From NCBI RefSeq assembly GCF_002252565.1, contig NZ_NPML01000013.1, forward strand, positions 124,001 through 188,000: a stretch of DNA of 64,000 nt, in the 5' to 3' direction. The notes under the pieces were generated by a model. That model did not search any database and was not told the DNA's origin. It saw nothing but the letters and a program-made list of their open reading frames with translations. This DNA comes from Petroclostridium xylanilyticum. Its GTDB lineage: Bacteria; Bacillota; Clostridia; SK-Y3. This document shows, in pieces, positions 1-64,000 of this stretch (its first letter is position 1; every line of letters begins with the position of its first letter). Both the position numbers and the translations under genes were made by a program.

Positions 1-26
1 TTTTATTTCGAAGGAGGTAAAATACT

Positions 27-698
27 ATGGTAACAAGACACCACTTTGATATGGAACTGGAAAACCTGCATCAAGATCTAATAGACATGGGCAATAAAAT
101 ACAGGAATCTATCGATAATGCAATTATCGCATTAAAAGATCAAAATATTGAATTAGCAAGGCAGGTATTGAAAAATGATGATGTAATCGATGAATTAGAA
201 CATAAAATTGAGAGAAAGTGTATCAACCTTATTGCAAGGCAGCAGCCATTGGCAAAAGATTTACGGACAATCAGCACTGCGCTTAAAATTATTACAGATA
301 TGGAAAGAATTGCAGATCATTCTGCTGATATCTGTGATTTAACCATAAAAATGGCAGACCAAAAATACATTAAACCATTGATTGATATTCCCAAAATGGC
401 CGAAGCAGCAAAAGCAATGGTTAATCATGCAATCAATGCTTATGTTACCCAGGATGTAGAGCTGGCAAAGAAAGTTTGTAATGATGATGACGAGGTAGAT
501 AATTATTTTGTTAAAATAGTAGATGAACTTAGAGAAATCATTCGTCAAAATCCAGACACTGTCTATCAAGCTACTAACTTCATTCTAGTTGCAAAATACC
601 TGGAACGTATGGGCGACCATGCAACCAATATCGGTGAATGGGTAATATACAATGTAACAGGTGTCCATAAAGATCTTAACCATGGAGAAGTGAGATAG
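27..698 (+). CDS. phoU: Phosphate signalling complex protein PhoU
   Basis: PhoU is a cytoplasmic adaptor that links the Pst phosphate importer to the PhoR sensor and dampens Pho-regulon signalling. The 223-residue protein has the usual family length and two tandem helical PhoU repeats, each carrying the metal-binding signature: DMERIADHSADI at residues 91-102 and LERMGDHATNIGEW near residue 190. The ATG is preceded by an AGGAGGT ribosome binding site at 11-17. The pst genes normally upstream would lie outside the left edge. It converges on a minus-strand gene across a shared terminator. Identification rests on full-length family resemblance. Confidence 0.96.
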   Translation: MVTRHHFDMELENLHQDLIDMGNKIQESIDNAIIALKDQNIELARQVLKNDDVIDELEHKIERKCINLIARQQPLAKDLRTISTALKIITDMERIADHSADICDLTIKMADQKYIKPLIDIPKMAEAAKAMVNHAINAYVTQDVELAKKVCNDDDEVDNYFVKIVDELREIIRQNPDTVYQATNFILVAKYLERMGDHATNIGEWVIYNVTGVHKDLNHGEVR

Positions 699-707
699 AA
701 AATAAAT

Positions 708-752
708 AAAAAAATATACGATACGACGATACGTGGTATCGTATATTTTTTT
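708..752. terminator. Bidirectional rho-independent terminator
   Basis: A perfect 17-bp inverted repeat (708-724 and 736-752) with an 11-nt loop has A-runs on the left and T-runs on the right. It can end both phoU from the left and the V-ATPase/DUF378 transcripts from the right. Confidence 0.9.
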
Positions 753-754
753 AT

Positions 755-958
755 TTAATGATTTCTTGCCGGAACTCTCTCTCTAAATAATAAACTAACT
801 GTCCAGAGCCCTGCCAAACCTACAATCGTATATACAATTCTACTGAGCATTGCATTTTGTCCACCGAAGATACTTGCTACCAAGTCAATCCCAAATAAAC
901 CTATTAATCCCCAGTTCAACGCCCCGATGATTACTAAAATTAAAGCCAATCTATCCAT
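755..958 (-). CDS. DUF378 small membrane protein
   Basis: This 67-residue protein has two hydrophobic helices (about residues 4-24 and 38-58) and the GALNWGLIG motif near the start that typifies the DUF378 family. Its function is unknown. The ATG follows AAGGAG with about 7 nt spacing. It lies just downstream of the V-ATPase operon on the same strand, with no clear terminator in the 75-nt gap, so read-through from that operon is possible. Confidence 0.85.
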   Translation of the reverse strand: MDRLALILVIIGALNWGLIGLFGIDLVASIFGGQNAMLSRIVYTIVGLAGLWTVSLLFRERVPARNH

Positions 959-1033
959 TTGATCAACTCCTTATAGCTTTTAATTTTAGTATTTCTTAAA
1001 TTTTAATATTAATACATATGAAAAATTTTTATA

Positions 1034-1648
1034 TCAACTTTTTGTACTTTTAATTATTTTTAACCGTGTAAATTCTTCTCTTTCCTTTTCCTCTAATGCA
1101 TTTTGAATATTGGATGTAATTTGCTCGTATCTGGGGATCATAATATTTTTTAGAGCATTCGCCCTCTTTTGTGTCCTTTTAATGTTATTAGCAAGCCTGT
1201 AAACTGCATTTTCAATTTCCGCGAGGTCAACTGTCAGCTTTTTAACCTTATCAAATTTTTTATATGCTTCGTCCAGTGCAGCATTGGTCCGGAAGAAACC
1301 ATACCTGGGTTGAATTTCTTTTTCTTCCATGGTGACCATAGGAATTTCCACTCCCATAATACTCCTGAATTTGATATCAATACCATCTTCGACAGGAATC
1401 GCATGTCCTATCTGCTCGACCGTACTAATTCCTATGGTAATATTGGCAACTTGCAGCGCTTCATAGGCTTCACGGAATGTAACATCTATCTGGGATTGAA
1501 TTTCTTCAGCTTTATCAATCAGCAGCATCATCTCCCGGATGAGTATATTTCTTTTTTTATCCAACAGCTCATATCCCTGTCTTGAAAGCCGCAAAGTATT
1601 ACGTGCCTGTATAAGATTCCCTTTGGTAGGAAATAAGGCGACATCCAT
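1034..1648 (-). CDS. ntpD: V-type ATP synthase subunit D
   Basis: Subunit D is the central rotor shaft of the V/A-type ATPase, coupling A3B3 catalysis to the membrane ring. The 204-residue sequence is a long helical hairpin. It begins with the conserved pattern FPTKGNLIQARNTLRLSRQG and ends with a basic coiled coil containing RVRRTQKRANALKN-like residues (RTQKRANALKNIMIP). The ATG overlaps the stop codon of subunit B (TAATG), indicating translational coupling. It is the last gene of the nine-gene ATPase operon. Confidence 0.97.
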   Translation of the reverse strand: MDVALFPTKGNLIQARNTLRLSRQGYELLDKKRNILIREMMLLIDKAEEIQSQIDVTFREAYEALQVANITIGISTVEQIGHAIPVEDGIDIKFRSIMGVEIPMVTMEEKEIQPRYGFFRTNAALDEAYKKFDKVKKLTVDLAEIENAVYRLANNIKRTQKRANALKNIMIPRYEQITSNIQNALEEKEREEFTRLKIIKSTKS

Positions 1649-3051
1649 TATAACTCACTCCTTGTGCTGCTGTAAGGCCTGTAGTATTTATCAAGTATTT
1701 TTACATCCACCCTATCCAGTTCTTCTTTAGGTAATATACCAAGCAGCCTCCAACCTAAATCCAAGGTATTATCCATAGACCTGTTTTCTTCCTTGTTCTG
1801 GGAGATAAACTCTCTTTCAAAAGCTTTTCCAAACTCTATATATTTTTTATCAATTTCACTTAACTCATCTTCCCCTATAACCGAAGCCAACGCTCTCACT
1901 TCCTGTACATGGGCATAGGAGGCAAAAAGCTGGTTTGCAATAGCAGGATGGTCTTCCCGGGTAAAACCTTCCCCGATCCCATCCTTCATCAGTCTTGAGA
2001 GAGAAGGCAATACAATGACTGGAGGGTAAACACCCCTTTGGTGGAGTGACCGGTCTAAAACAATTTGCCCCTCAGTAATATAACCGGTTAAATCAGGGAC
2101 GGGGTGCGTAATGTCATCATTAGGCATTGTCAAAATTGGAATCTGCGTAATAGAACCTTTCCTGTCCTTCAGCATGCCTGCCCTTTCATACAGAGAGGCC
2201 AAATCGCTATATAGGTATCCCGGAAAACCTTTTCTACTGGGAATCTCTCCTTTGGATGAAGAAATTTCACGGAGTGCTTCACAATAAGAGGTCATGTCGG
2301 TAAGGATAACCAGTATATGCATATTATGTTGAAATGCCAGATATTCTGCAACCGTTAATGCACAGCGGGGCGTAATAATTCTTTCTACAACCGGGTCATT
2401 TGCTAAATTTAAAAACATTACAACCTTTTGCAGTACACCGCTTTCTTCAAAACTCCTTTTAAAGTAATCGGCAACATCATGCTTGACACCCATTGCTGCA
2501 AAGACTACTGCAAATTCAGCATCCTCTTGCTGTGCCAGTTGGGCCTGACGGACAATTTGAACCGCCAGGGCATCATGGGGCAGTCCATTTCCGGAAAATA
2601 TGGGAAGTTTCTGTCCCCGTATGAGCGTAGTAAGTCCATCAATAGAAGAAATTCCGGTCTGAATATAATTTCTTGGATATTCACGGGACACAGGATTGAT
2701 GGGTTTACCGTTCACGTCCCATTTTACTTCAGGGAAAATTTCCCCCATGCCGTCTATAGGTCTTCCAACACCATCAAAAATCCTGCCCAATATTTCCTTA
2801 GACAGCGGAATCTCCAATGAATGCCCTAACAACCGGGTTTTCGTATTTGTCAATGAAATATTAGACGTGCCTTCAAAAACCTGGACAACAGCAATGTCCC
2901 CATAAAGTTCTATAATTCTCCCTATTCTTTTCTCTGAATTATCTACCGTAATTTCCACCATTTCTTCAAAAGAAGCACCCTGTATTCCTTCGATGATTAC
3001 TAAAGGTCCAGAAATTTGTTTTAAGCCTATGTATTCTAATTTCATGGTCAT
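1648..3051 (-). CDS. ntpB: V-type ATP synthase subunit B
   Basis: Subunit B is the non-catalytic nucleotide-binding-fold subunit that alternates with subunit A in the A3B3 head. The 467-residue length is typical. The protein lacks an intact P-loop ([19 protein letters not shown] in its place) but keeps the family blocks, such as [14 protein letters not shown] and [15 protein letters not shown]. The sequence AAGGGGA lies 4 nt from the first ATG and 10 nt from a second in-frame ATG (codon 3), so the exact start is uncertain by two codons. It sits 22 nt after subunit A. Confidence 0.97.
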
Positions 3052-3073
3052 TATTCCCCTTCAAATTGCTATG

Positions 3074-4849
3074 CTAATACTTATACCTCTCACGTAACCG
3101 ATGATAAAATTCATCAATCTTCTTCTTTACTTCTTCAAACTTCTCAAATTCCTCATTCCCAACGGTATATTTTATTTTTATAATCTCTTCAAATATTCCT
3201 GTATTTCTTAAGACCGACATAGGGATATTCTGCGCTATAAGCTCCTTTGCTTTGCTGTACAGGTATAATATTGCCTCCATCATTTTGAACTGCTTTGTGA
3301 CAGGCACATAAGTATCGCTGGCATGATACGCATTTTGCTGAAGAAAACCCAGCCGGATTACTCTTGAAATGTCCAGAATAAGTTTTTGTTCATCCGGCAA
3401 AATGTCTCCCCCTATCAACTTGACAATTTCCATTAGCTTGCTTTCTTCCTGCAGTAATCTCATTATTTCAGTACGAAGCTCAAAAAATTTACCATCTACA
3501 TTTTTTTCATACCAATCTTTCAAAAGATCGATATACTCACTATAACTGGTAAGCCAGTGTATGGCAGGATAGTGCCTTGAATAGGCAAGCTGCCGGTCCA
3601 GCGCCCAAAAACACCTTATAAACCGCTTGGTATTTTGTGTGACCGGTTCTGAAAAGTCTCCTCCCTGTGGAGAAACAGCACCTATAATTGTTACGGAGCC
3701 TTCTGTCCCATTTAAATTTTGTACATAACCTGCTCTTTCGTAAAACTCTGACAAACGGGATGGAAGGTAAGCCGGAAATCCCTCTTCTGCAGGCATTTCT
3801 TCCAAACGCCCGGAAATTTCTCTAAGTGCTTCCGCCCACCGGGAAGTAGAGTCTGCCATAATTGCAACATGATATCCCATATCCCTATAGTATTCCGCCA
3901 GCGTAATACCTGTATAGATTGAAGCCTCTCTTGCGGCAACAGGCATATTGGATGTATTAGCTATCAAAACAGTTCTATCCATTAGAGGACGTCCAGATTT
4001 CGGGTCAACCAGCTTTGGAAAATCTTCCAATACTTCTGTCATTTCATTTCCCCGTTCACCGCATCCTATATACACGACGATATCGGCATCAGACCATTTT
4101 GCCAACTGGTGCTGCGTCATGGTTTTACCGGTACCAAACCCTCCCGGAATAGCTGCCGTGCCTCCCTTGGCTATGGGAAAAAGGGTATCAATGACCCTTT
4201 GTCCCGTAACAAGCGGCCTGTCAATTCCTATTCTTTTAAGATATGCCCGTGGTGTCCGTATAGGCCATTCCTGGATAAGCGTTAGTTCTCTGATTGCACC
4301 CGAATCTTCCCGTATCTTTACAACCGGCTGATGGATGGAATAGCTGCCATCCGTTACGGTTTCAATTATTTTGCCCTTTATTGTTGGCGGCACCATTATT
4401 CTATGCAGTATAAGAGGAGTTTCCTGGACTTCTGCGATGATACTTCCTCCACTAATCGCGTCTCCTGCTTTTACAGTGATATGTGTATCCCATTTTTTTC
4501 GAGGGTCCAGTGCTTCCATTTCCAAGCCTCTGGAAATAAATGCCCCGGATTTTTTTTCTATGTAATGTAGAGGCCTTTCTATACCATCAAATATATTCCC
4601 GATAATTCCCGGACCCAATTGAACCGATAAGGGTTTGCCAGTAGATATGACCGGTTCTCCCGGGAATAAACCGGTAGTAACCTCATATACCTGGATAATT
4701 GTCATATCATCATGTATTGCAATAACTTCACCAATTAATTTTTCTTTTCCTACCATAACCATTTCAAGCATGCGGAAATCTTTACTGCCCTTTACCTTTA
4801 CAACAGGCCCATTAATGCCATATATGGTTCCTTTAGCTTCTGCCTCCAT
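3074..4849 (-). CDS. ntpA: V-type ATP synthase catalytic subunit A
   Basis: Subunit A is the catalytic ATPase subunit of the V/A-type rotary ATPase. The 591-residue protein carries the Walker A motif GGFGTGKT, the GERGNEMTEVL block, and SRWAEALREISGRLEEMPAEEG. It also has the long non-homologous insertion that distinguishes A from F-type beta subunits. I place the start at the ATG at 4849, preceded by GGTGAT at good spacing. An upstream in-frame TTG at 4879 has no comparable ribosome site and would overlap subunit E. It lies in the ATPase operon between E and B. Confidence 0.97.
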   Translation of the reverse strand: MEAEAKGTIYGINGPVVKVKGSKDFRMLEMVMVGKEKLIGEVIAIHDDMTIIQVYEVTTGLFPGEPVISTGKPLSVQLGPGIIGNIFDGIERPLHYIEKKSGAFISRGLEMEALDPRKKWDTHITVKAGDAISGGSIIAEVQETPLILHRIMVPPTIKGKIIETVTDGSYSIHQPVVKIREDSGAIRELTLIQEWPIRTPRAYLKRIGIDRPLVTGQRVIDTLFPIAKGGTAAIPGGFGTGKTMTQHQLAKWSDADIVVYIGCGERGNEMTEVLEDFPKLVDPKSGRPLMDRTVLIANTSNMPVAAREASIYTGITLAEYYRDMGYHVAIMADSTSRWAEALREISGRLEEMPAEEGFPAYLPSRLSEFYERAGYVQNLNGTEGSVTIIGAVSPQGGDFSEPVTQNTKRFIRCFWALDRQLAYSRHYPAIHWLTSYSEYIDLLKDWYEKNVDGKFFELRTEIMRLLQEESKLMEIVKLIGGDILPDEQKLILDISRVIRLGFLQQNAYHASDTYVPVTKQFKMMEAILYLYSKAKELIAQNIPMSVLRNTGIFEEIIKIKYTVGNEEFEKFEEVKKKIDEFYHRLRERYKY

Positions 4850-4862
4850 AGTATCACCCACT

Positions 4863-5468
4863 TTACTGCTTTTTACCAATTACCAACCCGCTTATTTCGA
4901 GAAACTGTTCTCTCTGCTGCTGTATTTTAGCAGCCAATGAATTATCTACCAGGATATTTTTGGTTTTATTAAAAATTTTACATCCGCCAATTATGTCAGT
5001 TTGCTCTACCTGAATTTCCATATTAAAACCCAGGTTTTCTTTTATTCTATCTATTAGATGAACATCCGTCCTATTAATATAGACCACTATTTCCCCATCT
5101 CCGGTTATCTTACAGCCTTCTTTTATGCTGTCTGACAGGAAAGTCAAATAACCGGGCGTACGAATAAATTCAATAACTTTTTGATGAATGTTTGAAAATA
5201 TTTCATCAATGATTTCTTCTCTCTTTTGAAGTAACATTTTCTTACTTTCCATTGATGCACGGGAAATCATTTCATTTTTTTCTTTATGAATCCTGCGAAT
5301 TTCTTTCTGAATTGTTAAATAAGCCTGCTCTAGAAATTCAAGCTCTTTTTGCTCCAGCACTTTAAGCCGGTTTTCTCTTATTGACTCTATGATTTGTACT
5401 CTTTTTTCTGCCGCTTCCCTCATTACAATCCTGGCAAAATTATCTAGCTTGTCATCCACAGTACTCAA
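4863..5468 (-). CDS. ntpE: V-type ATP synthase subunit E
   Basis: Subunit E forms half of the peripheral stalk heterodimer (with the H/G subunit) that holds the head stationary. The protein has a long N-terminal helix (about residues 1-105) rich in Glu, Lys and Arg. A globular C-terminal part contains DIIGGCKIFNKTKNILVDNSLAAKI, which matches the conserved GG..V...G.I..DN.L motif. A TTG at 5468 with GAGGTG 6 nt upstream is the best start; the upstream GTG at 5477 overlaps that ribosome site. It follows subunit F closely. Confidence 0.94.
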   Translation of the reverse strand: MSTVDDKLDNFARIVMREAAEKRVQIIESIRENRLKVLEQKELEFLEQAYLTIQKEIRRIHKEKNEMISRASMESKKMLLQKREEIIDEIFSNIHQKVIEFIRTPGYLTFLSDSIKEGCKITGDGEIVVYINRTDVHLIDRIKENLGFNMEIQVEQTDIIGGCKIFNKTKNILVDNSLAAKIQQQREQFLEISGLVIGKKQ

Positions 5469-5478
5469 TAATATCACC

Positions 5479-5787
5479 TCAAATCTTCAATCCTATCGCT
5501 TCCCGGACATACCGAGTGATGGAATCAGGCGTCCGCCCTGTTCCATGACGGTCTGGTATCTCAACGATCAACGGCGTATGGTAGTTCAATTTTATGTCTT
5601 TGATATACTCTGGAAAAAGCTTAACCAACTTTTCGGTAATCAAAATAATTCCTATTTCTTTATTATGCACGACATCATCCAAAACCTGTTTGAGTTCATG
5701 TCCTTCGTGAACCACAACTCCTTCAATTCCTGCCAACCTCATGCCGGTTTTCGTGTCAACATTATCACTAATTAAAAATACTTGCAT
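5479..5787 (-). CDS. V-type ATP synthase subunit F
   Basis: Subunit F is a small central-stalk component that binds subunit D and modulates ATP hydrolysis. The 102-residue protein fits the family in length and pattern: a Rossmann-like fold with FLISDNVDTKTGMRLAGIEG, then EIGIILITEKLV, then PLIVEIPDRHG. The ATG at 5787 follows AAAGGTGA by 5 nt, which is preferred over the GTG at 5796. It is encoded between K and E, which is not the most common order. Confidence 0.94.
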   Translation of the reverse strand: MQVFLISDNVDTKTGMRLAGIEGVVVHEGHELKQVLDDVVHNKEIGIILITEKLVKLFPEYIKDIKLNYHTPLIVEIPDRHGTGRTPDSITRYVREAIGLKI

Positions 5788-5803
5788 AGTTATCACCTTT
5801 CGG

Positions 5804-6229
5804 CTAAATTCTATTTAAGATACTAAAAGTAACCAGCAGCCCGTAAAGTGCGATTCCTTCTGCCAGGGCAACAAAGATAAGTGCCTTACCCATGATTTTA
5901 GGGTCTTCACTGATAGCTCCCAAGGCTGCTGAACTTGCTGCCGCAACTGCAATTCCGGCTCCTATGGTTGCCATTCCCGTTACAAGTGCTGCTGCAAGAT
6001 AGGCCAGCCCATTCCCGGCGGCATCGGCTGCAGCGGCTGCATTGCCGGAAGCAGAAACATCACCTGAGAACAATACAATTGTTGCTACGATTAGAATAGA
6101 GAAAAATGAAAAAATATTGATGCCTAAAACCGTTTTTACTTTATTTCCACTTAACCCGCTTAAAATAAACACTGCTCCAGGAATTATAATACTTAATATC
6201 AATGCAATTGAAGTGATTAATATAAACAT
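5804..6229 (-). CDS. ntpK: V-type ATP synthase subunit K (proteolipid ring)
   Basis: Subunit K builds the membrane ring that carries the transported ion. The 141-residue protein has four hydrophobic stretches. The first hairpin (about 1-60) is degenerate. The second (about 72-140) holds the Gly/Ala-rich helix and the essential glutamate in LAEGIALYG, about residue 124. Neither a glutamine in the partner helix nor a Ser/Thr next to the glutamate, both seen in Na+-binding rings, is evident, so protons are the simpler guess. AAGGAGG lies 10 nt before the ATG. An Ala-rich linker (residues 62-70) joins the two hairpins. Confidence 0.95.
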   Translation of the reverse strand: MFILITSIALILSIIIPGAVFILSGLSGNKVKTVLGINIFSFFSILIVATIVLFSGDVSASGNAAAAADAAGNGLAYLAAALVTGMATIGAGIAVAAASSAALGAISEDPKIMGKALIFVALAEGIALYGLLVTFSILNRI

Positions 6230-6245
6230 GTTGATAAAGCCTCCT

Positions 6246-8150
6246 TTAATTTTTGTTTTCTATCGTAAGTGGTACAAAAGGTCTTCCCTCACCACTAAAG
6301 AACCTGCTGAATAATTCATAGAATTCCAGTCTCAAGACTTGGATCCCCACAATCAAGCCTTCCAGGGCAATAACAAGAATATTTCCTATAATCAAAACAA
6401 ACAGGTTGCCAATTCCTTTTGCCATTTCCGCAAATATGAATACTACCATCAGCATCCCTGCATGGTTAAGTGCAAAAGCTCCTACTCTTACAAAGGAAAT
6501 TGTATTGGTTACAAAACTTAACAATATATCAAACATTTCAAAGAAGGTCTCTACAAAAAACTCAGCTTTGTCTTCCGGAAACCACTCTTTTTTCTTATGT
6601 ATCAGCCTTTCCAGGGGTTCCTTCATGAAAATGCAAAACAGCGGTAAAACAAAACAAAGCATTATAAATAGTGCCGACGCAAATGTTTTACCGGCTACAA
6701 AGAAGTAAATCGCTGAGGCAATAATTGCCCAGTAGAAGACAAATCCTGCCAGGCCGTTCTTATCGAATAACACTCTTGCTACTTCTTTTTCCTTGATTCC
6801 GTTAATAATATTCATCACCATTGCAAATGTAATAAATACCACACCAATGCCTACTGCAATAATCAAAATCGTATTGATATCTTCCATAGGTTTTAGCCAT
6901 AATGCAGGTATCAGGTGCTCAAAACCGAATACACTTCCATAAAGCAAGCCAAATATCATTGAAGATATTCCTGCAAGTATTAATACATTGCCTAGGTCCA
7001 TTCCCTTCTTTTTATAAATGAACCATCCTGCCACTGCCAACACCGCGCCCTGTCCCAAATCTCCAAACATCATTCCAAACATAAAGACATAGGTAATGGC
7101 TACAAAGGCAGTTGGATCAATCTCATTATAGGAGGGTAGCCCGTACATTCTAACCAATGACTCAAAAGGCTTGAATAACGTATGGTTTCTCAATTCGGTA
7201 GGTGGTTTGCTCTTTTTCACAATTTCCGGTTCTTCTACGATATAAGTTATACCTTCACTCTCATCCAACCGGGCAGTAAAGGATTTTAAGTGAATTTGCG
7301 GTATCCAGCCAACAATATAAAAGGATTCACGGGTATGGGCGGCATACTTACGGACGTTAAAGGCCTGATGCAAATATCTTACGGTATTATACGCCCTGAT
7401 AAATTTATCTTTTTCTTTTTGGATATATTCATTGAGTCGATGGTTTGCGTCACGCAGCTGCTTCTCCAATTGCCGGATCTCTTTATCCATTTGTTCCAAT
7501 GCCTGGGCAGGCGTACCGCTCACCCTTCCTGAAATTCTTATTCTTTCAAAGTAAAGGGAAGAAAAGACACTGTCGATTTTCTCTCGTGAAATTTCAGGGG
7601 TAAAGTAGATCCCCCAAACATAGTCGGTTTCATGTAATACCGGGATAAAAAATGCTTCTATATTTGCCAGGTACATTTCCAGCTTTTTGTAACTATCCCG
7701 CGGCAGCCGGCCGAAACGGAATTTTATAAACCGAAAATTAAAAAGTTTCTCCAATTCTACATCTACATCCTTCATGGGTTTCAACTGTTTTACAATCTGC
7801 CGGTCTTCGGATATTCTTTTCTCAATCTCCGCTTTCTTTTCCATAAAATCTTTAAGCTGTTCATTGATGGATGTGATATATTGCTCCAGCTGTTCTATGG
7901 AATCCTCACATCTTAATTTAGAATTGTACTCAAAAGAAAAATTGATGTATTCCATTGCTTCCTGTGCTTTTTTCATCAAATTTTCATAGGGATTATCTTC
8001 TAAATAGGGATAGAGTCCTTTTACATTATCAAGAATACTCATAGCATTTTCCAGGTGAATATTATTCTCTATAATATGGTCCATGACAAATTGGTCAAAT
8101 TTATTTTTTGGTCCAACGATGTTGATGAATTTCATTTTTAATACAGCCAT
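6246..8150 (-). CDS. ntpI: V-type ATP synthase subunit I
   Basis: Subunit I (the a-subunit equivalent) is the membrane stator that provides the ion half-channels. It has a cytoplasmic N-terminal half with coiled-coil segments (about residues 80-120 and 215-255). A C-terminal membrane half of seven or eight helices starts with [21 protein letters not shown], where GMMFGDxGxG is the family hallmark. A late helix carries [17 protein letters not shown] with the essential arginine. The ATG at 8150 has GAGGTGA 6 nt upstream and is preferred over the initiator seven codons earlier. Confidence 0.96.
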
Positions 8151-8160
8151 ATCCGTCACC

Positions 8161-9213
8161 TCACTTTTCAATGCCCACTATATATTTCTTTACCTGCTCA
8201 GGTTTGAGCTGATACCTGATTCCTTCAATAATAGAAATAATATTGCGAATCTCTATCTCCTTTAAATGTAAATAAGCCATCAGCGAAGCAATGGAAAATT
8301 GATGATGCCTTAAAAACTTTCTATGCATTTTATACACATAATAGGTAAAGTTGTGTTCATAAAAATAGTCGCCGCTGCTTACCTCAAAAATTTCAGCATA
8401 TTTTGTAGACTTTATAATTTTTATTACTTCCTCAGGATTGTTGGCTTCTACCATACTCATCAATTGCGATTTGCTGATTTTATACCTATAAGGGATAATA
8501 TAACTATATATAATTTCCCTAGGTGTATTAAAATACCTTTTACACCTATAGATCCACAGTATATTTAAGATATCTGTTTCACTGCCAAAAGAATGCGAAA
8601 TAATTTTACGATCCTGTCCTGACAAAAGCTTGTCTTTTTGTTTCCAGATATGAGAGAAAAAGTACATATCAAGACTCATTTCAATGCTGAATAAGTTTAA
8701 GTGCTGTGTATTAACGATGAAAGGGAATAGAATATCATAATAGACACTGCCTTTTAAATTCTGGATAAATTGCTGTATATTCTTTGATGCTGCAAGCTTT
8801 TCAATATCAATGGTATTATATTTTTTTAGAAAAATAATAGAATCCTGTGCAATCTGAATATTATGTTCTGTATTTAGCACTCTTAAGAGAATTTTAAGGT
8901 CTTCAATTTCATATCGTAAAAAAGCAAGCCTCAGAAACTCTTTTACATTTCCCTTGATGAATTTAAACAGCTTTGCATAATCATTTATCAGAGACTTTTT
9001 TAATACATTTTCCAGCTGCCCTCGATGGATAATATTTTCGTTGATTTCGTCCAGTGTAACCTTATAATAGGTATTGAATTTAAGGTATGCTGCTACATCC
9101 TGTACTGATTTTTTTCTGATTAATTCCTCATAATCCAGGGAAGTAAGCCTCCTTCCTAACATCACTTTAACCTTTGCTGTCAATCCGCTGTATTGATATA
9201 TTGATAACAGCAT
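8161..9213 (-). CDS. ntpC: V-type ATP synthase subunit C
   Basis: Subunit C (homologous to eukaryotic subunit d) is the funnel-shaped adaptor between the central shaft and the proteolipid ring. The 350-residue all-helical sequence matches the family in length and keeps the end pattern of hydrophobic helices with [19 protein letters not shown]. The ATG at 9213 is preceded by GGTGGTGAG. An upstream in-frame TTG at 9228 would overlap the preceding stalk gene. Its position before I and K, rather than after E, is a rearranged order. Confidence 0.94.
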
Positions 9214-9217
9214 AAGC

Positions 9218-9529
9218 TCACCACCCAATAATCCGGCTCATAAGCATTTTTTCCCATTCATCTCTTTTCTGTTTGGCGTATTTGTCCATAGCTTCTACCT
9301 GAAGTTTAGACTGAATCTCTATTTCCTTTACTTTTTGACGTGCTTCTTGTAATTCTTTCTCCCGGATTTGCTGGATTTTTCGTTCTGTTCTTTGTTGAAT
9401 TTTCTCTTTCATTTCTAATATTTCCAGCTTTAAGCTTTCTTCTATTTTTTGTTGTTCCTGGTTTGCATCATCTACGATCTGCTGTGCTTTTTGTTCTATT
9501 TCAAGAATTTTTTTAATAATAGTATCCAA
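9218..9529 (-). CDS. V-type ATP synthase peripheral-stalk subunit (H/G type)
   Basis: This is the first gene of the ATPase operon. From a TTG start at 9529, with GGGGGAG a few bases upstream, it encodes 103 residues that are almost entirely one charged coiled coil (IEQKAQQIVDDANQEQQKIE and onward). That fits the partner of subunit E in the peripheral stalk. A longer reading from 9592 would add 21 residues unlike the family. Sequence identity is low in this class, so the call leans on shape and position. Confidence 0.86.
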   Translation of the reverse strand: MDTIIKKILEIEQKAQQIVDDANQEQQKIEESLKLEILEMKEKIQQRTERKIQQIREKELQEARQKVKEIEIQSKLQVEAMDKYAKQKRDEWEKMLMSRIIGW

Positions 9530-9662
9530 AAAAGCTCCCCCCAGTACCTTCAACATTATCTTAAATACAAGACGAGGGCATTGAAAATCCATATAATTTT
9601 TACCAAGTTCCCTCGTCCATAACAGTCATACCATATAAATATTAACTTGCACTATATTATAT

Positions 9663-9691
9663 ATTATATAAAAAATATGTAAATATGTCTA
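9663..9691 (-). promoter_or_regulatory. Probable SigA promoter of the V-ATPase operon
   Basis: On the minus strand TAGACA and TATAAT are separated by 17 bases, about 135 bases upstream of the first ATPase gene. An 8-bp inverted repeat (GACGAGGG near 9571 and CCCTCGTC near 9611) lies in the leader and may be regulatory; that part is inference. Confidence 0.7.
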
Positions 9692-9704
9692 CATTATTGC
9701 ACTT

Positions 9705-10208
9705 TTACACTTTTACATAACATGCCACAATTTCTCCAAAATACAGCGTATGGTAGTCTTTATTGCCATACCACTTTTCATCGTATTCCAGGTCTAGATA
9801 GTCCGGCTGCATTTCCTGCTTGTATACAATTTTACATTCATAATGCAGGTTACACTGTTCAATTACAGGAGTATTGATTACTTTTCCGTCTACCGGCGTC
9901 AAGCCGAACTCCTTAAATTTGTCCATATCTCTGCCCGATCTGCTCCCACATAAGGCCAGTTCCTTCTTCAATCCATCAAAAGGTATGCTTACTGTAAATT
10001 CACTGCTCTTTTCAATGAGGCCATATGTAAACCTCGACTTTCTCACCGGGACTATAAAAATAGGTTTTCCCCACATATGACCTATCAATCCCCACCCAAT
10101 TGTCATTGTATTTAACTTTTCTCCTTTTACAGTCAAAAATACACCACCGGAACTTAATTTTTGAGTTACTTCAGTCATATACTGGTCATACGGTACATCT
10201 TTAAACAT
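9705..10208 (-). CDS. Flavin reductase family protein
   Basis: The 167-residue protein resembles FMN-binding flavin-reductase-like (split-barrel) proteins. The recognisable blocks are NTMTIGWGLIGHMWGKPIF, a cofactor-binding strand, VPVRKSRFTYGLIEKSSEFTVSIP, and LALCGSRSGRDMDKF. Such proteins reduce flavins with NAD(P)H or act as small electron-transfer modules in anaerobes. It is monocistronic: the 3' end faces the V-ATPase promoter and the gene starts beyond a terminator region. The substrate cannot be told from sequence. Confidence 0.88.
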   Translation of the reverse strand: MFKDVPYDQYMTEVTQKLSSGGVFLTVKGEKLNTMTIGWGLIGHMWGKPIFIVPVRKSRFTYGLIEKSSEFTVSIPFDGLKKELALCGSRSGRDMDKFKEFGLTPVDGKVINTPVIEQCNLHYECKIVYKQEMQPDYLDLEYDEKWYGNKDYHTLYFGEIVACYVKV

Positions 10209-10281
10209 TCACCATCGCTCCTCTCAATTTTCTCTCTATTTATATATTCTATATTATCCCAACATTATCCTTTTTTCAAAC

Positions 10282-10317
10282 AAAAAAACTGGTATCACAT
10301 CTGATACCAATTTTTTA
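10282..10317. terminator. Terminator downstream of rsgI
   Basis: TGGTATCA and TGATACCA form a short-loop stem flanked by A-runs on the left and T-runs on the right, directly after rsgI on the minus strand. It may act in both directions. Confidence 0.85.
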
Positions 10318-10325
10318 AATCGACA

Positions 10326-11585
10326 TTATGGTTTATTTTTAGAACCTGGATGATTTTGTTGCGAATTACTATTGCCACTGCTGCCAGGTTTCGTATCCTT
10401 ATCGGCTTTATCTCCATTATTTGAATTCTGCGGCGGTCTATCTTTCTGCTTTCCCTGATCATCATTTTTCTTGTTCTCATTTTTGTTATCCTCATTTTTT
10501 TCTTTAGCCTTATCCTCATCTCCATCTTCCTGCTTACCTTTATCTATATCTTTATAAATGTCTTCCTGTATTTTACTTTCTTCCCCAACTTCAGAGGCAT
10601 TATTCATATCCCCATTAATATTTTTTTGTATGTCAGCATTTACATGCCCAGATGACACGTCTGGTCTTTTAGACGTGTCATCTTTCTGCTCTGATTTTTT
10701 TTCAATTTGTTTCTTTACCTCTGGCTTTTGAATCTTTTTATCTTGAAAACTTTTTTGCTCCTTGCTGCCACTCCCGTTGTTTTTTTTAGTATTTTCTTCC
10801 TTACCTTTATCCAAATTTTTATCTTTGTCTTTATCTATATCTTTATCTACATCTTTACTTTTTTCTTTTTCTTTCTTTATATTCTCTATTATATCCTTTA
10901 CCGATTTATCCTTCACTTCATCTATATTGGCAGCAGGTGAAACCTTTTGAAGCTGTTCCAGTAATAGAAGTTTACCAACAGAAATGTGCTCTTTTTTAGC
11001 TTGGACACGTTTTTGAATAGTAACACCTTCAACAGTTACATTAGCATTGATGTTGCTTTGTTTCAGCCCTGCCGCAGCATATTCCCGTACATAGCGGCCT
11101 ATCTCCTGTGCCGCTTGAGGTTTTGGAGCGGATACAGTTATAAATATCTCATTATTATCATTATCCTTAAGATAGTTTGCCTCATGAGCTCCATTAATCA
11201 ATTCCGAAATTGCATCATCAACTTTTTTATGCATAAAATGATAGTTATGGTTAATAATCTTTTTACCATCTTCATTTAAAGGCTGCACGTCCAGTACTCT
11301 TTCATAACGATTTAATATTATTTCAACGCTTGGATTGATATCCATGCTCACATAACTATATGGAGAATAATAGCTGTATAACCCCATGCCAATAACCAGT
11401 ATGAAAACAGCCGCAACAGCCGCCATCCTTTGTATCATGGACGTATATCTAATGGTGGGCATAGCTTGTAAATCTATTTCCTGGCCAATTCTATAACCTT
11501 CCTTATACTTTAGTTTCTTGAAATTGCCCTTCCGGTCTACTACCACCATCTCCTTACCTTCTATCTCAACAATCACACCTGTCAT
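10326..11585 (-). CDS. rsgI: Anti-sigma-I factor, RsgI family
   Basis: RsgI-type proteins are membrane anti-sigma factors that hold SigI until an outside signal is sensed. The N-terminus (about 1-50, MTGVIVEIEGKEMVVVDRKG) is the RsgI_N sigma-binding domain. One membrane helix follows (about 52-74), then an extracellular domain with YVSMDINPSVEIILNRYERV (about 78-215). The last 200 residues are low-complexity Lys/Asp/Glu/Asn, with KDxDKDxDKD-type repeats. Unlike cellulolytic clostridial RsgI proteins, no carbohydrate-binding or catalytic domain is visible. It starts 4 bases after sigI ends, preceded by GGAGGTG. Confidence 0.92.
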   Translation of the reverse strand: MTGVIVEIEGKEMVVVDRKGNFKKLKYKEGYRIGQEIDLQAMPTIRYTSMIQRMAAVAAVFILVIGMGLYSYYSPYSYVSMDINPSVEIILNRYERVLDVQPLNEDGKKIINHNYHFMHKKVDDAISELINGAHEANYLKDNDNNEIFITVSAPKPQAAQEIGRYVREYAAAGLKQSNINANVTVEGVTIQKRVQAKKEHISVGKLLLLEQLQKVSPAANIDEVKDKSVKDIIENIKKEKEKSKDVDKDIDKDKDKNLDKGKEENTKKNNGSGSKEQKSFQDKKIQKPEVKKQIEKKSEQKDDTSKRPDVSSGHVNADIQKNINGDMNNASEVGEESKIQEDIYKDIDKGKQEDGDEDKAKEKNEDNKNENKKNDDQGKQKDRPPQNSNNGDKADKDTKPGSSGNSNSQQNHPGSKNKP

Positions 11586-11589
11586 AAAA

Positions 11590-12294
11590 TCACCTCCAAT
11601 TCACAAAGTCTCTGATGAACTCATACTCGCCTAACATAATCAGGACGCCGGCTACTATGTAATTCCGCCCCCGTTCTATCTTTTTTCTATTTATCCCCAT
11701 CTGCTCACATATCTTTGCAATGGGTAAATATCTTTTGGTCGTTATCACTTCTACAACGCTTGCGTCACTTATAATATATTTTATAACATCCAGGTAAAGC
11801 CTTCTGGTCCCCTCCTGCTTTGGAGATGCCTGTGCTACATCAAAGAAATTAATACCCCAGTGTTTCAATTCCTGTTTAAGCTCCTCCAATTCTGCTCTCC
11901 TTGCTCTTTCTAACTCAAGCTGACTGTATTCCTGTATTGATTGTTTTAGGCTAAAATCATATTCTTCATCAGGATCATCCTTCCCGTAGGAACCTTCTAT
12001 AGAAATTTCATGATTGAATTTTTTCTGTGCCCTGTAATAATCAATCAACCTTCTTCTTATTACCTGACTGGCAAAGGTTAAAAAGTTACCTTTCTTCTGG
12101 TCATAGCTCTTAATTGCTTCATGAAAAGCCAATAACCCTATACTTAATTCATCATCTCTTCCATATTCGACAAATTTACCTGTAGATTTTTGCACACAGG
12201 ATGCAATAAATGGTTTATATTCTTCAATAAATGTATTGAGTTGATCGGGATCGTTTTTTATCGTTATCACTCTTAAGGCAATCGCTTTATCCAT
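11590..12294 (-). CDS. sigI: RNA polymerase sigma-I factor
   Basis: SigI is an alternative sigma factor of the sigma-70 group, used for heat, wall or polysaccharide responses in Firmicutes. The 234-residue protein has region 2 with YGRDDELSIGLLAFHEAIKSYD and GNFLTFASQVIRRRLIDYYR. Its SigI-specific C-terminus contains VVEVITTKRYLPIAKICEQMG, an HTH-like segment. The rsgI gene follows with a 4-base gap, the standard two-gene arrangement. The start is an ATG preceded by AAAGGGGGG. Confidence 0.95.
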   Translation of the reverse strand: MDKAIALRVITIKNDPDQLNTFIEEYKPFIASCVQKSTGKFVEYGRDDELSIGLLAFHEAIKSYDQKKGNFLTFASQVIRRRLIDYYRAQKKFNHEISIEGSYGKDDPDEEYDFSLKQSIQEYSQLELERARRAELEELKQELKHWGINFFDVAQASPKQEGTRRLYLDVIKYIISDASVVEVITTKRYLPIAKICEQMGINRKKIERGRNYIVAGVLIMLGEYEFIRDFVNWR

Positions 12295-12368
12295 AGTTGC
12301 CCCCCTTTGTACCTAGTCACTTCTCAACTATGAATAAGTATATCATAAATTATTCACAATTTATATAA

Positions 12369-12599
12369 TTATCGTATACTTAATCTATCATCTTCTATAT
12401 AACTTTTAATGGTCCTTACAGGCAGCTTAAATTTTGTTGCCAGCTCCATCAAGCTGCAATTCGGGTGATTCATTAAATAGTCACGTATGAGGTTATAAGT
12501 AACATCGTACCCTGACTTACAGCGTGGACAAACACTGTAGCTGTGTGTATCATAAACATAGACACTTCCGCACTTACTGCAATTAGTCAATTTCCCCAT
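12369..12599 (-). CDS. Zinc-ribbon/helix-turn-helix small protein
   Basis: The 76-residue protein has two CxxC pairs (CSKCGS at 7-12 and CPRC near 29-32), forming a zinc ribbon. A C-terminal helix-turn-helix-like segment follows (NCSLMELATKFKLPVRTIKSYIEDDRLSI). The arrangement resembles the small YvyF/flagellar-operon (TIGR03826-type) regulators, but no flagellar genes are nearby. It lies upstream of sigI on the same strand, with a 74-base gap. A role as a small DNA-binding regulator is inference. Confidence 0.75.
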   Translation of the reverse strand: MGKLTNCSKCGSVYVYDTHSYSVCPRCKSGYDVTYNLIRDYLMNHPNCSLMELATKFKLPVRTIKSYIEDDRLSIR

Positions 12600-12725
12600 G
12601 AGGCTACCCCCGTTTTTATTTAAATAGCTCTACATATATCAAAATTAAAATTATATGAAAATTCTCTACTATAATAGTATTCGTAATATTAGTTATAAGA
12701 ACCGGGGTAATTTATAGCAAAAAAT

Positions 12726-12756
12726 AAAACATCTTTACATAAAGTAAAGATGTTTT
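12726..12756 (-). terminator. Terminator of the coiled-coil gene
   Basis: A perfect 12-bp stem (AAAACATCTTTA with TAAAGATGTTTT) and 7-nt loop lie 25 bases past the stop codon at 12781 on the minus strand, followed by a T-rich run. Confidence 0.85.
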
Positions 12757-12780
12757 ACTCACATATTTACATACGGAATT

Positions 12781-13077
12781 TTAAACAGGCCTTCTTTTTA
12801 ATTTTTGCAATTCCATTGCATGTATTCCTGCTATTTCTGCAACTGCTTTTACATCCTCTTTAACTTCTTCCATATCTGCCTCAAGTTTAAGGTATATCCT
12901 GTTAACCATATCATCCAAACCTTTAATATTTTGCCTGGTCTCTTCAATAAAACTATCTAATTTTCTTTCGACCGAATCAACTCTTTTATCAATGGAATTA
13001 ACAGTTTGTTTAATATCTTTTACTTCCTGCTTTAACCCTTTTACCTCATCCAAAAGCTGTCTCAACAATTCCTCCAT
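12781..13077 (-). CDS. Small coiled-coil protein of unknown function
   Basis: The 98-residue sequence is a single predicted coiled coil: heptads of Val, Leu and Ile run through about residues 5-80, with many Lys, Glu and Asp. There is no signal peptide or membrane helix. It stands alone between two terminators or promoter regions. Similar short 'DUF-like' coiled coils are common in Clostridia and no function can be given. GGAGGG precedes the ATG. Confidence 0.75.
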   Translation of the reverse strand: MEELLRQLLDEVKGLKQEVKDIKQTVNSIDKRVDSVERKLDSFIEETRQNIKGLDDMVNRIYLKLEADMEEVKEDVKAVAEIAGIHAMELQKLKRRPV

Positions 13078-13171
13078 GGTATGCCCTCCCTCTTTTTGTC
13101 TGAAGTCAATTTATAATAACTTTATTATATAATAAATCTACAATTTAGTACAAGCATACCAGAAAATTTAT

Positions 13172-14515
13172 TTAAAAAATGTTAGCAGCAGGCGCTGTTG
13201 AGGTTTCTGCATAAGCAGATATTCCGTGTTCTCCGATATCGAGACCATTATGTTCTTCTTCTTCAGTCACCCTTATACCTGTTGTTGCTTTTAGTGCTCC
13301 AAATACAACCAGTCCCATAATTCCTGCAAAAGCAAGGGCTGCTGCAACGCCTAGAACTTGCACCCCTAGCAGCGCAGCTCCTCCACCGTATAATAACCCG
13401 CCTTCTTTAGCAAACAACCCAACCATGATTGTACCAAAGCTTCCACAAACACCGTGAACGGATATTGCACCCACTGGATCATCAATTTTTGCGATCCTAT
13501 CAAAAAACTCTACTGCAAATATCATTAATATCCCTGCTGCACCGCCGATGATTAAAGCACCATTTGCGGTTACAGCTGCTGCTCCTGCAGTGATAGCGAC
13601 CAGCCCTGCCAGACAGCCATTGAGTGTTAAGCTGACATCCGGCTTTCCATATCTAATCCAGCTAAACAGCATGCTTGTTATGGTAGCCGCTGCTCCTGCC
13701 AGCATGGTTGTTACTGCGATTGAAGCAATGGCAGGATTTGTACCCGCCAGAGTGCTACCCGGGTTAAATCCGAACCATCCAAACCATAATAGAAGAACGC
13801 CTAATGCTCCAAGCGGTATACTGTGCCCTGGAATTGCATGGACCTTTCCATCGGGAGAATATTTTCCTACTCTGGCTCCAACCATCCACGCACCTATTAA
13901 TGCCGACATACCTCCCACAGCATGCACTACGGTTGACCCTGCAAAATCTATAAAACCTAATTTTTGAAGCCATCCGCCACCCCAGATCCAATGACCTATG
14001 ATTGGATAGGTTACGGCACAGATAAAAATACAGAACAGTAAATATGCATTAAACTTTGTACGTTCAGCCATCGCTCCCGAAACAATAGTGGCACATGTTG
14101 CTGCGAATACTGCCTGGAAGAACCAAAAAGCATCCAAAGGAATTCCAAAATCAAATAACTCCCGCTGTGTAAGTGCAAAACCCTTTGAACCGATAAAACC
14201 TGCAATATCAGGACCAAACATTAGCGCAAAACCTATCAAATAATAAACTACAACACCAATACAAACAGTCATAAAGTTTTTCATAATTATATTCACTGTA
14301 TTTTTTGATTGTGTAAATCCTGCTTCAACACACGTGAAGCCTGCATGCATAATAAACACCAGAAAAGCCGCTACAAGTGTCCATACAGTATTTATGGCAA
14401 CAGCGTTGCTCTCCGGGGTAGGTCCATCAGCAGCATAAACTGCAAAGGGAACTAAAATAATCATAAGACTTAAAATAAACACTAATAGTTTTCTTTTCAT
14501 CATTGTTCTTAACAT
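13172..14515 (-). CDS. amt: Ammonium transporter (Amt/AmtB family)
   Basis: Amt proteins conduct ammonium into the cell under nitrogen limitation. The 447-residue protein has a cleavable-looking signal (about residues 1-28) and 11 membrane helices. The twin-histidine pore lies in STVVHAVGGMSALIGAW and ISVHGVCGSFGTI. The ammonium-permease signature is also present (DFAGSTVVHAVGG). A PII gene lies upstream on the same strand, as in most bacteria. The 5' leader carries a structured terminator region, and an inserted 280-bp element separates the two genes. GGAGG precedes the ATG by about 8 bases. Confidence 0.97.
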   Translation of the reverse strand: MLRTMMKRKLLVFILSLMIILVPFAVYAADGPTPESNAVAINTVWTLVAAFLVFIMHAGFTCVEAGFTQSKNTVNIIMKNFMTVCIGVVVYYLIGFALMFGPDIAGFIGSKGFALTQRELFDFGIPLDAFWFFQAVFAATCATIVSGAMAERTKFNAYLLFCIFICAVTYPIIGHWIWGGGWLQKLGFIDFAGSTVVHAVGGMSALIGAWMVGARVGKYSPDGKVHAIPGHSIPLGALGVLLLWFGWFGFNPGSTLAGTNPAIASIAVTTMLAGAAATITSMLFSWIRYGKPDVSLTLNGCLAGLVAITAGAAAVTANGALIIGGAAGILMIFAVEFFDRIAKIDDPVGAISVHGVCGSFGTIMVGLFAKEGGLLYGGGAALLGVQVLGVAAALAFAGIMGLVVFGALKATTGIRVTEEEEHNGLDIGEHGISAYAETSTAPAANIF

Positions 14516-14576
14516 CTTTGCCGCCTCCTTAAAATTTTTACTCCTTAAATTTTTTATATTTTAAAATTGACAAATA

Positions 14577-14656
14577 AAAAAGACGCCATCCATTAAAGAG
14601 ATCATTCTCTTCAACGAAGCGTCTTCACTTCAGTATAAATATTACATCATCGCAAT
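14577..14656 (-). promoter_or_regulatory. ANTAR-like tandem-hairpin leader with terminator upstream of amt
   Basis: On the minus strand the leader first forms a 5-bp hairpin closing a 6-nt loop GATGAT (14641-14656). A second hairpin closes a 6-nt loop AATGAT (14596-14611), enclosed by a GACGC/GCGTC stem (14582-14586 and 14619-14623) that runs into a T-tract. Two hexaloop hairpins with G at loop position 4 before a terminator are the hallmark of ANTAR-protein antitermination targets. A at loop position 1 is met only by the second hairpin. The regulator itself is not in this window. Confidence 0.5.
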
Positions 14657-14671
14657 AATTAACTTATCTTT

Positions 14672-14700
14672 ATTATAGACTAAAAACAAAAAATTTGCAA
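14672..14700 (-). promoter_or_regulatory. Probable amt promoter (gene-proximal copy)
   Basis: TTGCAA and TATAAT are spaced by 17 bases on the minus strand. Initiation would fall just before the tandem-hairpin leader. The same promoter is repeated at 15077-15105 by the 125-bp duplication that flanks the inserted element. Confidence 0.6.
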
Positions 14701-14796
14701 GAAATTTTTTATAATTTCATAATGCATTTTCATTTCGTTCCCATGTCCTTATTCTCACTACCGTTTCAACAGGATAGACAAAGATTTTTCCATCCC
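14672..14796. repeat. 125-bp direct repeat, left copy (flank of inserted element)
   Basis: This stretch is identical to 15077-15201. It begins at the TATAAT box of the amt promoter and ends with 80 bases copied from the 3' end of glnK (14717-14796). The repeat most simply arose as a target duplication when the 280-bp element inserted. Confidence 0.93.
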
Positions 14797-15076
14797 GGGT
14801 CTTTGACAGTTGCAACTTTTCAAACAGTGCTCGAAGCCTTGAAAATAGCACATTTTTGTGTCAAATTTGATTTTCTAAAAATGCGTACTTTCTAGTGATT
14901 TTATTATTTTAATCTTAATTTTCAAATCATATCTGCCGATTTATTAAATGACAGCAAATGCAGCATTAGCAAGGATTTTAAAAAAGTACGCAAATTTTTT
15001 ATTTAATCAAAAGCCTGAAACCCTTTAATATCAAGCCTTATCAGGCTTTTTGTATTCGCCAAGTGTCAAACTCGGG
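14797..15076. mobile_element. 280-bp non-coding inserted element, copy 1
   Basis: The 280-bp sequence begins GGGTCTTTGACAGTTG and ends CAAGTGTCAAACTCGGG; the two ends share an 11-bp imperfect inverted repeat (TTTGACAgTTG against CAAgTGTCAAA). It lies between 125-bp direct repeats. A second copy of exactly the same length, with about ten mismatches, lies at 51152-51431. No convincing open reading frame is present. An AAAAGCCTGA/TCAGGCTTTT hairpin with a T-run (15009-15051) and a GCGTACTT/AAGTACGC long-range pair suggest a structured RNA. No transposase is in the window. Confidence 0.85.
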
Positions 15077-15634
<558 letters not shown>

Positions 15635-15668
15635 TTGTATATCTCCTATTCTCTTTATAGATATAATC

Positions 15669-16589
15669 TTACAAACGATTTTTTATGCCTTCATATACTT
15701 TTTTATTAAAAGGTGTTTCTATATTTAATTCCTGTCCCATTCTCACAATTGTGCCATTAAATATTTCCAGTTCATTTTTTCTCCCTTTTTCAATATCTCT
15801 TTGGAGGGAAGAGGATGCATCATAATCCATTCCCAATGCAAGCTTCATGGACCGCCCCACAATATCATCAGGAAGCGGCACTCCTTTTTTCCGGGCTATC
15901 TGTTCCACTTCTGTCATCATTCCTCTTAACATTTCTATATTTTGAGGATCTTTGATGATAGGTCCTATCGTTGTATTATAATAAGCTGTTATTCCAGCAT
16001 AAGCACAGATGAAAAGATATTTAGACCATATGGCTGTATCTATATCTCTCTGAAGATTAGACTTTATCCCGGCGCCTTTAAAGATTTCATCAATATATTC
16101 TAATTCTTCAACCTGCTCCTGGATACCTCCAAAGAAAAGCTTGCAGTTGCCTCCATCCTGTTTAACAGTGCCGGGTTTTTCTATATAAGATACGATATAT
16201 GCACAGCCGTTTAGTATCTTTCCTTTGCCCAAATTTCTCCGTAGGAGAACATCGTTCTCAACACCGTTCAGAAGAGGCAATACATAGGTATTCCCAGATA
16301 CAATAGGTTTTAAACTTTGAGCTGTCTCTTCCAGGTCATAGCTTTTAGTACAGAGAATAACCATATCGACTGTCCCAATCTCTTCTGGTTTATCTGTTGC
16401 AAGCTTTGGCCTGCAGGTGTAAGTCCCGTCTACTGCATCCAATATTAAACCGTTTTCTTTTATTTTTGCAAGATGTCCCCCCCTTGCTATAAAATATACT
16501 TCATGCTGACCGCCTCTCTCATATGCGTACGCCAGCTTACCACCATAATACCCGCCTACTCCACCGATACCTGCTATAGCAATTTTCAT
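15669..16589 (-). CDS. Ketopantoate reductase family (2-dehydropantoate 2-reductase-like)
   Basis: This is an NADPH-dependent reductase of the PanE/ApbA family. The 306-residue protein starts with the Rossmann motif IAIAGIGGVGGYYGGKLA. It has the conserved CTKSYDLEETAQ block after the first domain, LLNGVEN, and the C-terminal helical domain with K..R.NELEIFNGTIVRMG. The ATG at 16589 has AGGTGA five bases upstream, and a second ATG three codons earlier is too close to that site. No other pantothenate genes are adjacent, so PanE activity against a related 2-oxo acid reductase cannot be decided. Confidence 0.85.
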   Translation of the reverse strand: MKIAIAGIGGVGGYYGGKLAYAYERGGQHEVYFIARGGHLAKIKENGLILDAVDGTYTCRPKLATDKPEEIGTVDMVILCTKSYDLEETAQSLKPIVSGNTYVLPLLNGVENDVLLRRNLGKGKILNGCAYIVSYIEKPGTVKQDGGNCKLFFGGIQEQVEELEYIDEIFKGAGIKSNLQRDIDTAIWSKYLFICAYAGITAYYNTTIGPIIKDPQNIEMLRGMMTEVEQIARKKGVPLPDDIVGRSMKLALGMDYDASSSLQRDIEKGRKNELEIFNGTIVRMGQELNIETPFNKKVYEGIKNRL

Positions 16590-16738
16590 ACCATTCACCT
16601 CTTTTATTATACCATAATATGTCTAAATATACGGAAAAATTAATAAAAAAACAAATGACCTTAGACGCAAGTTTACAGGCTCTTAGCCTTGGAACTCCTG
16701 TTATTGGAATAATATGCTTCAAAAATATTAAATGCACC

Positions 16739-17854
16739 CTATTGGATTTGTGGTCTTGAAACTTTTGTTCTATATTCGGCAATTAATAAGTCAACCATTC
16801 TGCCATAACTGTATATGCCGTCCCTTTGCAAATTTGCTTTAAGGTATGCGTCATTTATGGAGGAAGATACATTTTCAACCGGTCCCTCATACTGCTTCCA
16901 AAACTCTCTGATTGCGGATAAATCTCGTATGACACCTTTACTATACTTTGTACGCAACCGGTTATATTGCTCACGGTCATAATCATACAATGTATTCATG
17001 GTATGAATTAATGCCAGAAGAGTTCCGGAGTATTGAAAATCAACATCCGGATGCATGCTACACGTAAGGTAGGCGATATAATTTGCTTCATCTTCTCTGG
17101 CAAATCCACGTTGATGAGCCATCTCATGTGTTGTTGTACTGGGTATCGATGAATCCGGTATCGCTATATTTACGTTCGCCTCCGCAGTAAATGGAAAGTA
17201 TACTCCTTCTATCCCTGTGTAACACATAGCTTTTGAAAAGATGACACCCTTTGGTCGTCCATATCTGCCACCTAGTTCCGGGTATAATTTTGCCGCATTC
17301 TCATAACCTTTATAAGCACGTTTTAATGCATCCCCAATACCATTAGGAAGATACATCACACCCTCTTTATTTTCACTAACTTTACTGCGTAATTCATTTG
17401 CACGTCCTATAATATTTTCACATACTTCAGCCAGTTCCTTAACAGAAGTCGGGCGCACATCAAGATTGGCAATACTGGAAAACGGCAAACGGTTATAATT
17501 TAATCCCCAAAGAATAACAAAGCCAAAATAAATTATACTTGCAAATGCAAGTATATTTATAAAAAAATTTAAGACAATATGCCACTTTCTTGATTTTTCT
17601 TTTAACATTCTTATGATTATCCGGATTAAATTCCATAGGATAAAAAGTACAAGAAATATAATTGTGAACTCGGCAAGAGAAAATGGTAAAAGAGCGGTAA
17701 TAAGGCTTAGAACCTGCCCAATTATTTTAAAAATACCATTGGAATACACTTTCTCGGTCAAAGCAGGTGCAGATGACGAGAGAAAAAATAATAATAGCCC
17801 AACAGGCAAAAATATAACGTACATTAGTTTTTTAAACTGATTGACAGTTTTCAT
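16739..17854 (-). CDS. DUF3810 membrane protein with zinc-protease-like HExxH motif
   Basis: The 371-residue protein has three N-terminal membrane helices (about residues 10-30, 50-72 and 97-120). A soluble domain follows, in which TTHEMAHQRGFAREDEANYIAY carries HExxH and a downstream glutamate, typical of DUF3810 and of zinc metallopeptidases. Its substrate is unknown. The ATG at 17854 is preferred because the longer reading from 17905 begins inside a repeat copy. A weak ribosome site (GGAA) lies about 9 bases upstream. It stands between repeats and the ketopantoate reductase-like gene. Confidence 0.85.
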   Translation of the reverse strand: MKTVNQFKKLMYVIFLPVGLLLFFLSSSAPALTEKVYSNGIFKIIGQVLSLITALLPFSLAEFTIIFLVLFILWNLIRIIIRMLKEKSRKWHIVLNFFINILAFASIIYFGFVILWGLNYNRLPFSSIANLDVRPTSVKELAEVCENIIGRANELRSKVSENKEGVMYLPNGIGDALKRAYKGYENAAKLYPELGGRYGRPKGVIFSKAMCYTGIEGVYFPFTAEANVNIAIPDSSIPSTTTHEMAHQRGFAREDEANYIAYLTCSMHPDVDFQYSGTLLALIHTMNTLYDYDREQYNRLRTKYSKGVIRDLSAIREFWKQYEGPVENVSSSINDAYLKANLQRDGIYSYGRMVDLLIAEYRTKVSRPQIQ

Positions 17855-17899
17855 ACGATTATTCCAACTTTCATCCATATGTTTTATCTGGATGATTAA

Positions 17900-18010
17900 C
17901 ATCATGTATTCTATGTTTTGCCGTCGGTTTATGCCGGAATCCGTGCCGGGATAAGCCTAAAATCACCATCCATAGTGATTTTCCGACTGCAACATTCCAT
18001 ACATGATGCT
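17900..18010. repeat. 110-bp palindromic repeat, family R2, copy 1
   Basis: This copy is bounded by ATCATGTAT and ATACATGAT, with an internal AAAATCAC/GTGATTTT hairpin. It closely matches 56611-56720, and its right half matches 47262-47304. It is non-coding and MITE-like in form. Confidence 0.85.
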
Positions 18011-18060
18011 CCTCACCCGTGCTGGTCTTATGGAATTTCTAAAACTCACAATTTGAAGCT

Positions 18061-18181
18061 GTCATCATATTGACCGCCACGACCGGCCTCTACAGGTCAC
18101 AAATAATGATGAAACTGCTAAACCGGACTTTTTTTAGTGGTTTTTGTTTTGCTCCAACTGTCCACTCCCCACTATTTTCAT
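18061..18181. repeat. Composite repeat R1 lacking the REP-like core
   Basis: The left part (gaccgccacgaccggc to aaataatgatgaaa) matches 53883-53930 and 60830-60872. The right part (ctgctaaaccggactttttt to the ccactccccactattttcat end) matches 54047-54120. The GGGGACGGTTC palindrome found between these parts elsewhere is absent here. Confidence 0.8.
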
Positions 18182-18182
18182 G

Positions 18183-19541
18183 TTAATTCCTCAAACTGTG
18201 TATAGGCGCTGGAATTCTTCCGCCTCTTTTTATAAATTCTTCACTGCTGTATTCGTTTACCCTCATTACCGGGCCGGAACCTAGCAATCCTCCAAATTCA
18301 ACTACATCCCCGATGTCTTTCCCCGGAGCAGGAATAATTCTTACCGCCGTTGTCTTGTTGTTTACCACTCCTATAGCCGCTTCATCGGCAATAATAGCGG
18401 ATATAGTTGCTGCGCTTGTATTCCCTGGTACTACAATCATATCCAATCCTACCGAACATACACAGGTCATGGCTTCAAGCTTTTCAATAGATAAAGCACC
18501 TTTTGCTACCGCATCTATCATACCTGCATCTTCACTCACCGGAATAAATGCACCGCTTAACCCCCCTACATAAGAAGACGCCATGATGCCTCCTTTTTTT
18601 ACCGCATCATTCAGAAGCGCCAGTGCAGCAGTGGTACCATGGGCACCACACTTTTCAAGGCCCATTTCTTCCAGGATGTGAGCTACACTGTCTCCTATTG
18701 CGGGAGTAGGGGCAAGGGATAGGTCCACTATGCCAAAAGATACTCCCAATCTCTTTGAAGCTTCTCGAGCTACCAGCTGGCCCATTCTTGTAATCTTAAA
18801 GGCTGTTTTCTTAACTGTCTCAGCCACCGTACCAAAATCAGCGCCTCTTACCTTCTCCAGTGCACTCTTTACTGCTCCGGGACCGCTGACGCCAACATTG
18901 ATTACGCACTCCGGTTCACCTACACCGTGGAAGGCTCCCGCCATAAATGGGTTGTCTTCCGGGACATTTGCAAATACAACCAACTTGGCGCACCCAAGTC
19001 CTCCATCATCAGCGGTAAGCTCTGCAGTCTGCTTAATAACCTCCCCCATTTCCCTGACTGCATCCATGTTAATGCCGGCTTTGGTGGTTGCGACATTTAC
19101 AGAAGAACATACTTTTTTAGTTGTACTCAGCGCCAAGGGGATAGACCTAATTAGTTTTCGGTCTCCTACGGTATACCCTTTATGCACCAGCGCAGAAAAT
19201 CCGCCAATAAAATTAACACCTACTATATCAGCTGCTTTATCTAGAGTTTCTGCAAATTTTACATAGTCTTCTTCATCACAGCTTTCTGCTATTAGGGAAA
19301 TAGGAGTAACAGAAATCCTTTTGTTGATGATAGGAATGCCATATTCCTTTTCAATATCCTGTCCAACTTTTACAAGGTTTGCAGCAAGCCGTGTAATCTT
19401 ATTGTAAATCTTTTCCCGGGCAATCCTCCCGTCCGAATGGCAGCAGTCCCTAAGGGATATACCCATGGTAATGGTCCTGATATCGAGGTTTTCCTCCTGT
19501 ATCATTTTTATTGTTTCTATGACTTCAAATGGACTGATCAT
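18183..19541 (-). CDS. UPF0210 (PFL family, DUF711) protein
   Basis: The 452-residue protein fits the PFL/UPF0210 family. It has [20 protein letters not shown] near the N-terminus, [48 protein letters not shown], and the C-terminal [21 protein letters not shown]. The family is structurally related to glycyl-radical enzymes but lacks a known reaction. It is paired 12 bases downstream of an ACT-domain gene, an association kept across Firmicutes. The start is an ATG with AAAGGGGG upstream. Confidence 0.93.
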
Positions 19542-19553
19542 TCTTATCCCCCT

Positions 19554-19823
19554 TTATATACGGTGCATAGAATTAAAGATATCTTCATGTTGTATTTTTA
19601 TGGAAAGTCCAAGTTCCTGTCCTTTTTTCTCCAACTGTTCTGATAAATTTGAAAAATCAACACATGCTTTAGATATATCCACCAGCATAATCATTGTAAA
19701 CATATCCTGCATGATGGTCTGCGAGATATCCAGTATATTTACATTACAGTTTGCCAATATGCCGCTAACCGCTGCAATAATTCCTACCTTGTCTTTTCCT
19801 ATTACAGTAATTACCGCTCTCAT
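19554..19823 (-). CDS. ACT domain-containing protein (UPF0237)
   Basis: A single 89-residue ACT domain (MRAVITVIGKDKVGIIAAVSGILANCNVNILDIS) makes up this protein. ACT domains bind small ligands, often amino acids. The UPF0237 protein is nearly always encoded next to UPF0210, as here, so they probably work together. Strong GGAGG upstream of the ATG. Confidence 0.93.
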   Translation of the reverse strand: MRAVITVIGKDKVGIIAAVSGILANCNVNILDISQTIMQDMFTMIMLVDISKACVDFSNLSEQLEKKGQELGLSIKIQHEDIFNSMHRI

Positions 19824-19909
19824 AATAGACCTCCTTAAATTTTTTCATATCTTTGTATTATATCATACATTTTTTATAACTGCTATATAGTATTTTCATA
19901 AAAAACTTT

Positions 19910-21217
19910 TCATTTCTGTTTTTCTAAAATAATGTATATATCCTCAATCAGCACATCAATTAATGCCTCCTGATACCCCGCATCCCCCTGTTCTTTCAAG
20001 CATTGGCCCAATTGTCTTAACTGTTCATCCTGTATATTTTCCAGTTTTTTTATACTGCATGCGCTAATCTTTTTATTAGAACGGACGGCTTCATAATCTT
20101 TCGGATGATAGCGCCATAATATTAATTGACTTCCATATCTTTTTTTTAGCTTATCCGCTATTAATAGCCCTTCCGGATCAAAGTCGCCTGAATAATAGAT
20201 GGTCGTCCCTTGTTTTGCCAGCATATCCAATAATACAAGAGAAGCAAGTTTTACCTGTCCATAGGTACATATTAATGGAGGGTACATACAGGAGAGTTGG
20301 TCTAATACCGTTGAAAAAACAGCAGGGTTTTCAAAGACAAATACTTTTCCTATTGGACTGGTGATAGCATCAAGCTTGCTTAGATTGGCCAGTGATACCT
20401 GCATAGGTTCTCCAATCGTATAGTATCCTTCCCACCCCGGATGGATTTGTCCGCCTATATATCCTTTTAATCCGCAGCAAACAGTATAGTTTGAGATTTC
20501 GTCCACAAGTATTCCCGCTTTATAAAACAATTCTGCTTTTTCTTCTGCATTTTGAGGTTTGACTGCATTAAAGCGGTACATGATTGCATACTGAAGTAAT
20601 TGACCACATTCGGTTCCTTCATCAAATATATGAGGATTTTTACTAATTTCAGAAGCAAACATTGCGAGGCGTTTTTTCTGGTCAGTTAGACAGGGCAGGT
20701 TGTTTAGAGCTATACAAACAATATGGATATCCTCCTTTAATCTATTCTCATCCATATCATACCTTTTTATGAAGGTTATATAAGCATTTTCCCTGGTTTG
20801 AAGGACATGCCGTACCCAGTCCCCGGCAAGTGTACCTTCAAACGCATCTATTATTTTTTTAAAGAAATCCTCCCGGCGCTGCTTATAGATATTGGCCTTT
20901 TCTTTATTCGAAACAAGCTCCTCATGAAAGTATTCTTTTAGTATATCTTCCAGGTTCAATCCGGCAAATCGGGTTTTGTCCAATGCCTTTTCAAAGTTTT
21001 CCACTTTTATGCTCGCCGATTTTTGTTTTGTATAATCCTTTTTAAGGAAGCCGGTTAAGGCTTCCTGTTCCTGCACGGATAAACCGGTTAATACAATTGT
21101 CCCGCCTATTGCTCCCAGTGATTTATACTTTTCTTTCATTTTTTCAAAAACTCTTTTAAATCCCCTGTTATTTTTAAAATAAAGCACGCATTGTCTAAGC
21201 AAATCAGTCTCATTCAT
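19910..21217 (-). CDS. jetD: Wadjet type II nuclease subunit JetD (DUF2399, TIGR02679)
   Basis: JetD is the topoisomerase-VI-like nuclease of Wadjet, which cuts small circular DNA extruded by the SMC-like JetABC complex. The 435-residue protein has an N-terminal TIGR02679 region and a C-terminal DUF2399 Toprim-like domain. The metal-binding GDFDPEG is at about residues 344-350. The ATG at 21217 follows GGAGTG by 7 bases; the upstream GTG at 21241 is less likely. A gap of 220 bases with two inverted repeats separates it from jetC, so it may have its own control. Confidence 0.92.
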   Translation of the reverse strand: MNETDLLRQCVLYFKNNRGFKRVFEKMKEKYKSLGAIGGTIVLTGLSVQEQEALTGFLKKDYTKQKSASIKVENFEKALDKTRFAGLNLEDILKEYFHEELVSNKEKANIYKQRREDFFKKIIDAFEGTLAGDWVRHVLQTRENAYITFIKRYDMDENRLKEDIHIVCIALNNLPCLTDQKKRLAMFASEISKNPHIFDEGTECGQLLQYAIMYRFNAVKPQNAEEKAELFYKAGILVDEISNYTVCCGLKGYIGGQIHPGWEGYYTIGEPMQVSLANLSKLDAITSPIGKVFVFENPAVFSTVLDQLSCMYPPLICTYGQVKLASLVLLDMLAKQGTTIYYSGDFDPEGLLIADKLKKRYGSQLILWRYHPKDYEAVRSNKKISACSIKKLENIQDEQLRQLGQCLKEQGDAGYQEALIDVLIEDIYIILEKQK

Positions 21218-21260
21218 CCAAAACACTCCATTAATATGCACTGTCCGATTCTTATAATGA

Positions 21261-21356
21261 GCGCAGTTTAAAATTCAATATTTCCATGATTGCAAACTGC
21301 GCGAATTTCATAGATAACTTCCTTGATTTATTTCTAATTTTAAAGTGTGTTATCTA
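21261..21356. repeat. Two inverted repeats in the jetC-jetD spacer
   Basis: GCGCAGTTT (21261-21269) pairs with AAACTGCGC (21294-21302). TAGATAAC (21311-21318) pairs with GTTATCTA (21349-21356). They may be an operator, an RNA processing hairpin or an attenuator for jetD; nothing decides between these. Confidence 0.5.
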
Positions 21357-21437
21357 TATAATTAACCAACTTTAAAACTAAAAATTGTTGTATTACCACA
21401 AATACTAATAAAAATGTGCTTGATTTGTATTCAATTC

Positions 21438-24400
21438 TCAATTTGTTACCAGTTCCCTTACCTTTCCATTCCATCGGTACCGGATAACTGTCACAAAATC
21501 TGCATTATTAGGCCGTACCAGCTCACAGATGGATAGAGAAGGGACCGTATCGTAATCTCCCCATAAAATCTGGGAGTTTATTATAAAGTTGAGCTTCAAC
21601 TCCTCCAATAGCCTAAACATATCTCTGATATTATTTTCATCTACCCCGGCAAAAGCTTCATCGAGGGAAATGATTCTTGGACAATCTTTCCGTGCCCCTT
21701 CATACCGGGCATACACAGAAGAAAACAAGGGTACATACATTGCCATTGCTTTCTCGCCACCACTAAATTTATCAAAAGCGTTATTGGTAAGTTCTTTCTT
21801 ATTTTCGCCGGTCTTTCGGAAGAACAAGCGGAACTCAAACCACTTTCTGTAATCCAGTATATCCTTCATAATCGCATGGAAGGTCTGAGTGGTCCCGGTA
21901 TCCTCCAGCTCTTTTTTGGCCTGGGCAATTTTAGAACGGAAATGGGATGACAGCTTGTTAAAATCTTCTTCCCTCAGCAGGTTTGCATCAGACTTCAAAA
22001 TATCCACCAATTCCTTGGTATCCAGCTGTTCTTCAGTTTCTGCAACCCTGCTTTTCCACATCAAACTAAAAGACAAGCCACTGGAGGTATTCATAGACTC
22101 CATCAGATCGTTCATCTTTTTTACCCACTGTTCAGCATGATAGATTTTTGCCCTTATCTTCTTACTAATGGTATGGGCTAATATATCTTCAAACAACTGG
22201 CGGTCACTTTCTTTAAATAATCTCTCATTTTCTTCAATGGAATCTTCAAGAAATTCGATTAATGTATAAAAGTTTACCTCTCTTCCCTGAATTTTTGCAG
22301 TAAGCTCCAGTCTTTTTTGTGCATTAAAGATCTTTCTTATTCTTTCGTCCTCTTCCTGGGGCAGTTCATCAAATATATATTCAGTAATAAGGTTATATTC
22401 AGTCATATACTGACGGGTCTCGTGATATTTCTCCTGTAAGGCAGTTGCATAATCTTCCCTGGACCTGCCCTCTTTTTCTTCACCTTTAAGCTCATTATAT
22501 ATTTTTCTTGCGACATTATCCATATCGTTTTCCAATTCTGGCTTTGCAACATATCCCAGGTGATACTCTTGTTTAAATCCTTCCCGGTGGACATCATATA
22601 TTTTTTCAACAATTAAAACTTCTTCTTTCAGCCTGTTTAGTCTTTCCGACGTTGTCCCGTATTTTTCCCTGTATATTGCTGCATTATTGATTTCTTTTTC
22701 AATTCTCTGGGGAATAGTTTTCAGGCCCTCGATACATTCTTCTATCTCTTTTCTAATTTCTTCGTAATTTGTCTGTTTTAGCAGTTCCCTGTAATTATCA
22801 ATTATCTTAACATTTTCAGTGATATCTCTGCCAATCCTAGTTAAATCATATAACAGGTTGTCAATGTCCTGTAAAATATCTTCAACCTGTTCCTGGATAG
22901 TTTGTATCTGCCTCACCAACTGGAGCAGTTTGGTATGTCTGGTTTCCAGATCCCTCAGCATATCTTTATATGCATCGGCATCTTCCTGAGCCTGCTCGTA
23001 AGCCTCAACGTTCAGGGGAATTTCCATTCTGAACGTTATTTCCCTGACATGCTCACGGATTTGTTTTAAAAGGCTGTAGCTTTTTTCTGCGTATCTCTCT
23101 TTTGCTTCTACTTCCTTTTGCGTGCTTTCCAGTTTTAACCTTGCTGCATATACAAATCCAAAAGCTGTTTCCAGGTCCTTCTTGTCCGGAAATCTTTTAA
23201 ATTCTGTTTGCAGCGCTTCCAATTTATTTTCCAGTTCTTTAATCTTTTCTTCTTGTCCACAAATTCTGGCTTTAATCTCTTCAATCTCAATCTCAATCTT
23301 TCTTATAATTTCCTCCCGGTAGCTTTTACGAGCCTGAGACCCGATAAATCTGGCACAAGTGGCAGCACTTACCTTTCCTTTCAACACCCCAATACCATAC
23401 TCACCTTTTTCACTAATATAGGTTAATGCTTCCTGCTGGTCCAGCATAATACTCTTTAAGACATTATCAATATCTTCATAGGTTAATTCACCCTCTATCA
23501 ATTGCTCCGGTTTTAAAAGGGAAGATAATTCATGCCTGAAATACTGCGGTTCAGGGAAAATATACCTGTCCGCCATTCCCTCATCCACTTGCAGCACCTG
23601 TTTTTGATACTTTTTAGGAACAATAAGGGCGTCCAGGAGACCCATATCCATTAAAGCTTCTTCCAGCCTGCCTTTTAATTCTTCAGAAAGCCCCGGCTGA
23701 AAATCCACGGCTTTGTACAGGGGCAAAAAAGGAATTCCTTGCTGTATCATCTTCTCTCTGTTTAGTACCACTTTACTTTCCCTTGCCGGTTCAGGATCTT
23801 TCTTACTTTTCCACTCTGCCAATTCTACCTGTTTGCTTTTTAATTCTTCTTCATATCCGGTTTTTAGCGATTCCAGCTTAATCTTCTCAGCCCTTACATT
23901 ACTTTCAAGGAAATGATATTCTTTGCGTACTTCACTCAGAATATCGTCGTAGCCTGTATTTTGCCCGTATCCCCTCACCAGCCTGGCTACACCAATTACT
24001 GAGGGCTCAGATAGTTTCAATTGTGTATTGCTCCTATTCCATTGATATACCTGTTCTATAAACTCTTCTTTTGCTTCTTCAAATAAAGTCCCGGCTTTGT
24101 CCAATTCCTTGACGGCGTTGTCCCTTTCATTTTTTGCATGGTCTAATTCCTGCAGCGCCTTATCATACTCCTGCGTCTGCCTTTTTTCCTCCTCCAATGC
24201 CTTTTTTCCTTTTGAAATTTTTTCGCGGTAACGTTTAATCTCGTTATTCAAATAAGAAAAGTTATATTGCCTGGATAAATCCTTACACATTTCATCCCGT
24301 GCAAAAGCATGTTCATGGAAATAAAAATCATCGGCAAGGGAATCCATTTCCTCCAGCAGCTGCATGATATCCTGCTGCAGCTGTTCCCGCTCACTTTCAA

Positions 24401-25526
24401 TACCGTTCAAATTATTTTGCAGTTGAATCTGTCTCTTTTTCTTGCCTTCAAGATTATTTTGTTTTTCCTTTTCCTGCTGCTGCAATTGTTGCAGCAATTG
24501 TTCCCTTTTATCCAGTTCCTGCTTTGCCCTGAAGCTGTCGTGCTGCTCAAGCTCTCTCTTTTTATGCTCTAGGACTTTTTGGGTAGTCCTTAACTGTTCC
24601 AAATTACTGTCGGCCTGCTCATATGCACGGCGGTATTCTTCCCCGGCTTTTTCCAACTGCTGTACTTCCTGTCTTGTTTTGTCCAACTGCTGCCTCGCTT
24701 CCAGCAGATTTTTAGCCTTTTCCAAAAGTACAAAACGGTTATATTTATCGTATTCATTTTTCAACCGGTCGGCTGCTTTTTTACTTTCCTTTAAAACTTC
24801 CAATTGACTTTTAATATTATCCATATTTTCGATTGCTTCTGACATGGGACGTAAATCTTCATCGGATAAAGGCTGGAGAGAGTTGTTCATGATGTCATAG
24901 ATAACCGTGGGCTTAAAATCCTTGGATAACTTGGGCGTCCTTAAGTGCACCAGCAGCTTGATTAATTCATCATAATCCTCAATGTTTTCAAAACCAAATA
25001 ACAGCTTGTTGACCATTCCCATATAATCGGCCTGGCTTTCATGGAATTCTCCACCCTCACCAATCCTATTTTTCAGTTCTGTTTTACTTAAAGGTACTTT
25101 TTCTCCAACATCCTTATACAGGAAAAAGTTTTTTCCAATTCTTCTTCCATCGGTAATGGCAAATCCCCAAAAATCCATACTTTTACCCCTTTTGGCACGC
25201 AACCCCATGCCAATGGTCAGATAGATGCCTGTTTTCTGTTTGACAAGCTCCATATACAGATAACCGGTCCTTTCATCTTCTCCCAGGTCATCTTCTCCCA
25301 ACAAATAATTCTCCAGCTTACGCGCCCTGGAACCAAAAGGGTCCAGCCGTTCCGGGCTCTTATTGCCATCCAGCAACAACGGAATAAAACTTTGCATGGT
25401 AACTGACTTTCCGGAACCGTTCGCTCCCCTGAGCAACAGCCTGCCATCACAAAAGTGAAATTCTTCTTCATCGTAATACCAAAAGTTGATCAAACCTATT
25501 CTATTAATAAGCCATCGGTCATTCAA
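21438..25526 (-). CDS. jetC: Wadjet type II SMC-like ATPase JetC (TIGR02680)
   Basis: JetC is the SMC/MukB-like motor of Wadjet that extrudes DNA loops. The 1362-residue protein has Walker A GANGSGKS at residues 34-41. Very long coiled coils run through about 240-450 and 750-1050, around a central hinge-like region. The ABC signature FSGGEKAMAMY begins at about 1254 and Walker B IISLDEAFAG at about 1285. The start is TTG at 25526 with GGAGGG 8 bases upstream. It lies 29 bases after jetB. All ATPase motifs look intact. Confidence 0.95.
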   Translation of the reverse strand: MNDRWLINRIGLINFWYYDEEEFHFCDGRLLLRGANGSGKSVTMQSFIPLLLDGNKSPERLDPFGSRARKLENYLLGEDDLGEDERTGYLYMELVKQKTGIYLTIGMGLRAKRGKSMDFWGFAITDGRRIGKNFFLYKDVGEKVPLSKTELKNRIGEGGEFHESQADYMGMVNKLLFGFENIEDYDELIKLLVHLRTPKLSKDFKPTVIYDIMNNSLQPLSDEDLRPMSEAIENMDNIKSQLEVLKESKKAADRLKNEYDKYNRFVLLEKAKNLLEARQQLDKTRQEVQQLEKAGEEYRRAYEQADSNLEQLRTTQKVLEHKKRELEQHDSFRAKQELDKREQLLQQLQQQEKEKQNNLEGKKKRQIQLQNNLNGIESEREQLQQDIMQLLEEMDSLADDFYFHEHAFARDEMCKDLSRQYNFSYLNNEIKRYREKISKGKKALEEEKRQTQEYDKALQELDHAKNERDNAVKELDKAGTLFEEAKEEFIEQVYQWNRSNTQLKLSEPSVIGVARLVRGYGQNTGYDDILSEVRKEYHFLESNVRAEKIKLESLKTGYEEELKSKQVELAEWKSKKDPEPARESKVVLNREKMIQQGIPFLPLYKAVDFQPGLSEELKGRLEEALMDMGLLDALIVPKKYQKQVLQVDEGMADRYIFPEPQYFRHELSSLLKPEQLIEGELTYEDIDNVLKSIMLDQQEALTYISEKGEYGIGVLKGKVSAATCARFIGSQARKSYREEIIRKIEIEIEEIKARICGQEEKIKELENKLEALQTEFKRFPDKKDLETAFGFVYAARLKLESTQKEVEAKERYAEKSYSLLKQIREHVREITFRMEIPLNVEAYEQAQEDADAYKDMLRDLETRHTKLLQLVRQIQTIQEQVEDILQDIDNLLYDLTRIGRDITENVKIIDNYRELLKQTNYEEIRKEIEECIEGLKTIPQRIEKEINNAAIYREKYGTTSERLNRLKEEVLIVEKIYDVHREGFKQEYHLGYVAKPELENDMDNVARKIYNELKGEEKEGRSREDYATALQEKYHETRQYMTEYNLITEYIFDELPQEEDERIRKIFNAQKRLELTAKIQGREVNFYTLIEFLEDSIEENERLFKESDRQLFEDILAHTISKKIRAKIYHAEQWVKKMNDLMESMNTSSGLSFSLMWKSRVAETEEQLDTKELVDILKSDANLLREEDFNKLSSHFRSKIAQAKKELEDTGTTQTFHAIMKDILDYRKWFEFRLFFRKTGENKKELTNNAFDKFSGGEKAMAMYVPLFSSVYARYEGARKDCPRIISLDEAFAGVDENNIRDMFRLLEELKLNFIINSQILWGDYDTVPSLSICELVRPNNADFVTVIRYRWNGKVRELVTN

Positions 25527-25555
25527 TATATTTACCCTCCCAATTATAGAATTAT

Positions 25556-26692
25556 TTATTCTCCATTAAAATTATCCGGATATTTTCCAATCATCTTTCC
25601 CACCAAAGGCATTAACGTTATCTCTTTTTGACTGTCCTGTACTTCCAGCATGTTGAAACTTTTCATATAGGCTGTTACCTCTTCGCACAATTTGGACAAT
25701 TTCATTTCCCTGTATTCCTTGCTCCAACCACTGATGTACCGTTCACGGCATAGCTCTATCAAACTCTCAAACCTCGCCGTTGACAGCGTAATGGTGTCAT
25801 TTTCATTTTTTGTTAGTTCGCCTTTTGATAGCAGCTCTACAATGATGCTATTTAACTGTAAGACAATATCAGATATATTCTTACTATCGGGAAATACATC
25901 CTTAAAAAAATGCTTGCTTTCATCCAGCACGATAAACGCTCCATTTTTGTGAATATGAAGCTGGCTGTCCAAAATATCCTCCACATCTTTTTGCAGTATG
26001 TTTCTATAAGTCTTTATGTACAGATAATCCTGGTCTTCCACACCTTCGGAGTATACGGCAGGGGACATGAAAAGCCTCCTGTATACCCGGTTCCTTCTGA
26101 CTCTTCCCCTATCCCTATCTACGTCCAGCCATTCTCCCTGTTCCATATCCCTCCACGAAGTATAGTTTAATATATTTCCTGTAAAGTTCCGCACAAAATA
26201 CCTTGATAACCCGGTGTTTTCATAAAGTACTTCAGTTTCCAGGGTATTTGAAAAGCTTTGTTCATCCCCGTCATCCAGCTTAATCAAATTTATTTCTGCT
26301 GCAAAACGCAGCACTTTTACCAGATGTCTTCTATGTTTATAAAGGGTCCAATCTACTTTTTCTTCTCCCGGAAAGGTAGCTTCAATAAATTCTGTTACCT
26401 GTGAAAGTACAAATTGCTCTTCCGGACCTTTATCTTCAAGAAACATCAATAAAAGACATAGAAATGCATATTCCATCGGATCATCAAATCCTGTAATTCC
26501 CATCCAAGGTTCCGCCTTTCCCGGAAGTTTCTCCAGCTTAATGAGATAAGGCGTTATAATAAGCTGATAGCCCAACTTATCTTCCAGAAAACTTTTAAAC
26601 TTCGGCGAAGCGTCTTTTACTGCATAATACAATTCTTTATCCTCTTCTTTTACAATCCAAAACCGTTCAAGGAGTTGTTCCAATTCTTTCAT
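25556..26692 (-). CDS. jetB: Wadjet type II subunit JetB (DUF2398, TIGR02678)
   Basis: JetB is the kite-type (MukE/ScpB-like) partner in the Wadjet condensin. The 378-residue protein matches DUF2398 in length and in its tandem winged-helix character. Recognisable stretches are FVLSQVTEFIEATF, HRRHLVKVLRFAAEINLIKLDDGDE, and RNRVYRRLFMSPAVYSEG. The ATG at 26692 lies just after the jetA stop (26697), with GGTGAG upstream. A GTG six codons earlier would overlap jetA. It belongs to the jetA-B-C operon. Confidence 0.92.
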   Translation of the reverse strand: MKELEQLLERFWIVKEEDKELYYAVKDASPKFKSFLEDKLGYQLIITPYLIKLEKLPGKAEPWMGITGFDDPMEYAFLCLLLMFLEDKGPEEQFVLSQVTEFIEATFPGEEKVDWTLYKHRRHLVKVLRFAAEINLIKLDDGDEQSFSNTLETEVLYENTGLSRYFVRNFTGNILNYTSWRDMEQGEWLDVDRDRGRVRRNRVYRRLFMSPAVYSEGVEDQDYLYIKTYRNILQKDVEDILDSQLHIHKNGAFIVLDESKHFFKDVFPDSKNISDIVLQLNSIIVELLSKGELTKNENDTITLSTARFESLIELCRERYISGWSKEYREMKLSKLCEEVTAYMKSFNMLEVQDSQKEITLMPLVGKMIGKYPDNFNGE

Positions 26693-26696
26693 AAAC

Positions 26697-28190
26697 TCAC
26701 CCTTCCCCACCTACTTTACCGAATTCAATAATATATGCAGGCATCTCTAAATTGCCGTCTTCGCACTGCAATATACATCTTTCACCTTTTTTAGGCAAGA
26801 TAAGCTTAAAAATTCTCCCATCTTCGGTTTTTGCTGTATGATAAGGCGAAGCAATTGCTTTTCCAACCCATTTTAGCAGGGTGGTTCTTACATGTGATTG
26901 TATTTTGGGAAGCTTTGAGAACTCTATATGAGACTGATCAATATAGCTGGCCATAACCTCTTGCTCTTTTTCTCTTGTCCAAATATACTGTTCTAAAAGT
27001 TTTTGCTTCCTTTCGGTTTTATCTACAATGGGATTACGGCTGCTTTTTTCCCTGTAATTTCTCACCCTTGGTTTTACTTCAATGACAAACGGCTCTTCAT
27101 CAAACACTCCGCTATTAATACTATCCGTCTGCCTGGTAATATCTCCCTTAATATGACGTGTGTTGAATATACCGAAGGCAAGGGAAGATAGTTTATGGGC
27201 TTCGTCCATATCTTTGCAAGCCAGGAACATTTCACACAATTTTTTATACTCTTCTTTTCTATTGGCAGCACTATTCCTGCTTTCTACAATTTGAGAAGCA
27301 AAACGTGTAATTTTTCTAATAATTTCATTGGTTATCTCAAACAGTTTAACCACTTCGCTTTCACTGGTGCCTGTCCCTAAAAACCAGTTGCGAAAGTTTA
27401 TCCATCTGCCCTGAATATTTTCATATAGGTCATCCTGTGGTATTTCCATATCGATTCTTGGAATGGATTTTTCGTATTCCAAAACTTTGGACAAAACCTT
27501 TTTTACTGTATCATCCTGCAAATTTTTAAGCATTTCTTCAATGGTATAGGATGTTTTTTGAAGTTCCTTCACAAATTCTCTGAGATATTCAATAATAGCA
27601 TCCTTGTAAGCGATAAATTCCCTGGTTTTCATTAATTCTTCTGCTTTTAGACTATGAAAACTTCTAATATAATCCTGGTAGTTTTGGTTCAACCTCTTAA
27701 AATCGGTGTTTAAATCCCTCCACCAAGCTCCCACTATTTTTACATCTGCATTCACCATGCTGTTCAATTTCATAATCTCATCTTTAATTCGCTCAAATAA
27801 TGTGGGTTCCAGGGAAGCACCTTCTACAAACAAATTTTCAAGCTTAATGGTCATTCTTTCGATTTCTACCGAGTATTCCGAAAGCTGATAACGGAATTGC
27901 TTGTTTTTAAACTCTTCCACTGTAGCCGCTTTAGATGTATCCTGCACCGGAATCAGGTTTCCCCATTCCACCAACACATCCAGATCCTGTTTGCACTGGT
28001 CTATGGTATATTCTTTAAATATTTCATGCTTTTTTAATTCCTCATAGACCTCTTCCTTGTACATCCAGTACTTGATTTTCTCATATTGAAGATAGAAGAA
28101 TCTCAAGATCGGTCGATACCGCCATGAATTTTCAGCAGCAAGATATTTTGTTTCTGTAATAGGCTTTGTAAGCTTAGTATTTATTTCCAT
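26697..28190 (-). CDS. jetA: Wadjet type II subunit JetA (DUF2397, TIGR02677)
   Basis: JetA is the kleisin-like (MukF-type) subunit that bridges JetB and JetC. The 497-residue protein fits DUF2397. The N-terminal winged-helix region contains RPILRFFYLQYEKIKYWMYKEEVYEEL, the middle is helical, and the C-terminal domain ends with GKAIASPYHTAKTEDGRIFKL. It is the first gene of the system; AGGGGAT lies before the ATG, and a promoter is visible 50-80 bases upstream. All four Wadjet genes are complete here, so the system is probably functional. Confidence 0.92.
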   Translation of the reverse strand: MEINTKLTKPITETKYLAAENSWRYRPILRFFYLQYEKIKYWMYKEEVYEELKKHEIFKEYTIDQCKQDLDVLVEWGNLIPVQDTSKAATVEEFKNKQFRYQLSEYSVEIERMTIKLENLFVEGASLEPTLFERIKDEIMKLNSMVNADVKIVGAWWRDLNTDFKRLNQNYQDYIRSFHSLKAEELMKTREFIAYKDAIIEYLREFVKELQKTSYTIEEMLKNLQDDTVKKVLSKVLEYEKSIPRIDMEIPQDDLYENIQGRWINFRNWFLGTGTSESEVVKLFEITNEIIRKITRFASQIVESRNSAANRKEEYKKLCEMFLACKDMDEAHKLSSLAFGIFNTRHIKGDITRQTDSINSGVFDEEPFVIEVKPRVRNYREKSSRNPIVDKTERKQKLLEQYIWTREKEQEVMASYIDQSHIEFSKLPKIQSHVRTTLLKWVGKAIASPYHTAKTEDGRIFKLILPKKGERCILQCEDGNLEMPAYIIEFGKVGGEG

Positions 28191-28238
28191 GCGATCCCCT
28201 TCATACCTTTCAGATGTTCATCCTATTTCTTGTCATAG

Positions 28239-28268
28239 ATTATACCATTTTGTCAAAATAATATTCAA
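28239..28268 (-). promoter_or_regulatory. Probable promoter of the Wadjet operon
   Basis: TTGAAT and TATAAT are separated by 18 bases on the minus strand, about 50 bases before the jetA start codon. Confidence 0.6.
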
Positions 28269-28299
28269 CGGAACATTATCACTTTACAGTAAAATTTAT

Positions 28300-28490
28300 A
28301 TGAAAATAGTGGGGAGTGGACAGTGGGGAGTAAAACCGAAACCACTAAAAAAGTCCGTTTTAGCAGGAAGAAGGGATGCGACTTGGGGACGGTTCGTCTG
28401 TCGAATGTGCTTTTCATGCGACCGAGGAACCGTCCCCATGTCGAAGCCCCGAGCAATCAAGCATATTTTCATGGGTAATACCCATGGCCT
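28300..28490. repeat. Composite repeat R1 with REP-like core (inverted copy)
   Basis: This is the reverse complement of much of 53880-54125. The core GGGGACGGTTC (28385-28395) and GAACCGTCCCC (28427-28437) form a stem with a 31-nt loop. It fills most of the 344-base gap between jetA and the P-loop gene; no gene is seen there. Confidence 0.85.
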
Positions 28491-28534
28491 TCTTTTATTG
28501 TTTAAACGACAAAAACACTTGGGATATTAAGTTT

Positions 28535-29464
28535 CTATATGGTCAATTTGTTCAAATCATTTATATCAGCTGCCCGTTCGTCTCCTACCAGACCAACAAG
28601 CGCATATACCTTTGAAATTGGGTCATATTTATATTCTTTGATCAGCCTGAAATTTTCAATTTCTCCTGCATTTCTCACATGAATCCTGGGACCGGTACAG
28701 TGGTACTCTTCACCATTTCCTATACGGATGTGATTATCATCCAGGTAACATATGTCTACTTCGTTGTCTATATACTCTTTTACTCTTCTTTCTATTTCAG
28801 CGATATCAATATCAGGTTTATGGGGGAATTCCAGTACAAATCCGTGCTTTACGTCGCTATGAACCTGAGGATGCTTGAACCCAAATTCTTGTTCCAGCAC
28901 CTTGCAGGTTAGATCTTCAGCAGTATGTGCCATTTTCCTGTATTTAATAGATTTAAATACAACATTTGCAATATCCTGCGGGAGAGGCCCAAATATATTA
29001 GGCCTTGTTACAATTACTTCTTCTCCTATCCCAATAAGGATCTCTGCATTTAATCCCAAAAAGGGATATATAAGGTCAAAGTGCTCAATGATAACCCTTT
29101 TATCCTGATCAATCGCATTTTTCACTGCATCCACCAGTTCATACATCTGTATAAAGGCTGACTCGAACCTTACATCCAGGTGGTAAGTGTGACTGTAAAA
29201 AAAACCTTTATCAATGTTTTTTAAGAGGGGCAATGGACGTACATTAACACCTTCATCATCGTTGGTAAGCTCAAGACCGGGAAACATCCCCTTAATAAGC
29301 AGTGACTTCCCTGCTCCTGCATCTCCGATAAAACCAATCAATTTGTCCAAAGGGCTTAAATGCCGTTGTGCAAGCTGATGTCCTAAATTTAAAAGCCTTT
29401 TTTTACCCCTGGGGGCGAAATATACGGCATACATTAAGGCTTCGTGTACCAGGGATACTGCCAT
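28535..29464 (-). CDS. P-loop protein with alanyl-tRNA-synthetase second additional-like domain
   Basis: The 309-residue protein has a P-loop, GDAGAGKS, at residues 47-54. A C-terminal part (about 205-300) resembles the tRNA synthetase second additional domain, with EYHCTGPRIHVRNAGEIENFRLIKEY, where CxGxHVxxxGEI is the SAD pattern. Such proteins are annotated only by domain and their function is unknown. It is the last gene of the methylaspartate cluster on the minus strand, 14 bases after DUF4387. That placement suggests a chaperone or regulatory NTPase for the pathway, which is inference. Confidence 0.8.
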   Translation of the reverse strand: MAVSLVHEALMYAVYFAPRGKKRLLNLGHQLAQRHLSPLDKLIGFIGDAGAGKSLLIKGMFPGLELTNDDEGVNVRPLPLLKNIDKGFFYSHTYHLDVRFESAFIQMYELVDAVKNAIDQDKRVIIEHFDLIYPFLGLNAEILIGIGEEVIVTRPNIFGPLPQDIANVVFKSIKYRKMAHTAEDLTCKVLEQEFGFKHPQVHSDVKHGFVLEFPHKPDIDIAEIERRVKEYIDNEVDICYLDDNHIRIGNGEEYHCTGPRIHVRNAGEIENFRLIKEYKYDPISKVYALVGLVGDERAADINDLNKLTI

Positions 29465-29478
29465 GTGATCACTCCATT

Positions 29479-29802
29479 CTATAGCTCAAACTCTAAATTT
29501 AACAACGGTGCATGCTGCTGCGCCCCATATACATCCGTTTCACCCAGTTCTCCTGAAGCAATAGGTCTCTCGATGGTTGCCTTGATTGCTTTTGCTGGTT
29601 TGAACTCTATCACATTAATTACCTTTTCTGCTGGAATCTGATATAATTTTGCGATAAGTTCTTTATTAATCACTTTTGCATTGCAAAATTCGTCAAAGCT
29701 TTCCCAATCCTTGAAGATAATATCAAAGGTCAATTCATAAGGTCCGGAATTTTTGCTTCTTATTACTTGTGCTACATCTATCAATTTAATCTTCAAAGCC
29801 AA
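29479..29802 (-). CDS. DUF4387 domain-containing protein
   Basis: The 107-residue protein matches DUF4387: LIDVAQVIRSKNSGPYELTFDIIF at the start, IEFKPAKAIKATIERP in the second half, and a C-terminal GAQQHAPLL. DUF4387 is almost always encoded beside an AtuA-like DUF1446 protein, as here, and may be its small subunit. It overlaps the end of the AtuA gene. The start is a TTG (29802, or the TTG two codons later, which has better spacing from GGGAGG). Confidence 0.9.
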   Translation of the reverse strand: MALKIKLIDVAQVIRSKNSGPYELTFDIIFKDWESFDEFCNAKVINKELIAKLYQIPAEKVINVIEFKPAKAIKATIERPIASGELGETDVYGAQQHAPLLNLEFEL

Positions 29803-31165
29803 TCCTCCCTCCCGCTATTTCTATATCAATAGGAAACCATTGATTGGGGTCATTAACTTCCATTAGATGGTATAAATTAAAGGTGTATACTTCACCGGCT
29901 TTAAAGTCCGACGGCGAATATGGGAAAGCCAGGTTACCTGCAGTGGACACTCTTCCTTCATAACCATAATGAAGCATGGTGGACCGGGCAAAACTGCATA
30001 TAGTATTTGCGGTAGCCTGATCTTCTGCTACAGCTTCAATAATGATGCCCAGTTCATGACCGTTTATCTCCTCCTGGGGTTCCAGTGGTCCCATTACTCC
30101 ATTTTTTCCATACACCTTAAAATCCAGGAAATATTTCATTTCTGCATCTTTAAAATTGTCTTCCACTCTTTCACGAACGCCTTTGATGATCTCATCTATT
30201 TGAGATATCATGATAGGGTCACGTGTCCCGGCAATCGATATGGTTCGATATCCTATTTTTTTTGCTCCTTCCAGCTTTATAGTATACTTTTCAGAAGGAA
30301 TAAATTTACTTCCGGATACTTTAACCACTCTATCCGTTTCCTGCTCGAACTTTGTTTCTGTTAAATCCAATACTCCTCCCGGCCCCGGAAGAATGTATGG
30401 ATTTGTCTTTTCATACAGGGTATGTGCCGCAACCGACAAAGTAGTACATTTTCTAACAGGGTTTAATGGTTCTACTTTAAAGTAATCTTTTCCAAGATAT
30501 CCTATCATGCAGTCACTGCCGCTGCCTGGTGTAGCAGCTATACTTGCACATTCCAATATTTTTCCCATATGTATGGCAAGACCTCTATCATAACCTTTCT
30601 GAACTGCCAAAGCTGCAAAAACTGCAGGGTCATAAGCTCTCCCGGCCACAATTACCTGTACTTCCTGCTCCAGCGCTTTAATAAATGGTTCCATGCCCAT
30701 CTGTCCTACAATCCTCACTGTTTGTTCCAACTCTTCTCTCGTTAATTCAGGCGCCGGATAAAGCGGAGTAATTCTTCCTTTTTCCAATTCGCTTAGAGCT
30801 AATTCCTTTTCAATTTCTGCATGGATGATTGCCATCTTAAACTGCAATCCCTTTTCCCATGCGATTTCCTTAATGATACTTACATTCCAATTTAAGTGAG
30901 GTTCTCCTCCGCTTCCTCCAGCACTGCCTATAATTACCGGAATTCCTTCCTCCATAGCTGCTGTAAGCATTATTTCCAAATCTCTTTTTACTGCATTCCT
31001 ATCGGTAAAAGACAAACCTGCTCCCAGGTAATAGGGACCTGGATCAGTAGACCCGGCATCCACTGCAATCACATGAGGATGTCTCTTCATCCCTTCTTCA
31101 AAGGATTTTATTGGAAATCCGTAACCCAGTATGGCTGTTGGTGATAACACACGTAATTCTTCCAT
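29786..31165 (-). CDS. AtuA-like acyclic terpene utilisation family protein (DUF1446)
   Basis: The 459-residue protein belongs to the DUF1446/AtuA family. The N-terminal block is LSPTAILGYGFPIKSFEEGM, followed by AVDAGSTDPGPYYLGAG, GSAGGSGGEPHLNWN and VIVAGRAYDPAVFAALA. AtuA was named from terpene catabolism, but its catalytic role is unclear. Within a glutamate mutase operon it may take part in mesaconate or citramalate conversion rather than terpene use. GGAGGAC-like ribosome site before the ATG. Translation is coupled to DUF4387. Confidence 0.92.
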   Translation of the reverse strand: MEELRVLSPTAILGYGFPIKSFEEGMKRHPHVIAVDAGSTDPGPYYLGAGLSFTDRNAVKRDLEIMLTAAMEEGIPVIIGSAGGSGGEPHLNWNVSIIKEIAWEKGLQFKMAIIHAEIEKELALSELEKGRITPLYPAPELTREELEQTVRIVGQMGMEPFIKALEQEVQVIVAGRAYDPAVFAALAVQKGYDRGLAIHMGKILECASIAATPGSGSDCMIGYLGKDYFKVEPLNPVRKCTTLSVAAHTLYEKTNPYILPGPGGVLDLTETKFEQETDRVVKVSGSKFIPSEKYTIKLEGAKKIGYRTISIAGTRDPIMISQIDEIIKGVRERVEDNFKDAEMKYFLDFKVYGKNGVMGPLEPQEEINGHELGIIIEAVAEDQATANTICSFARSTMLHYGYEGRVSTAGNLAFPYSPSDFKAGEVYTFNLYHLMEVNDPNQWFPIDIEIAGGRIGFED

Positions 31166-31182
31166 TTAAAGTCCTCCCACTT

Positions 31183-31287
31183 TTTGAATTGATAATTGTC
31201 ATTTCTCTGTCCACTCATCACTGTTCTCTGATATTTATCAATCGTCAAACATAAATTATCAATTCTCAATTGTCAATTATCAATTAT
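31183..31287. repeat. Tandem AATTGTCA-type simple repeats
   Basis: The spacer between mal and the AtuA gene is filled with variants of aattgtcaattatcaatt and tatcaattctcaattg. Similar repeats lie at 40881-40914, and related 'gttcacagtt' strings at 34069-34100 and 43949-43968. Confidence 0.65.
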
Positions 31288-32530
31288 TTCTTGCCCGTCT
31301 TAGGGCTAATATTCTCTGCATTTCATTATATACAATCATAAAGCCTTCATCCACACCCATCCCCGGTTTTGCAAGCATCTGGTCCGGTTGGGTTGCCATG
31401 GCAATGTGTACGCATATCTGGGCTGAACGATCGGTTTCATTGCAGGTTCCACCTTGATATGCTCCAATCCCCCTCTCTTTGCAATATAGCACGGCTTCAA
31501 TGATATTGTTGATTCCTCCAAGGTCTGGAGTTTTAATTTGAATCATGTGCCCCGCCCTGTTATCGGCAAAATATTTGATATCCTCCAGGGTATTGCACCA
31601 TTCGTCTGCAACAATCTGTATGTTGATATTATTTTCATTCACCCTGTGTGTTAGTTCCTTCAGAGCAAACATCTGTCCTTCCCTTTCTTCCATATCTATA
31701 GGACCCTCTATTCTCAATTGCAAGGGGTGGGCAGCTTTTTCAAGCTGCCTGAAATATTCTATCATCCTGTGATAATCATTGCCAAAAGCCAATCCGATCG
31801 TACCATAAACGTCAATATGTAATACAGGCTGATAGCCTTCATCGGGTTTAAGAGCTTCCACCCTTTCTCTTAACCATTCTACGTATTGTAAAAGCAATTC
31901 ACCTTTTTCACCTAACTTCGTCTTTACGTTATTAATGAGACCGTGAGGCAATACGTCTGCCCTTTTTATAATCATTTTATCTACATTGGTATGCCGCTCA
32001 TCCCCTGACTGGGTAAAAATAGGGATCTCACGGTCAGAGACTGTCGTACCGTATTCTTCAGCAATAACTTCAGCCATAAGTATTTTTTTACTTTTGGCTA
32101 CTGCATCCAATATTGCCTGTGTAATACCGTAGCGCAGTGCTGTATGAATTCTTTTACCCGTATCAGGATTAATGAAGGCATCAATTTCCTCTGCCAGTGC
32201 TTTAAAGCTTTGAAGTTCTCTACCTTTTAATACAGGCACAATATGCTTTTGTATTACAGGAATAAAGTCCTGTGCAAGAAATAACGGATCCCGTCCTCCT
32301 GCACCCGAATACTGCACAGCTGCACAATCACCGTGGGCAACCTGTCCATCTTCCAAAATAATCATTACTGAGATAGATTCTCCCGCCTGCCTTACTGCAG
32401 AAAATCCTTCGGTAACAGGCTCTCCTTTATAAGTAGCACCATCCGGCACTGCATTTTTCTTAATAGCCCTCTGGTCATCAAAGAAAAATCCCGTTCTGCC
32501 TTTCGAACAAACTACATCAATAATCTTCAC
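31280..32530 (-). CDS. mal: Methylaspartate ammonia-lyase
   Basis: This enolase-superfamily enzyme converts threo-3-methylaspartate to mesaconate and ammonia, the second step of glutamate fermentation. The 416-residue protein is close to the 413 residues of the clostridial enzyme. It keeps VVCSKGRTGFFFDDQRAIK, IDVYGTIG, VADEWCNTLEDIKYFAD, and IKTPDLGGINN, whose lysine is the catalytic base. The start is GTG at 32530 with GGGAGG 7 bases upstream. It directly follows mutE. Confidence 0.97.
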   Translation of the reverse strand: MKIIDVVCSKGRTGFFFDDQRAIKKNAVPDGATYKGEPVTEGFSAVRQAGESISVMIILEDGQVAHGDCAAVQYSGAGGRDPLFLAQDFIPVIQKHIVPVLKGRELQSFKALAEEIDAFINPDTGKRIHTALRYGITQAILDAVAKSKKILMAEVIAEEYGTTVSDREIPIFTQSGDERHTNVDKMIIKRADVLPHGLINNVKTKLGEKGELLLQYVEWLRERVEALKPDEGYQPVLHIDVYGTIGLAFGNDYHRMIEYFRQLEKAAHPLQLRIEGPIDMEEREGQMFALKELTHRVNENNINIQIVADEWCNTLEDIKYFADNRAGHMIQIKTPDLGGINNIIEAVLYCKERGIGAYQGGTCNETDRSAQICVHIAMATQPDQMLAKPGMGVDEGFMIVYNEMQRILALRRARNN

Positions 32531-32592
32531 TTTATGCCTCCCCTAACTATTCATAGCATTGTTGGTTCTTATATTCCTTCGGTTTTTTATTA

Positions 32593-34044
32593 CTATCTCG
32601 GCCTTCCTACCAGTCTCCCCTTCCCTATCGCATATATATCGTCAATTACCATCTGGAAGCTTACATTCCTTTTTTCATAACGGGCTCTTTCTTCAATTTT
32701 TTCTCTATGAAAATCAATGATTTCTTTACTGAAGGGTAAATTTCCACAATCCAGCAATCGAACTGCACCATAATTATCCCGTGCCGGAAGTATCTCTCCT
32801 GCATTATATTTACTGGGGGCAAATGGTACATCTATCACCCCTGCTTCAAAAGACCTTATAGCACCTACTGCTGCGTCCCCTTCACCTAATTCAAAAATCT
32901 TATCTACAATGCTGCGGGTTTCTGCAATAATGATATTCATTTCGTTTTCCAGTTCGTGAGTTAGGGGCATCCTTTGATCGGCAAGCATGGTAACCAGTTG
33001 TTTAGTAGCCTTTAATCCTTCAGCATTCGCTTCTTTCGTAGGTACTCCCATTGCTTCGTGAGGCGTCTTTACGATTACTTTTGTTGCTCCTGCCAATGCT
33101 GCAACTGCTGCTCCCCAGGAAATAACTCCAAAAGCTTTGGCTTCATCCTGCGGAAATCCCCCCATCCACTGATGCAGTACTGTAGTAACTACTATATCAG
33201 TATAACCATATTTTTTAAGATATTCCTCAGTCAACAGTTCCAGAGTACGTATTGCTGCGACATCTTGAAGTAGATTCCCGCATTGGCCGTAGCCAACCGT
33301 AATATTTTTTACACCTTGCTCGGCAGCCAGCAGGCTTTCTATTATAGCTACAGAGTGAGAGATACAGGGAGGTACCAATGTGCCGGTCAGCGGTCCAAAG
33401 GGTTCGCGGTTAATGCAAACACCTGCCTCTTCATATATCCCTATAAGTCTGTCAACATACTGCCAGTCATAGATAGTCTTTTCCAGAGAAACATTCTTCG
33501 CATAGGGTATATTATAGGATATCCCTCCCCCTTCAAATGCAGTAAACCCCCCTGCTATTGTAATTTCTGCCAGCAATCGTGCATCAGGAGTTCCATGGCG
33601 GACCTGCACAGGGGTATTTACCGCTTCATTTACTTTCCTGCACAATTCTACTCCATGATTTACTGCAGGAAAACCATTAAGTAAAGACCTTCCCGCATTT
33701 TTACTTTCTATAATGCCATTTTCAGCTTCCTGGTACCTGTTTTGTCTGGTATAGCTGTCAATAGTAGTAGGAAGCAAGTCTGCTTCCCCCTGTTGCTCCA
33801 GGTAATGTAGCAATTGTATATGCTCATTCACCAAGGCAACCCCTGCCCTGGGCTGGATAAGCGTATCACCTTTTTGCTTTGCTTTTTTCAATTGATTTGA
33901 AAATACTTTTTTAGCCGGTATACTTTTATGATAATTTACCGCATCATCAAAATTTACATCCTTACCGGTAGGCCACTGCTGCAGTACTTCCCGCTGTATC
34001 TGTTTAAAGATATTTTCGTCTAGTTTTTTATTTTTAAGCTCCAT
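32593..34044 (-). CDS. mutE: Glutamate mutase epsilon subunit (methylaspartate mutase E)
   Basis: MutE is the TIM-barrel subunit of the B12-dependent mutase that rearranges glutamate to threo-3-methylaspartate. From the ATG at 34044 (AGGAG 8 bases upstream) the protein is 483 residues, the length of the Clostridium tetanomorphum enzyme. Conserved stretches include [27 protein letters not shown] in its N-terminal part, [14 protein letters not shown], and [17 protein letters not shown]. It lies between mutL and mal. Confidence 0.97.
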
Positions 34045-34192
34045 AATATCAACTCCTATCATAATAGTTCACAGTTAACAGTTCACTGTTCACAGATTTT
34101 AATACCGATTTTATTTTCTGTGACCTGTGAACCATGAACTATAAACTAACTTAGATATAAAATGTATCGCCCAGCTTAAGTCTTAATCCCAA

Positions 34193-35578
34193 TTATAAAA
34201 CTTGTAACTCCTTTTTCATTATTCTAATTGCCACCTCGGGGTAATTCTCACTTAACAGCCCCATTGCAGCTAAAATATATCTTTTGTCTATTAGAAATTC
34301 TGCGCTTTGCGGTTTTAAAATCGATGGATGAGTACTTTCAAACATTGCTTCTTTCAATATTCCTGTTGGATTTTTACTATTAATGACAGGACCGCCTGTC
34401 CCGATTATTTTCTTTATCCCCGTCAAATCCTTGCCTGTTTGTAAATAGGTAACACCGAAAGGTGTGTAGCTGGTCTCAATTTTACCTGCATGTCTTTCTA
34501 CGGCAAATTTAACCGCCACTGAGGTCAGTCCGTAATCAACAAGGCTTAATTTTTCATCTTGTTCAGGCAGTATTTCCGGTTGTTCAGATATTTTATTAAC
34601 ATACCTCATAATTTCTTCTGCAGGTAATCCGGATCTCTTCCCCACCAGCTCAATTCCTGCAGCTTCAATTAGTGCAGATGCGCTGTACCGTACTCCAAGA
34701 TCACCTTCCACAGTTCTTTTCGCAAAAGGTTCAGGTAATCCCTTCACAATCACCCCCGCGCGTGCCGGTTCTCCACCGGCAATAGAATGCACATCGGTTG
34801 TGGCGCCTCCTACGTCTATCACCATTAATTCACCTATTCCTTTTTCATTGCCGCAACCAGCAGCCAGGCGGTGAGCAGCATTTAGAACTGCCGAGGGAGT
34901 AGGCATTAAGATGCCGTCAATCAAGCTCTGCACTTTTGTAAGACCTTTGGCCTGTATGATTCTCCGGAGGAATATTTCCCTGATAGCTGCCCTGGCAGGC
35001 TCAATATTTAACACGTTGAATTCAGGCATAACGTTCTCACATATTCTAACCTCTTTATCCGATTGCTTTAACAGATCTCCTACCTGTTCTGCTACAGATT
35101 TATTTCCTGCCACTACTACCGGAAAATTACCCTCAATCTGCGAAAGCATTTTAGCATTATGCAAAATAACATTTTTGTTACCCCCATCAGTTCCTCCTGT
35201 CAAAAGGAGAATATCCGGCTTTAGCTTATGTATTTCTTCAGCCTCCTTAGTACTTAGTTCATAAGAGTAGACCTTCATCACCCTGGCGCCCGCACTCAAT
35301 GCTGCCCTCTTAGCTGCCTCAGCAGTCAGGTCGGGAACCAACCCCACTGCAACCATTTTTAACCCTCCGGCAGCGCTACTGCAAGCAAATTTAGCAGTAT
35401 AGTCTGTTCCTCCAATTTGAGAATGTAAAACCTCAACTGCATTTTTGAGGCCTTCATTGATATCTGTGGTAACAGTTGTGAAAGCCTTTGCTGTACCCAG
35501 GATAGATTCACTATTCAAATCTACTGCAGTAACTTTTGTATAAGTACTTCCAAAATCTATTAGCAGAACTGCCTGCAT
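34193..35578 (-). CDS. mutL: Glutamate mutase accessory protein MutL (GlmL)
   Basis: MutL is an ASKHA-fold ATPase thought to assemble or reactivate glutamate mutase. The 461-residue protein opens with LIDFGSTYTKVTAVDL, the phosphate-binding loop of the family. It also has LTGGTDGGNKNVILHNAKML, VIDVGGATTDVHS and GTGGPVINSKNP. Its ATG overlaps the mutS stop codon (TAAATG). MutL always sits between mutS and mutE, as here. Mechanism is inferred from family. Confidence 0.96.
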   Translation of the reverse strand: MQAVLLIDFGSTYTKVTAVDLNSESILGTAKAFTTVTTDINEGLKNAVEVLHSQIGGTDYTAKFACSSAAGGLKMVAVGLVPDLTAEAAKRAALSAGARVMKVYSYELSTKEAEEIHKLKPDILLLTGGTDGGNKNVILHNAKMLSQIEGNFPVVVAGNKSVAEQVGDLLKQSDKEVRICENVMPEFNVLNIEPARAAIREIFLRRIIQAKGLTKVQSLIDGILMPTPSAVLNAAHRLAAGCGNEKGIGELMVIDVGGATTDVHSIAGGEPARAGVIVKGLPEPFAKRTVEGDLGVRYSASALIEAAGIELVGKRSGLPAEEIMRYVNKISEQPEILPEQDEKLSLVDYGLTSVAVKFAVERHAGKIETSYTPFGVTYLQTGKDLTGIKKIIGTGGPVINSKNPTGILKEAMFESTHPSILKPQSAEFLIDKRYILAAMGLLSENYPEVAIRIMKKELQVL

Positions 35579-35995
35579 TTATCCGTCAACTCCCAGGTCC
35601 TTTTTTAAGTCAGCTATGGTCACTTCCGGAGGAGTGCCCGGGGGATATACCCGTTGAAAACCCATTTCTTTAAATTTTTTCTCTACTTCTTCAAAAGGAG
35701 TTTTACCTACTACAAGGTTACCCCCTACATAGAGCGGTATATTTTCCAAACCGGCTTCATCACATTTTTCTCTCAAACCACGGCAGTCCATCTCTCCATG
35801 CCCATATAAAGAAGAAACTAAAATAGCATCAGCAGCAGTTTCTATCGCTGCTTTAATGTACTCCTCCTGAGATACCATCACACCCAGGTTGACTACTTTA
35901 AAGCCTGCCTGTTTGAAAGCATACTCCAATATTTTATTCCCTATCGCATGAACATCGGCACCGATTACACCCATCACCAGTGTTTTTTGGCTCAT
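35579..35995 (-). CDS. mutS: Glutamate mutase sigma subunit (B12-binding)
   Basis: MutS binds adenosylcobalamin. The 138-residue protein has the DxHxxG motif in [14 protein letters not shown], whose histidine replaces the lower axial base. SSLYGHGE and YVGGNLVVG complete the cobalamin fold. The ATG at 35995 is favoured because known MutS proteins begin at the equivalent residue. An adjacent ATG (35998) and a GTG (36007) are also in frame behind GGTGG. It is the first gene of the operon. Confidence 0.96.
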
Positions 35996-36047
35996 CATTA
36001 ACACCACCTTATGTCTACACTCAATACAATGCCTAGTACCTACTTTT

Positions 36048-36076
36048 ATTATGATATCCTTTTATTGTTATTTCAA
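36048..36076 (-). promoter_or_regulatory. Probable promoter of the methylaspartate operon
   Basis: TTGAAA and CATAAT spaced by 17 bases on the minus strand lie about 50 bases before the mutS start. The remaining gap up to the divergent germination operon is AT-rich, with no other feature seen. Confidence 0.6.
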
Positions 36077-36239
36077 TAGATTGAAAAAATATACTTAAAT
36101 TCTGCTATGCAGTTATACCTGTATACATGATATTAAAAAATTATTGCTTCTTTTATAATTTATTTTTGATATGGCTATAATACAAATGCGGCTTTCTCGG
36201 AAAAGGATGATAGTATAATAGAAAGTAGGAGTTTTTGAC

Positions 36240-37118
36240 ATGAGATTTATAAAAAATCTTTTTCGCATAAATGAAATAAGTAATACAACTAAACAAAATA
36301 TACAAAAAGCGAATAAAAATCATAAAGGACTTCTAAAAGAGTGTCTTCAGGAAAATATTAAGATAGTAAAGGAAACTTTGGGAGAAAGCTCTGACATTGT
36401 CATCCGGGAATTTCACGCCGGTGAAGGTGGTAAATTCCATCTAGGGGTAATGTATACCGATGGTTTGGCCGATAAAAAACTTGTTCAAGACTTTATTTTA
36501 GAAGCCTTGATGCTGGATTTAAGAAAAATTGATATTGATTCCAGTGTACTTTTAAAGAAAAATTCCTTTGAAATATTAAAGGATTTGGTTCTTCCCGTAG
36601 GTGAAATGAAGGAGATCTCAGATTTTGACAATTTCTTTACCCATTTATTGTCCGGTAATACAGTGATCTTAATGGATGGGTATGGGAAAGGGCTTGTAGT
36701 CAATTCCAGGGGATGGGAAGAACGTGGTGTTCAGGAACCAAGCTCCCAGACGGTTGTAAGGGGACCGAAGGACGGATTTACAGAGACATTACGGATCAAT
36801 ACGGCTCTTATCCGTCGAAGGATAAAGGACCCAAACCTCTGGATAGAGACAAAACCCATTGGCAGAAGGACAAAAACCGATGTAGCAGTGGTGTATATCA
36901 AGGAAGTTGCCAATGATAAGATTGTTGAAGAGGTTCACAAGCGCCTTGATAATATTGATATTGATGGAATATTGGAAAGTGGCTACATCGAGGAACTCAT
37001 TCAAGATGAAACCTTCACCCCTTTTCCTACTATGATTAACACAGAAAGACCCGATATTGTGGCAGCAGGGTTAAGTGTTAAATATCCTAACTCCCCTGGA
37101 AGAAATTCCGGCGAATAA
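36240..37118 (+). pseudogene. Truncated germinant receptor A subunit (GerKA-like, N-terminal part)
   Basis: The first 278 residues are the cytoplasmic N-terminal domain of GerA-family germination proteins: DFDNFFTHLLSGNTVILMDG, then GPKDGFTETLRINTALIRRRI, and TFTPFPTMINTERPDIVAAGL. In intact proteins this is followed by a membrane domain of about 200 residues, here missing. The frame instead runs out after 14 residues read from the wrong frame of the following gene. The start has AGGAG 8 bases upstream. It is most easily explained by a deletion joining gerKA to gerKC. Confidence 0.88.
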
Positions 37119-37848
37119 CATACACTCTGCCCTGGAAGTATCTGAGAAAGCCTGGGCGCCCACCCATGCTGTCGCCTTAGATGAATTGATAAGTGATATC
37201 ATTACTGAAGGGAGAAATCCGGTCCTGACAGGGGTTATCTTAAAAGGTGACCCTGAGATAGGGATGGATATCGGAAATATTGAAAAGGTGGATGTGCCTG
37301 CTGTTATACAAATCGGACATCTTGCAGCTTTTAAGAAGGATAAATTGGTAGGGTGGCTGAATGAAACCGAAAGCAGAGGATATAATTCTATCATGGGAAA
37401 TGTAAAGAGCAGCGTGGTAACCATCCCCTGTGAAGGAGGCGGGAATGTAGCCATAGAAATACTAAGAACAAAAGTAAAGGTAACGGGCAAGGTGGAAGGC
37501 AGAAAGCCATGGATCGATATCGATTACAAGATTGAAGGTAATGTAGGAGATGTAGAATGTAATATCGATTTAACCAAGACCGAAACCATTGCCAAAATAG
37601 AACAAACTTTGGAAAAGGAAATTAAAGGATTCATGACAGCGGCTGTAAAAAAGGCCCAGAAGGATTTAAAGAGCGATATTTTCGGATTCGGGGAAGAGAT
37701 TCACAAGGCGGACCCTGAAGCATGGAAAGAATTAAAGCATAACTGGAGTGAAGAATTTGTGGACCTGCCGGTCCATATAAAGGTTATCGCAAAAATCAAA
37801 GGCCTGGGTACTATTACGGAAGCCTTCCAGGGAAAAACAAAGGAGTAG
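37075..37848 (+). pseudogene. Truncated germinant receptor C subunit (GerKC-like, C-terminal part)
   Basis: The 257-residue reading corresponds to the C-terminal two thirds of the Ger(x)C lipoprotein family: NPVLTGVILKGDPEIGMDIGN, GWLNETESRGYNSIMGNVKSS, VEIKVTGKVEGRKPWIDID-like strands and LPVHIKVIAKIKGLGTITEAF at the end. The signal peptide, lipobox cysteine and first domain are missing. An in-frame stop (37072-37074) and a chance GTG mark the deletion joint inside the gerKA frame. It is unlikely to make a functional, membrane-attached protein. Confidence 0.88.
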
Positions 37849-38088
37849 ATGGATTTGAAGGCTGTTTTAGGGATTCTTATCGTAACTGCAGGGATTATCC
37901 TTCTGGAAGCCCCTTATCTGTTGGAAAGGAAGCTAAAAAAAGAATTATGTGTATTTTCTATCTTGCTTATCTTTGGGGCAACTATAAGCATTCTAATGGC
38001 TTTGGGAATACAACTGCCTAATCCGCAGGATATGATCACGGTGGTTTACAAACCCTTGGGAGATTGGATCTTTGGCATTCTACAATAA
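37849..38088 (+). CDS. Small two-helix membrane protein of a germination operon
   Basis: The 79-residue protein has two membrane helices (about 5-25 and 36-56) and ends in a short hydrophilic tail. Small 2-helix 'D subunits' of similar size are encoded in many GerA-type receptor operons, and its location between gerKC and gerKB fits. The ATG is 1 base after the preceding stop, with AAGGAG overlapping it. The family match is by size, topology and context, not by motif. Confidence 0.7.
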   Translation: MDLKAVLGILIVTAGIILLEAPYLLERKLKKELCVFSILLIFGATISILMALGIQLPNPQDMITVVYKPLGDWIFGILQ

Positions 38089-38107
38089 AAAAAGGTGGTG
38101 CAGAAAA

Positions 38108-39235
38108 ATGTCAAGCAACTGGAAAATAAGCAACAGGCAGTTTAGTATATTGGTTACTTTGAATGCTATTGGTACGGCTATATTGATTACTCTCGCAGGT
38201 TTAGCTTCAGAAGTGAAACAGGATGCCTGGATATCAGTGATTGCAGGAGTAGGAATCAGCCTAGCCCTGATAGGACTATATAATGTGATAGGAGATCTCT
38301 ATCCCAATATGAGCTTTGTGAAAGCCATTGAGGCAGCGTTGGGAAAGTGGCTGGGGACGGTTGTTTCCCTTTTATTTATTTTCTTCTCCTTTAATGGCGC
38401 TGTATCGCTGGTATGGATTGTAGGAAATTTCATCACAACACAGATGATGCCGGAAACCCCGATGCTGTATATTAACATACTTTTCACAGCTGTAATAATC
38501 TTTGGCGTCCGTCTTGGATTGGAAACAGTTGCACGGTCGGCAGAGATCTTATTTCCCTGGGTAATTGTTTTCTTCCTTTTTCTCATCCTTTTTAGCACGC
38601 CGAACCTAAAAGCCGAAAACATACAACCCGTATTTGAAAACGGGATAAAACCTGTACTGCGGGGAGCGTTATCCTTTATAAGTTTTTTTTCCCTGCCGTC
38701 GGTTGTCTTGCTGATGATCTTTCCTGCCAGTCTAAACAAGCCAAAGGAAGGGAAAAAAGCTTTTTTCACGGGGGTGCTTGTCGCTGGAATTATAATGGCA
38801 ATTACTGCGATTTTTTCCATCCTCATTCTCGGAAGCGATTTTACAGCAAGGAATATGTATCCTACTTATGTACTGGCCAAAAAAATCAGCATAGGAAAGA
38901 TTATAGATCGGGTTGAAGCCGTAATCGCAGGCCTATGGCTGATTACCATATTTTTTAAAGCAGTTCTCTATCTTTATGCGACGGTTTTAGGGATTGCCCA
39001 AACCCTGAATTTACGGGACTACCGGCCCCTTACACTCCCATTTGGGATGCTCATGGTGGCCCTTTCCCTGAGAATCTATCCCAATATCCCCTATTTTATT
39101 GTATGGAATGAGAAAACTTTTCCACCCTTTGCCATCGTCTCTGGATTCTTTCTTCCACTGCTCATATTGATCGTAGGAAAGATTCGCAGCAAAAAGGAAA
39201 GAAAAATAGCTGATAATGAAAGAAACAAAGCTTAG
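38108..39235 (+). CDS. Germinant receptor B subunit (GerKB-like endospore germination permease)
   Basis: This inner-membrane subunit of GerA-type receptors is an APC-superfamily, 10-helix protein involved in sensing germinants. The 375-residue protein begins with ISNRQFSILVTLNAIGTAIL and has hydrophobic segments over its whole length. The ATG at 38108 has GGTGGTG 7 bases upstream and is preferred over the GTG or ATG starts further upstream that overlap the small gene. It appears intact, although its A and C partners are broken. Confidence 0.92.
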   Translation: MSSNWKISNRQFSILVTLNAIGTAILITLAGLASEVKQDAWISVIAGVGISLALIGLYNVIGDLYPNMSFVKAIEAALGKWLGTVVSLLFIFFSFNGAVSLVWIVGNFITTQMMPETPMLYINILFTAVIIFGVRLGLETVARSAEILFPWVIVFFLFLILFSTPNLKAENIQPVFENGIKPVLRGALSFISFFSLPSVVLLMIFPASLNKPKEGKKAFFTGVLVAGIIMAITAIFSILILGSDFTARNMYPTYVLAKKISIGKIIDRVEAVIAGLWLITIFFKAVLYLYATVLGIAQTLNLRDYRPLTLPFGMLMVALSLRIYPNIPYFIVWNEKTFPPFAIVSGFFLPLLILIVGKIRSKKERKIADNERNKA

Positions 39236-39307
39236 CTCTAAGCAAGTTTACCGGAAAAGTATTGAAAGATACGCCAATTTTCATACTTTTATTAAGCAAA
39301 CAATGTA

Positions 39308-39360
39308 CCTGTCCCCCTGTTTGCCCTGTCCCCCTGTTTGTCCCCTGTTTGCTGTGTTTG
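39308..39360. repeat. Short tandem repeats of a tgtccccctgtttg unit
   Basis: Three imperfect units (tgtccccctgtttg, tgtccccctgtttg, gtcccctgtttg) are followed by gctgtgtttgcc, between gerKB and the tRNA-Lys terminator. The remaining part of the 350-base gap holds that tRNA and terminator. Confidence 0.6.
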
Positions 39361-39370
39361 CCCCCAAAAA

Positions 39371-39404
39371 TAAAAACCCTCTACGCTAATACGTAGAAGG
39401 TTTT
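39371..39404 (-). terminator. Terminator of tRNA-Lys
   Basis: On the minus strand CCTTCTACG pairs with CGTAGAGGG, followed by TTTTTATTTTT, directly after the encoded CCA of the tRNA. Confidence 0.85.
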
Positions 39405-39479
39405 GGTGAGCCATCGGCGATTCGAACGCCGGACACCTTGATTAAAAGTCAAGTGCTCTGCCTGCTGAGCTAATGGCCC
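39404..39479 (-). tRNA. tRNA-Lys (anticodon TTT)
   Basis: A 76-base cloverleaf starts GGGCCATTAGCTCAGC, has the anticodon loop CTTTTAA between CTTGA and TCAAG, the T loop GTTCGAATC, and an encoded CCA end. The acceptor stem has one G-T pair. Confidence 0.96.
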
Positions 39480-39586
39480 AAGAATATTGAGAGACTCGGT
39501 CGTCCCGCGCCTCACAGGTATATATAATACTATACATTCTTACTTATGTCAATAAAAATTTCGATATTTTTCAAGTAATTTTATCC

Positions 39587-40879
<1,293 letters not shown>

Positions 40880-40880
40880 T

Positions 40881-40914
40881 TAAATTGACAATTGACAATG
40901 TACAATTGACAATT
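40881..40914. repeat. Tandem AATTGACA repeats
   Basis: Four near-identical octamer units lie upstream of purA. The rest of the 199-base gap to the FAD gene is AT-rich without a visible gene. Confidence 0.65.
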
Positions 40915-41060
40915 GCCCTCATAAAATAACAGCTTAAATATTTTTTGCCATATAAACCTGGTGAAATTGAATATAATAATGTTTTTATACCATTAAAATA
41001 TTAACGTTAAGTTTATTGAAAACATCATAAATATTATTTGCAAAAGACAATGAATCTTGT

Positions 41061-42476
41061 TTATACCCTCAATTTCTTTATGATGTCTCTCGCTACTACA
41101 ATCCCGGTTACTGATGCCTGCATCAAGCCTCTTGTAATACCGGCTCCATCGCCAATAGTATATAAGTTTCTAATTGGTGTTTCAAAATTATTGTTCACAT
41201 GAATCTGGCTGCTGTAAAATTTTATTTCACACCCATAAAGCAGTGTATTTTTAGAGTAAAGTCCTGGCGCAACCTTATCCATTGCTCTCAAAGCCTCGAT
41301 GATAGACATCAAATGCCTGTGAGGCAATGCAAAACTCAAATCCCCAGGTACTGCACTTTTCAAAGTAGGTATCGTGGTAGATTTTCCTAATCTGCTGTAA
41401 TCAGTTCTTCTTCCTTTTAATAAATCGCCAAGCCTCTGAACCATGATCCCGCCGCCGGTAAGCATATTTGCAAGGTGGGCTATATATTTGCCGTATTTGA
41501 TTGGCTCGTCAAAGGGCTCTGTAAAAGTTGTAGATACCAGCATTGCAAAATTCGTGTTTTTGGTCTTGAGCTTTTCATCGGCATAACTGTGCCCATTCAC
41601 TACAGCAATATGTCCATCATAGTGTTCTTCGGATACAACACCTCCGGGATTCATACAGAAGGTTCGTACTTTATTCTCAAAGGTATCAGAATAGTATACG
41701 AATTTAGCTTCATACAGGTCTTTCGTCAAATGGTCCATGATAGAATTAGGAACTTCTACTCTGACACCGATATCTACCGCATTATTCTTGGTTTTAATTC
41801 CTAAATTACGTGCTTGTTGGGTAAGCCACTGTGCACCTTCTCTTCCCGGTGCAATTACTATATAATCAGCCATAACCCTTTCCGGTTCTTTGCCTTTAGT
41901 CTGCAGCATCAATCCCACTGCCTTATCCTGTTCACAAATGATTTCCAAAACAGTAGTTAACTCTCTGAATTCAGTTTTAGTATGGTTAGTAAGGCGCTTA
42001 TACATTCCTCCCAGTACATCAAAAGCTTTTTCAGTACCAAGATGCCTTACCGGACAGGGAATTAACTGTATATTATGCTTTGATGCTTCATACATAATCT
42101 CATCTACACGTTTGTCATTCTGACCGTATACTATTTTCTGGGCACCAAATTCAAGGTATATTTGATCCGCATATTTAATTAATTCAGCTGTTTTTTCTTC
42201 TCCTATATAATCTTTTACATTTCCACCGACTTCAGTGCCCAGTGACAATTTTCCATCACTATAGGCCCCCGCCCCCGACCAGCCATTTACAATGGAACAA
42301 GGATCACAATTTACACAGATCCCCGTCTTTCTGGCAGGACATGCTCTTTTATCTATCTGCCTTCCTTTATCTATGATTAAGATACTTAATTTGTCATTTT
42401 TTTTTGTCAGCTCTAAAGCTGTAAAAATACCTGCCGGACCTGCTCCAACGATTGCTACATCATATTTCTTCTTCAT
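41061..42476 (-). CDS. FAD-dependent dehydrogenase (COG2509-type)
   Basis: The 471-residue protein has the N-terminal Rossmann motif VAIVGAGPAGIFTALEL and a cysteine-rich stretch (CPARKTGICVNCDPC at about residues 45-59) followed by GAGAYSDGKLSL. A C-terminal LYTIGDGAGITRGLMQAS closes the FAD site. It belongs to the uncharacterised NAD(P)/FAD-dependent oxidoreductases common in anaerobes. The ATG at 42476 is set by GAGGAGGA 8 bases upstream, removing 18 residues of a longer frame. Substrate unknown. Confidence 0.9.
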   Translation of the reverse strand: MKKKYDVAIVGAGPAGIFTALELTKKNDKLSILIIDKGRQIDKRACPARKTGICVNCDPCSIVNGWSGAGAYSDGKLSLGTEVGGNVKDYIGEEKTAELIKYADQIYLEFGAQKIVYGQNDKRVDEIMYEASKHNIQLIPCPVRHLGTEKAFDVLGGMYKRLTNHTKTEFRELTTVLEIICEQDKAVGLMLQTKGKEPERVMADYIVIAPGREGAQWLTQQARNLGIKTKNNAVDIGVRVEVPNSIMDHLTKDLYEAKFVYYSDTFENKVRTFCMNPGGVVSEEHYDGHIAVVNGHSYADEKLKTKNTNFAMLVSTTFTEPFDEPIKYGKYIAHLANMLTGGGIMVQRLGDLLKGRRTDYSRLGKSTTIPTLKSAVPGDLSFALPHRHLMSIIEALRAMDKVAPGLYSKNTLLYGCEIKFYSSQIHVNNNFETPIRNLYTIGDGAGITRGLMQASVTGIVVARDIIKKLRV

Positions 42477-42666
42477 GCAAACAGTCCTCCTCTTCACAAC
42501 ACATCCAAACATTAACATAGACAGGGGCAAATGCCGCTGTCTAAATAAATCTCACATGTTATTTACTTTGCCTTTATTATAATACCAGATTATTGATATA
42601 AAAGCAATAAAAATCCGAATATTTTTTTGATATTACAGAAAAATATTCGACTATAAAATATACCCC

Positions 42667-43926
42667 TTATTCTGTTTTTACTTTATTGAATAAATACCAC
42701 ATAATAATCTGAGAAACTCCCAAACCCAAAATAACATAGGCTATTACTTTTATATCCTCTGGCATGGCAAGAAGCAGCAACACACCTGTTACTCTTCCGA
42801 TGTTAAGATATACTTCCCTTGCTACAATACCTTCTATTCTTCTTTTTTTACTGTTTGGAGTCTTATGTATAACCCAATAAATCAAAGCTGCAGAAGGGTT
42901 ATTAATAAATGTTATAAAAAAAGATGTAATAATACCATATGCAAATATAGTAACCGCACTTAACCTGAATATAAAGATGGAACTTACTGCCATAACGACG
43001 ATTGTACCAATAAATAAATATTGTTTACGGTTGCAGGGACGCATTTTCCTGCTGATAAAATAAAATGAAAACAGTTGTATCGTTGAACATATCAAAGTAT
43101 AATACCCAATAAGCAATTCACTGCTGACAAGAGCGTATAAAAGAATATTGCTTAAAAACATCATTACCCCTTCCCGGAATCCTCGAATAGCTTCTCCTGC
43201 CATGGCATATCTCCAATTTATTTTTTTAAAAGGCATAAGTAAAATGGATTTTATATAGTATTGCTTATTTACCGTTTTCATTGGAATTCTTGTACTTAAT
43301 ACAACAGCAATTACAAATAGTGTCAACGAAACTGAAAAAATTAAAATATAACCTTTTAATCCCTTTAAAGACTCAATAATTGCCCCGGCAACAAAAGGTG
43401 CAACCATGGTAGCCAATGAAAAAACCAGCCCCTGGATGCCCATTACATAGTCCCGGTTATCATCACTCGAAAAATCATAACCCAGTACATTATAGCTAAT
43501 GTAATAAAAACCTCCGCTCATCCCTAGCAATATGCCTAATATCCATATATAGTGTGCCGCCTTATCCTGTACTATCAAAAGAATAACATAAAGAATACCG
43601 TAACATACAATTCCCAGCCGAAGGTTAAATGTGAGGGATGTCCTCTTTGCAAGCCAACCTCCTATTATAGCTGTTGCTGCAACCGACGAAAAGTGGATAG
43701 CATTAAATAGTACTACTATGCTCAGACTTTTCTGTACTCTCCATAAAAATATATTAATAAATGTATTGGATAATCCTACAGCCAATAAAAATATCGCATG
43801 AACCGTTAGCAGAGTAATTAATTCTGGAGAAAGATAGCTTTGAGGATGCAATTTTCCTACGATATAGGTCTTTATTAACTTTAGCCCTTTCACTCTTTTC
43901 GCCCCCCATCGTAATATATCAACCAT
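42667..43926 (-). CDS. Major facilitator superfamily transporter
   Basis: The 419-residue membrane protein has about 12 hydrophobic segments and a loop 2-3 pattern (GGWLAKRTSLTFNLRLG) of the MFS type. A central basic linker (STRIPMKTVNKQYYIKSILLMPFKKINW) separates the two halves. Substrate cannot be deduced. The upstream 17 residues of a longer reading come from the 'gttcacagtt' repeat, so the ATG at 43926 is preferred, though it lacks a strong ribosome site. The gene is isolated by a REP-like repeat on its 5' side. Confidence 0.82.
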   Translation of the reverse strand: MVDILRWGAKRVKGLKLIKTYIVGKLHPQSYLSPELITLLTVHAIFLLAVGLSNTFINIFLWRVQKSLSIVVLFNAIHFSSVAATAIIGGWLAKRTSLTFNLRLGIVCYGILYVILLIVQDKAAHYIWILGILLGMSGGFYYISYNVLGYDFSSDDNRDYVMGIQGLVFSLATMVAPFVAGAIIESLKGLKGYILIFSVSLTLFVIAVVLSTRIPMKTVNKQYYIKSILLMPFKKINWRYAMAGEAIRGFREGVMMFLSNILLYALVSSELLIGYYTLICSTIQLFSFYFISRKMRPCNRKQYLFIGTIVVMAVSSIFIFRLSAVTIFAYGIITSFFITFINNPSAALIYWVIHKTPNSKKRRIEGIVAREVYLNIGRVTGVLLLLAMPEDIKVIAYVILGLGVSQIIMWYLFNKVKTE

Positions 43927-43969
43927 TACATGTCTAACATATCTATATGGTTCACAGTTCACAGTTAAA

Positions 43970-44042
43970 ATCGACATGGGGACGGTTCCTCAGTCGCATG
44001 AAAAGCGCATTCGACAGACCAACCGTCCCCATGTCGAAGCCC
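43970..44042. repeat. REP-like palindrome (core only)
   Basis: GGGGACGGTTC (43978-43988) faces AACCGTCCCC (44021-44030), with the same loop sequence as the other R1 cores, bounded by tcgacatg and catgtcga. The R1 arms are absent. Confidence 0.85.
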
Positions 44043-44084
44043 CTCTTACGTGCTTTTACATAAAATCTATTTAAATGCATGTTT

Positions 44085-44142
44085 AATAACAATAAAATAA
44101 ATAAGACATCACAAAGGATGTCTTATTTATTTTATTGTTATT
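44085..44142 (-). terminator. 26-bp perfect palindrome serving as terminator of the DUF1858 gene
   Basis: 44085-44110 and 44117-44142 are perfect inverted repeats with a 6-nt loop. The right arm contains the stop codon of the DUF1858 gene. On the minus strand the stem ends in TTTATTTTATTGTTATT, so it can terminate transcription. Confidence 0.8.
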
Positions 44143-44350
44143 TGCTTTCTTTGCTTTCCAGGTATTCATTCAATTCTTGTACTAACTTTTCTGCATCTAT
44201 ACCATGAATCGCACATGCATCAGCGATACTTTCACCGGATGATGAAGGACATCCCAGACAATGCATTCCAGCCTTCATAAAAATCGGTGCTGTACCCCTA
44301 TCCATCCTTAGTACATCGGAAATAATTGTATCTAAAGTTACTTTTGGCAT
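44138..44350 (-). CDS. DUF1858 domain-containing protein
   Basis: The 70-residue protein matches DUF1858, with TLDTIISDVLRMDRGTAPIFMKAGMHCLGCPSSSGESIADACAIHGID. The CxxC (CLGC) and a further cysteine are the family hallmark and probably act in redox or metal binding. A double ATG lies at the start; GGAGGG lies a few bases upstream. It is a monocistronic gene between repeat copies. Confidence 0.92.
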   Translation of the reverse strand: MPKVTLDTIISDVLRMDRGTAPIFMKAGMHCLGCPSSSGESIADACAIHGIDAEKLVQELNEYLESKESK

Positions 44351-44369
44351 CACACGCCCTCCTTTATTT

Positions 44370-44405
44370 TTAGAATAGCTCGGAGTTTGGAGCTCGGAGT
44401 CCGGA
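44370..44405. repeat. GGAGCTCGGAGTTTGG-type simple repeat
   Basis: This string (agctcggagtttggagctcggagtccgg) recurs inverted inside the HAD gene at 46083-46110. The rest of the gap to 44537 is AT-rich without a gene. Confidence 0.65.
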
Positions 44406-44536
44406 ATTTTTTAAATATCTAAATCCAAAACATTCCGGATCGGCAACTACTAACTTTGAACTAATTCCTTATTATTTTTTAGGTATATTGACTTAGCAGT
44501 CAATTATATTAATTTATTTTTTCCTACCTATATATA

Positions 44537-45112
44537 TTATATACTATTAGAATTATAAAATGCAATGCTTTCATATTGTTTTCTTCCGGTTTCATAAAGG
44601 TTGTTACCTTTAGAATCTATTATTACTACTGCAGGAAATTTTTCAACTGTCAATTTTCTAATTGCTTCGGTGCCCAAATCTTCATATGCAACAATCTCTT
44701 CACTTTTTACGGTTTTTGCGATAAGTGCCCCGGCTCCACCAATAGCACCGAAATATACCGCCCCATACTGTGTCATAGCATCAATGACCTGTTTGCTTCT
44801 TAGTCCTTTTCCTATCATTCCGGTTAATCCTTTTTCGATTAAAAGGGGTGCATATGCGTCCATTCTGCCGCTTGTTGTAGGTCCGCATGAGCCAATTACC
44901 TGTCCCGGCTTCGCAGGACATGGTCCTACATAATAAATAATTTGATTTTCAATATCAAAAGGTAATGCTTCACCCTTCTCAAGTGCCTCTATCATTCGCT
45001 TATGAGCGGCATCCCTTCCTGTATAAATTGTTCCCGATATTAATACGCTATCTCCGGCCTTCAGGTCTTTTAATTTATCTTTTGTCAATGGTGTTTGAAT
45101 GTGAATTTCCAT
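44537..45112 (-). CDS. Fe-S hydro-lyase beta subunit (class I fumarase/tartrate dehydratase C-terminal type)
   Basis: The 191-residue protein is the C-terminal-type subunit of iron-sulphur hydro-lyases. It has LKAGDSVLISGTIYTGRDAAHKRM, YYVGPCPAKPGQVIGSCGPTTSGRMDAYAP with the conserved CGPTTSGRMD block, and GMIGKG. It needs an alpha subunit that holds the Fe-S cluster; none lies on either side here. The ATG at 45112 follows GGGGG. It comes after the HAD gene with a repeat copy between. Confidence 0.92.
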   Translation of the reverse strand: MEIHIQTPLTKDKLKDLKAGDSVLISGTIYTGRDAAHKRMIEALEKGEALPFDIENQIIYYVGPCPAKPGQVIGSCGPTTSGRMDAYAPLLIEKGLTGMIGKGLRSKQVIDAMTQYGAVYFGAIGGAGALIAKTVKSEEIVAYEDLGTEAIRKLTVEKFPAVVIIDSKGNNLYETGRKQYESIAFYNSNSI

Positions 45113-45160
45113 GTTAATCCCCCAATACATCCCTCTACACGAAAATTATAAGGATATGAG

Positions 45161-45250
45161 TGTATTTAATTTAGTTGAAAAATATTATTCAACAGGTTCT
45201 AAGCCTTTCCGGAACCTCTTTCCATAATATTTATCAACTAAAAAATGTAC
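45161..45250. repeat. 95-bp repeat family R3, copy 1
   Basis: tatttaatttagttgaa at one end and catcaactaaa-type sequence at the other form imperfect terminal inverted repeats around a central aggttctaagcctttccgg. The copy at 46450-46541 is in the same orientation. Confidence 0.8.
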
Positions 45251-45312
45251 GCCTTAAGAATATTTTCACATTTTTTGCGCAAGCTTTTTCTTAAGAAAAA
45301 TAAATACACTTA

Positions 45313-46428
45313 CTAAATAATCAATTCTCTTATACTATTTAAAATGTAGTGGGCACCCATTTTTTCAAAATAGCCTCTTGCTTTATGGCCTGCCGCTCCA
45401 GTGAGTACAGCCGCAAATTTGCAATTTATCGCCTTTGCAGCCATAATATCTGAACCTGCATCTCCAACGATGAGGGTACGATCAATTAAATTCTTATCAT
45501 AATCACCCTGCAGCAACGCCATATCAGAATACTCTTTTCCGTATATTGCTTTAAGAAAGACATAGGGGTGCGGTTTCGCCAGATTTGTCTTCTTATACCG
45601 GCAGTCAAGTGCCTGTTCTGCTTTTATCACTTCAGTATATGTAATATAGGAATCAGAGTGAAAGTACTGCTTTATGTCCCATGAAATAAGAGGTTGATCT
45701 ATCTCGACAAACGGCCTTCCGGTTCCTATTCCTAATTTTATTCCCGCAAAATATAGAACCTCAATAATTTCTCTTAACTCGCTTAATGGAATAATAGGCT
45801 GCTCAGAGTACATAAGTCCCGGTTTCCCTGGCTGCTGCGGCGCATGTCCATAGGTTTTAAGATAAGCCGTATCTCCCAAATACCATTCCTGGAAGACCTG
45901 CTGACACTTATTCCACAATTCCCCATTACGTTTAAAGTATTCTTTGTCTTGTCCCGTGATTTCAGATAGTTTTTGTTCAATAAAAGTGTATATCTCGTAT
46001 CCCTGTATATCCAATCGTGATATATATTGATAAACATCACAATAGTGGGTGGTACTTTCTGATAAATTTAGAAATTTTTTTCTCCCAACTCCGAACTCCG
46101 AGCTCCAAACTTTATTTATAATGAACGATATACATAATACCACATATGCCAAATCCCAATTAGAATTTACTCCTCTGTCTTTGAGCAAGACTATCAGTTT
46201 ATCGTTTATAAATATAGTATCCCTTATTTCTTTTATCTCTAATGAAGATAAATCAGTTTTAATACTCCGGCTTCCAAAATATTTGCAACTGTTAAGCATT
46301 TCGTATACTGTCAAGGCGGCAGCATTCCAGTAATTTTGTTCACTGGTTATTACGCCGTCCATATCAAATATAATACGGTCTATCCCTTGTAGAAAGGGAG
46401 CTGGTTTTTTATTTTGTGGCACCTGCAA
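45313..46428 (-). CDS. HAD superfamily hydrolase
   Basis: The 371-residue protein has HAD motif I FDMDGVI (residues 20-26), motif II in GIGTGRP, motif III lysine in KPHPYVFL, and motif IV LIVGDAGSDIMAAKAI. It is therefore probably a phosphatase. A large helical cap (about 35-215) separates motifs I and II. Residues about 107-116 (VWSSEFGVGR) are encoded by a simple repeat also seen in intergenic DNA at 44370. The gene is flanked by R3 repeats in direct orientation. It follows HisB-like and HisD-like genes on the same strand. Confidence 0.85.
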   Translation of the reverse strand: MQVPQNKKPAPFLQGIDRIIFDMDGVITSEQNYWNAAALTVYEMLNSCKYFGSRSIKTDLSSLEIKEIRDTIFINDKLIVLLKDRGVNSNWDLAYVVLCISFIINKVWSSEFGVGRKKFLNLSESTTHYCDVYQYISRLDIQGYEIYTFIEQKLSEITGQDKEYFKRNGELWNKCQQVFQEWYLGDTAYLKTYGHAPQQPGKPGLMYSEQPIIPLSELREIIEVLYFAGIKLGIGTGRPFVEIDQPLISWDIKQYFHSDSYITYTEVIKAEQALDCRYKKTNLAKPHPYVFLKAIYGKEYSDMALLQGDYDKNLIDRTLIVGDAGSDIMAAKAINCKFAAVLTGAAGHKARGYFEKMGAHYILNSIRELII

Positions 46429-46449
46429 TCCTCCCTGGTCAATAAAGGT

Positions 46450-46541
46450 ACATTTAATTTAGTTGAAGAATATTGTTAACAGGCTCTAAGCCTTTCCGCA
46501 ACGCTCTTTCCATAATATTCATCAACTAAAAAATATATACC
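46450..46541. repeat. 95-bp repeat family R3, copy 2
   Basis: This copy matches 45161-45250 in direct orientation, and its right two thirds match 63804-63870. With copy 1 it brackets the HAD gene. Confidence 0.8.
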
Positions 46542-46566
46542 CTGATCAATAAATGACAGACGTGAT

Positions 46567-47211
46567 TTAATCTTTTTTCTCCACTTCAAATTCTATTTTT
46601 CCTGCTACTCCCGAAGTCATGCCTTTTCTTTTCTCACTAATGGCAAGTGCCCTGTTGAGTGCTACACCAAAGGAACGGTATATTGCCTCCCAGATATGGT
46701 GGCCGTTATGTCCTTTAAGCAAATCTATATGCAGGGTACACATGGCTCCCTGCACGAAACCTTCTAAAAAAGTCTCCAGATCTTCACTGAGCATCCCTTC
46801 AGTTTCTTTAGGTATCTCAAGTCCATTATAGCCTATCCGGAAGTAAGCCCTGTTTTCAAAGCTTATTGCACATTGGGCCATTGCTTCGTCAATAATGCCT
46901 ATTCCATCCCCAAACCCTACTACACCATTTACCCTATTGTCTTTTATATATTCAGCTATAGCTTTTCCAAAAGTGATAGCTACGTCTTCACAGACAAGAT
47001 GATTTAGATTAAACTCATCCAGCTTTACATCCACCTCGATATTTACTTCCGCCCTCCAGGCGATATGTTCAATCATATGGTTTAAAAAAGGCAGCGGTGT
47101 CTTAATCCTCTTTCGGTAGTCCTTTTTAACTTCATTAAAGTCCAATATTACAGTTATTTCCGATTCTGTTGTTTTTCTTTTTACAGTAATTATCTTATTT
47201 TTTATGCTCAT
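46567..47211 (-). CDS. Imidazoleglycerol-phosphate dehydratase-like protein (divergent HisB)
   Basis: The 214-residue protein has the IGPD fold signature: PFLNHMIEHIA, NLNHLVCEDVAITFGKA, IIDEAMAQCAISFENRAYF, and HNGHHIWEAIYRSFG. Compared with classical HisB, the second histidine of HHxxED is leucine. The arginine before the MDEAL block is lost, and the C-terminal STKG is replaced by MTSG. It may therefore act on another substrate. It lies 156 bases after a HisD-like gene, with a repeat between. It could still be the histidine enzyme. Confidence 0.8.
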   Translation of the reverse strand: MSIKNKIITVKRKTTESEITVILDFNEVKKDYRKRIKTPLPFLNHMIEHIAWRAEVNIEVDVKLDEFNLNHLVCEDVAITFGKAIAEYIKDNRVNGVVGFGDGIGIIDEAMAQCAISFENRAYFRIGYNGLEIPKETEGMLSEDLETFLEGFVQGAMCTLHIDLLKGHNGHHIWEAIYRSFGVALNRALAISEKRKGMTSGVAGKIEFEVEKKD

Positions 47212-47261
47212 TTAAGCACTCCCCTTTTATATTAACCCCTACACAAGCAACATAGGAATGA

Positions 47262-47304
47262 GAATATGGTGATTTTCCGGCTGCAACATTCCATATATGA
47301 TGAT
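47262..47304. repeat. Partial R2 repeat and R1 tail between hisD-like and hisB-like genes
   Basis: ggtgattttccggctgcaac onward matches the right half of R2 (17960-18010). The adjacent 47331-47362 matches the ccactccccactattttcat tail of R1. Confidence 0.75.
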
Positions 47305-47367
47305 ACCCATCCGAATCGGCAGGCAGTTTTTACTCTCCACTATCCACTCCCCACTATTTTCATACTA

Positions 47368-48660
47368 CTATTTTCTCTCTTTTACTGCTAATGCATGGGT
47401 ATCAAACCCTTCAGCAGTAGCAAAGGTATATGCCATATCCCTTACTCTTTCAAAACCTTCTTTAGATGCATAGCCTATGGAAGAACGCTTCAAGAAATCA
47501 AAAACCGATACACTGGAATAAGTTTTAGCAAATCCGCCTGTAGGCAATATTGCATTAGGGCCAAGCAAGAAATTGCACAATGTAATAGGTGTATATTCCC
47601 CTAATAAAATTTCTCCTGCATTTTTAATTTCAGGTAACACATCAAAAGGATTTTGAGTCATGATTTCCATATGCTCCGGTGCATATTCATTTACAAAATC
47701 TATAGACTCCTTTAAAGATTCTGTAATAATTACACCACCATAGGTAGAAAAGTTTGTAGTAATAAACTCCTTTCTCTTAGGTGATATCTTTTCCAGTTGT
47801 CTTTCAACGATTGGAATTACTCGCTCTACAAGTGCCTCACTATGGGTTACCAGCAATGCAGCAGAGTCGGGACCGTGCTCAGCTTCTATCATCCAGTCCA
47901 GGGCAACTTTTTCGGGGTCGGCATGTTCATCGGCAAGTATAATGGACTCGCTGGGCCCCGCAGGCAAACCGGTGTCAATATAACTGCTTAATACTCTTTT
48001 AGCTGCAGTTGCATAAGCATTACCAGGACCAATAATCTTGTGACATTTAGGAATAGTCTCTGTTCCAAAAGCTACCGAAGCTACTGCCTGAATGCCTCCC
48101 ACCTTATATATTTCTGAGATTCCAATAATTTTCGCGGCTGCAAGTATAGTATCATCTACGTTTCCTTCTTCATTTGGAGGGGTTACAACTACAATTCTCG
48201 GTACTTTTGCTACAACTGCCGGAATACCCAGCATTAACAATACTGATGGAAAGCTGCCCTTCCCCCTTGGCACATAAAGGCATACATCTACAATGGGCGT
48301 TACTTTCTCTCCCACCATGAGCCCTTTGTCTACGTTGGTAAACCACATTTCTTCGGGGAGCTGCTTTTCATGGAAATCCCTGATATTTTTTGCTGCATAG
48401 GCTATTGTCTCCCGGATCTTTCCATCAAGTCTTTGATACCCTTGTTCAATTTCCTCCGGTTTCACTTTGATAGTATCCCTAGTCAGTTTTACCCTGTCAA
48501 ACTTCTCTGTATATTCCAAAACTGCAGAATCGCCTTCTTTTCTAATCCTCTCCGATACTTCCAGTGCAAGCTTCATATGTTCTGTAATATCAATTTCTGC
48601 TCTTCTTAATATAAAGTTCTTTTTTTCTTTAGATAACTCTTTAAGTTTATAAATATTCAT
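47368..48660 (-). CDS. Histidinol dehydrogenase-like protein
   Basis: The 430-residue protein aligns over its whole length with HisD: LYVPRGKGSFPSVLLML, GPGNAYATAAKRVL, GPSESIILAD, EAEHGPDSAALLVT, EYAPEHMEI, and PNAILPTGG. Against the E. coli enzyme the zinc ligand Gln259 is Glu and Asp360 is Asn (TLCNF). The conserved histidine of NHVLPT is Ala. The catalytic Glu-His of PEH and the final DTHALAV histidine are kept. The next gene is HisB-like. Either a variant HisD or an oxidoreductase with another substrate. Confidence 0.82.
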   Translation of the reverse strand: MNIYKLKELSKEKKNFILRRAEIDITEHMKLALEVSERIRKEGDSAVLEYTEKFDRVKLTRDTIKVKPEEIEQGYQRLDGKIRETIAYAAKNIRDFHEKQLPEEMWFTNVDKGLMVGEKVTPIVDVCLYVPRGKGSFPSVLLMLGIPAVVAKVPRIVVVTPPNEEGNVDDTILAAAKIIGISEIYKVGGIQAVASVAFGTETIPKCHKIIGPGNAYATAAKRVLSSYIDTGLPAGPSESIILADEHADPEKVALDWMIEAEHGPDSAALLVTHSEALVERVIPIVERQLEKISPKRKEFITTNFSTYGGVIITESLKESIDFVNEYAPEHMEIMTQNPFDVLPEIKNAGEILLGEYTPITLCNFLLGPNAILPTGGFAKTYSSVSVFDFLKRSSIGYASKEGFERVRDMAYTFATAEGFDTHALAVKERK

Positions 48661-48733
48661 TTGTCACCCTCCTGTATATAAGCTATCCTATCTGTATTAT
48701 AGTTTATTTATTCGTTTAGTACAATAAATATCT

Positions 48734-49456
48734 TTATAATACTTTACTCAAAAATGCCTTCGTTCTTTCATTCTTCGGATTACTAAACAACTCTTTCGGT
48801 TCTGCCTGTTCTACGATAACGCCTTCGTCCATGAATAGGACACGGGTTCCAACTTCACGGGCAAATCCCATTTCATGGGTTACGACCACCATGGTCATGC
48901 CATCTCTGGCAAGCTGCTTCATAACCTCCAGGACTTCACCTACCATTTCAGGGTCTAATGCGGAAGTAGGTTCATCAAAAAGCATGATGTCTGGAGACAT
49001 GGCCAGTGCCCTGGCAATTGCAGCACGCTGTTTTTGTCCTCCGGACAACTGGTTGGGGTATGCATTTGCTTTTTCAGCCAAGCCCACCCGTTTAAGCAGG
49101 TTGCTTGCTATCTCTTCTGCTTGCTCTTTTGCCATCTTTTTGAGCTTGACAGGAGCAAGGGTAATATTATCCATTACAGTCAAATGAGGAAACAAATTAA
49201 ACTGCTGAAATACCATCCCTACTTTTTGTCTAAGCTTATTAATATCATTGTGCTTATCAGTAATGGATACTCCTTCAATCAATATTTCACCTCTTGTAGG
49301 CTGCTCCAGAAGATTGAGACATCTTAAAAACGTACTTTTTCCTGATCCACTTGGCCCTATAACTACTACTACTTCTCCCTTGCGTATATATTCATCAATT
49401 CCTCTTAATACCTCAAGCTTACCAAAGTATTTATGCAGATCTTTAATGACTATCAC
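48734..49456 (-). CDS. Polar amino acid ABC transporter ATP-binding protein
   Basis: The 240-residue ATPase has Walker A GPSGSGKS at 34-41, the Q-loop in [18 protein letters not shown], the signature [16 protein letters not shown], Walker [13 protein letters not shown], and H-loop VVTHEMGFA. It is of the GlnQ/HisP type. It overlaps the permease gene by 14 bases and probably starts at GTG 49456. It completes a binding protein-permease-ATPase importer. Confidence 0.96.
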
Positions 49457-50165
49457 CCTGTCTCATCCTCCTTTCCAATTTACCCAGCAGCTTTGAAAGT
49501 ACTGTCGTAAGTATCAAATAGATAACTGCCACCGTTAAAAGCGGCATATATGGGTCAAAGGTCCTGCTTCGTATAATGTCTCCGCCTTTTGTTAAATCTT
49601 CTAATGCTATATATCCTACAATAGCCGTTTCTTTTAATAATACAATGAACTCATTGACCAATGCAGGCAATATATTTTTTATAGCTTGCGGCATAATAAT
49701 ATACCTCATTGTAGCGCCATAAGAAAATCCTAAAGACCTTCCTGCTTCCATTTGGCCTTTGTCAACCGCTAAAATCCCTGCCCTGACAATTTCAGCTACA
49801 TAAGCACCGCTGTTAATCCCAAATGCAATAACAGCAACAGTTACCTTAGGAATATCGATGCTGCCAAAAATAATATAATATATAATTAATAATTGAACAA
49901 CTGCCGGTGTACCTCTAATAACATCAATATATGTCGATGCGAGTACACTTAAAATTTTTATCTTGCCAATTTTAAAATTTGATAATTTTGCAAGTGCTAA
50001 TATAAACCCAATGATAATACCTAAAATAATTGCAAAAAATGTTACTTCAATGGTTACAAAAAGGCCTTTTACTATGAACATATATCTATTTTCTTTAACA
50101 AAATTCAATATAAAAGCCTCTTTAAACCCATCCATCATTAGTAAATTATTCAAATAACTATACAT
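49443..50165 (-). CDS. Polar amino acid ABC transporter permease
   Basis: The 240-residue protein has five membrane helices and the HisM-type permease loop [30 protein letters not shown] (EAA motif). The first 28 residues are a hydrophilic leader before the first helix. It lies 90 bases after the binding-protein gene. Substrate is a polar amino acid by family, not further resolved. Confidence 0.95.
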
Positions 50166-50254
50166 CTCGCCCTCACCCTTACATAAAATAAGGCTAGCAA
50201 TTGGTATGGTACATCTGCCAACTACTAGCCGTCACCTCGCAAATTATAAACAAA

Positions 50255-51025
50255 TTATTCTTCAATATATTTCTTTACCAATTCATCGTACTTACCACTA
50301 TCTTTCATATTCTTAATTACCTTATTAATCACATCAAGAAATTCTTTATCCCCTTTTCTAACAGCAATTGCATAATCTTCATCAGTAAGCTGCTCATCAA
50401 GTACTTTTAAATCATCGTTTTTACTTACAAAAACTTTTGCAGGATTTGAATCAATAACTACAGCATCAACTTTCCCATTTTTTAAATCCATAACCGCATC
50501 AATACCTTTTTTGAATCGGCTTATTTGAGCCCCTTCAATTTCTGATGCTTCAAAATCACCTGTGGTACCTTCCTGTACACCAATTTTTTTGCCCTTTAAA
50601 TCATCTTTCCCTTTTATCGTATTGTTATCCTTTTTTACGATAATAAGCTGAGTTGCTTTATAATATGGAGTCGAAAAATCAGCATTTTCCAATCTATCCG
50701 GCTTTACAGTCATACCTGCAGCAACAAAATCAATTTTTCCCGATTTTAATGCATTTAATAATGAATCAAAAGCCATATCTTCAATCTTCAATTCAACTCC
50801 CAATTCCTTTGCAATTTCTTTTGCCATTGCAGCATCAAAGCCATCTACTTCGCCTTTGTCGTTTCTGAATTCAAAAGGCGGAAACTCCGCATTTGTACCC
50901 ATAATAACTACCTTGTTTTTCTTTATTCTTGACATGGTATTAATTTTTCCACAACCTGCAAAGGCTACAGTAATAAAAAGCATTAGCAACACGATTGCTA
51001 TTCTGCTAAAAAAGCTCTTTCTCAT
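50255..51025 (-). CDS. Amino acid ABC transporter substrate-binding lipoprotein
   Basis: The 256-residue protein begins with a lipoprotein signal and lipobox AFAGC (cysteine 25). It continues as a periplasmic-binding-protein fold: VVIMGTNAEFPPFEFRNDKGEVDGFDAAMAKEIAKELG, then LKSGKIDFVAAGMTVKPDR, and IGVQEGTTGD. These are typical of polar amino-acid binders. The ATG at 51025 follows GGGGAAG. A promoter lies about 60 bases upstream, at the edge of a 67-bp duplication. Confidence 0.95.
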   Translation of the reverse strand: MRKSFFSRIAIVLLMLFITVAFAGCGKINTMSRIKKNKVVIMGTNAEFPPFEFRNDKGEVDGFDAAMAKEIAKELGVELKIEDMAFDSLLNALKSGKIDFVAAGMTVKPDRLENADFSTPYYKATQLIIVKKDNNTIKGKDDLKGKKIGVQEGTTGDFEASEIEGAQISRFKKGIDAVMDLKNGKVDAVVIDSNPAKVFVSKNDDLKVLDEQLTDEDYAIAVRKGDKEFLDVINKVIKNMKDSGKYDELVKKYIEE

Positions 51026-51084
51026 TTTTAACTTCCCCACTCCCCAAATATTATGTTGAATTTATTTGAACTTATCCTTGTGCT

Positions 51085-51113
51085 ATTATATATTATATTT
51101 ATTTAAATTTCAA
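51085..51113 (-). promoter_or_regulatory. Promoter of the amino acid ABC operon (gene-proximal copy)
   Basis: TTGAAA and TATAAT are spaced by 17 bases on the minus strand. The whole promoter is repeated at 51432-51460 by the duplication flanking the inserted element. Confidence 0.7.
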
Positions 51114-51151
51114 TAACCTTGTATTAAATAATTATACAAACTTGGAATATC
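51085..51151. repeat. 67-bp direct repeat, left copy
   Basis: This stretch is identical to 51432-51498. It starts at the TATAAT box of the ABC operon promoter. It is the target duplication of the second 280-bp element by the simplest reading. Confidence 0.93.
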
Positions 51152-51431
51152 GGGTCTTTGACAGTTGCAACTTTTCAAACAGTGCTCAAAGCCTTGAAAA
51201 TAGCACATTTTTGTGTCAAATTTGATTTTCTAAAAGTGCGTATTTTCTAGTGATTTTATTATTTTAATCTTAATTTTCAAATCATATCTGCCGATTTGTT
51301 AAATGACAGCAAATGCAGCATTAGCAAGAATTTTAAAAAACTACGCAAATTTTTTATTTAATCAAAAGCCTGAAACCCTTTAATATCAAGCCTTATCAGG
51401 CTTTTTGTATTCGTCAAGTGTCAAATATGGG
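51152..51431. mobile_element. 280-bp non-coding inserted element, copy 2
   Basis: This copy has the same length and orientation as that at 14797-15076, with about ten substitutions. The AAAAGCCTGA/TCAGGCTTTT hairpin lies at 51364-51406. The pair GCGTACTT/AAGTACGC seen in copy 1 is weakened here by substitutions on both sides. The terminal GGG is followed directly by ATTATA, the same as copy 1. Confidence 0.85.
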
Positions 51432-51498
51432 ATTATATATTATATTTATTTAAATTTCAATAACCTTGTATTAAATAATTATACAAACTTGGAATATC
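51432..51498. repeat. 67-bp direct repeat, right copy
   Basis: This is the second copy of 51085-51151. Its minus-strand promoter (TTGAAA, 17 bases, TATAAT at 51432-51437) would transcribe into the 280-bp element. Confidence 0.93.
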
Positions 51499-51529
51499 TA
51501 TTATGGTAAATTATATAAAAAATAAAATA

Positions 51530-51772
51530 TTATCCACAAGTAATATTCTTAAACCCAGCTTTAAAAGTAGATTTAAAATTTTGTGCTACTATTGGCAATA
51601 ATATGCTAATATGCCGTTGATTGCATAAAAATTAAACCCACATATTCACAATGTTATCCACAATCAATTAAATTAAATCCACAAAACACTTGTTTTGTGG
51701 ATTTAATTTCTGTGGATAATGTGGATAAAACTGTGCATAACTTGTTTTCAGCGTTTTTTGTGGTGTGGACAA
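51530..51772. other. DnaA-box cluster with a long palindrome
   Basis: Perfect TTATCCACA or TGTGGATAA boxes lie at 51530-51538, 51654-51662, 51711-51719 and 51720-51728. Near matches lie at 51732-51740 (TGTGCATAA) and 51764-51772 (TGTGGACAA). A 19-bp-arm palindrome of aaattaaatccacaaaaca with its complement lies at about 51671-51710. There is no dnaA, dnaN or rpmH nearby, so this is not evidently oriC. It occupies part of the 1-kb gap without genes. Confidence 0.6.
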
Positions 51773-51873
51773 CCTATAGGTAAGAGGTTACCCCCACAAA
51801 GTTATGTAATATTAATCTTAATCTCAGTCTCAATCTAAAACACCATCTATTTGTACTGACCTGTTCAGAAATG

Positions 51874-51916
51874 ATACATGGGGACACACCGCTCGTACCT
51901 CACGGAATGTCCCCAA
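51874..51916. repeat. GGGGACA...TGTCCCC palindrome
   Basis: This is a REP-like inverted repeat with a loop different from the R1 cores (acaccgctcgtacctcacggaa). It resembles the other GGGGAC elements only at the ends. Confidence 0.6.
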
Positions 51917-51960
51917 GTCTCATTTCTTCTACATTCTAATTATATACTTTCCTAGGCAAT

Positions 51961-51998
51961 AAAAAATGCACCTCAGGTTAGTCTACCTAAAGTGCATT
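51961..51998 (-). terminator. Terminator of the zinc-ribbon gene
   Basis: AATGCAC and GTGCATT, with an inner AGGT/ACCT, form the stem. The minus-strand transcript ends in a TTTTTT run. Confidence 0.85.
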
Positions 51999-52097
51999 GA
52001 TCTTACGAGATATATGTCGAGTGAGTATACATACTGATTTCACTACCCACAACCCACTTCCCGCGATTATTCACTTCAAATCCTCAAAGTCCGGGGA

Positions 52098-52367
52098 TTA
52101 TCTGTGGTTTGCAAAACATACACTGCAATAAATTGGTCTATCATTTCTTGGCTTGAAAGGAACCTTTGCTTCCTGTCCACACTCTGCACATATTGCAATA
52201 TGCATTTCTTTTGACTGCTTAATATTATTCTTTCTTGTCAATCTGCAATCTTTACAACGAGCCGGTTCATTCTGGAACCCTTTCTCTGCATAAAATTCCT
52301 GCTCGCCTGCTGTGAACACGAATTCTTGCCCACAATCTTTACACACTAAAGTTTTGTCCGTAAACAT
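52098..52367 (-). CDS. Zinc-ribbon domain protein
   Basis: The 89-residue protein has four CxxC pairs: CKDC near residue 9, CKDC near 38, CAEC near 61 and CSVC near 82. It has the conserved FTAGEQEFYAEKGFQNEPARCKDCR segment of the small zinc-ribbon family often found in Clostridia. Function is unknown; nucleic-acid binding is the usual guess. The ATG at 52367 has GAGGGGA upstream. It lies directly after two tRNA-like genes on the same strand. Confidence 0.88.
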   Translation of the reverse strand: MFTDKTLVCKDCGQEFVFTAGEQEFYAEKGFQNEPARCKDCRLTRKNNIKQSKEMHIAICAECGQEAKVPFKPRNDRPIYCSVCFANHR

Positions 52368-52401
52368 TGAAAATCCCCTCACTTTGAATAGATATCTAAT
52401 C

Positions 52402-52482
52402 GCCCAGGCCGGATTTGAACCGACTCCCCTGTCATACCTTTTAAAACAGCAAACAGCGCTCTTCCCTGTAAGCTACATGGGC
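52402..52482 (-). tRNA. tRNA-like gene with enlarged anticodon arm (possibly a pseudogene)
   Basis: A recognisable T arm (GTCGG TTCAAAT CCGGC), D arm (GCTT...GAGC) and acceptor stem with a mismatch (GCCCATG/CCTGGGC) are present. The anticodon region CTGTT...GACAG closes an 18-nt loop instead of 7. It contains a doubled GCTGTTT. No CCA is encoded, unlike the tRNA-Gly next to it. The amino-acid identity cannot be assigned. Confidence 0.6.
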
Positions 52483-52488
52483 AAATAA

Positions 52489-52562
52489 TGGAGCGGGCAA
52501 CGGGAATCGAACCCGCACAGCCAGCTTGGGAAGCTGGAACTCTGCCATTGAGCTATGCCCGC
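52489..52562 (-). tRNA. tRNA-Gly (anticodon CCC)
   Basis: A standard 74-base cloverleaf has acceptor stem GCGGGCA/TGCCCGC and anticodon loop TTCCCAA between CCAGC and GCTGG. The T loop is GTTCGATTC, and CCA is encoded. It lies between sigH and the tRNA-like gene. Confidence 0.96.
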
Positions 52563-52585
52563 ACATATTTAATTATTAATATATT

Positions 52586-53236
52586 TTATACCTTTTGCTT
52601 CATTTCTTCAAGATATTTTTCTAATTTTCTTTTTACTCTTTGAAGAGCATTGTCTATAGATTTTACATGTCTGTCCAGATCCTCCGCGATTTCCTGATAA
52701 GATTTCCCCTGCAAGTAGGAGGAAAGAACCTCCCATTCCAAACCACTCAGGATTTCCCCCATTTTTGACTCTATTCCAGTAAATTCTTCCCTGTTTATAA
52801 TCATCTCCTCAGGATCATATATCTTTTCTTCACATAGAATATCTAACAAGGTCCTGTCCGACTCCTCATCAAAAATAGGTCTATTCAAAGATACATAAGA
52901 ATTTAAGGGAATATGCTTCTGACGAGTAGCTGTTTTAATGGCAGTGATAATTTGCCGAGTTATGCATAGCTCCGCAAATGCGCGAAATGAAGAAAGCTTG
53001 TCCTCCCGAAAATCACGAATTGCTTTATAAAGTCCAATCATTCCCTCCTGAACAATGTCTTCTCTGTCTGCACCTATAAGAAAATATGTTCTTGCCTTTG
53101 CACGAACAAAGTTCTTATATTTATCAATTATGTATTCAAGGGCTTTATCATTACCTTTTCTGGCATCTTCAACTATTTCTTCGTCTAACATATTGCTAAA
53201 GCAATTCATAGAATTAAGCTTAGCATTTGACTTCAC
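52586..53236 (-). CDS. sigH: RNA polymerase sporulation sigma factor SigH
   Basis: SigH drives entry into sporulation. The protein from the GTG at 53236 (GGGGGG 7 bases upstream) is 216 residues, the length of Bacillus SigH. It has DKALEYIIDKYKNFVRAKARTYFLIGADREDIVQEGMIGLYKAIRDF, the highly conserved region 2, and ends with the region 4 helix-turn-helix (SYQEIAEDLDRHVKSIDNALQRVKRKLE). The longer frame from 53296 adds 20 residues unlike the family. It follows yacP on the same strand, the standard order rlmB-yacP-sigH. Confidence 0.96.
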   Translation of the reverse strand: MKSNAKLNSMNCFSNMLDEEIVEDARKGNDKALEYIIDKYKNFVRAKARTYFLIGADREDIVQEGMIGLYKAIRDFREDKLSSFRAFAELCITRQIITAIKTATRQKHIPLNSYVSLNRPIFDEESDRTLLDILCEEKIYDPEEMIINREEFTGIESKMGEILSGLEWEVLSSYLQGKSYQEIAEDLDRHVKSIDNALQRVKRKLEKYLEEMKQKV

Positions 53237-53331
53237 GATAACGCCCCCCAATAAAAAGTAAAGTTGTCCACCAGCCTGTCTTACACGGTGATACATATTT
53301 TATTATAGTGTAACCTTCCTATACTGTCAAG

Positions 53332-53841
53332 CTAAAACTTCTGCCTTCTCAGTTTTTCCAATGCTTTTAAGGTATCCCCTCCCAGCCTCGAACCAATTGT
53401 ATGATCTTTTATTGTTGGCTGTAAATATTTTTCTCCTATGCTTTTATTAACCAATTGTATTTCTTCTCTCAACTCTTTGGCTGATAATCGTGTAGCTCCT
53501 TTGCTTAATACTATAGTTTGTTCTAAAAAATCGGAAGTTGCCACCCGTACCTGTTCACTCTTGCCAATCTGATGTACAAGCTTTTCAATATAGTTGTCAG
53601 CAGTTTCATTTTCTTTTGTATATATTACATCAACTCCGGCATATGCTTCTTTTTTCTCGGTATTTCCTTTTACCAGGTGTGCATCAAATACTACTACTAC
53701 TTTATTCTTCTTATAGCCCTGGTAGTTTGCCATGGTCTCTAAAAGCTTCCATCTTGCATTTTCCAAGCTTTCCTTTGCAATACTTGATAGTTCCGGCCAT
53801 GCGTTTATTATATTGTAGCCGTCTATAATTAAATACTCCAT
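53332..53841 (-). CDS. yacP: NYN-domain endoribonuclease, YacP/Rae1 family
   Basis: The 169-residue protein is a PIN/NYN-fold nuclease related to Bacillus Rae1, which cleaves mRNA on the ribosome. It has LIIDGYNIINAWPEL, VVVVFDAHLVKG, DVIYTKENETADNYIEKLVHQ, and VATSDFLEQTIVLSKGA, with the acidic residues of the active site. It precedes sigH. The intervening GDT1-type transporter gene interrupts the usual rlmB-yacP neighbourhood. Confidence 0.94.
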   Translation of the reverse strand: MEYLIIDGYNIINAWPELSSIAKESLENARWKLLETMANYQGYKKNKVVVVFDAHLVKGNTEKKEAYAGVDVIYTKENETADNYIEKLVHQIGKSEQVRVATSDFLEQTIVLSKGATRLSAKELREEIQLVNKSIGEKYLQPTIKDHTIGSRLGGDTLKALEKLRRQKF

Positions 53842-53877
53842 TTATTGCACCTCAAACAGTTCATAGTTTGTTATCAC

Positions 53878-54125
53878 TTTTCATATTAACTGCCACGCCG
53901 GGCGCACCCGGCACAAATAATGATGAAAATATGCTTGATTGCTCAGGGCTTCGACATGGGGACCATGTCGACATGGGGACGGTTCCTCAGTCGCATGAAA
54001 AGCGCATTCGACAGACGAACCGTCCCCAAGTCGCATCCCTTCTTCCTGCTAAAATGGACTTTTTTTGTGGTTTCGATTTTACTCCCCACTCCCCACTGTT
54101 CACTCCCCATTATTTTCATATTATA
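53878..54125. repeat. Composite repeat R1 with REP-like core (complete copy)
   Basis: This copy has the left arm, the GGGGACGGTTC (53975-53985)/GAACCGTCCCC (54017-54027) core preceded by a duplicated tcgacatggggac unit, and the right arm (cttcttcctgctaaaa to the end). It fills most of the 352-base gap. No gene is seen. Confidence 0.85.
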
Positions 54126-54193
54126 CAATAAATATTGCCATATAAAAAGAGGACAAATTTATGTCCCCTTCACTATTTATCTAAAACCAATAA

Positions 54194-55333
54194 TCAGCAA
54201 AATCCCATCTCACAAAATTGGTTAAATTTATTTATAACTTTTTCCCCCAACTGTTTATCTTTTTTAGTCAATAAAGAAAAATACTCTTTAATATCGCCGT
54301 TAAAAGGAAGTTTTTGTTTAAAACATATCAATTCAAAAGTTTCTCTTGCTTTATTCGCTATAAAATTTTCATCTTCTGCTTTATTAAACTTATCAGAAAT
54401 AATCACTGACATTGCAAGCCCTTCTATGACCTTATCAAGATCATATTTTTTTTCCACAGTATTGGTGATGGCATTCCAATCTTCCGGAAACACATATATC
54501 CCCTTCTCATTTACTACTTTCATTGCATTTTTTAACAAACCAATCATACAATTTTTGCCCAAACACTTTCCACATTGATGTTCTCCCAGGCATATATCCT
54601 CTACCGTCTCACTCATTTTTCGCATATGTTCATATAACTCAGATGCGGTTCTTTTGAAAGCAGATATTTCTCCACACCTCATCGCATATATGGAAGGTCT
54701 TAAAAGAATAAATATTATAGCTGCTAAAATTATAAAAAATACTGTTATGTTAAAAGAGGTAACATACTGCTTTGGAGTCGTCTCGAACAGTCCGAGAATT
54801 CCAAAGAATATAAAAATCCCGCCAGAAATCAACTTCATCGTCAGTTCAGGAATCCTTTTTCCAAGTTTGCTACCCACAAAAATACCTACACTGCTGGTAA
54901 CAACCATCCCCAATACAGTACCCCCTAGTATAAATAGAGGATATTGAGCAGTAGTAGATAAGGTAATGGCAGCCAGCTGTGTTTTATCTCCCAGTTCACC
55001 AATAAAAAATGCCAATGCAACAGTGACTACAGGGCCGAACTTTTCTTGTGCTGATTCTTCCCCCTCATCATCTTCAGCTTTTAATGTCCATAACCCAAAA
55101 AGAATAAAAGCACATGCGGCAATAAAACGTACGGCATTGATAGGAATAATACTGGACATATATACTCCCAGTAGTACTGCCACCCCATGGTTTAGAAAAG
55201 ACCCAATCAAAACCCCCAGCAATACTTTTTGCACTTTGTATTTGGTCGCGAAAGCCATTGCCAGAATTTGAGTCTTATCTCCCATTTCTGCCATAAAGAT
55301 AAAGAAAAAAGCCTTAATCAGTTCTTGAACCAT
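54194..55333 (-). CDS. TMEM165/GDT1 family Mn2+/Ca2+ exporter with Cys-rich C-terminal extension
   Basis: The N-terminal 210 residues hold six helices with the paired cation motifs EMGDKT (16-21) and ELGDKT (113-118) of the UPF0016/GDT1 family, which exports manganese. A 165-residue soluble extension follows. It has a cysteine group CLGEHQCGKCLGKNC at about 248-262, not part of the usual family. A yybP-ykoY Mn2+ riboswitch lies upstream, which matches the role. ATG with GGAGG 7 bases upstream. Confidence 0.9.
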   Translation of the reverse strand: MVQELIKAFFFIFMAEMGDKTQILAMAFATKYKVQKVLLGVLIGSFLNHGVAVLLGVYMSSIIPINAVRFIAACAFILFGLWTLKAEDDEGEESAQEKFGPVVTVALAFFIGELGDKTQLAAITLSTTAQYPLFILGGTVLGMVVTSSVGIFVGSKLGKRIPELTMKLISGGIFIFFGILGLFETTPKQYVTSFNITVFFIILAAIIFILLRPSIYAMRCGEISAFKRTASELYEHMRKMSETVEDICLGEHQCGKCLGKNCMIGLLKNAMKVVNEKGIYVFPEDWNAITNTVEKKYDLDKVIEGLAMSVIISDKFNKAEDENFIANKARETFELICFKQKLPFNGDIKEYFSLLTKKDKQLGEKVINKFNQFCEMGFC

Positions 55334-55401
55334 TGGTTTCCTCCTTCGTATTTCTTAAATAGTATTTGTATACAAACGACATTTGTATGTATTAATGTGA
55401 T

Positions 55402-55476
55402 GCAAATAAAAAGCGAAACTTTTGGCTTAATGAAATTATACAAAACGCATAACTCCATTAAGCTAAAAGTCTCGCT
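55402..55476 (-). terminator. Riboswitch-controlled terminator
   Basis: On the minus strand AGCGAGACTTTTAGCTTAATG pairs with its near complement (55412-55432), followed by TTTTTATTT. The 5' arm overlaps the 3' end of the yybP-ykoY aptamer (GAGCGAGAC), so ligand binding can decide formation. Confidence 0.85.
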
Positions 55477-55571
55477 CCTTTAATTTAAAGTGACAGGACC
55501 AGGCTTTCGCCATTATGTTGATCCTGATCATGGCAGCATCATGCACTGCCATAGCTACTCCCTCTTAGCTT
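55468..55571 (-). ncRNA. yybP-ykoY manganese riboswitch
   Basis: The minus strand carries AGGGAGTAGCT, a hairpin arm GGCAGTGCATGATGCTGCC, a stem with AGCCTGGTCCTG, and the terminal GAGCGAGACTTTTAGC. These are consensus elements of the Mn2+-sensing yybP-ykoY class. It precedes the GDT1 exporter gene by about 70 bases, with a terminator in between. Family assignment is by these sequence blocks; a covariance search would settle it. Confidence 0.88.
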
Positions 55572-55682
55572 TTTAATTCAGCAAGATTATACCACAGGTT
55601 TTAACATAACTCAATAGTTTATTTCTATAAAGGTATATTTTTTAGTTGGTGAATATATTGATTAAGAAAATAATACCAAAAA

Positions 55683-56540
55683 TTAGTGTTCCCTCTGTCT
55701 AAACACCTCATACATCAAAACAGCTCCTGCCACTGAGGCGTTAAGGGATGAGATTTCTCCCTTCATGGGAATCCTCACAAGAAAATCACATTTTTCTTTT
55801 ACAAGGCGCCCCATGCCTTCTCCTTCACTGCCGATCACAAGACCTATAGGTCCTTTGAGGTCTGCTTCATAAAGGGTTTGTTCCCCATCCATATCCGCAC
55901 CTACAACCCAGATTCCCTGTTCCTTGAGCTTATCAATCGTTTGAGATAGATTGGATACTCTCGCTACCGGAACATATTCTATTGCTCCGGCTGAAGCCTT
56001 TGCAACTACTGCCGTCAATCCTACCGACCGTCTTTTGGGAATAATAACTCCGTGGGCCCCAACTGCATCAGCTGTTCGTAATATTGAGCCAAGATTATGA
56101 GGGTCAGTAATCTCATCAACCAATATAATAAACGGATGCTCACCTTTTTCAGCAGCCTTTGCCAATATATCCTCAACTTCTACATATTGATGCATGGCAA
56201 CAAAGGCAATTATTCCCTGATGCACTCCCGTAGAAGAAAGAATATCAAGCTTTTGCCTTTCCACCTCCTGCACTACTATCCTTTTTTCTTTGGCTAAGGC
56301 GATAATTCTTACGATAGACCCTTCCCTTTCACCTTTTTGTACCAGTATTTTATCGATCTCCCGTCCTGCCTTTAAAGCTTCCATAACGGGATTTCTACCT
56401 TCAAGCCTATCTTGCCCAAATTCTTCTGTACCTTTTAAATCTCTTTCTAAATCTCTTTCAAGTGCTTTTCTTTTTTTATCCGTATCTTTTTTTATTGCAT
56501 CAGTCTTTTTTGCTTCTTTTCTGTATGGTGGTCTTTTCAT
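55683..56540 (-). CDS. rlmB: 23S rRNA (guanosine-2'-O)-methyltransferase RlmB
   Basis: RlmB methylates G2251 of 23S rRNA. The 285-residue SpoU-family protein has a basic N-terminal extension (1-40) and then the substrate-binding domain (GRNPVMEALKAGREIDKILVQKGER). Motif 1 is DEITDPHNLGSILRTADAVGAHG, motif 2 VIGSEGEGMGRLV, and motif 3 SSLNASVAGAVLMYE. It starts at an ATG after a GAGAGGAC stretch. It is the upstream neighbour in the rlmB-yacP-sigH block. Confidence 0.96.
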   Translation of the reverse strand: MKRPPYRKEAKKTDAIKKDTDKKRKALERDLERDLKGTEEFGQDRLEGRNPVMEALKAGREIDKILVQKGEREGSIVRIIALAKEKRIVVQEVERQKLDILSSTGVHQGIIAFVAMHQYVEVEDILAKAAEKGEHPFIILVDEITDPHNLGSILRTADAVGAHGVIIPKRRSVGLTAVVAKASAGAIEYVPVARVSNLSQTIDKLKEQGIWVVGADMDGEQTLYEADLKGPIGLVIGSEGEGMGRLVKEKCDFLVRIPMKGEISSLNASVAGAVLMYEVFRQREH

Positions 56541-56610
56541 AAGTATCGTCCTCTCTTATTTTCCAAATGATATGTAAATTACACTTAATACGTTACATTG
56601 GGATAAATAG

Positions 56611-56720
56611 CATCATGTATTCCATGTTTTGCCGTCGGCTTATACCGGCATCCGTGCCAGGATAAGCCTAAAATCACCATTCATAGTGATTTTCCGGCTG
56701 CAACATTCCATACATGATGT
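56611..56720. repeat. 110-bp palindromic repeat, family R2, copy 2
   Basis: This copy has the same ends (CATCATGTAT and ATACATGATG) and internal AAAATCAC/GTGATTTT hairpin as 17900-18010. It fills the gap between rlmB and the P-type ATPase. Confidence 0.85.
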
Positions 56721-56769
56721 TGCTTATCCGTCACATTGTATGTAATATATTTAGTGTTATTTAGATAGT

Positions 56770-59430
56770 TTATTCATTTTTCCTAATGGCTTTTCCAGCC
56801 TCGACAAATATTAACGGTGCAACAGACAACCCGATTACAACGAGCCATTGGCTGCCATTTAGCATGGTTACTTTAAAAATGCTACTTAAAACCGGAACTG
56901 TAATTACCGATAGCTGTAAAAGGAAGGATAGTACAAATGCACCTACCATAAACCTGTTGGTAAACAATCCAACTTTAAACAAGGAATTATGGGAACGCAC
57001 ATTAAATGCATGAACCAACTGTGAAATAGCAAGCGTGGCAAAAGCCATTGTCCTACCTATAACGAGGCTTTCTTCAGCACCTGCCCCTGCGGAGAGCACC
57101 CGCTGCCCAATTGCAAACGCTGCCAGAGTCAGACCGCCAATCATAATACCCTGCAACCCGATTATAGTTGCCAGCCCGTTAGCAAAAATCCCCTTATCAG
57201 GGTCTCTCGGAGGCCTGTTCATAATATCTTTTTCTACAGGTTCTATTCCTAAAGCCAGTGCAGGAAGACTATCCGTCACCAGGTTCACCCATAGTATATG
57301 TATGGGTAGAAGAGGCGAATCCCAGTTCAATAACATTGCAATGAATAATGTAATGATCTCCCCGATATTACAGGAAAGCAAAAACTGTATGGATTTTTGA
57401 ATATTTTCAAATATTCCTCTACCTTCTCTAACAGCTTCTACGATAGTTGCAAAGTTATCGTCCGTCAATACCATGTGTGCAGCACCTTTTGCCACATCTG
57501 TCCCAGTAATACCCATGGCACATCCGATATTGGCACTTTTTAAAGCAGGAGCATCATTTACACCATCACCGGTCATGGCAACGATTTGTCCCTTGCTCTG
57601 CCATGCCTTTACAATTTTCACTTTGTGTTCCGGTGATACCCTGGCATAAACGGAATATCTATCTACGTGTTGATTAAGAAATTCCTGGTCCAGCTCATCC
57701 AATTCCGCACCTGTTATTGCTTCCGAATCATTTTGCAATATTCCAAGCTTTTTAGCAATGGCTACTGCAGTTGCTTTATGGTCCCCGGTTATCATCACCG
57801 GTTTTATACCGGCTTTTTTACACAAGTGCACTGCTTCTGTGGCTTCTTCCCTGGGTGGGTCTATCATTCCTATAAGCCCGACAAAAGTAAGATTGTTTTC
57901 AACCGTATCAGTGTTTATTTCACCAGGAAGAGTCTTGATATCTTTGAAGGCAACCCCCAAAACTCTTAGAGCTTTGTCAGCCATACTGCTATTAGCCTTT
58001 TCAATACTTCTAATCTGCTGCTCATCCTTATTGACAATATCCTCGCTAATCCATACACTGGTACAGCGGTCAAGCAGCACATCCGGTGCTCCTTTGGTAA
58101 TAACCCTGTATCCTTCTTCAATTTTATGTATAGTCGTCATAAGTTTTCTGTCTGAATCAAAAGGTACTTCTTTTACACGCGGCATTGCTTCTTCCAGTTG
58201 ATGTTTATTTTTACCCTGTTTGGCAGCAGCGATAACAAGAGCAGTTTCAGTTGGGTCACCTACAGCGTCCCATTCATCATCTACTCTTTCTAATTTTGAA
58301 TCGTTACACAGGGCTGCCATCTCCAAAATAATAGATACAACGGCTTTATCCTCTGCATTTATCTCACTGTTTAAATCCCATGTTTTATAAGCTGCAGCCA
58401 GTTCTACCACCGTCATTTTATTCTGGGTCAGCGTTCCTGTCTTATCAGAGCATATTACCGAAGCACTCCCCAGCGTTTCAACGGCAGGAAGCTTTCTAAT
58501 AATCGCATGTTTTTTAACCATCCGCTGCACACCTACGGCCAGCACAATTGTAACAATTGCCGGTAATCCCTCCGGAATCGCCGCAACAGCTAAGCTGACA
58601 GCAGTTAAAAACATATCAAAAATATCCCTACCCTGTACTACGCCCAAACCAAAGATGACTGCACATATTGCTAGGGCAATAATTCCCAGTACTTTCCCCA
58701 GACGTGCCAGCTTCTGCTGCAGAGGCGTTGCCGCTTCTTCTCCGGCAAGGATCATCCCTGCAATCTTACCAACTTCGGTATCCATCCCCGTAGCTACAAC
58801 GATGGCACTTCCTCTTCCATAGGTTACAACACTGCCGGAAGCAACCATGTTCTTCCGGTCACCTAGAGGAATATTTTTCTCATTTATTTTCTCTGCATTT
58901 TTTTCTACAGGCACAGATTCTCCTGTTAATGCAGACTCTTCTATCTTTAAATTTGCCGCTTCGATGAGCCGCGCATCAGCAGGAACAAAGTCTCCGGCTT
59001 CGAGGTATATGATATCACCCGGTACCAGCTCCTTTGCCGGAACCACTGCTACCCTTGCATTTCTGCGTACCTTTGCATTAGGTGCGGAAAGCTTCTTTAA
59101 TGCTTCAAGAGATTTTTCAGCTCTGCTCTCCTGAACAACTCCTAAAATGGCATTTAAAACAACAATAGCTAAAATAATGATTGCATCAGCTCTTTCATGA
59201 GATATAAAGGAAATAACTGCTGCTATTAGCAAAATGATTACCATAAAGTCCTTAAATTGCTCAAAGAACATTTCTGCCAGGGTTTTTCTCTTTTTCTCCT
59301 GTATCTCATTGTAACCGAATTTTTCCAGTCTTTCCTCTACCTTTGTATCATTAAGTCCCTGATGAATATCACTGTCCAGTTCAGCGACAATATCTTTAAT
59401 ATCCCTGTTATACCAGAATTTTTCGTCCAT
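56770..59430 (-). CDS. Ca2+-transporting P-type ATPase (SERCA-like, type IIA)
   Basis: The 886-residue ATPase exports Ca2+ (or Mn2+) from the cytoplasm. It has TGES, ICSDKTGTLTQN with the phosphorylated Asp, and MTGDGVNDAPALK. Ca2+-site segments are AAIPEGLPAIV (helix M4), SCNIGEIITLFIAM (M5) and LWVNLVTDSLPALALG (M6), with Asn and Asp as in SERCA. The M8 region (LVHAFNVRS) lacks an acidic residue where SERCA has Glu908, as in bacterial single-site pumps, so one Ca2+ per cycle is likely. ATG after GGAGTG. Confidence 0.94.
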   Translation of the reverse strand: MDEKFWYNRDIKDIVAELDSDIHQGLNDTKVEERLEKFGYNEIQEKKRKTLAEMFFEQFKDFMVIILLIAAVISFISHERADAIIILAIVVLNAILGVVQESRAEKSLEALKKLSAPNAKVRRNARVAVVPAKELVPGDIIYLEAGDFVPADARLIEAANLKIEESALTGESVPVEKNAEKINEKNIPLGDRKNMVASGSVVTYGRGSAIVVATGMDTEVGKIAGMILAGEEAATPLQQKLARLGKVLGIIALAICAVIFGLGVVQGRDIFDMFLTAVSLAVAAIPEGLPAIVTIVLAVGVQRMVKKHAIIRKLPAVETLGSASVICSDKTGTLTQNKMTVVELAAAYKTWDLNSEINAEDKAVVSIILEMAALCNDSKLERVDDEWDAVGDPTETALVIAAAKQGKNKHQLEEAMPRVKEVPFDSDRKLMTTIHKIEEGYRVITKGAPDVLLDRCTSVWISEDIVNKDEQQIRSIEKANSSMADKALRVLGVAFKDIKTLPGEINTDTVENNLTFVGLIGMIDPPREEATEAVHLCKKAGIKPVMITGDHKATAVAIAKKLGILQNDSEAITGAELDELDQEFLNQHVDRYSVYARVSPEHKVKIVKAWQSKGQIVAMTGDGVNDAPALKSANIGCAMGITGTDVAKGAAHMVLTDDNFATIVEAVREGRGIFENIQKSIQFLLSCNIGEIITLFIAMLLNWDSPLLPIHILWVNLVTDSLPALALGIEPVEKDIMNRPPRDPDKGIFANGLATIIGLQGIMIGGLTLAAFAIGQRVLSAGAGAEESLVIGRTMAFATLAISQLVHAFNVRSHNSLFKVGLFTNRFMVGAFVLSFLLQLSVITVPVLSSIFKVTMLNGSQWLVVIGLSVAPLIFVEAGKAIRKNE

Positions 59431-59510
59431 ATCTCTGTTGCACTCCTTTAAATTTGTTTATACCACAGCTGAATTTATTATATGCTAATTATAGTATTTT
59501 AATATAAACA

Positions 59511-59555
59511 AAAAAAAGCCTTTATTACACTATCATACAAAATGCATAAAGGCTT
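59511..59555 (-). terminator. Terminator of the aspartate kinase operon
   Basis: AAGCCTTTAT and ATAAAGGCTT are perfect 10-bp arms followed on the minus strand by TTTTTTT. It lies just after the stop codon at 59579. Confidence 0.88.
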
Positions 59556-59578
59556 CGTGTATTACCGAAAAAGTAATT

Positions 59579-60796
59579 TTATAGACTTAATTCAAACTTG
59601 TCATGTATTGCAACTACTGCTTTTTCTGCATCTTTTTCATCAATAAGTACCGAAACTTTAATCTCGGATGTAGAAATCATATGGATGTTGATGCCGGCAT
59701 CATACAACGCTTCAAACATACGGGATGCTACCCCAGGATTATTTACCATTCCCGCTCCTACAATAGATACCTTTGAAACTTTATCGGAATATTTTACTTC
59801 TTTCGCTCCAATAATACCGAGATTTTCATTAATTACATCCAAAGCTGCCTGCAGATGGCTTTTGGAAACTGTAAAACTGATATCTTTTGTATTTTCTCTT
59901 CCTATAGATTGAAGAATGATATCCACGTTTATATTCTTCTTGGCTAGTAATGAAAATATTTGAAATGCCTTTCCCGGCTTATCTTCAATACCTATAACAG
60001 CTATCCTTGCAACATCGTTATCTCGAGCTACCCCTCTGACAAGCATCTTTTCCACATTACCGACCTCCTTAACAATTGTACCTGGAACTCTTTTGAAACT
60101 AGATTTTACTTCAAGGTTCACGTTGTATTTTTTGGCCAATTCTACCGATCTATTATGAAGAACATTTGCTCCAAGGCTTGCTAGTTCAAGCATTTCATCA
60201 TAAGAAATATCATCGAGTTTTTTTGCGTTTTTTACAATTCTCGGATCTGCCGTGTACACCCCGTCAACATCAGTATATATTTCACACAAATCAGCTTTTA
60301 GTGCAGCCGCCAAGGCAACTGCAGTCGTATCGGATCCACCTCTGCCCAGAGTGGTTATATCATCATATTTATTGATACCCTGGAAGCCAGCAACAATGAC
60401 AATATTCTTTTTATCTAATTCCCTGGTGATTCTCTCAGTATCAACGGTCTTAATTCTGGCATTTGAATGATTACTATTGGTTAACATCCCAATCTGCCAT
60501 CCTGTAAGTGAAATTACGGGATAGCCCAGCTTTTCAATTGCCATTGCCAAAAGAGCTATCGATATTTGTTCTCCTGTAGATAACAATACATCCATTTCTC
60601 GTTTTGATGGATTTTCGTTTATTTCCTTTGCTTTTTCCAGCAGTTCATCGGTAGTATCACCCTGTGCTGAAACTACAACTACTACGGAATGGCCTTCTTT
60701 GTAGGTGTCAATAACTCTATTTGCAACATTAAAAATCCTTTCAGCATTAGCAACAGAGCTTCCACCAAATTTCTGAACAATTAAACTCAAGCCCAA
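59579..60796 (-). CDS. lysC: Aspartate kinase
   Basis: This enzyme phosphorylates aspartate, the first step to threonine, methionine and lysine. The 405-residue protein has IVQKFGGSSVANAERI, the kinase region with GGSDTTAVALAAAL, and tandem ACT domains in the last 140 residues (for example VSIVGAGMVNNPGVASRMFEALYDAGIN). The start is TTG (60796, or the TTG two codons later). It ends the hom-thrB-kinase group; a REP-like repeat separates it from thrB. Confidence 0.96.
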   Translation of the reverse strand: MGLSLIVQKFGGSSVANAERIFNVANRVIDTYKEGHSVVVVVSAQGDTTDELLEKAKEINENPSKREMDVLLSTGEQISIALLAMAIEKLGYPVISLTGWQIGMLTNSNHSNARIKTVDTERITRELDKKNIVIVAGFQGINKYDDITTLGRGGSDTTAVALAAALKADLCEIYTDVDGVYTADPRIVKNAKKLDDISYDEMLELASLGANVLHNRSVELAKKYNVNLEVKSSFKRVPGTIVKEVGNVEKMLVRGVARDNDVARIAVIGIEDKPGKAFQIFSLLAKKNINVDIILQSIGRENTKDISFTVSKSHLQAALDVINENLGIIGAKEVKYSDKVSKVSIVGAGMVNNPGVASRMFEALYDAGINIHMISTSEIKVSVLIDEKDAEKAVVAIHDKFELSL

Positions 60797-60826
60797 AAAC
60801 CCCCTATCCTCAGTTCTCCTTATTTC

Positions 60827-60960
60827 GTATTAACTGCCACGCCGGGCGCACCCGGCACAAATAATGATGAAAATATGCTTGATTGCTCAGGGCTTCGACA
60901 TGGGGACGGTTCGTCTGTCGCATGTGTCTTTCATGCGACAAACGAACCGTCCCCATGTCG
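60827..60960. repeat. R1 left arm with REP-like core, right arm missing
   Basis: The left arm matches 53883-53960. The core GGGGACGGTTC (60902-60912) pairs with GAACCGTCCCC (60944-60954). The right arm of R1 is replaced by a tctatc-type simple repeat that runs into the 3' end of thrB. Confidence 0.82.
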
Positions 60961-60971
60961 CATATCTTTAT

Positions 60972-61874
60972 CTATACCTCTATCTCTATCTTTATCCCCT
61001 CATTATCAGGGCTCACAATATCCACTGTCCAATCTTGCATATGCTGCTGTAAATGCATACCCATTTTGCTTCTAAAATGTTCATAATCCTGGTCTAATAT
61101 TGCAATAAGCGTAGGCCCGGCGCCGCTTAAGAATACCCCTTTTGCACCATATTGCCTGCTGAGCTGGAAGATCTCTTTCATACCCGGAATAAGGCCTTCC
61201 CTGTATGGCTGGTGTAATCTATCCTCTATAGCAAAAGTAATATTGTCATAGTTTCCGGTTATAAGCGATGCAGCCATTAGAGCCGCCCTCCCTGTATTAT
61301 ATACTCCATCCTTATGCGGAATATATCCGGGAAGAATATCTCTTGCTTTTTTTGTAGGCAGTGGGAAATTAGGTACAAAGACTGCAAATTTTAGATGATC
61401 AGGTAATTCAATCCTTACGTAACGAATATCACTTTTATCCAGTACCGCTACTACCATCCCTCCCAGAATTGCAGGAGTAGAATTATCGGGATGCCCCTCT
61501 ATCTGTGCTGCCATAAGTATGATTTCTTCTTTGGTCAGCTTATTACCTGTTAATGCATTTGCAGCAAAAAGACCACCTGCAACACAAGCGGAACTGCTTC
61601 CCAGGCCTCGGGTAACAGGAATATTATTCTTAAGGTTGATTTTTAAACCTTTAGGATAATACCCGGTTTTATCAAAGACCGCAAGCATAGATTGATATAC
61701 AAGGTTTTTTTCATTTTTAGGTAAAAAATCTCCCGTAGCATCAAGAATATTTATTTCTAAACCCGAGGGAATTTCCTCTACATCAATAGTATTGTATATT
61801 TGCAAGGCCACTCCCATGCAATCAAAGCCTGGACCTATATTTGCACTGGTAGCAGGAACTTTTACAGAAATCAT
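60972..61874 (-). CDS. thrB: Homoserine kinase
   Basis: ThrB phosphorylates homoserine for threonine synthesis. The 300-residue GHMP-family protein has PATSANIGPGFDCMGVAL, the ATP loop PVTRGLGSSSACVAGGLFAANAL, and GVFLSGAGPTLIA. The ATG at 61874 has GGAGG 6 bases upstream, replacing a longer frame. The last residues (KIEIEV) are encoded by the hexanucleotide repeat next to R1. It follows hom closely. Confidence 0.96.
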   Translation of the reverse strand: MISVKVPATSANIGPGFDCMGVALQIYNTIDVEEIPSGLEINILDATGDFLPKNEKNLVYQSMLAVFDKTGYYPKGLKINLKNNIPVTRGLGSSSACVAGGLFAANALTGNKLTKEEIILMAAQIEGHPDNSTPAILGGMVVAVLDKSDIRYVRIELPDHLKFAVFVPNFPLPTKKARDILPGYIPHKDGVYNTGRAALMAASLITGNYDNITFAIEDRLHQPYREGLIPGMKEIFQLSRQYGAKGVFLSGAGPTLIAILDQDYEHFRSKMGMHLQQHMQDWTVDIVSPDNEGIKIEIEV

Positions 61875-61888
61875 CAAAATCCTCCGGC

Positions 61889-63139
61889 CTATTCTTTTTC
61901 TACCCGAATTACACTGCATACAGCATTTACAAAAGGAACATTATTAATATTATTCAATGCCGCCTGTAATTCTTTTTCTTTCCTTTCCGGTGTTACAAAA
62001 GCCACTTCATCTTGAGTTTTCGGATTGTCTATTGAAATAAAATTACAATTTCCAAAAGCCTTGCTTACTGTATTTATAACAGCAGGCTTATCGTCAGTTT
62101 TTACCCTGACAAAATAACTGCTAGTGGTTTCTCCAATATCTATCAGAATATCATTGGTGCTCTTAGACCATATAAACCTATTGTTTCTGTCAATATTCTT
62201 TACAATATCAATGATGTCTGCTACTACTGCACTGGCTGTAGGAAGCTTCCCTGCTCCCCTGCCGTAGAACATAACATCACCAATTGCATCCCCTTTGACA
62301 AGTATCCCATTAAACACATCTTCCACTCCCGCTAAAGGATGGGTTTTTGGAATAATTACCGGGCTTACCCGGGCAAAGATTTTTTCTCCAATTTTTTTAC
62401 TAACTGCCAGTAATTTTATTACACTGCCCATTTGTTCTGCATACTTTACATCTTCTATACTTATTTTCGTGATCCCTTCAGTATAGATTCTTGTAGAATC
62501 TACATGATACCCGAAAGTAAGGGATGAAAGAATTGCTATTTTTCTACAAGCATCATGTCCTTCTACATCAGCTGCAGGATTCCGCTCTGCATAACCTTTT
62601 TCCTGGGCATCTTGCAATGCATCCTCAAAACTACGGCCTTCTTTTATCATCTGTGTTAAAATGTAATTTGTTGTTCCGTTTAAAATTCCTACAATTTCAG
62701 ATATTTGATTGGCTGCAAGGCACTGGTTTAAAGGCCTTATAATAGGTATTCCCCCGCCTACACTTGCTTCAAACAAGTAATTTATGTTTTTTTCTTTGGC
62801 AATGTGAAGAAGTTCTGCTCCGTGAGTCGCAACCAGTTCTTTATTTGAAGTAACAACATGTTTTCCGGACAATAAGGCTCTTTTAGTATAGGTATACGCC
62901 GGTTCAATTCCCCCCATTACTTCTACCACAATACTCACTTCATCATCATTTAAAATGTCTTCTACATTTTTAGTCAACAAATGCTTTTCCGGACTATCAG
63001 GAAAGTCCCGAATATCCAGTATATACTTGACATCTATCTTCTTACCTGCTTTCCGGCTTATACTTTCTGAATTCTTTCGAATTACCTCAACAACCCCTGA
63101 ACCCACGATTCCAAAACCCATTACAGCAATTTTAACCAT
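61889..63139 (-). CDS. hom: Homoserine dehydrogenase
   Basis: This enzyme reduces aspartate semialdehyde to homoserine. The 416-residue protein has the Rossmann motif AVMGFGIVGSGVVEV, GKHVVTSNKELVATHG, LNGTTNYILTQMIKEG, YAERNPAADVEGHDACRKIAILSSL, and a C-terminal ACT domain (about 340-416). It is 15 bases from thrB and from the ACT-domain gene. AGGGGG before the ATG. Confidence 0.97.
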   Translation of the reverse strand: MVKIAVMGFGIVGSGVVEVIRKNSESISRKAGKKIDVKYILDIRDFPDSPEKHLLTKNVEDILNDDEVSIVVEVMGGIEPAYTYTKRALLSGKHVVTSNKELVATHGAELLHIAKEKNINYLFEASVGGGIPIIRPLNQCLAANQISEIVGILNGTTNYILTQMIKEGRSFEDALQDAQEKGYAERNPAADVEGHDACRKIAILSSLTFGYHVDSTRIYTEGITKISIEDVKYAEQMGSVIKLLAVSKKIGEKIFARVSPVIIPKTHPLAGVEDVFNGILVKGDAIGDVMFYGRGAGKLPTASAVVADIIDIVKNIDRNNRFIWSKSTNDILIDIGETTSSYFVRVKTDDKPAVINTVSKAFGNCNFISIDNPKTQDEVAFVTPERKEKELQAALNNINNVPFVNAVCSVIRVEKE

Positions 63140-63153
63140 ATAGAAAATCCCCC

Positions 63154-63603
63154 TTATTCTCTCGCCAATATATCAATTTTTCTGACACCCTCAATTACTT
63201 CCATCTGTGAAACGAGTTCTTCAATGTTCCCTTCCATATTACCTGTCTGAATAGAAATAGTAATATTAGCCACTCCATTTATAGGAATGTTCTGGTTAAT
63301 TGTTAGAATATTTGCCCTGGCCCTGGCTATAACATTTAAGATATTTGATAAAATGCCTGGTACATCCTCCAGTATGAAAAATAAGGTAATAATCTTACCT
63401 TGAGATATTTCATAAAAAGGAAATACACAATCCTTGTACTTGTAATAGGCGCTGCGGCTTATTCCTACTAATTGTACTGCATCATTAATTGTTTTTACCT
63501 TCCCGGTCTGCAGAAGCCTTTTAGCCTCAATTACTTTTGCAAAAACCTCTGGCAGCACTGAAGAATCTACCAAAAAATATACAGGTTGTTTATCTATTCT
63601 CAT
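63154..63603 (-). CDS. ACT domain protein (UPF0735, PheB-like)
   Basis: The 149-residue protein has an N-terminal segment with DAVQLVGISRSAYYKYKDCVFPF and a C-terminal ACT domain (ITLFFILEDVPGILSNILNVIARARANILTINQNIPI). UPF0735/PheB proteins are often encoded with hom and thrB and are presumed amino-acid-sensing regulators. The ATG at 63603 follows GAAGGA; upstream residues of the longer frame are unlike the family. It is the first gene of the operon. Confidence 0.93.
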   Translation of the reverse strand: MRIDKQPVYFLVDSSVLPEVFAKVIEAKRLLQTGKVKTINDAVQLVGISRSAYYKYKDCVFPFYEISQGKIITLFFILEDVPGILSNILNVIARARANILTINQNIPINGVANITISIQTGNMEGNIEELVSQMEVIEGVRKIDILARE

Positions 63604-63738
63604 ATTTGTCCTTCGCTCACGCACAATTGTTTTTAATATGTAGAACATATTAACACAATAATTATTCCCCTTCAACGTTGATTATTAGGTTTTTGAGTAA
63701 AATAAAGCACTATTTCTTATTATATCTCTGTATTTTAT

Positions 63739-63777
63739 AAAAATACACCCTTAATCAAAATTAGGGTGTATATTTTT
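63739..63777. terminator. Hairpin upstream of the aspartate-family operon
   Basis: ATACACCCT and AGGGTGTAT form a stem flanked by A-runs and T-runs on both sides. It could terminate transcription from either direction or act as an attenuator in the leader of the ACT-hom-thrB operon. Together with the R3 copy it fills most of the 385-base gap up to 63989. Confidence 0.6.
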
Positions 63778-63803
63778 AAAGGAATGCGGCTTTTCTTCCG
63801 CTG

Positions 63804-63870
63804 CGTTAACAGGCTCTAATCCTTTCCGCAACGTTCTTTCCATAATATTCATCAACCAAATTAAATGTAC
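63804..63870. repeat. R3 repeat, partial copy 3
   Basis: gttaacaggctctaa onward matches the right two thirds of 46450-46541. The left third is replaced by an unrelated gcggcttttcttccgctgc hairpin. Confidence 0.75.
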
Positions 63871-63931
63871 CCCAAAATTATACAATTTTTATCTATCTGC
63901 TAGCTATTCAATTTATAATTATGTAATAACT

Positions 63932-63959
63932 TTTACATTTTTGGAAATAATATTATAAT
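63932..63959 (+). promoter_or_regulatory. Probable promoter of the right-edge gene
   Basis: TTTACA and TATAAT are spaced by 16 bases, 30 bases before the ATG at 63989. Confidence 0.6.
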
Positions 63960-63988
63960 CAATAATATATATGAGGTGATTTACTAAA

Positions 63989-64000
63989 ATGGATTCTACC
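63989..64000 (+). CDS. Start of a gene cut by the window edge
   Basis: ATG GAT TCT ACC follows GAGGTGA (63973-63979) with 9 bases of spacing and a promoter upstream. Only four residues are visible, so no product can be given. Confidence 0.6.

Follow-up and report, generated by a model that had tools for sequence, protein, structure and literature searches.

The window, a stretch of 64,000 nucleotides of Petroclostridium xylanilyticum DNA, carries an ammonium transporter gene (amt) downstream of a PII-type regulator gene (Table 1). The amt leader reads, 5' to 3', TTGCAA, a 17-nt spacer, TATAAT and then AAAGATAAGTTAATTATTGC. The TTGCA...TATAAT of this promoter was also present in the amt leaders of relatives when the sequences were compared. 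The 5' end of the amt transcript is expected near 14665, just ahead of the first hairpin (P1), which agrees with the promoter and start site predicted by the first-pass annotation.

Table 1. Features of the amt locus (positions in the window; loops in square brackets)
Feature	Position	Strand	Evidence or remark
PII-type regulator gene (glnB/glnK), upstream of amt	15122-15460	minus	ORF; Pfam PF00543
amt promoter, -35 box TTGCAA	14695-14700	minus	sequence; 17-nt spacer to -10
amt promoter, -10 box TATAAT	14672-14677	minus	sequence
P1 hairpin, UAUUGC[GAUGAU]GUAAUA	14640-14657	minus	sequence, MFE fold, dual-hexaloop scan; G4 in 4/4 family amt leaders
P1-P2 linker, 8 nt	14632-14639	minus	sequence
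P2 hairpin (antiterminator), GAAGU[GAAGAC]GCUUC	14616-14631	minus	dual-hexaloop scan, fold, relatives
Intrinsic terminator hairpin, 48 nt, ~-25 kcal/mol	14579-14626	minus	RNAfold
Hairpin 2 of the first-pass annotation, GAAGAG-AAUGAU-CUCUUU	14595-14612	minus	tip of terminator, not an ANTAR site
Terminator U-run, U6	14576-14581	minus	sequence
amt, ammonium transporter, presumed controlled gene	13172-14515	minus	ORF; Pfam Ammonium_transp PF00909

An element of 280 bp without ORFs (14797-15076), with the ends GGGTCTTTGACAGTTG and CAAGTGTCAAACTCGGG, is located upstream of amt and is flanked by identical direct repeats of 125 bp (14672-14796 and 15077-15201). Each repeat contains a copy of the PII gene end and of the -35 and -10 boxes of amt. 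On contig 76 of the related genome G001, the site is empty and a single 125-bp copy is present. The genome contains ten near-full copies of the element, including another one in the window (51152-51425). The element resembles a MITE whose target duplication is unusually long; duplications of this kind are a feature of IS1634-type elements. Elsewhere in the window, a sigma-I-like gene (11590-12294) lies beside an RsgI-like anti-sigma gene (10326-11585), both judged from their translations only.

Hairpins and terminator of the amt leader

The P1 hexaloop (14646-14651) is carried by a 6-bp stem and the P2 hexaloop (14621-14626) by a 5-bp stem with a U-G closing pair. Both loops have G at positions 1 and 4. 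P2 and the terminator share positions 14616-14626. The loop and 3' arm of P2 thus double as the 5' arm of the terminator, so these two structures are mutually exclusive, as in the targets of EutV and NasR. The nascent RNA that precedes the terminator 3' arm was folded as P1 and P2 (-12.2 kcal/mol), with P2 drawn by RNAfold with a G1-C6 pair, and the full-length leader RNA as P1 and a single long terminator hairpin. G1 could pair with C6 or U6 and so shrink the hexaloops of the window to four bases; this and the U-G closing pair of P2 speak against the ANTAR reading. The terminator stretch had a z-score of -5.4, and none of 200 shuffled sequences was as stable.

The leader was found in a lax dual-hexaloop scan, which required two hexaloop hairpins, G4 in both loops and a terminator overlapping the second hairpin. 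By chance, this lax pattern occurred 30 times and the strict A1/G4 dual pattern 3 times per 38.8 Mb of Markov sequence. The real window contained three lax hits in 128 kb (both strands), including P1 and P2 of the amt leader; with this rate as a harsher yardstick, the probability for a given 150-nt leader is a few in a thousand. Further lax hits were located at 4236 and 50154. The strict A1/G4 dual criteria were too narrow: they missed the amt leader of the window as well as the glnA leaders. The Rfam scan returned two tRNAs only, and no family matched the amt leader. RF03055, which had been guessed to be the ANTAR RNA family, is the unrelated RAGATH-30.

The amt leader has most of the features that define ANTAR dual-hexaloop sites: two adjacent hexaloop hairpins with stems of at least 3 bp each, G4 in both loops, a linker within about 5-12 nt, and overlap of P2 with the terminator. 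In ANTAR leaders, the second hairpin must compete with the terminator (PMC3369931). The same plan, with dual hexaloops 5-12 nt apart, G4, a P2 that extends into the 5' arm of the intrinsic terminator, and a nitrogen-related gene, is found in the eut leaders of Enterococcus faecalis, the targets of EutV (PMC3369931, PMC8934654). In contrast to these leaders, position 1 of both amt loops is G and not A, and P2 is closed by U-G. An A-to-U change at loop position 1 lowered EutV function (PMC3369931), and with G1 in both window loops this counts against the ANTAR reading.

Leaders of amt, glnB and glnA in the family

The amt leader of the window was compared with the orthologous leaders of three other family members (G003, G001 contig 135 and G004). 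The P1/P2 loops were GAUGAU/GAAGAC in the window, AGGGUU/AAAGAC in G003, AGCGAG/GAUGAC in G001 and AGUGGU/GAGGAC in G004. G4 was present in all eight loops, while the neighbouring loop bases varied; A1 occurred in three of the four P1 loops and in one of the four P2 loops. A search for the motif in orthologous leaders had been proposed as a check, and they do carry it; in G003, both loops are of the canonical A1/G4 type. The terminator tip differed among these leaders: AUGA in the window, AAUGAA in G001, and GGAA or AUUU in G003 and G004. G001 contig 76, with a leader identical to that of the window, was left out of the count. This contig is probably a binning stray, because over 3 kb it shares 99.5-99.8% identity with the window, compared to 73% for the other amt copy of G001.

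The glnB leader in the genome of the window carries the same element, and the glnB leaders of the family share its plan. Their P1 hairpins are GCUC[AUCGUU]GAGC, GCUC[GUUGAU]GAGC, GUUC[AAUGUU]GGAC and GUUC[AAUGCU]GAAC, and the stems differ by compensatory changes (GCUC/GAGC, GUUC/GAAC, GUUC/GGAC). P2 is GGC[UAAGGC]GCC, over a GGCGCC terminator. In a nine-row alignment, nine of ten pairs were changed on both sides. The covariation of this alignment was 0.82, compared to 0.31 after shuffling (0/500) and at most 0.32 when slid, a value biased towards structure because the rows, orthologues mixed with paralogous leaders, were picked for their hairpins. Covariance model R1 recovered the amt and glnB leaders of the family, which are its training set and thus not independent hits. 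In G002, which had not been used for training, the best hit of the model directly precedes amt (E = 1.89).

P1 was not found for the glnA leaders; the five glnA leaders of the family have one loop only, further from the promoter. In L002, the glnA leader (3460-3530) contains a hexaloop-terminator attenuator with AACGAC, and the glnB leader (5660-5750) an attenuator with AUCGUU and UAAGGC. The presence of both putative attenuators in this genome suggests a small NitR regulon.

The ANTAR protein and lone hexaloops upstream of amt

The first-pass annotation had called for a search for an ANTAR-domain gene, and the genome indeed has a single one (PF03861, 2.1e-23). This gene encodes a receiver-ANTAR protein of 191 aa; it immediately follows glnA and is in turn followed by a second PII-amt pair. 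ANTAR genes were present in all six family genomes. The closest solved relatives of the protein are 1s8n, a putative antiterminator, and EutV (6wsh/6ww6). In its crystal structure, EutV contacts G4 as the only specific base and does not contact A1 at all (PMC8934654). The EutV residues that contact G4 (R142, K149, E160 and Y164) and the plug residue M172 are all present in the ANTAR protein, and the backbone-contacting R168, N173, R175 and R177 are replaced by Q, D, G and P, respectively. Unlike in EutV, the phospho-accepting D54 is replaced by Asn, as it is in four family relatives (L088, L089, L091 and L093). The receiver thus lacks the Asp of phosphorylation-activated response regulators of the EutV type, and phosphorylation is an unlikely switch. 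A signal via PII or glutamine synthetase would be our guess. A clostridial antiterminator, NitR, has been linked to ammonia assimilation (PMC4676874). It is likewise an ANTAR protein associated with genes for glutamine synthetase and nitrogen assimilation; the protein described here is NitR-like and a putative orthologue, whereas the amt target RNA is described in the present study.

At 80 amt loci from public genomes, the 450 nt upstream of the gene were surveyed for terminators. In Firmicutes, 21 of 40 such terminators overlapped a hexaloop hairpin, with A1 and G4 in 20 of the 21 loops. Overlap with an A1/G4 hexaloop was far less common among the other terminators of the same loci (13/232, compared to 20/40; Fisher p = 3e-11). 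In other phyla, it was observed for 0/9 terminators upstream of amt and for 4/175 others. Several of the 13 non-amt loops appear to precede GOGAT-type, GSIII, pyrG or purF genes, as identified from translations, and these genes likewise belong to glutamine or nitrogen metabolism. An ANTAR gene was found in 14 of 15 motif-bearing genomes, compared to 16 of 28 other tested genomes (p = 0.017); in the remaining motif-bearing genome, L072, the search gave no ANTAR gene.

Most of the Firmicute hexaloop amt leaders lack P1, and a spacing of 12-17 nt between the -10 box and their lone loop is common. In L053 and L058, hairpins resembling P1 overlie promoter elements and are probably due to chance. 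In five loci (L008, L018, L031, L053 and L069), two tandem hexaloop-terminator units precede amt, as if they were attenuators in series. Most of the clostridial ANTAR proteins (L116-L131) from genomes with lone-hexaloop amt leaders have His in place of EutV Tyr164, the residue that stacks on G4, unlike those of the family of the window, where Tyr is retained. A search for the promoter-plus-hexaloop pattern was made in 148 clostridial genomes, and 30 loci were read; the pattern was loose, and most of the 30 had no stem. Both a stem and a terminator were recognised in three of them, which precede asnA-, amt- and GSIII-like genes; a fourth locus, with a stem and a tail resembling a terminator, likewise precedes a GSIII-like gene.

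On balance, we lean towards a general picture in which clostridial ANTAR attenuators commonly use one A1/G4 hexaloop that overlaps the terminator (before amt, glnA, GSIII, GOGAT-like, asnA, pyrG and purF genes). This loop would often be the first structure that the transcript forms, ~12-17 nt downstream of the -10 box. The dual form of the window, with its less strict position 1, would then lie at one extreme of a continuum, and the regulon would be governed by an ANTAR protein that acts independently of phosphorylation.

Proposed attenuation of amt and its significance

The amt leader is, at a probability of roughly 85%, a transcription attenuator under the single, NitR-like ANTAR protein encoded after glnA. 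Sequence and comparison show that the nascent amt RNA can form P1 and then P2, both with G4 in their hexaloops, that P2 and the terminator exclude each other, that these structures are conserved, and that the genome encodes a protein with the G4-contacting residues. We infer the binding of NitR, the direction of the nitrogen response and its signal as follows. When nitrogen is scarce, NitR would grip the hexaloops via the flipped-out G4 and hold P2, so that RNA polymerase reads into amt. When nitrogen is plentiful, NitR would be inactive, the terminator would form and amt would be off. NitR would be switched without phosphorylation.

ANTAR antitermination, as proposed by the first-pass annotation, is therefore retained as the best reading of the leader, with a different second hairpin and with no A1 in either true loop. 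The annotation had paired P1 with the AAUGAU hairpin. Its GAUGAU hairpin is real, being P1 in the MFE fold, and it was said to fit at position 4 only (G1, G4). The AAUGAU loop was said to fit fully; it does have A1 and G4, and G001 has AAUGAA at the same place. However, this hairpin is only the apex of the terminator, where RNAfold pairs the first and last loop bases, and binding within the terminator would leave termination unhindered. It would also require a linker of ~27 nt, compared to 5-12 nt in the E. faecalis eut leaders, where 14 nt already impairs function (PMC3369931), and the tip is replaced in G003 and G004. The AAUGAU hairpin was rejected as P2 in favour of the GAAGAC hairpin, and we regard the pairing of P1 with it as scarcely credible.

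The strong hairpin between the PII gene and amt could instead be a plain terminator that ends the PII transcripts, with small hairpins formed by chance and amt using a later promoter. We consider this improbable, because a good promoter sits between the PII gene and the hairpins, because P1, P2 and both G4 are retained in four family leaders, and because Firmicute amt terminators overlap A1/G4 hexaloops so much more often than others. Mutually exclusive hairpins alone leave the trans-acting factor unnamed, and a protein-free, ligand-sensing (riboswitch-like) attenuator or another RNA-binding protein could act on the same P2/terminator switch; the result for L072 would fit such an arrangement. 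We give it little credence, as the leader matched no Rfam family and an ANTAR regulator gene directly follows glnA. In addition, the loop G4 is kept although the stem sequences vary freely, in agreement with recognition of the loops by ANTAR.

The attenuator proposed for amt is a variation on ANTAR targets already predicted and is not new in type. Ramesh et al. (2012) predicted such targets before PII, ammonium transporter and glutamine/glutamate synthase genes, e.g., in Desulfotomaculum (PMC3369931), which is the same gene set and predicted mechanism. Their screen modelled dual loops with A1 and G4. The amt leader departs from this model at A1 in both loops and agrees with every other sequence criterion tested, which makes it a variant of the known type. 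Many of the clostridial leaders described here depart from the dual model further, with one loop only. This lone-hexaloop form is the less expected part of our findings, and no description of it was found in the open-access subset of the literature. It bears on the published two-contact model of antitermination: Walshe et al. proposed that two hexaloops must be contacted in turn and noted that single-hexaloop sites merit bioinformatic analysis (PMC8934654).

The leaders also separate the two loop bases regarded as defining, as G4 is constant in the compared family leaders and A1 is not. This agrees with the crystal structure, where G4 alone is contacted. For nitrogen control in this clostridial lineage, the amt leader provides a concrete RNA target together with a likely regulator.
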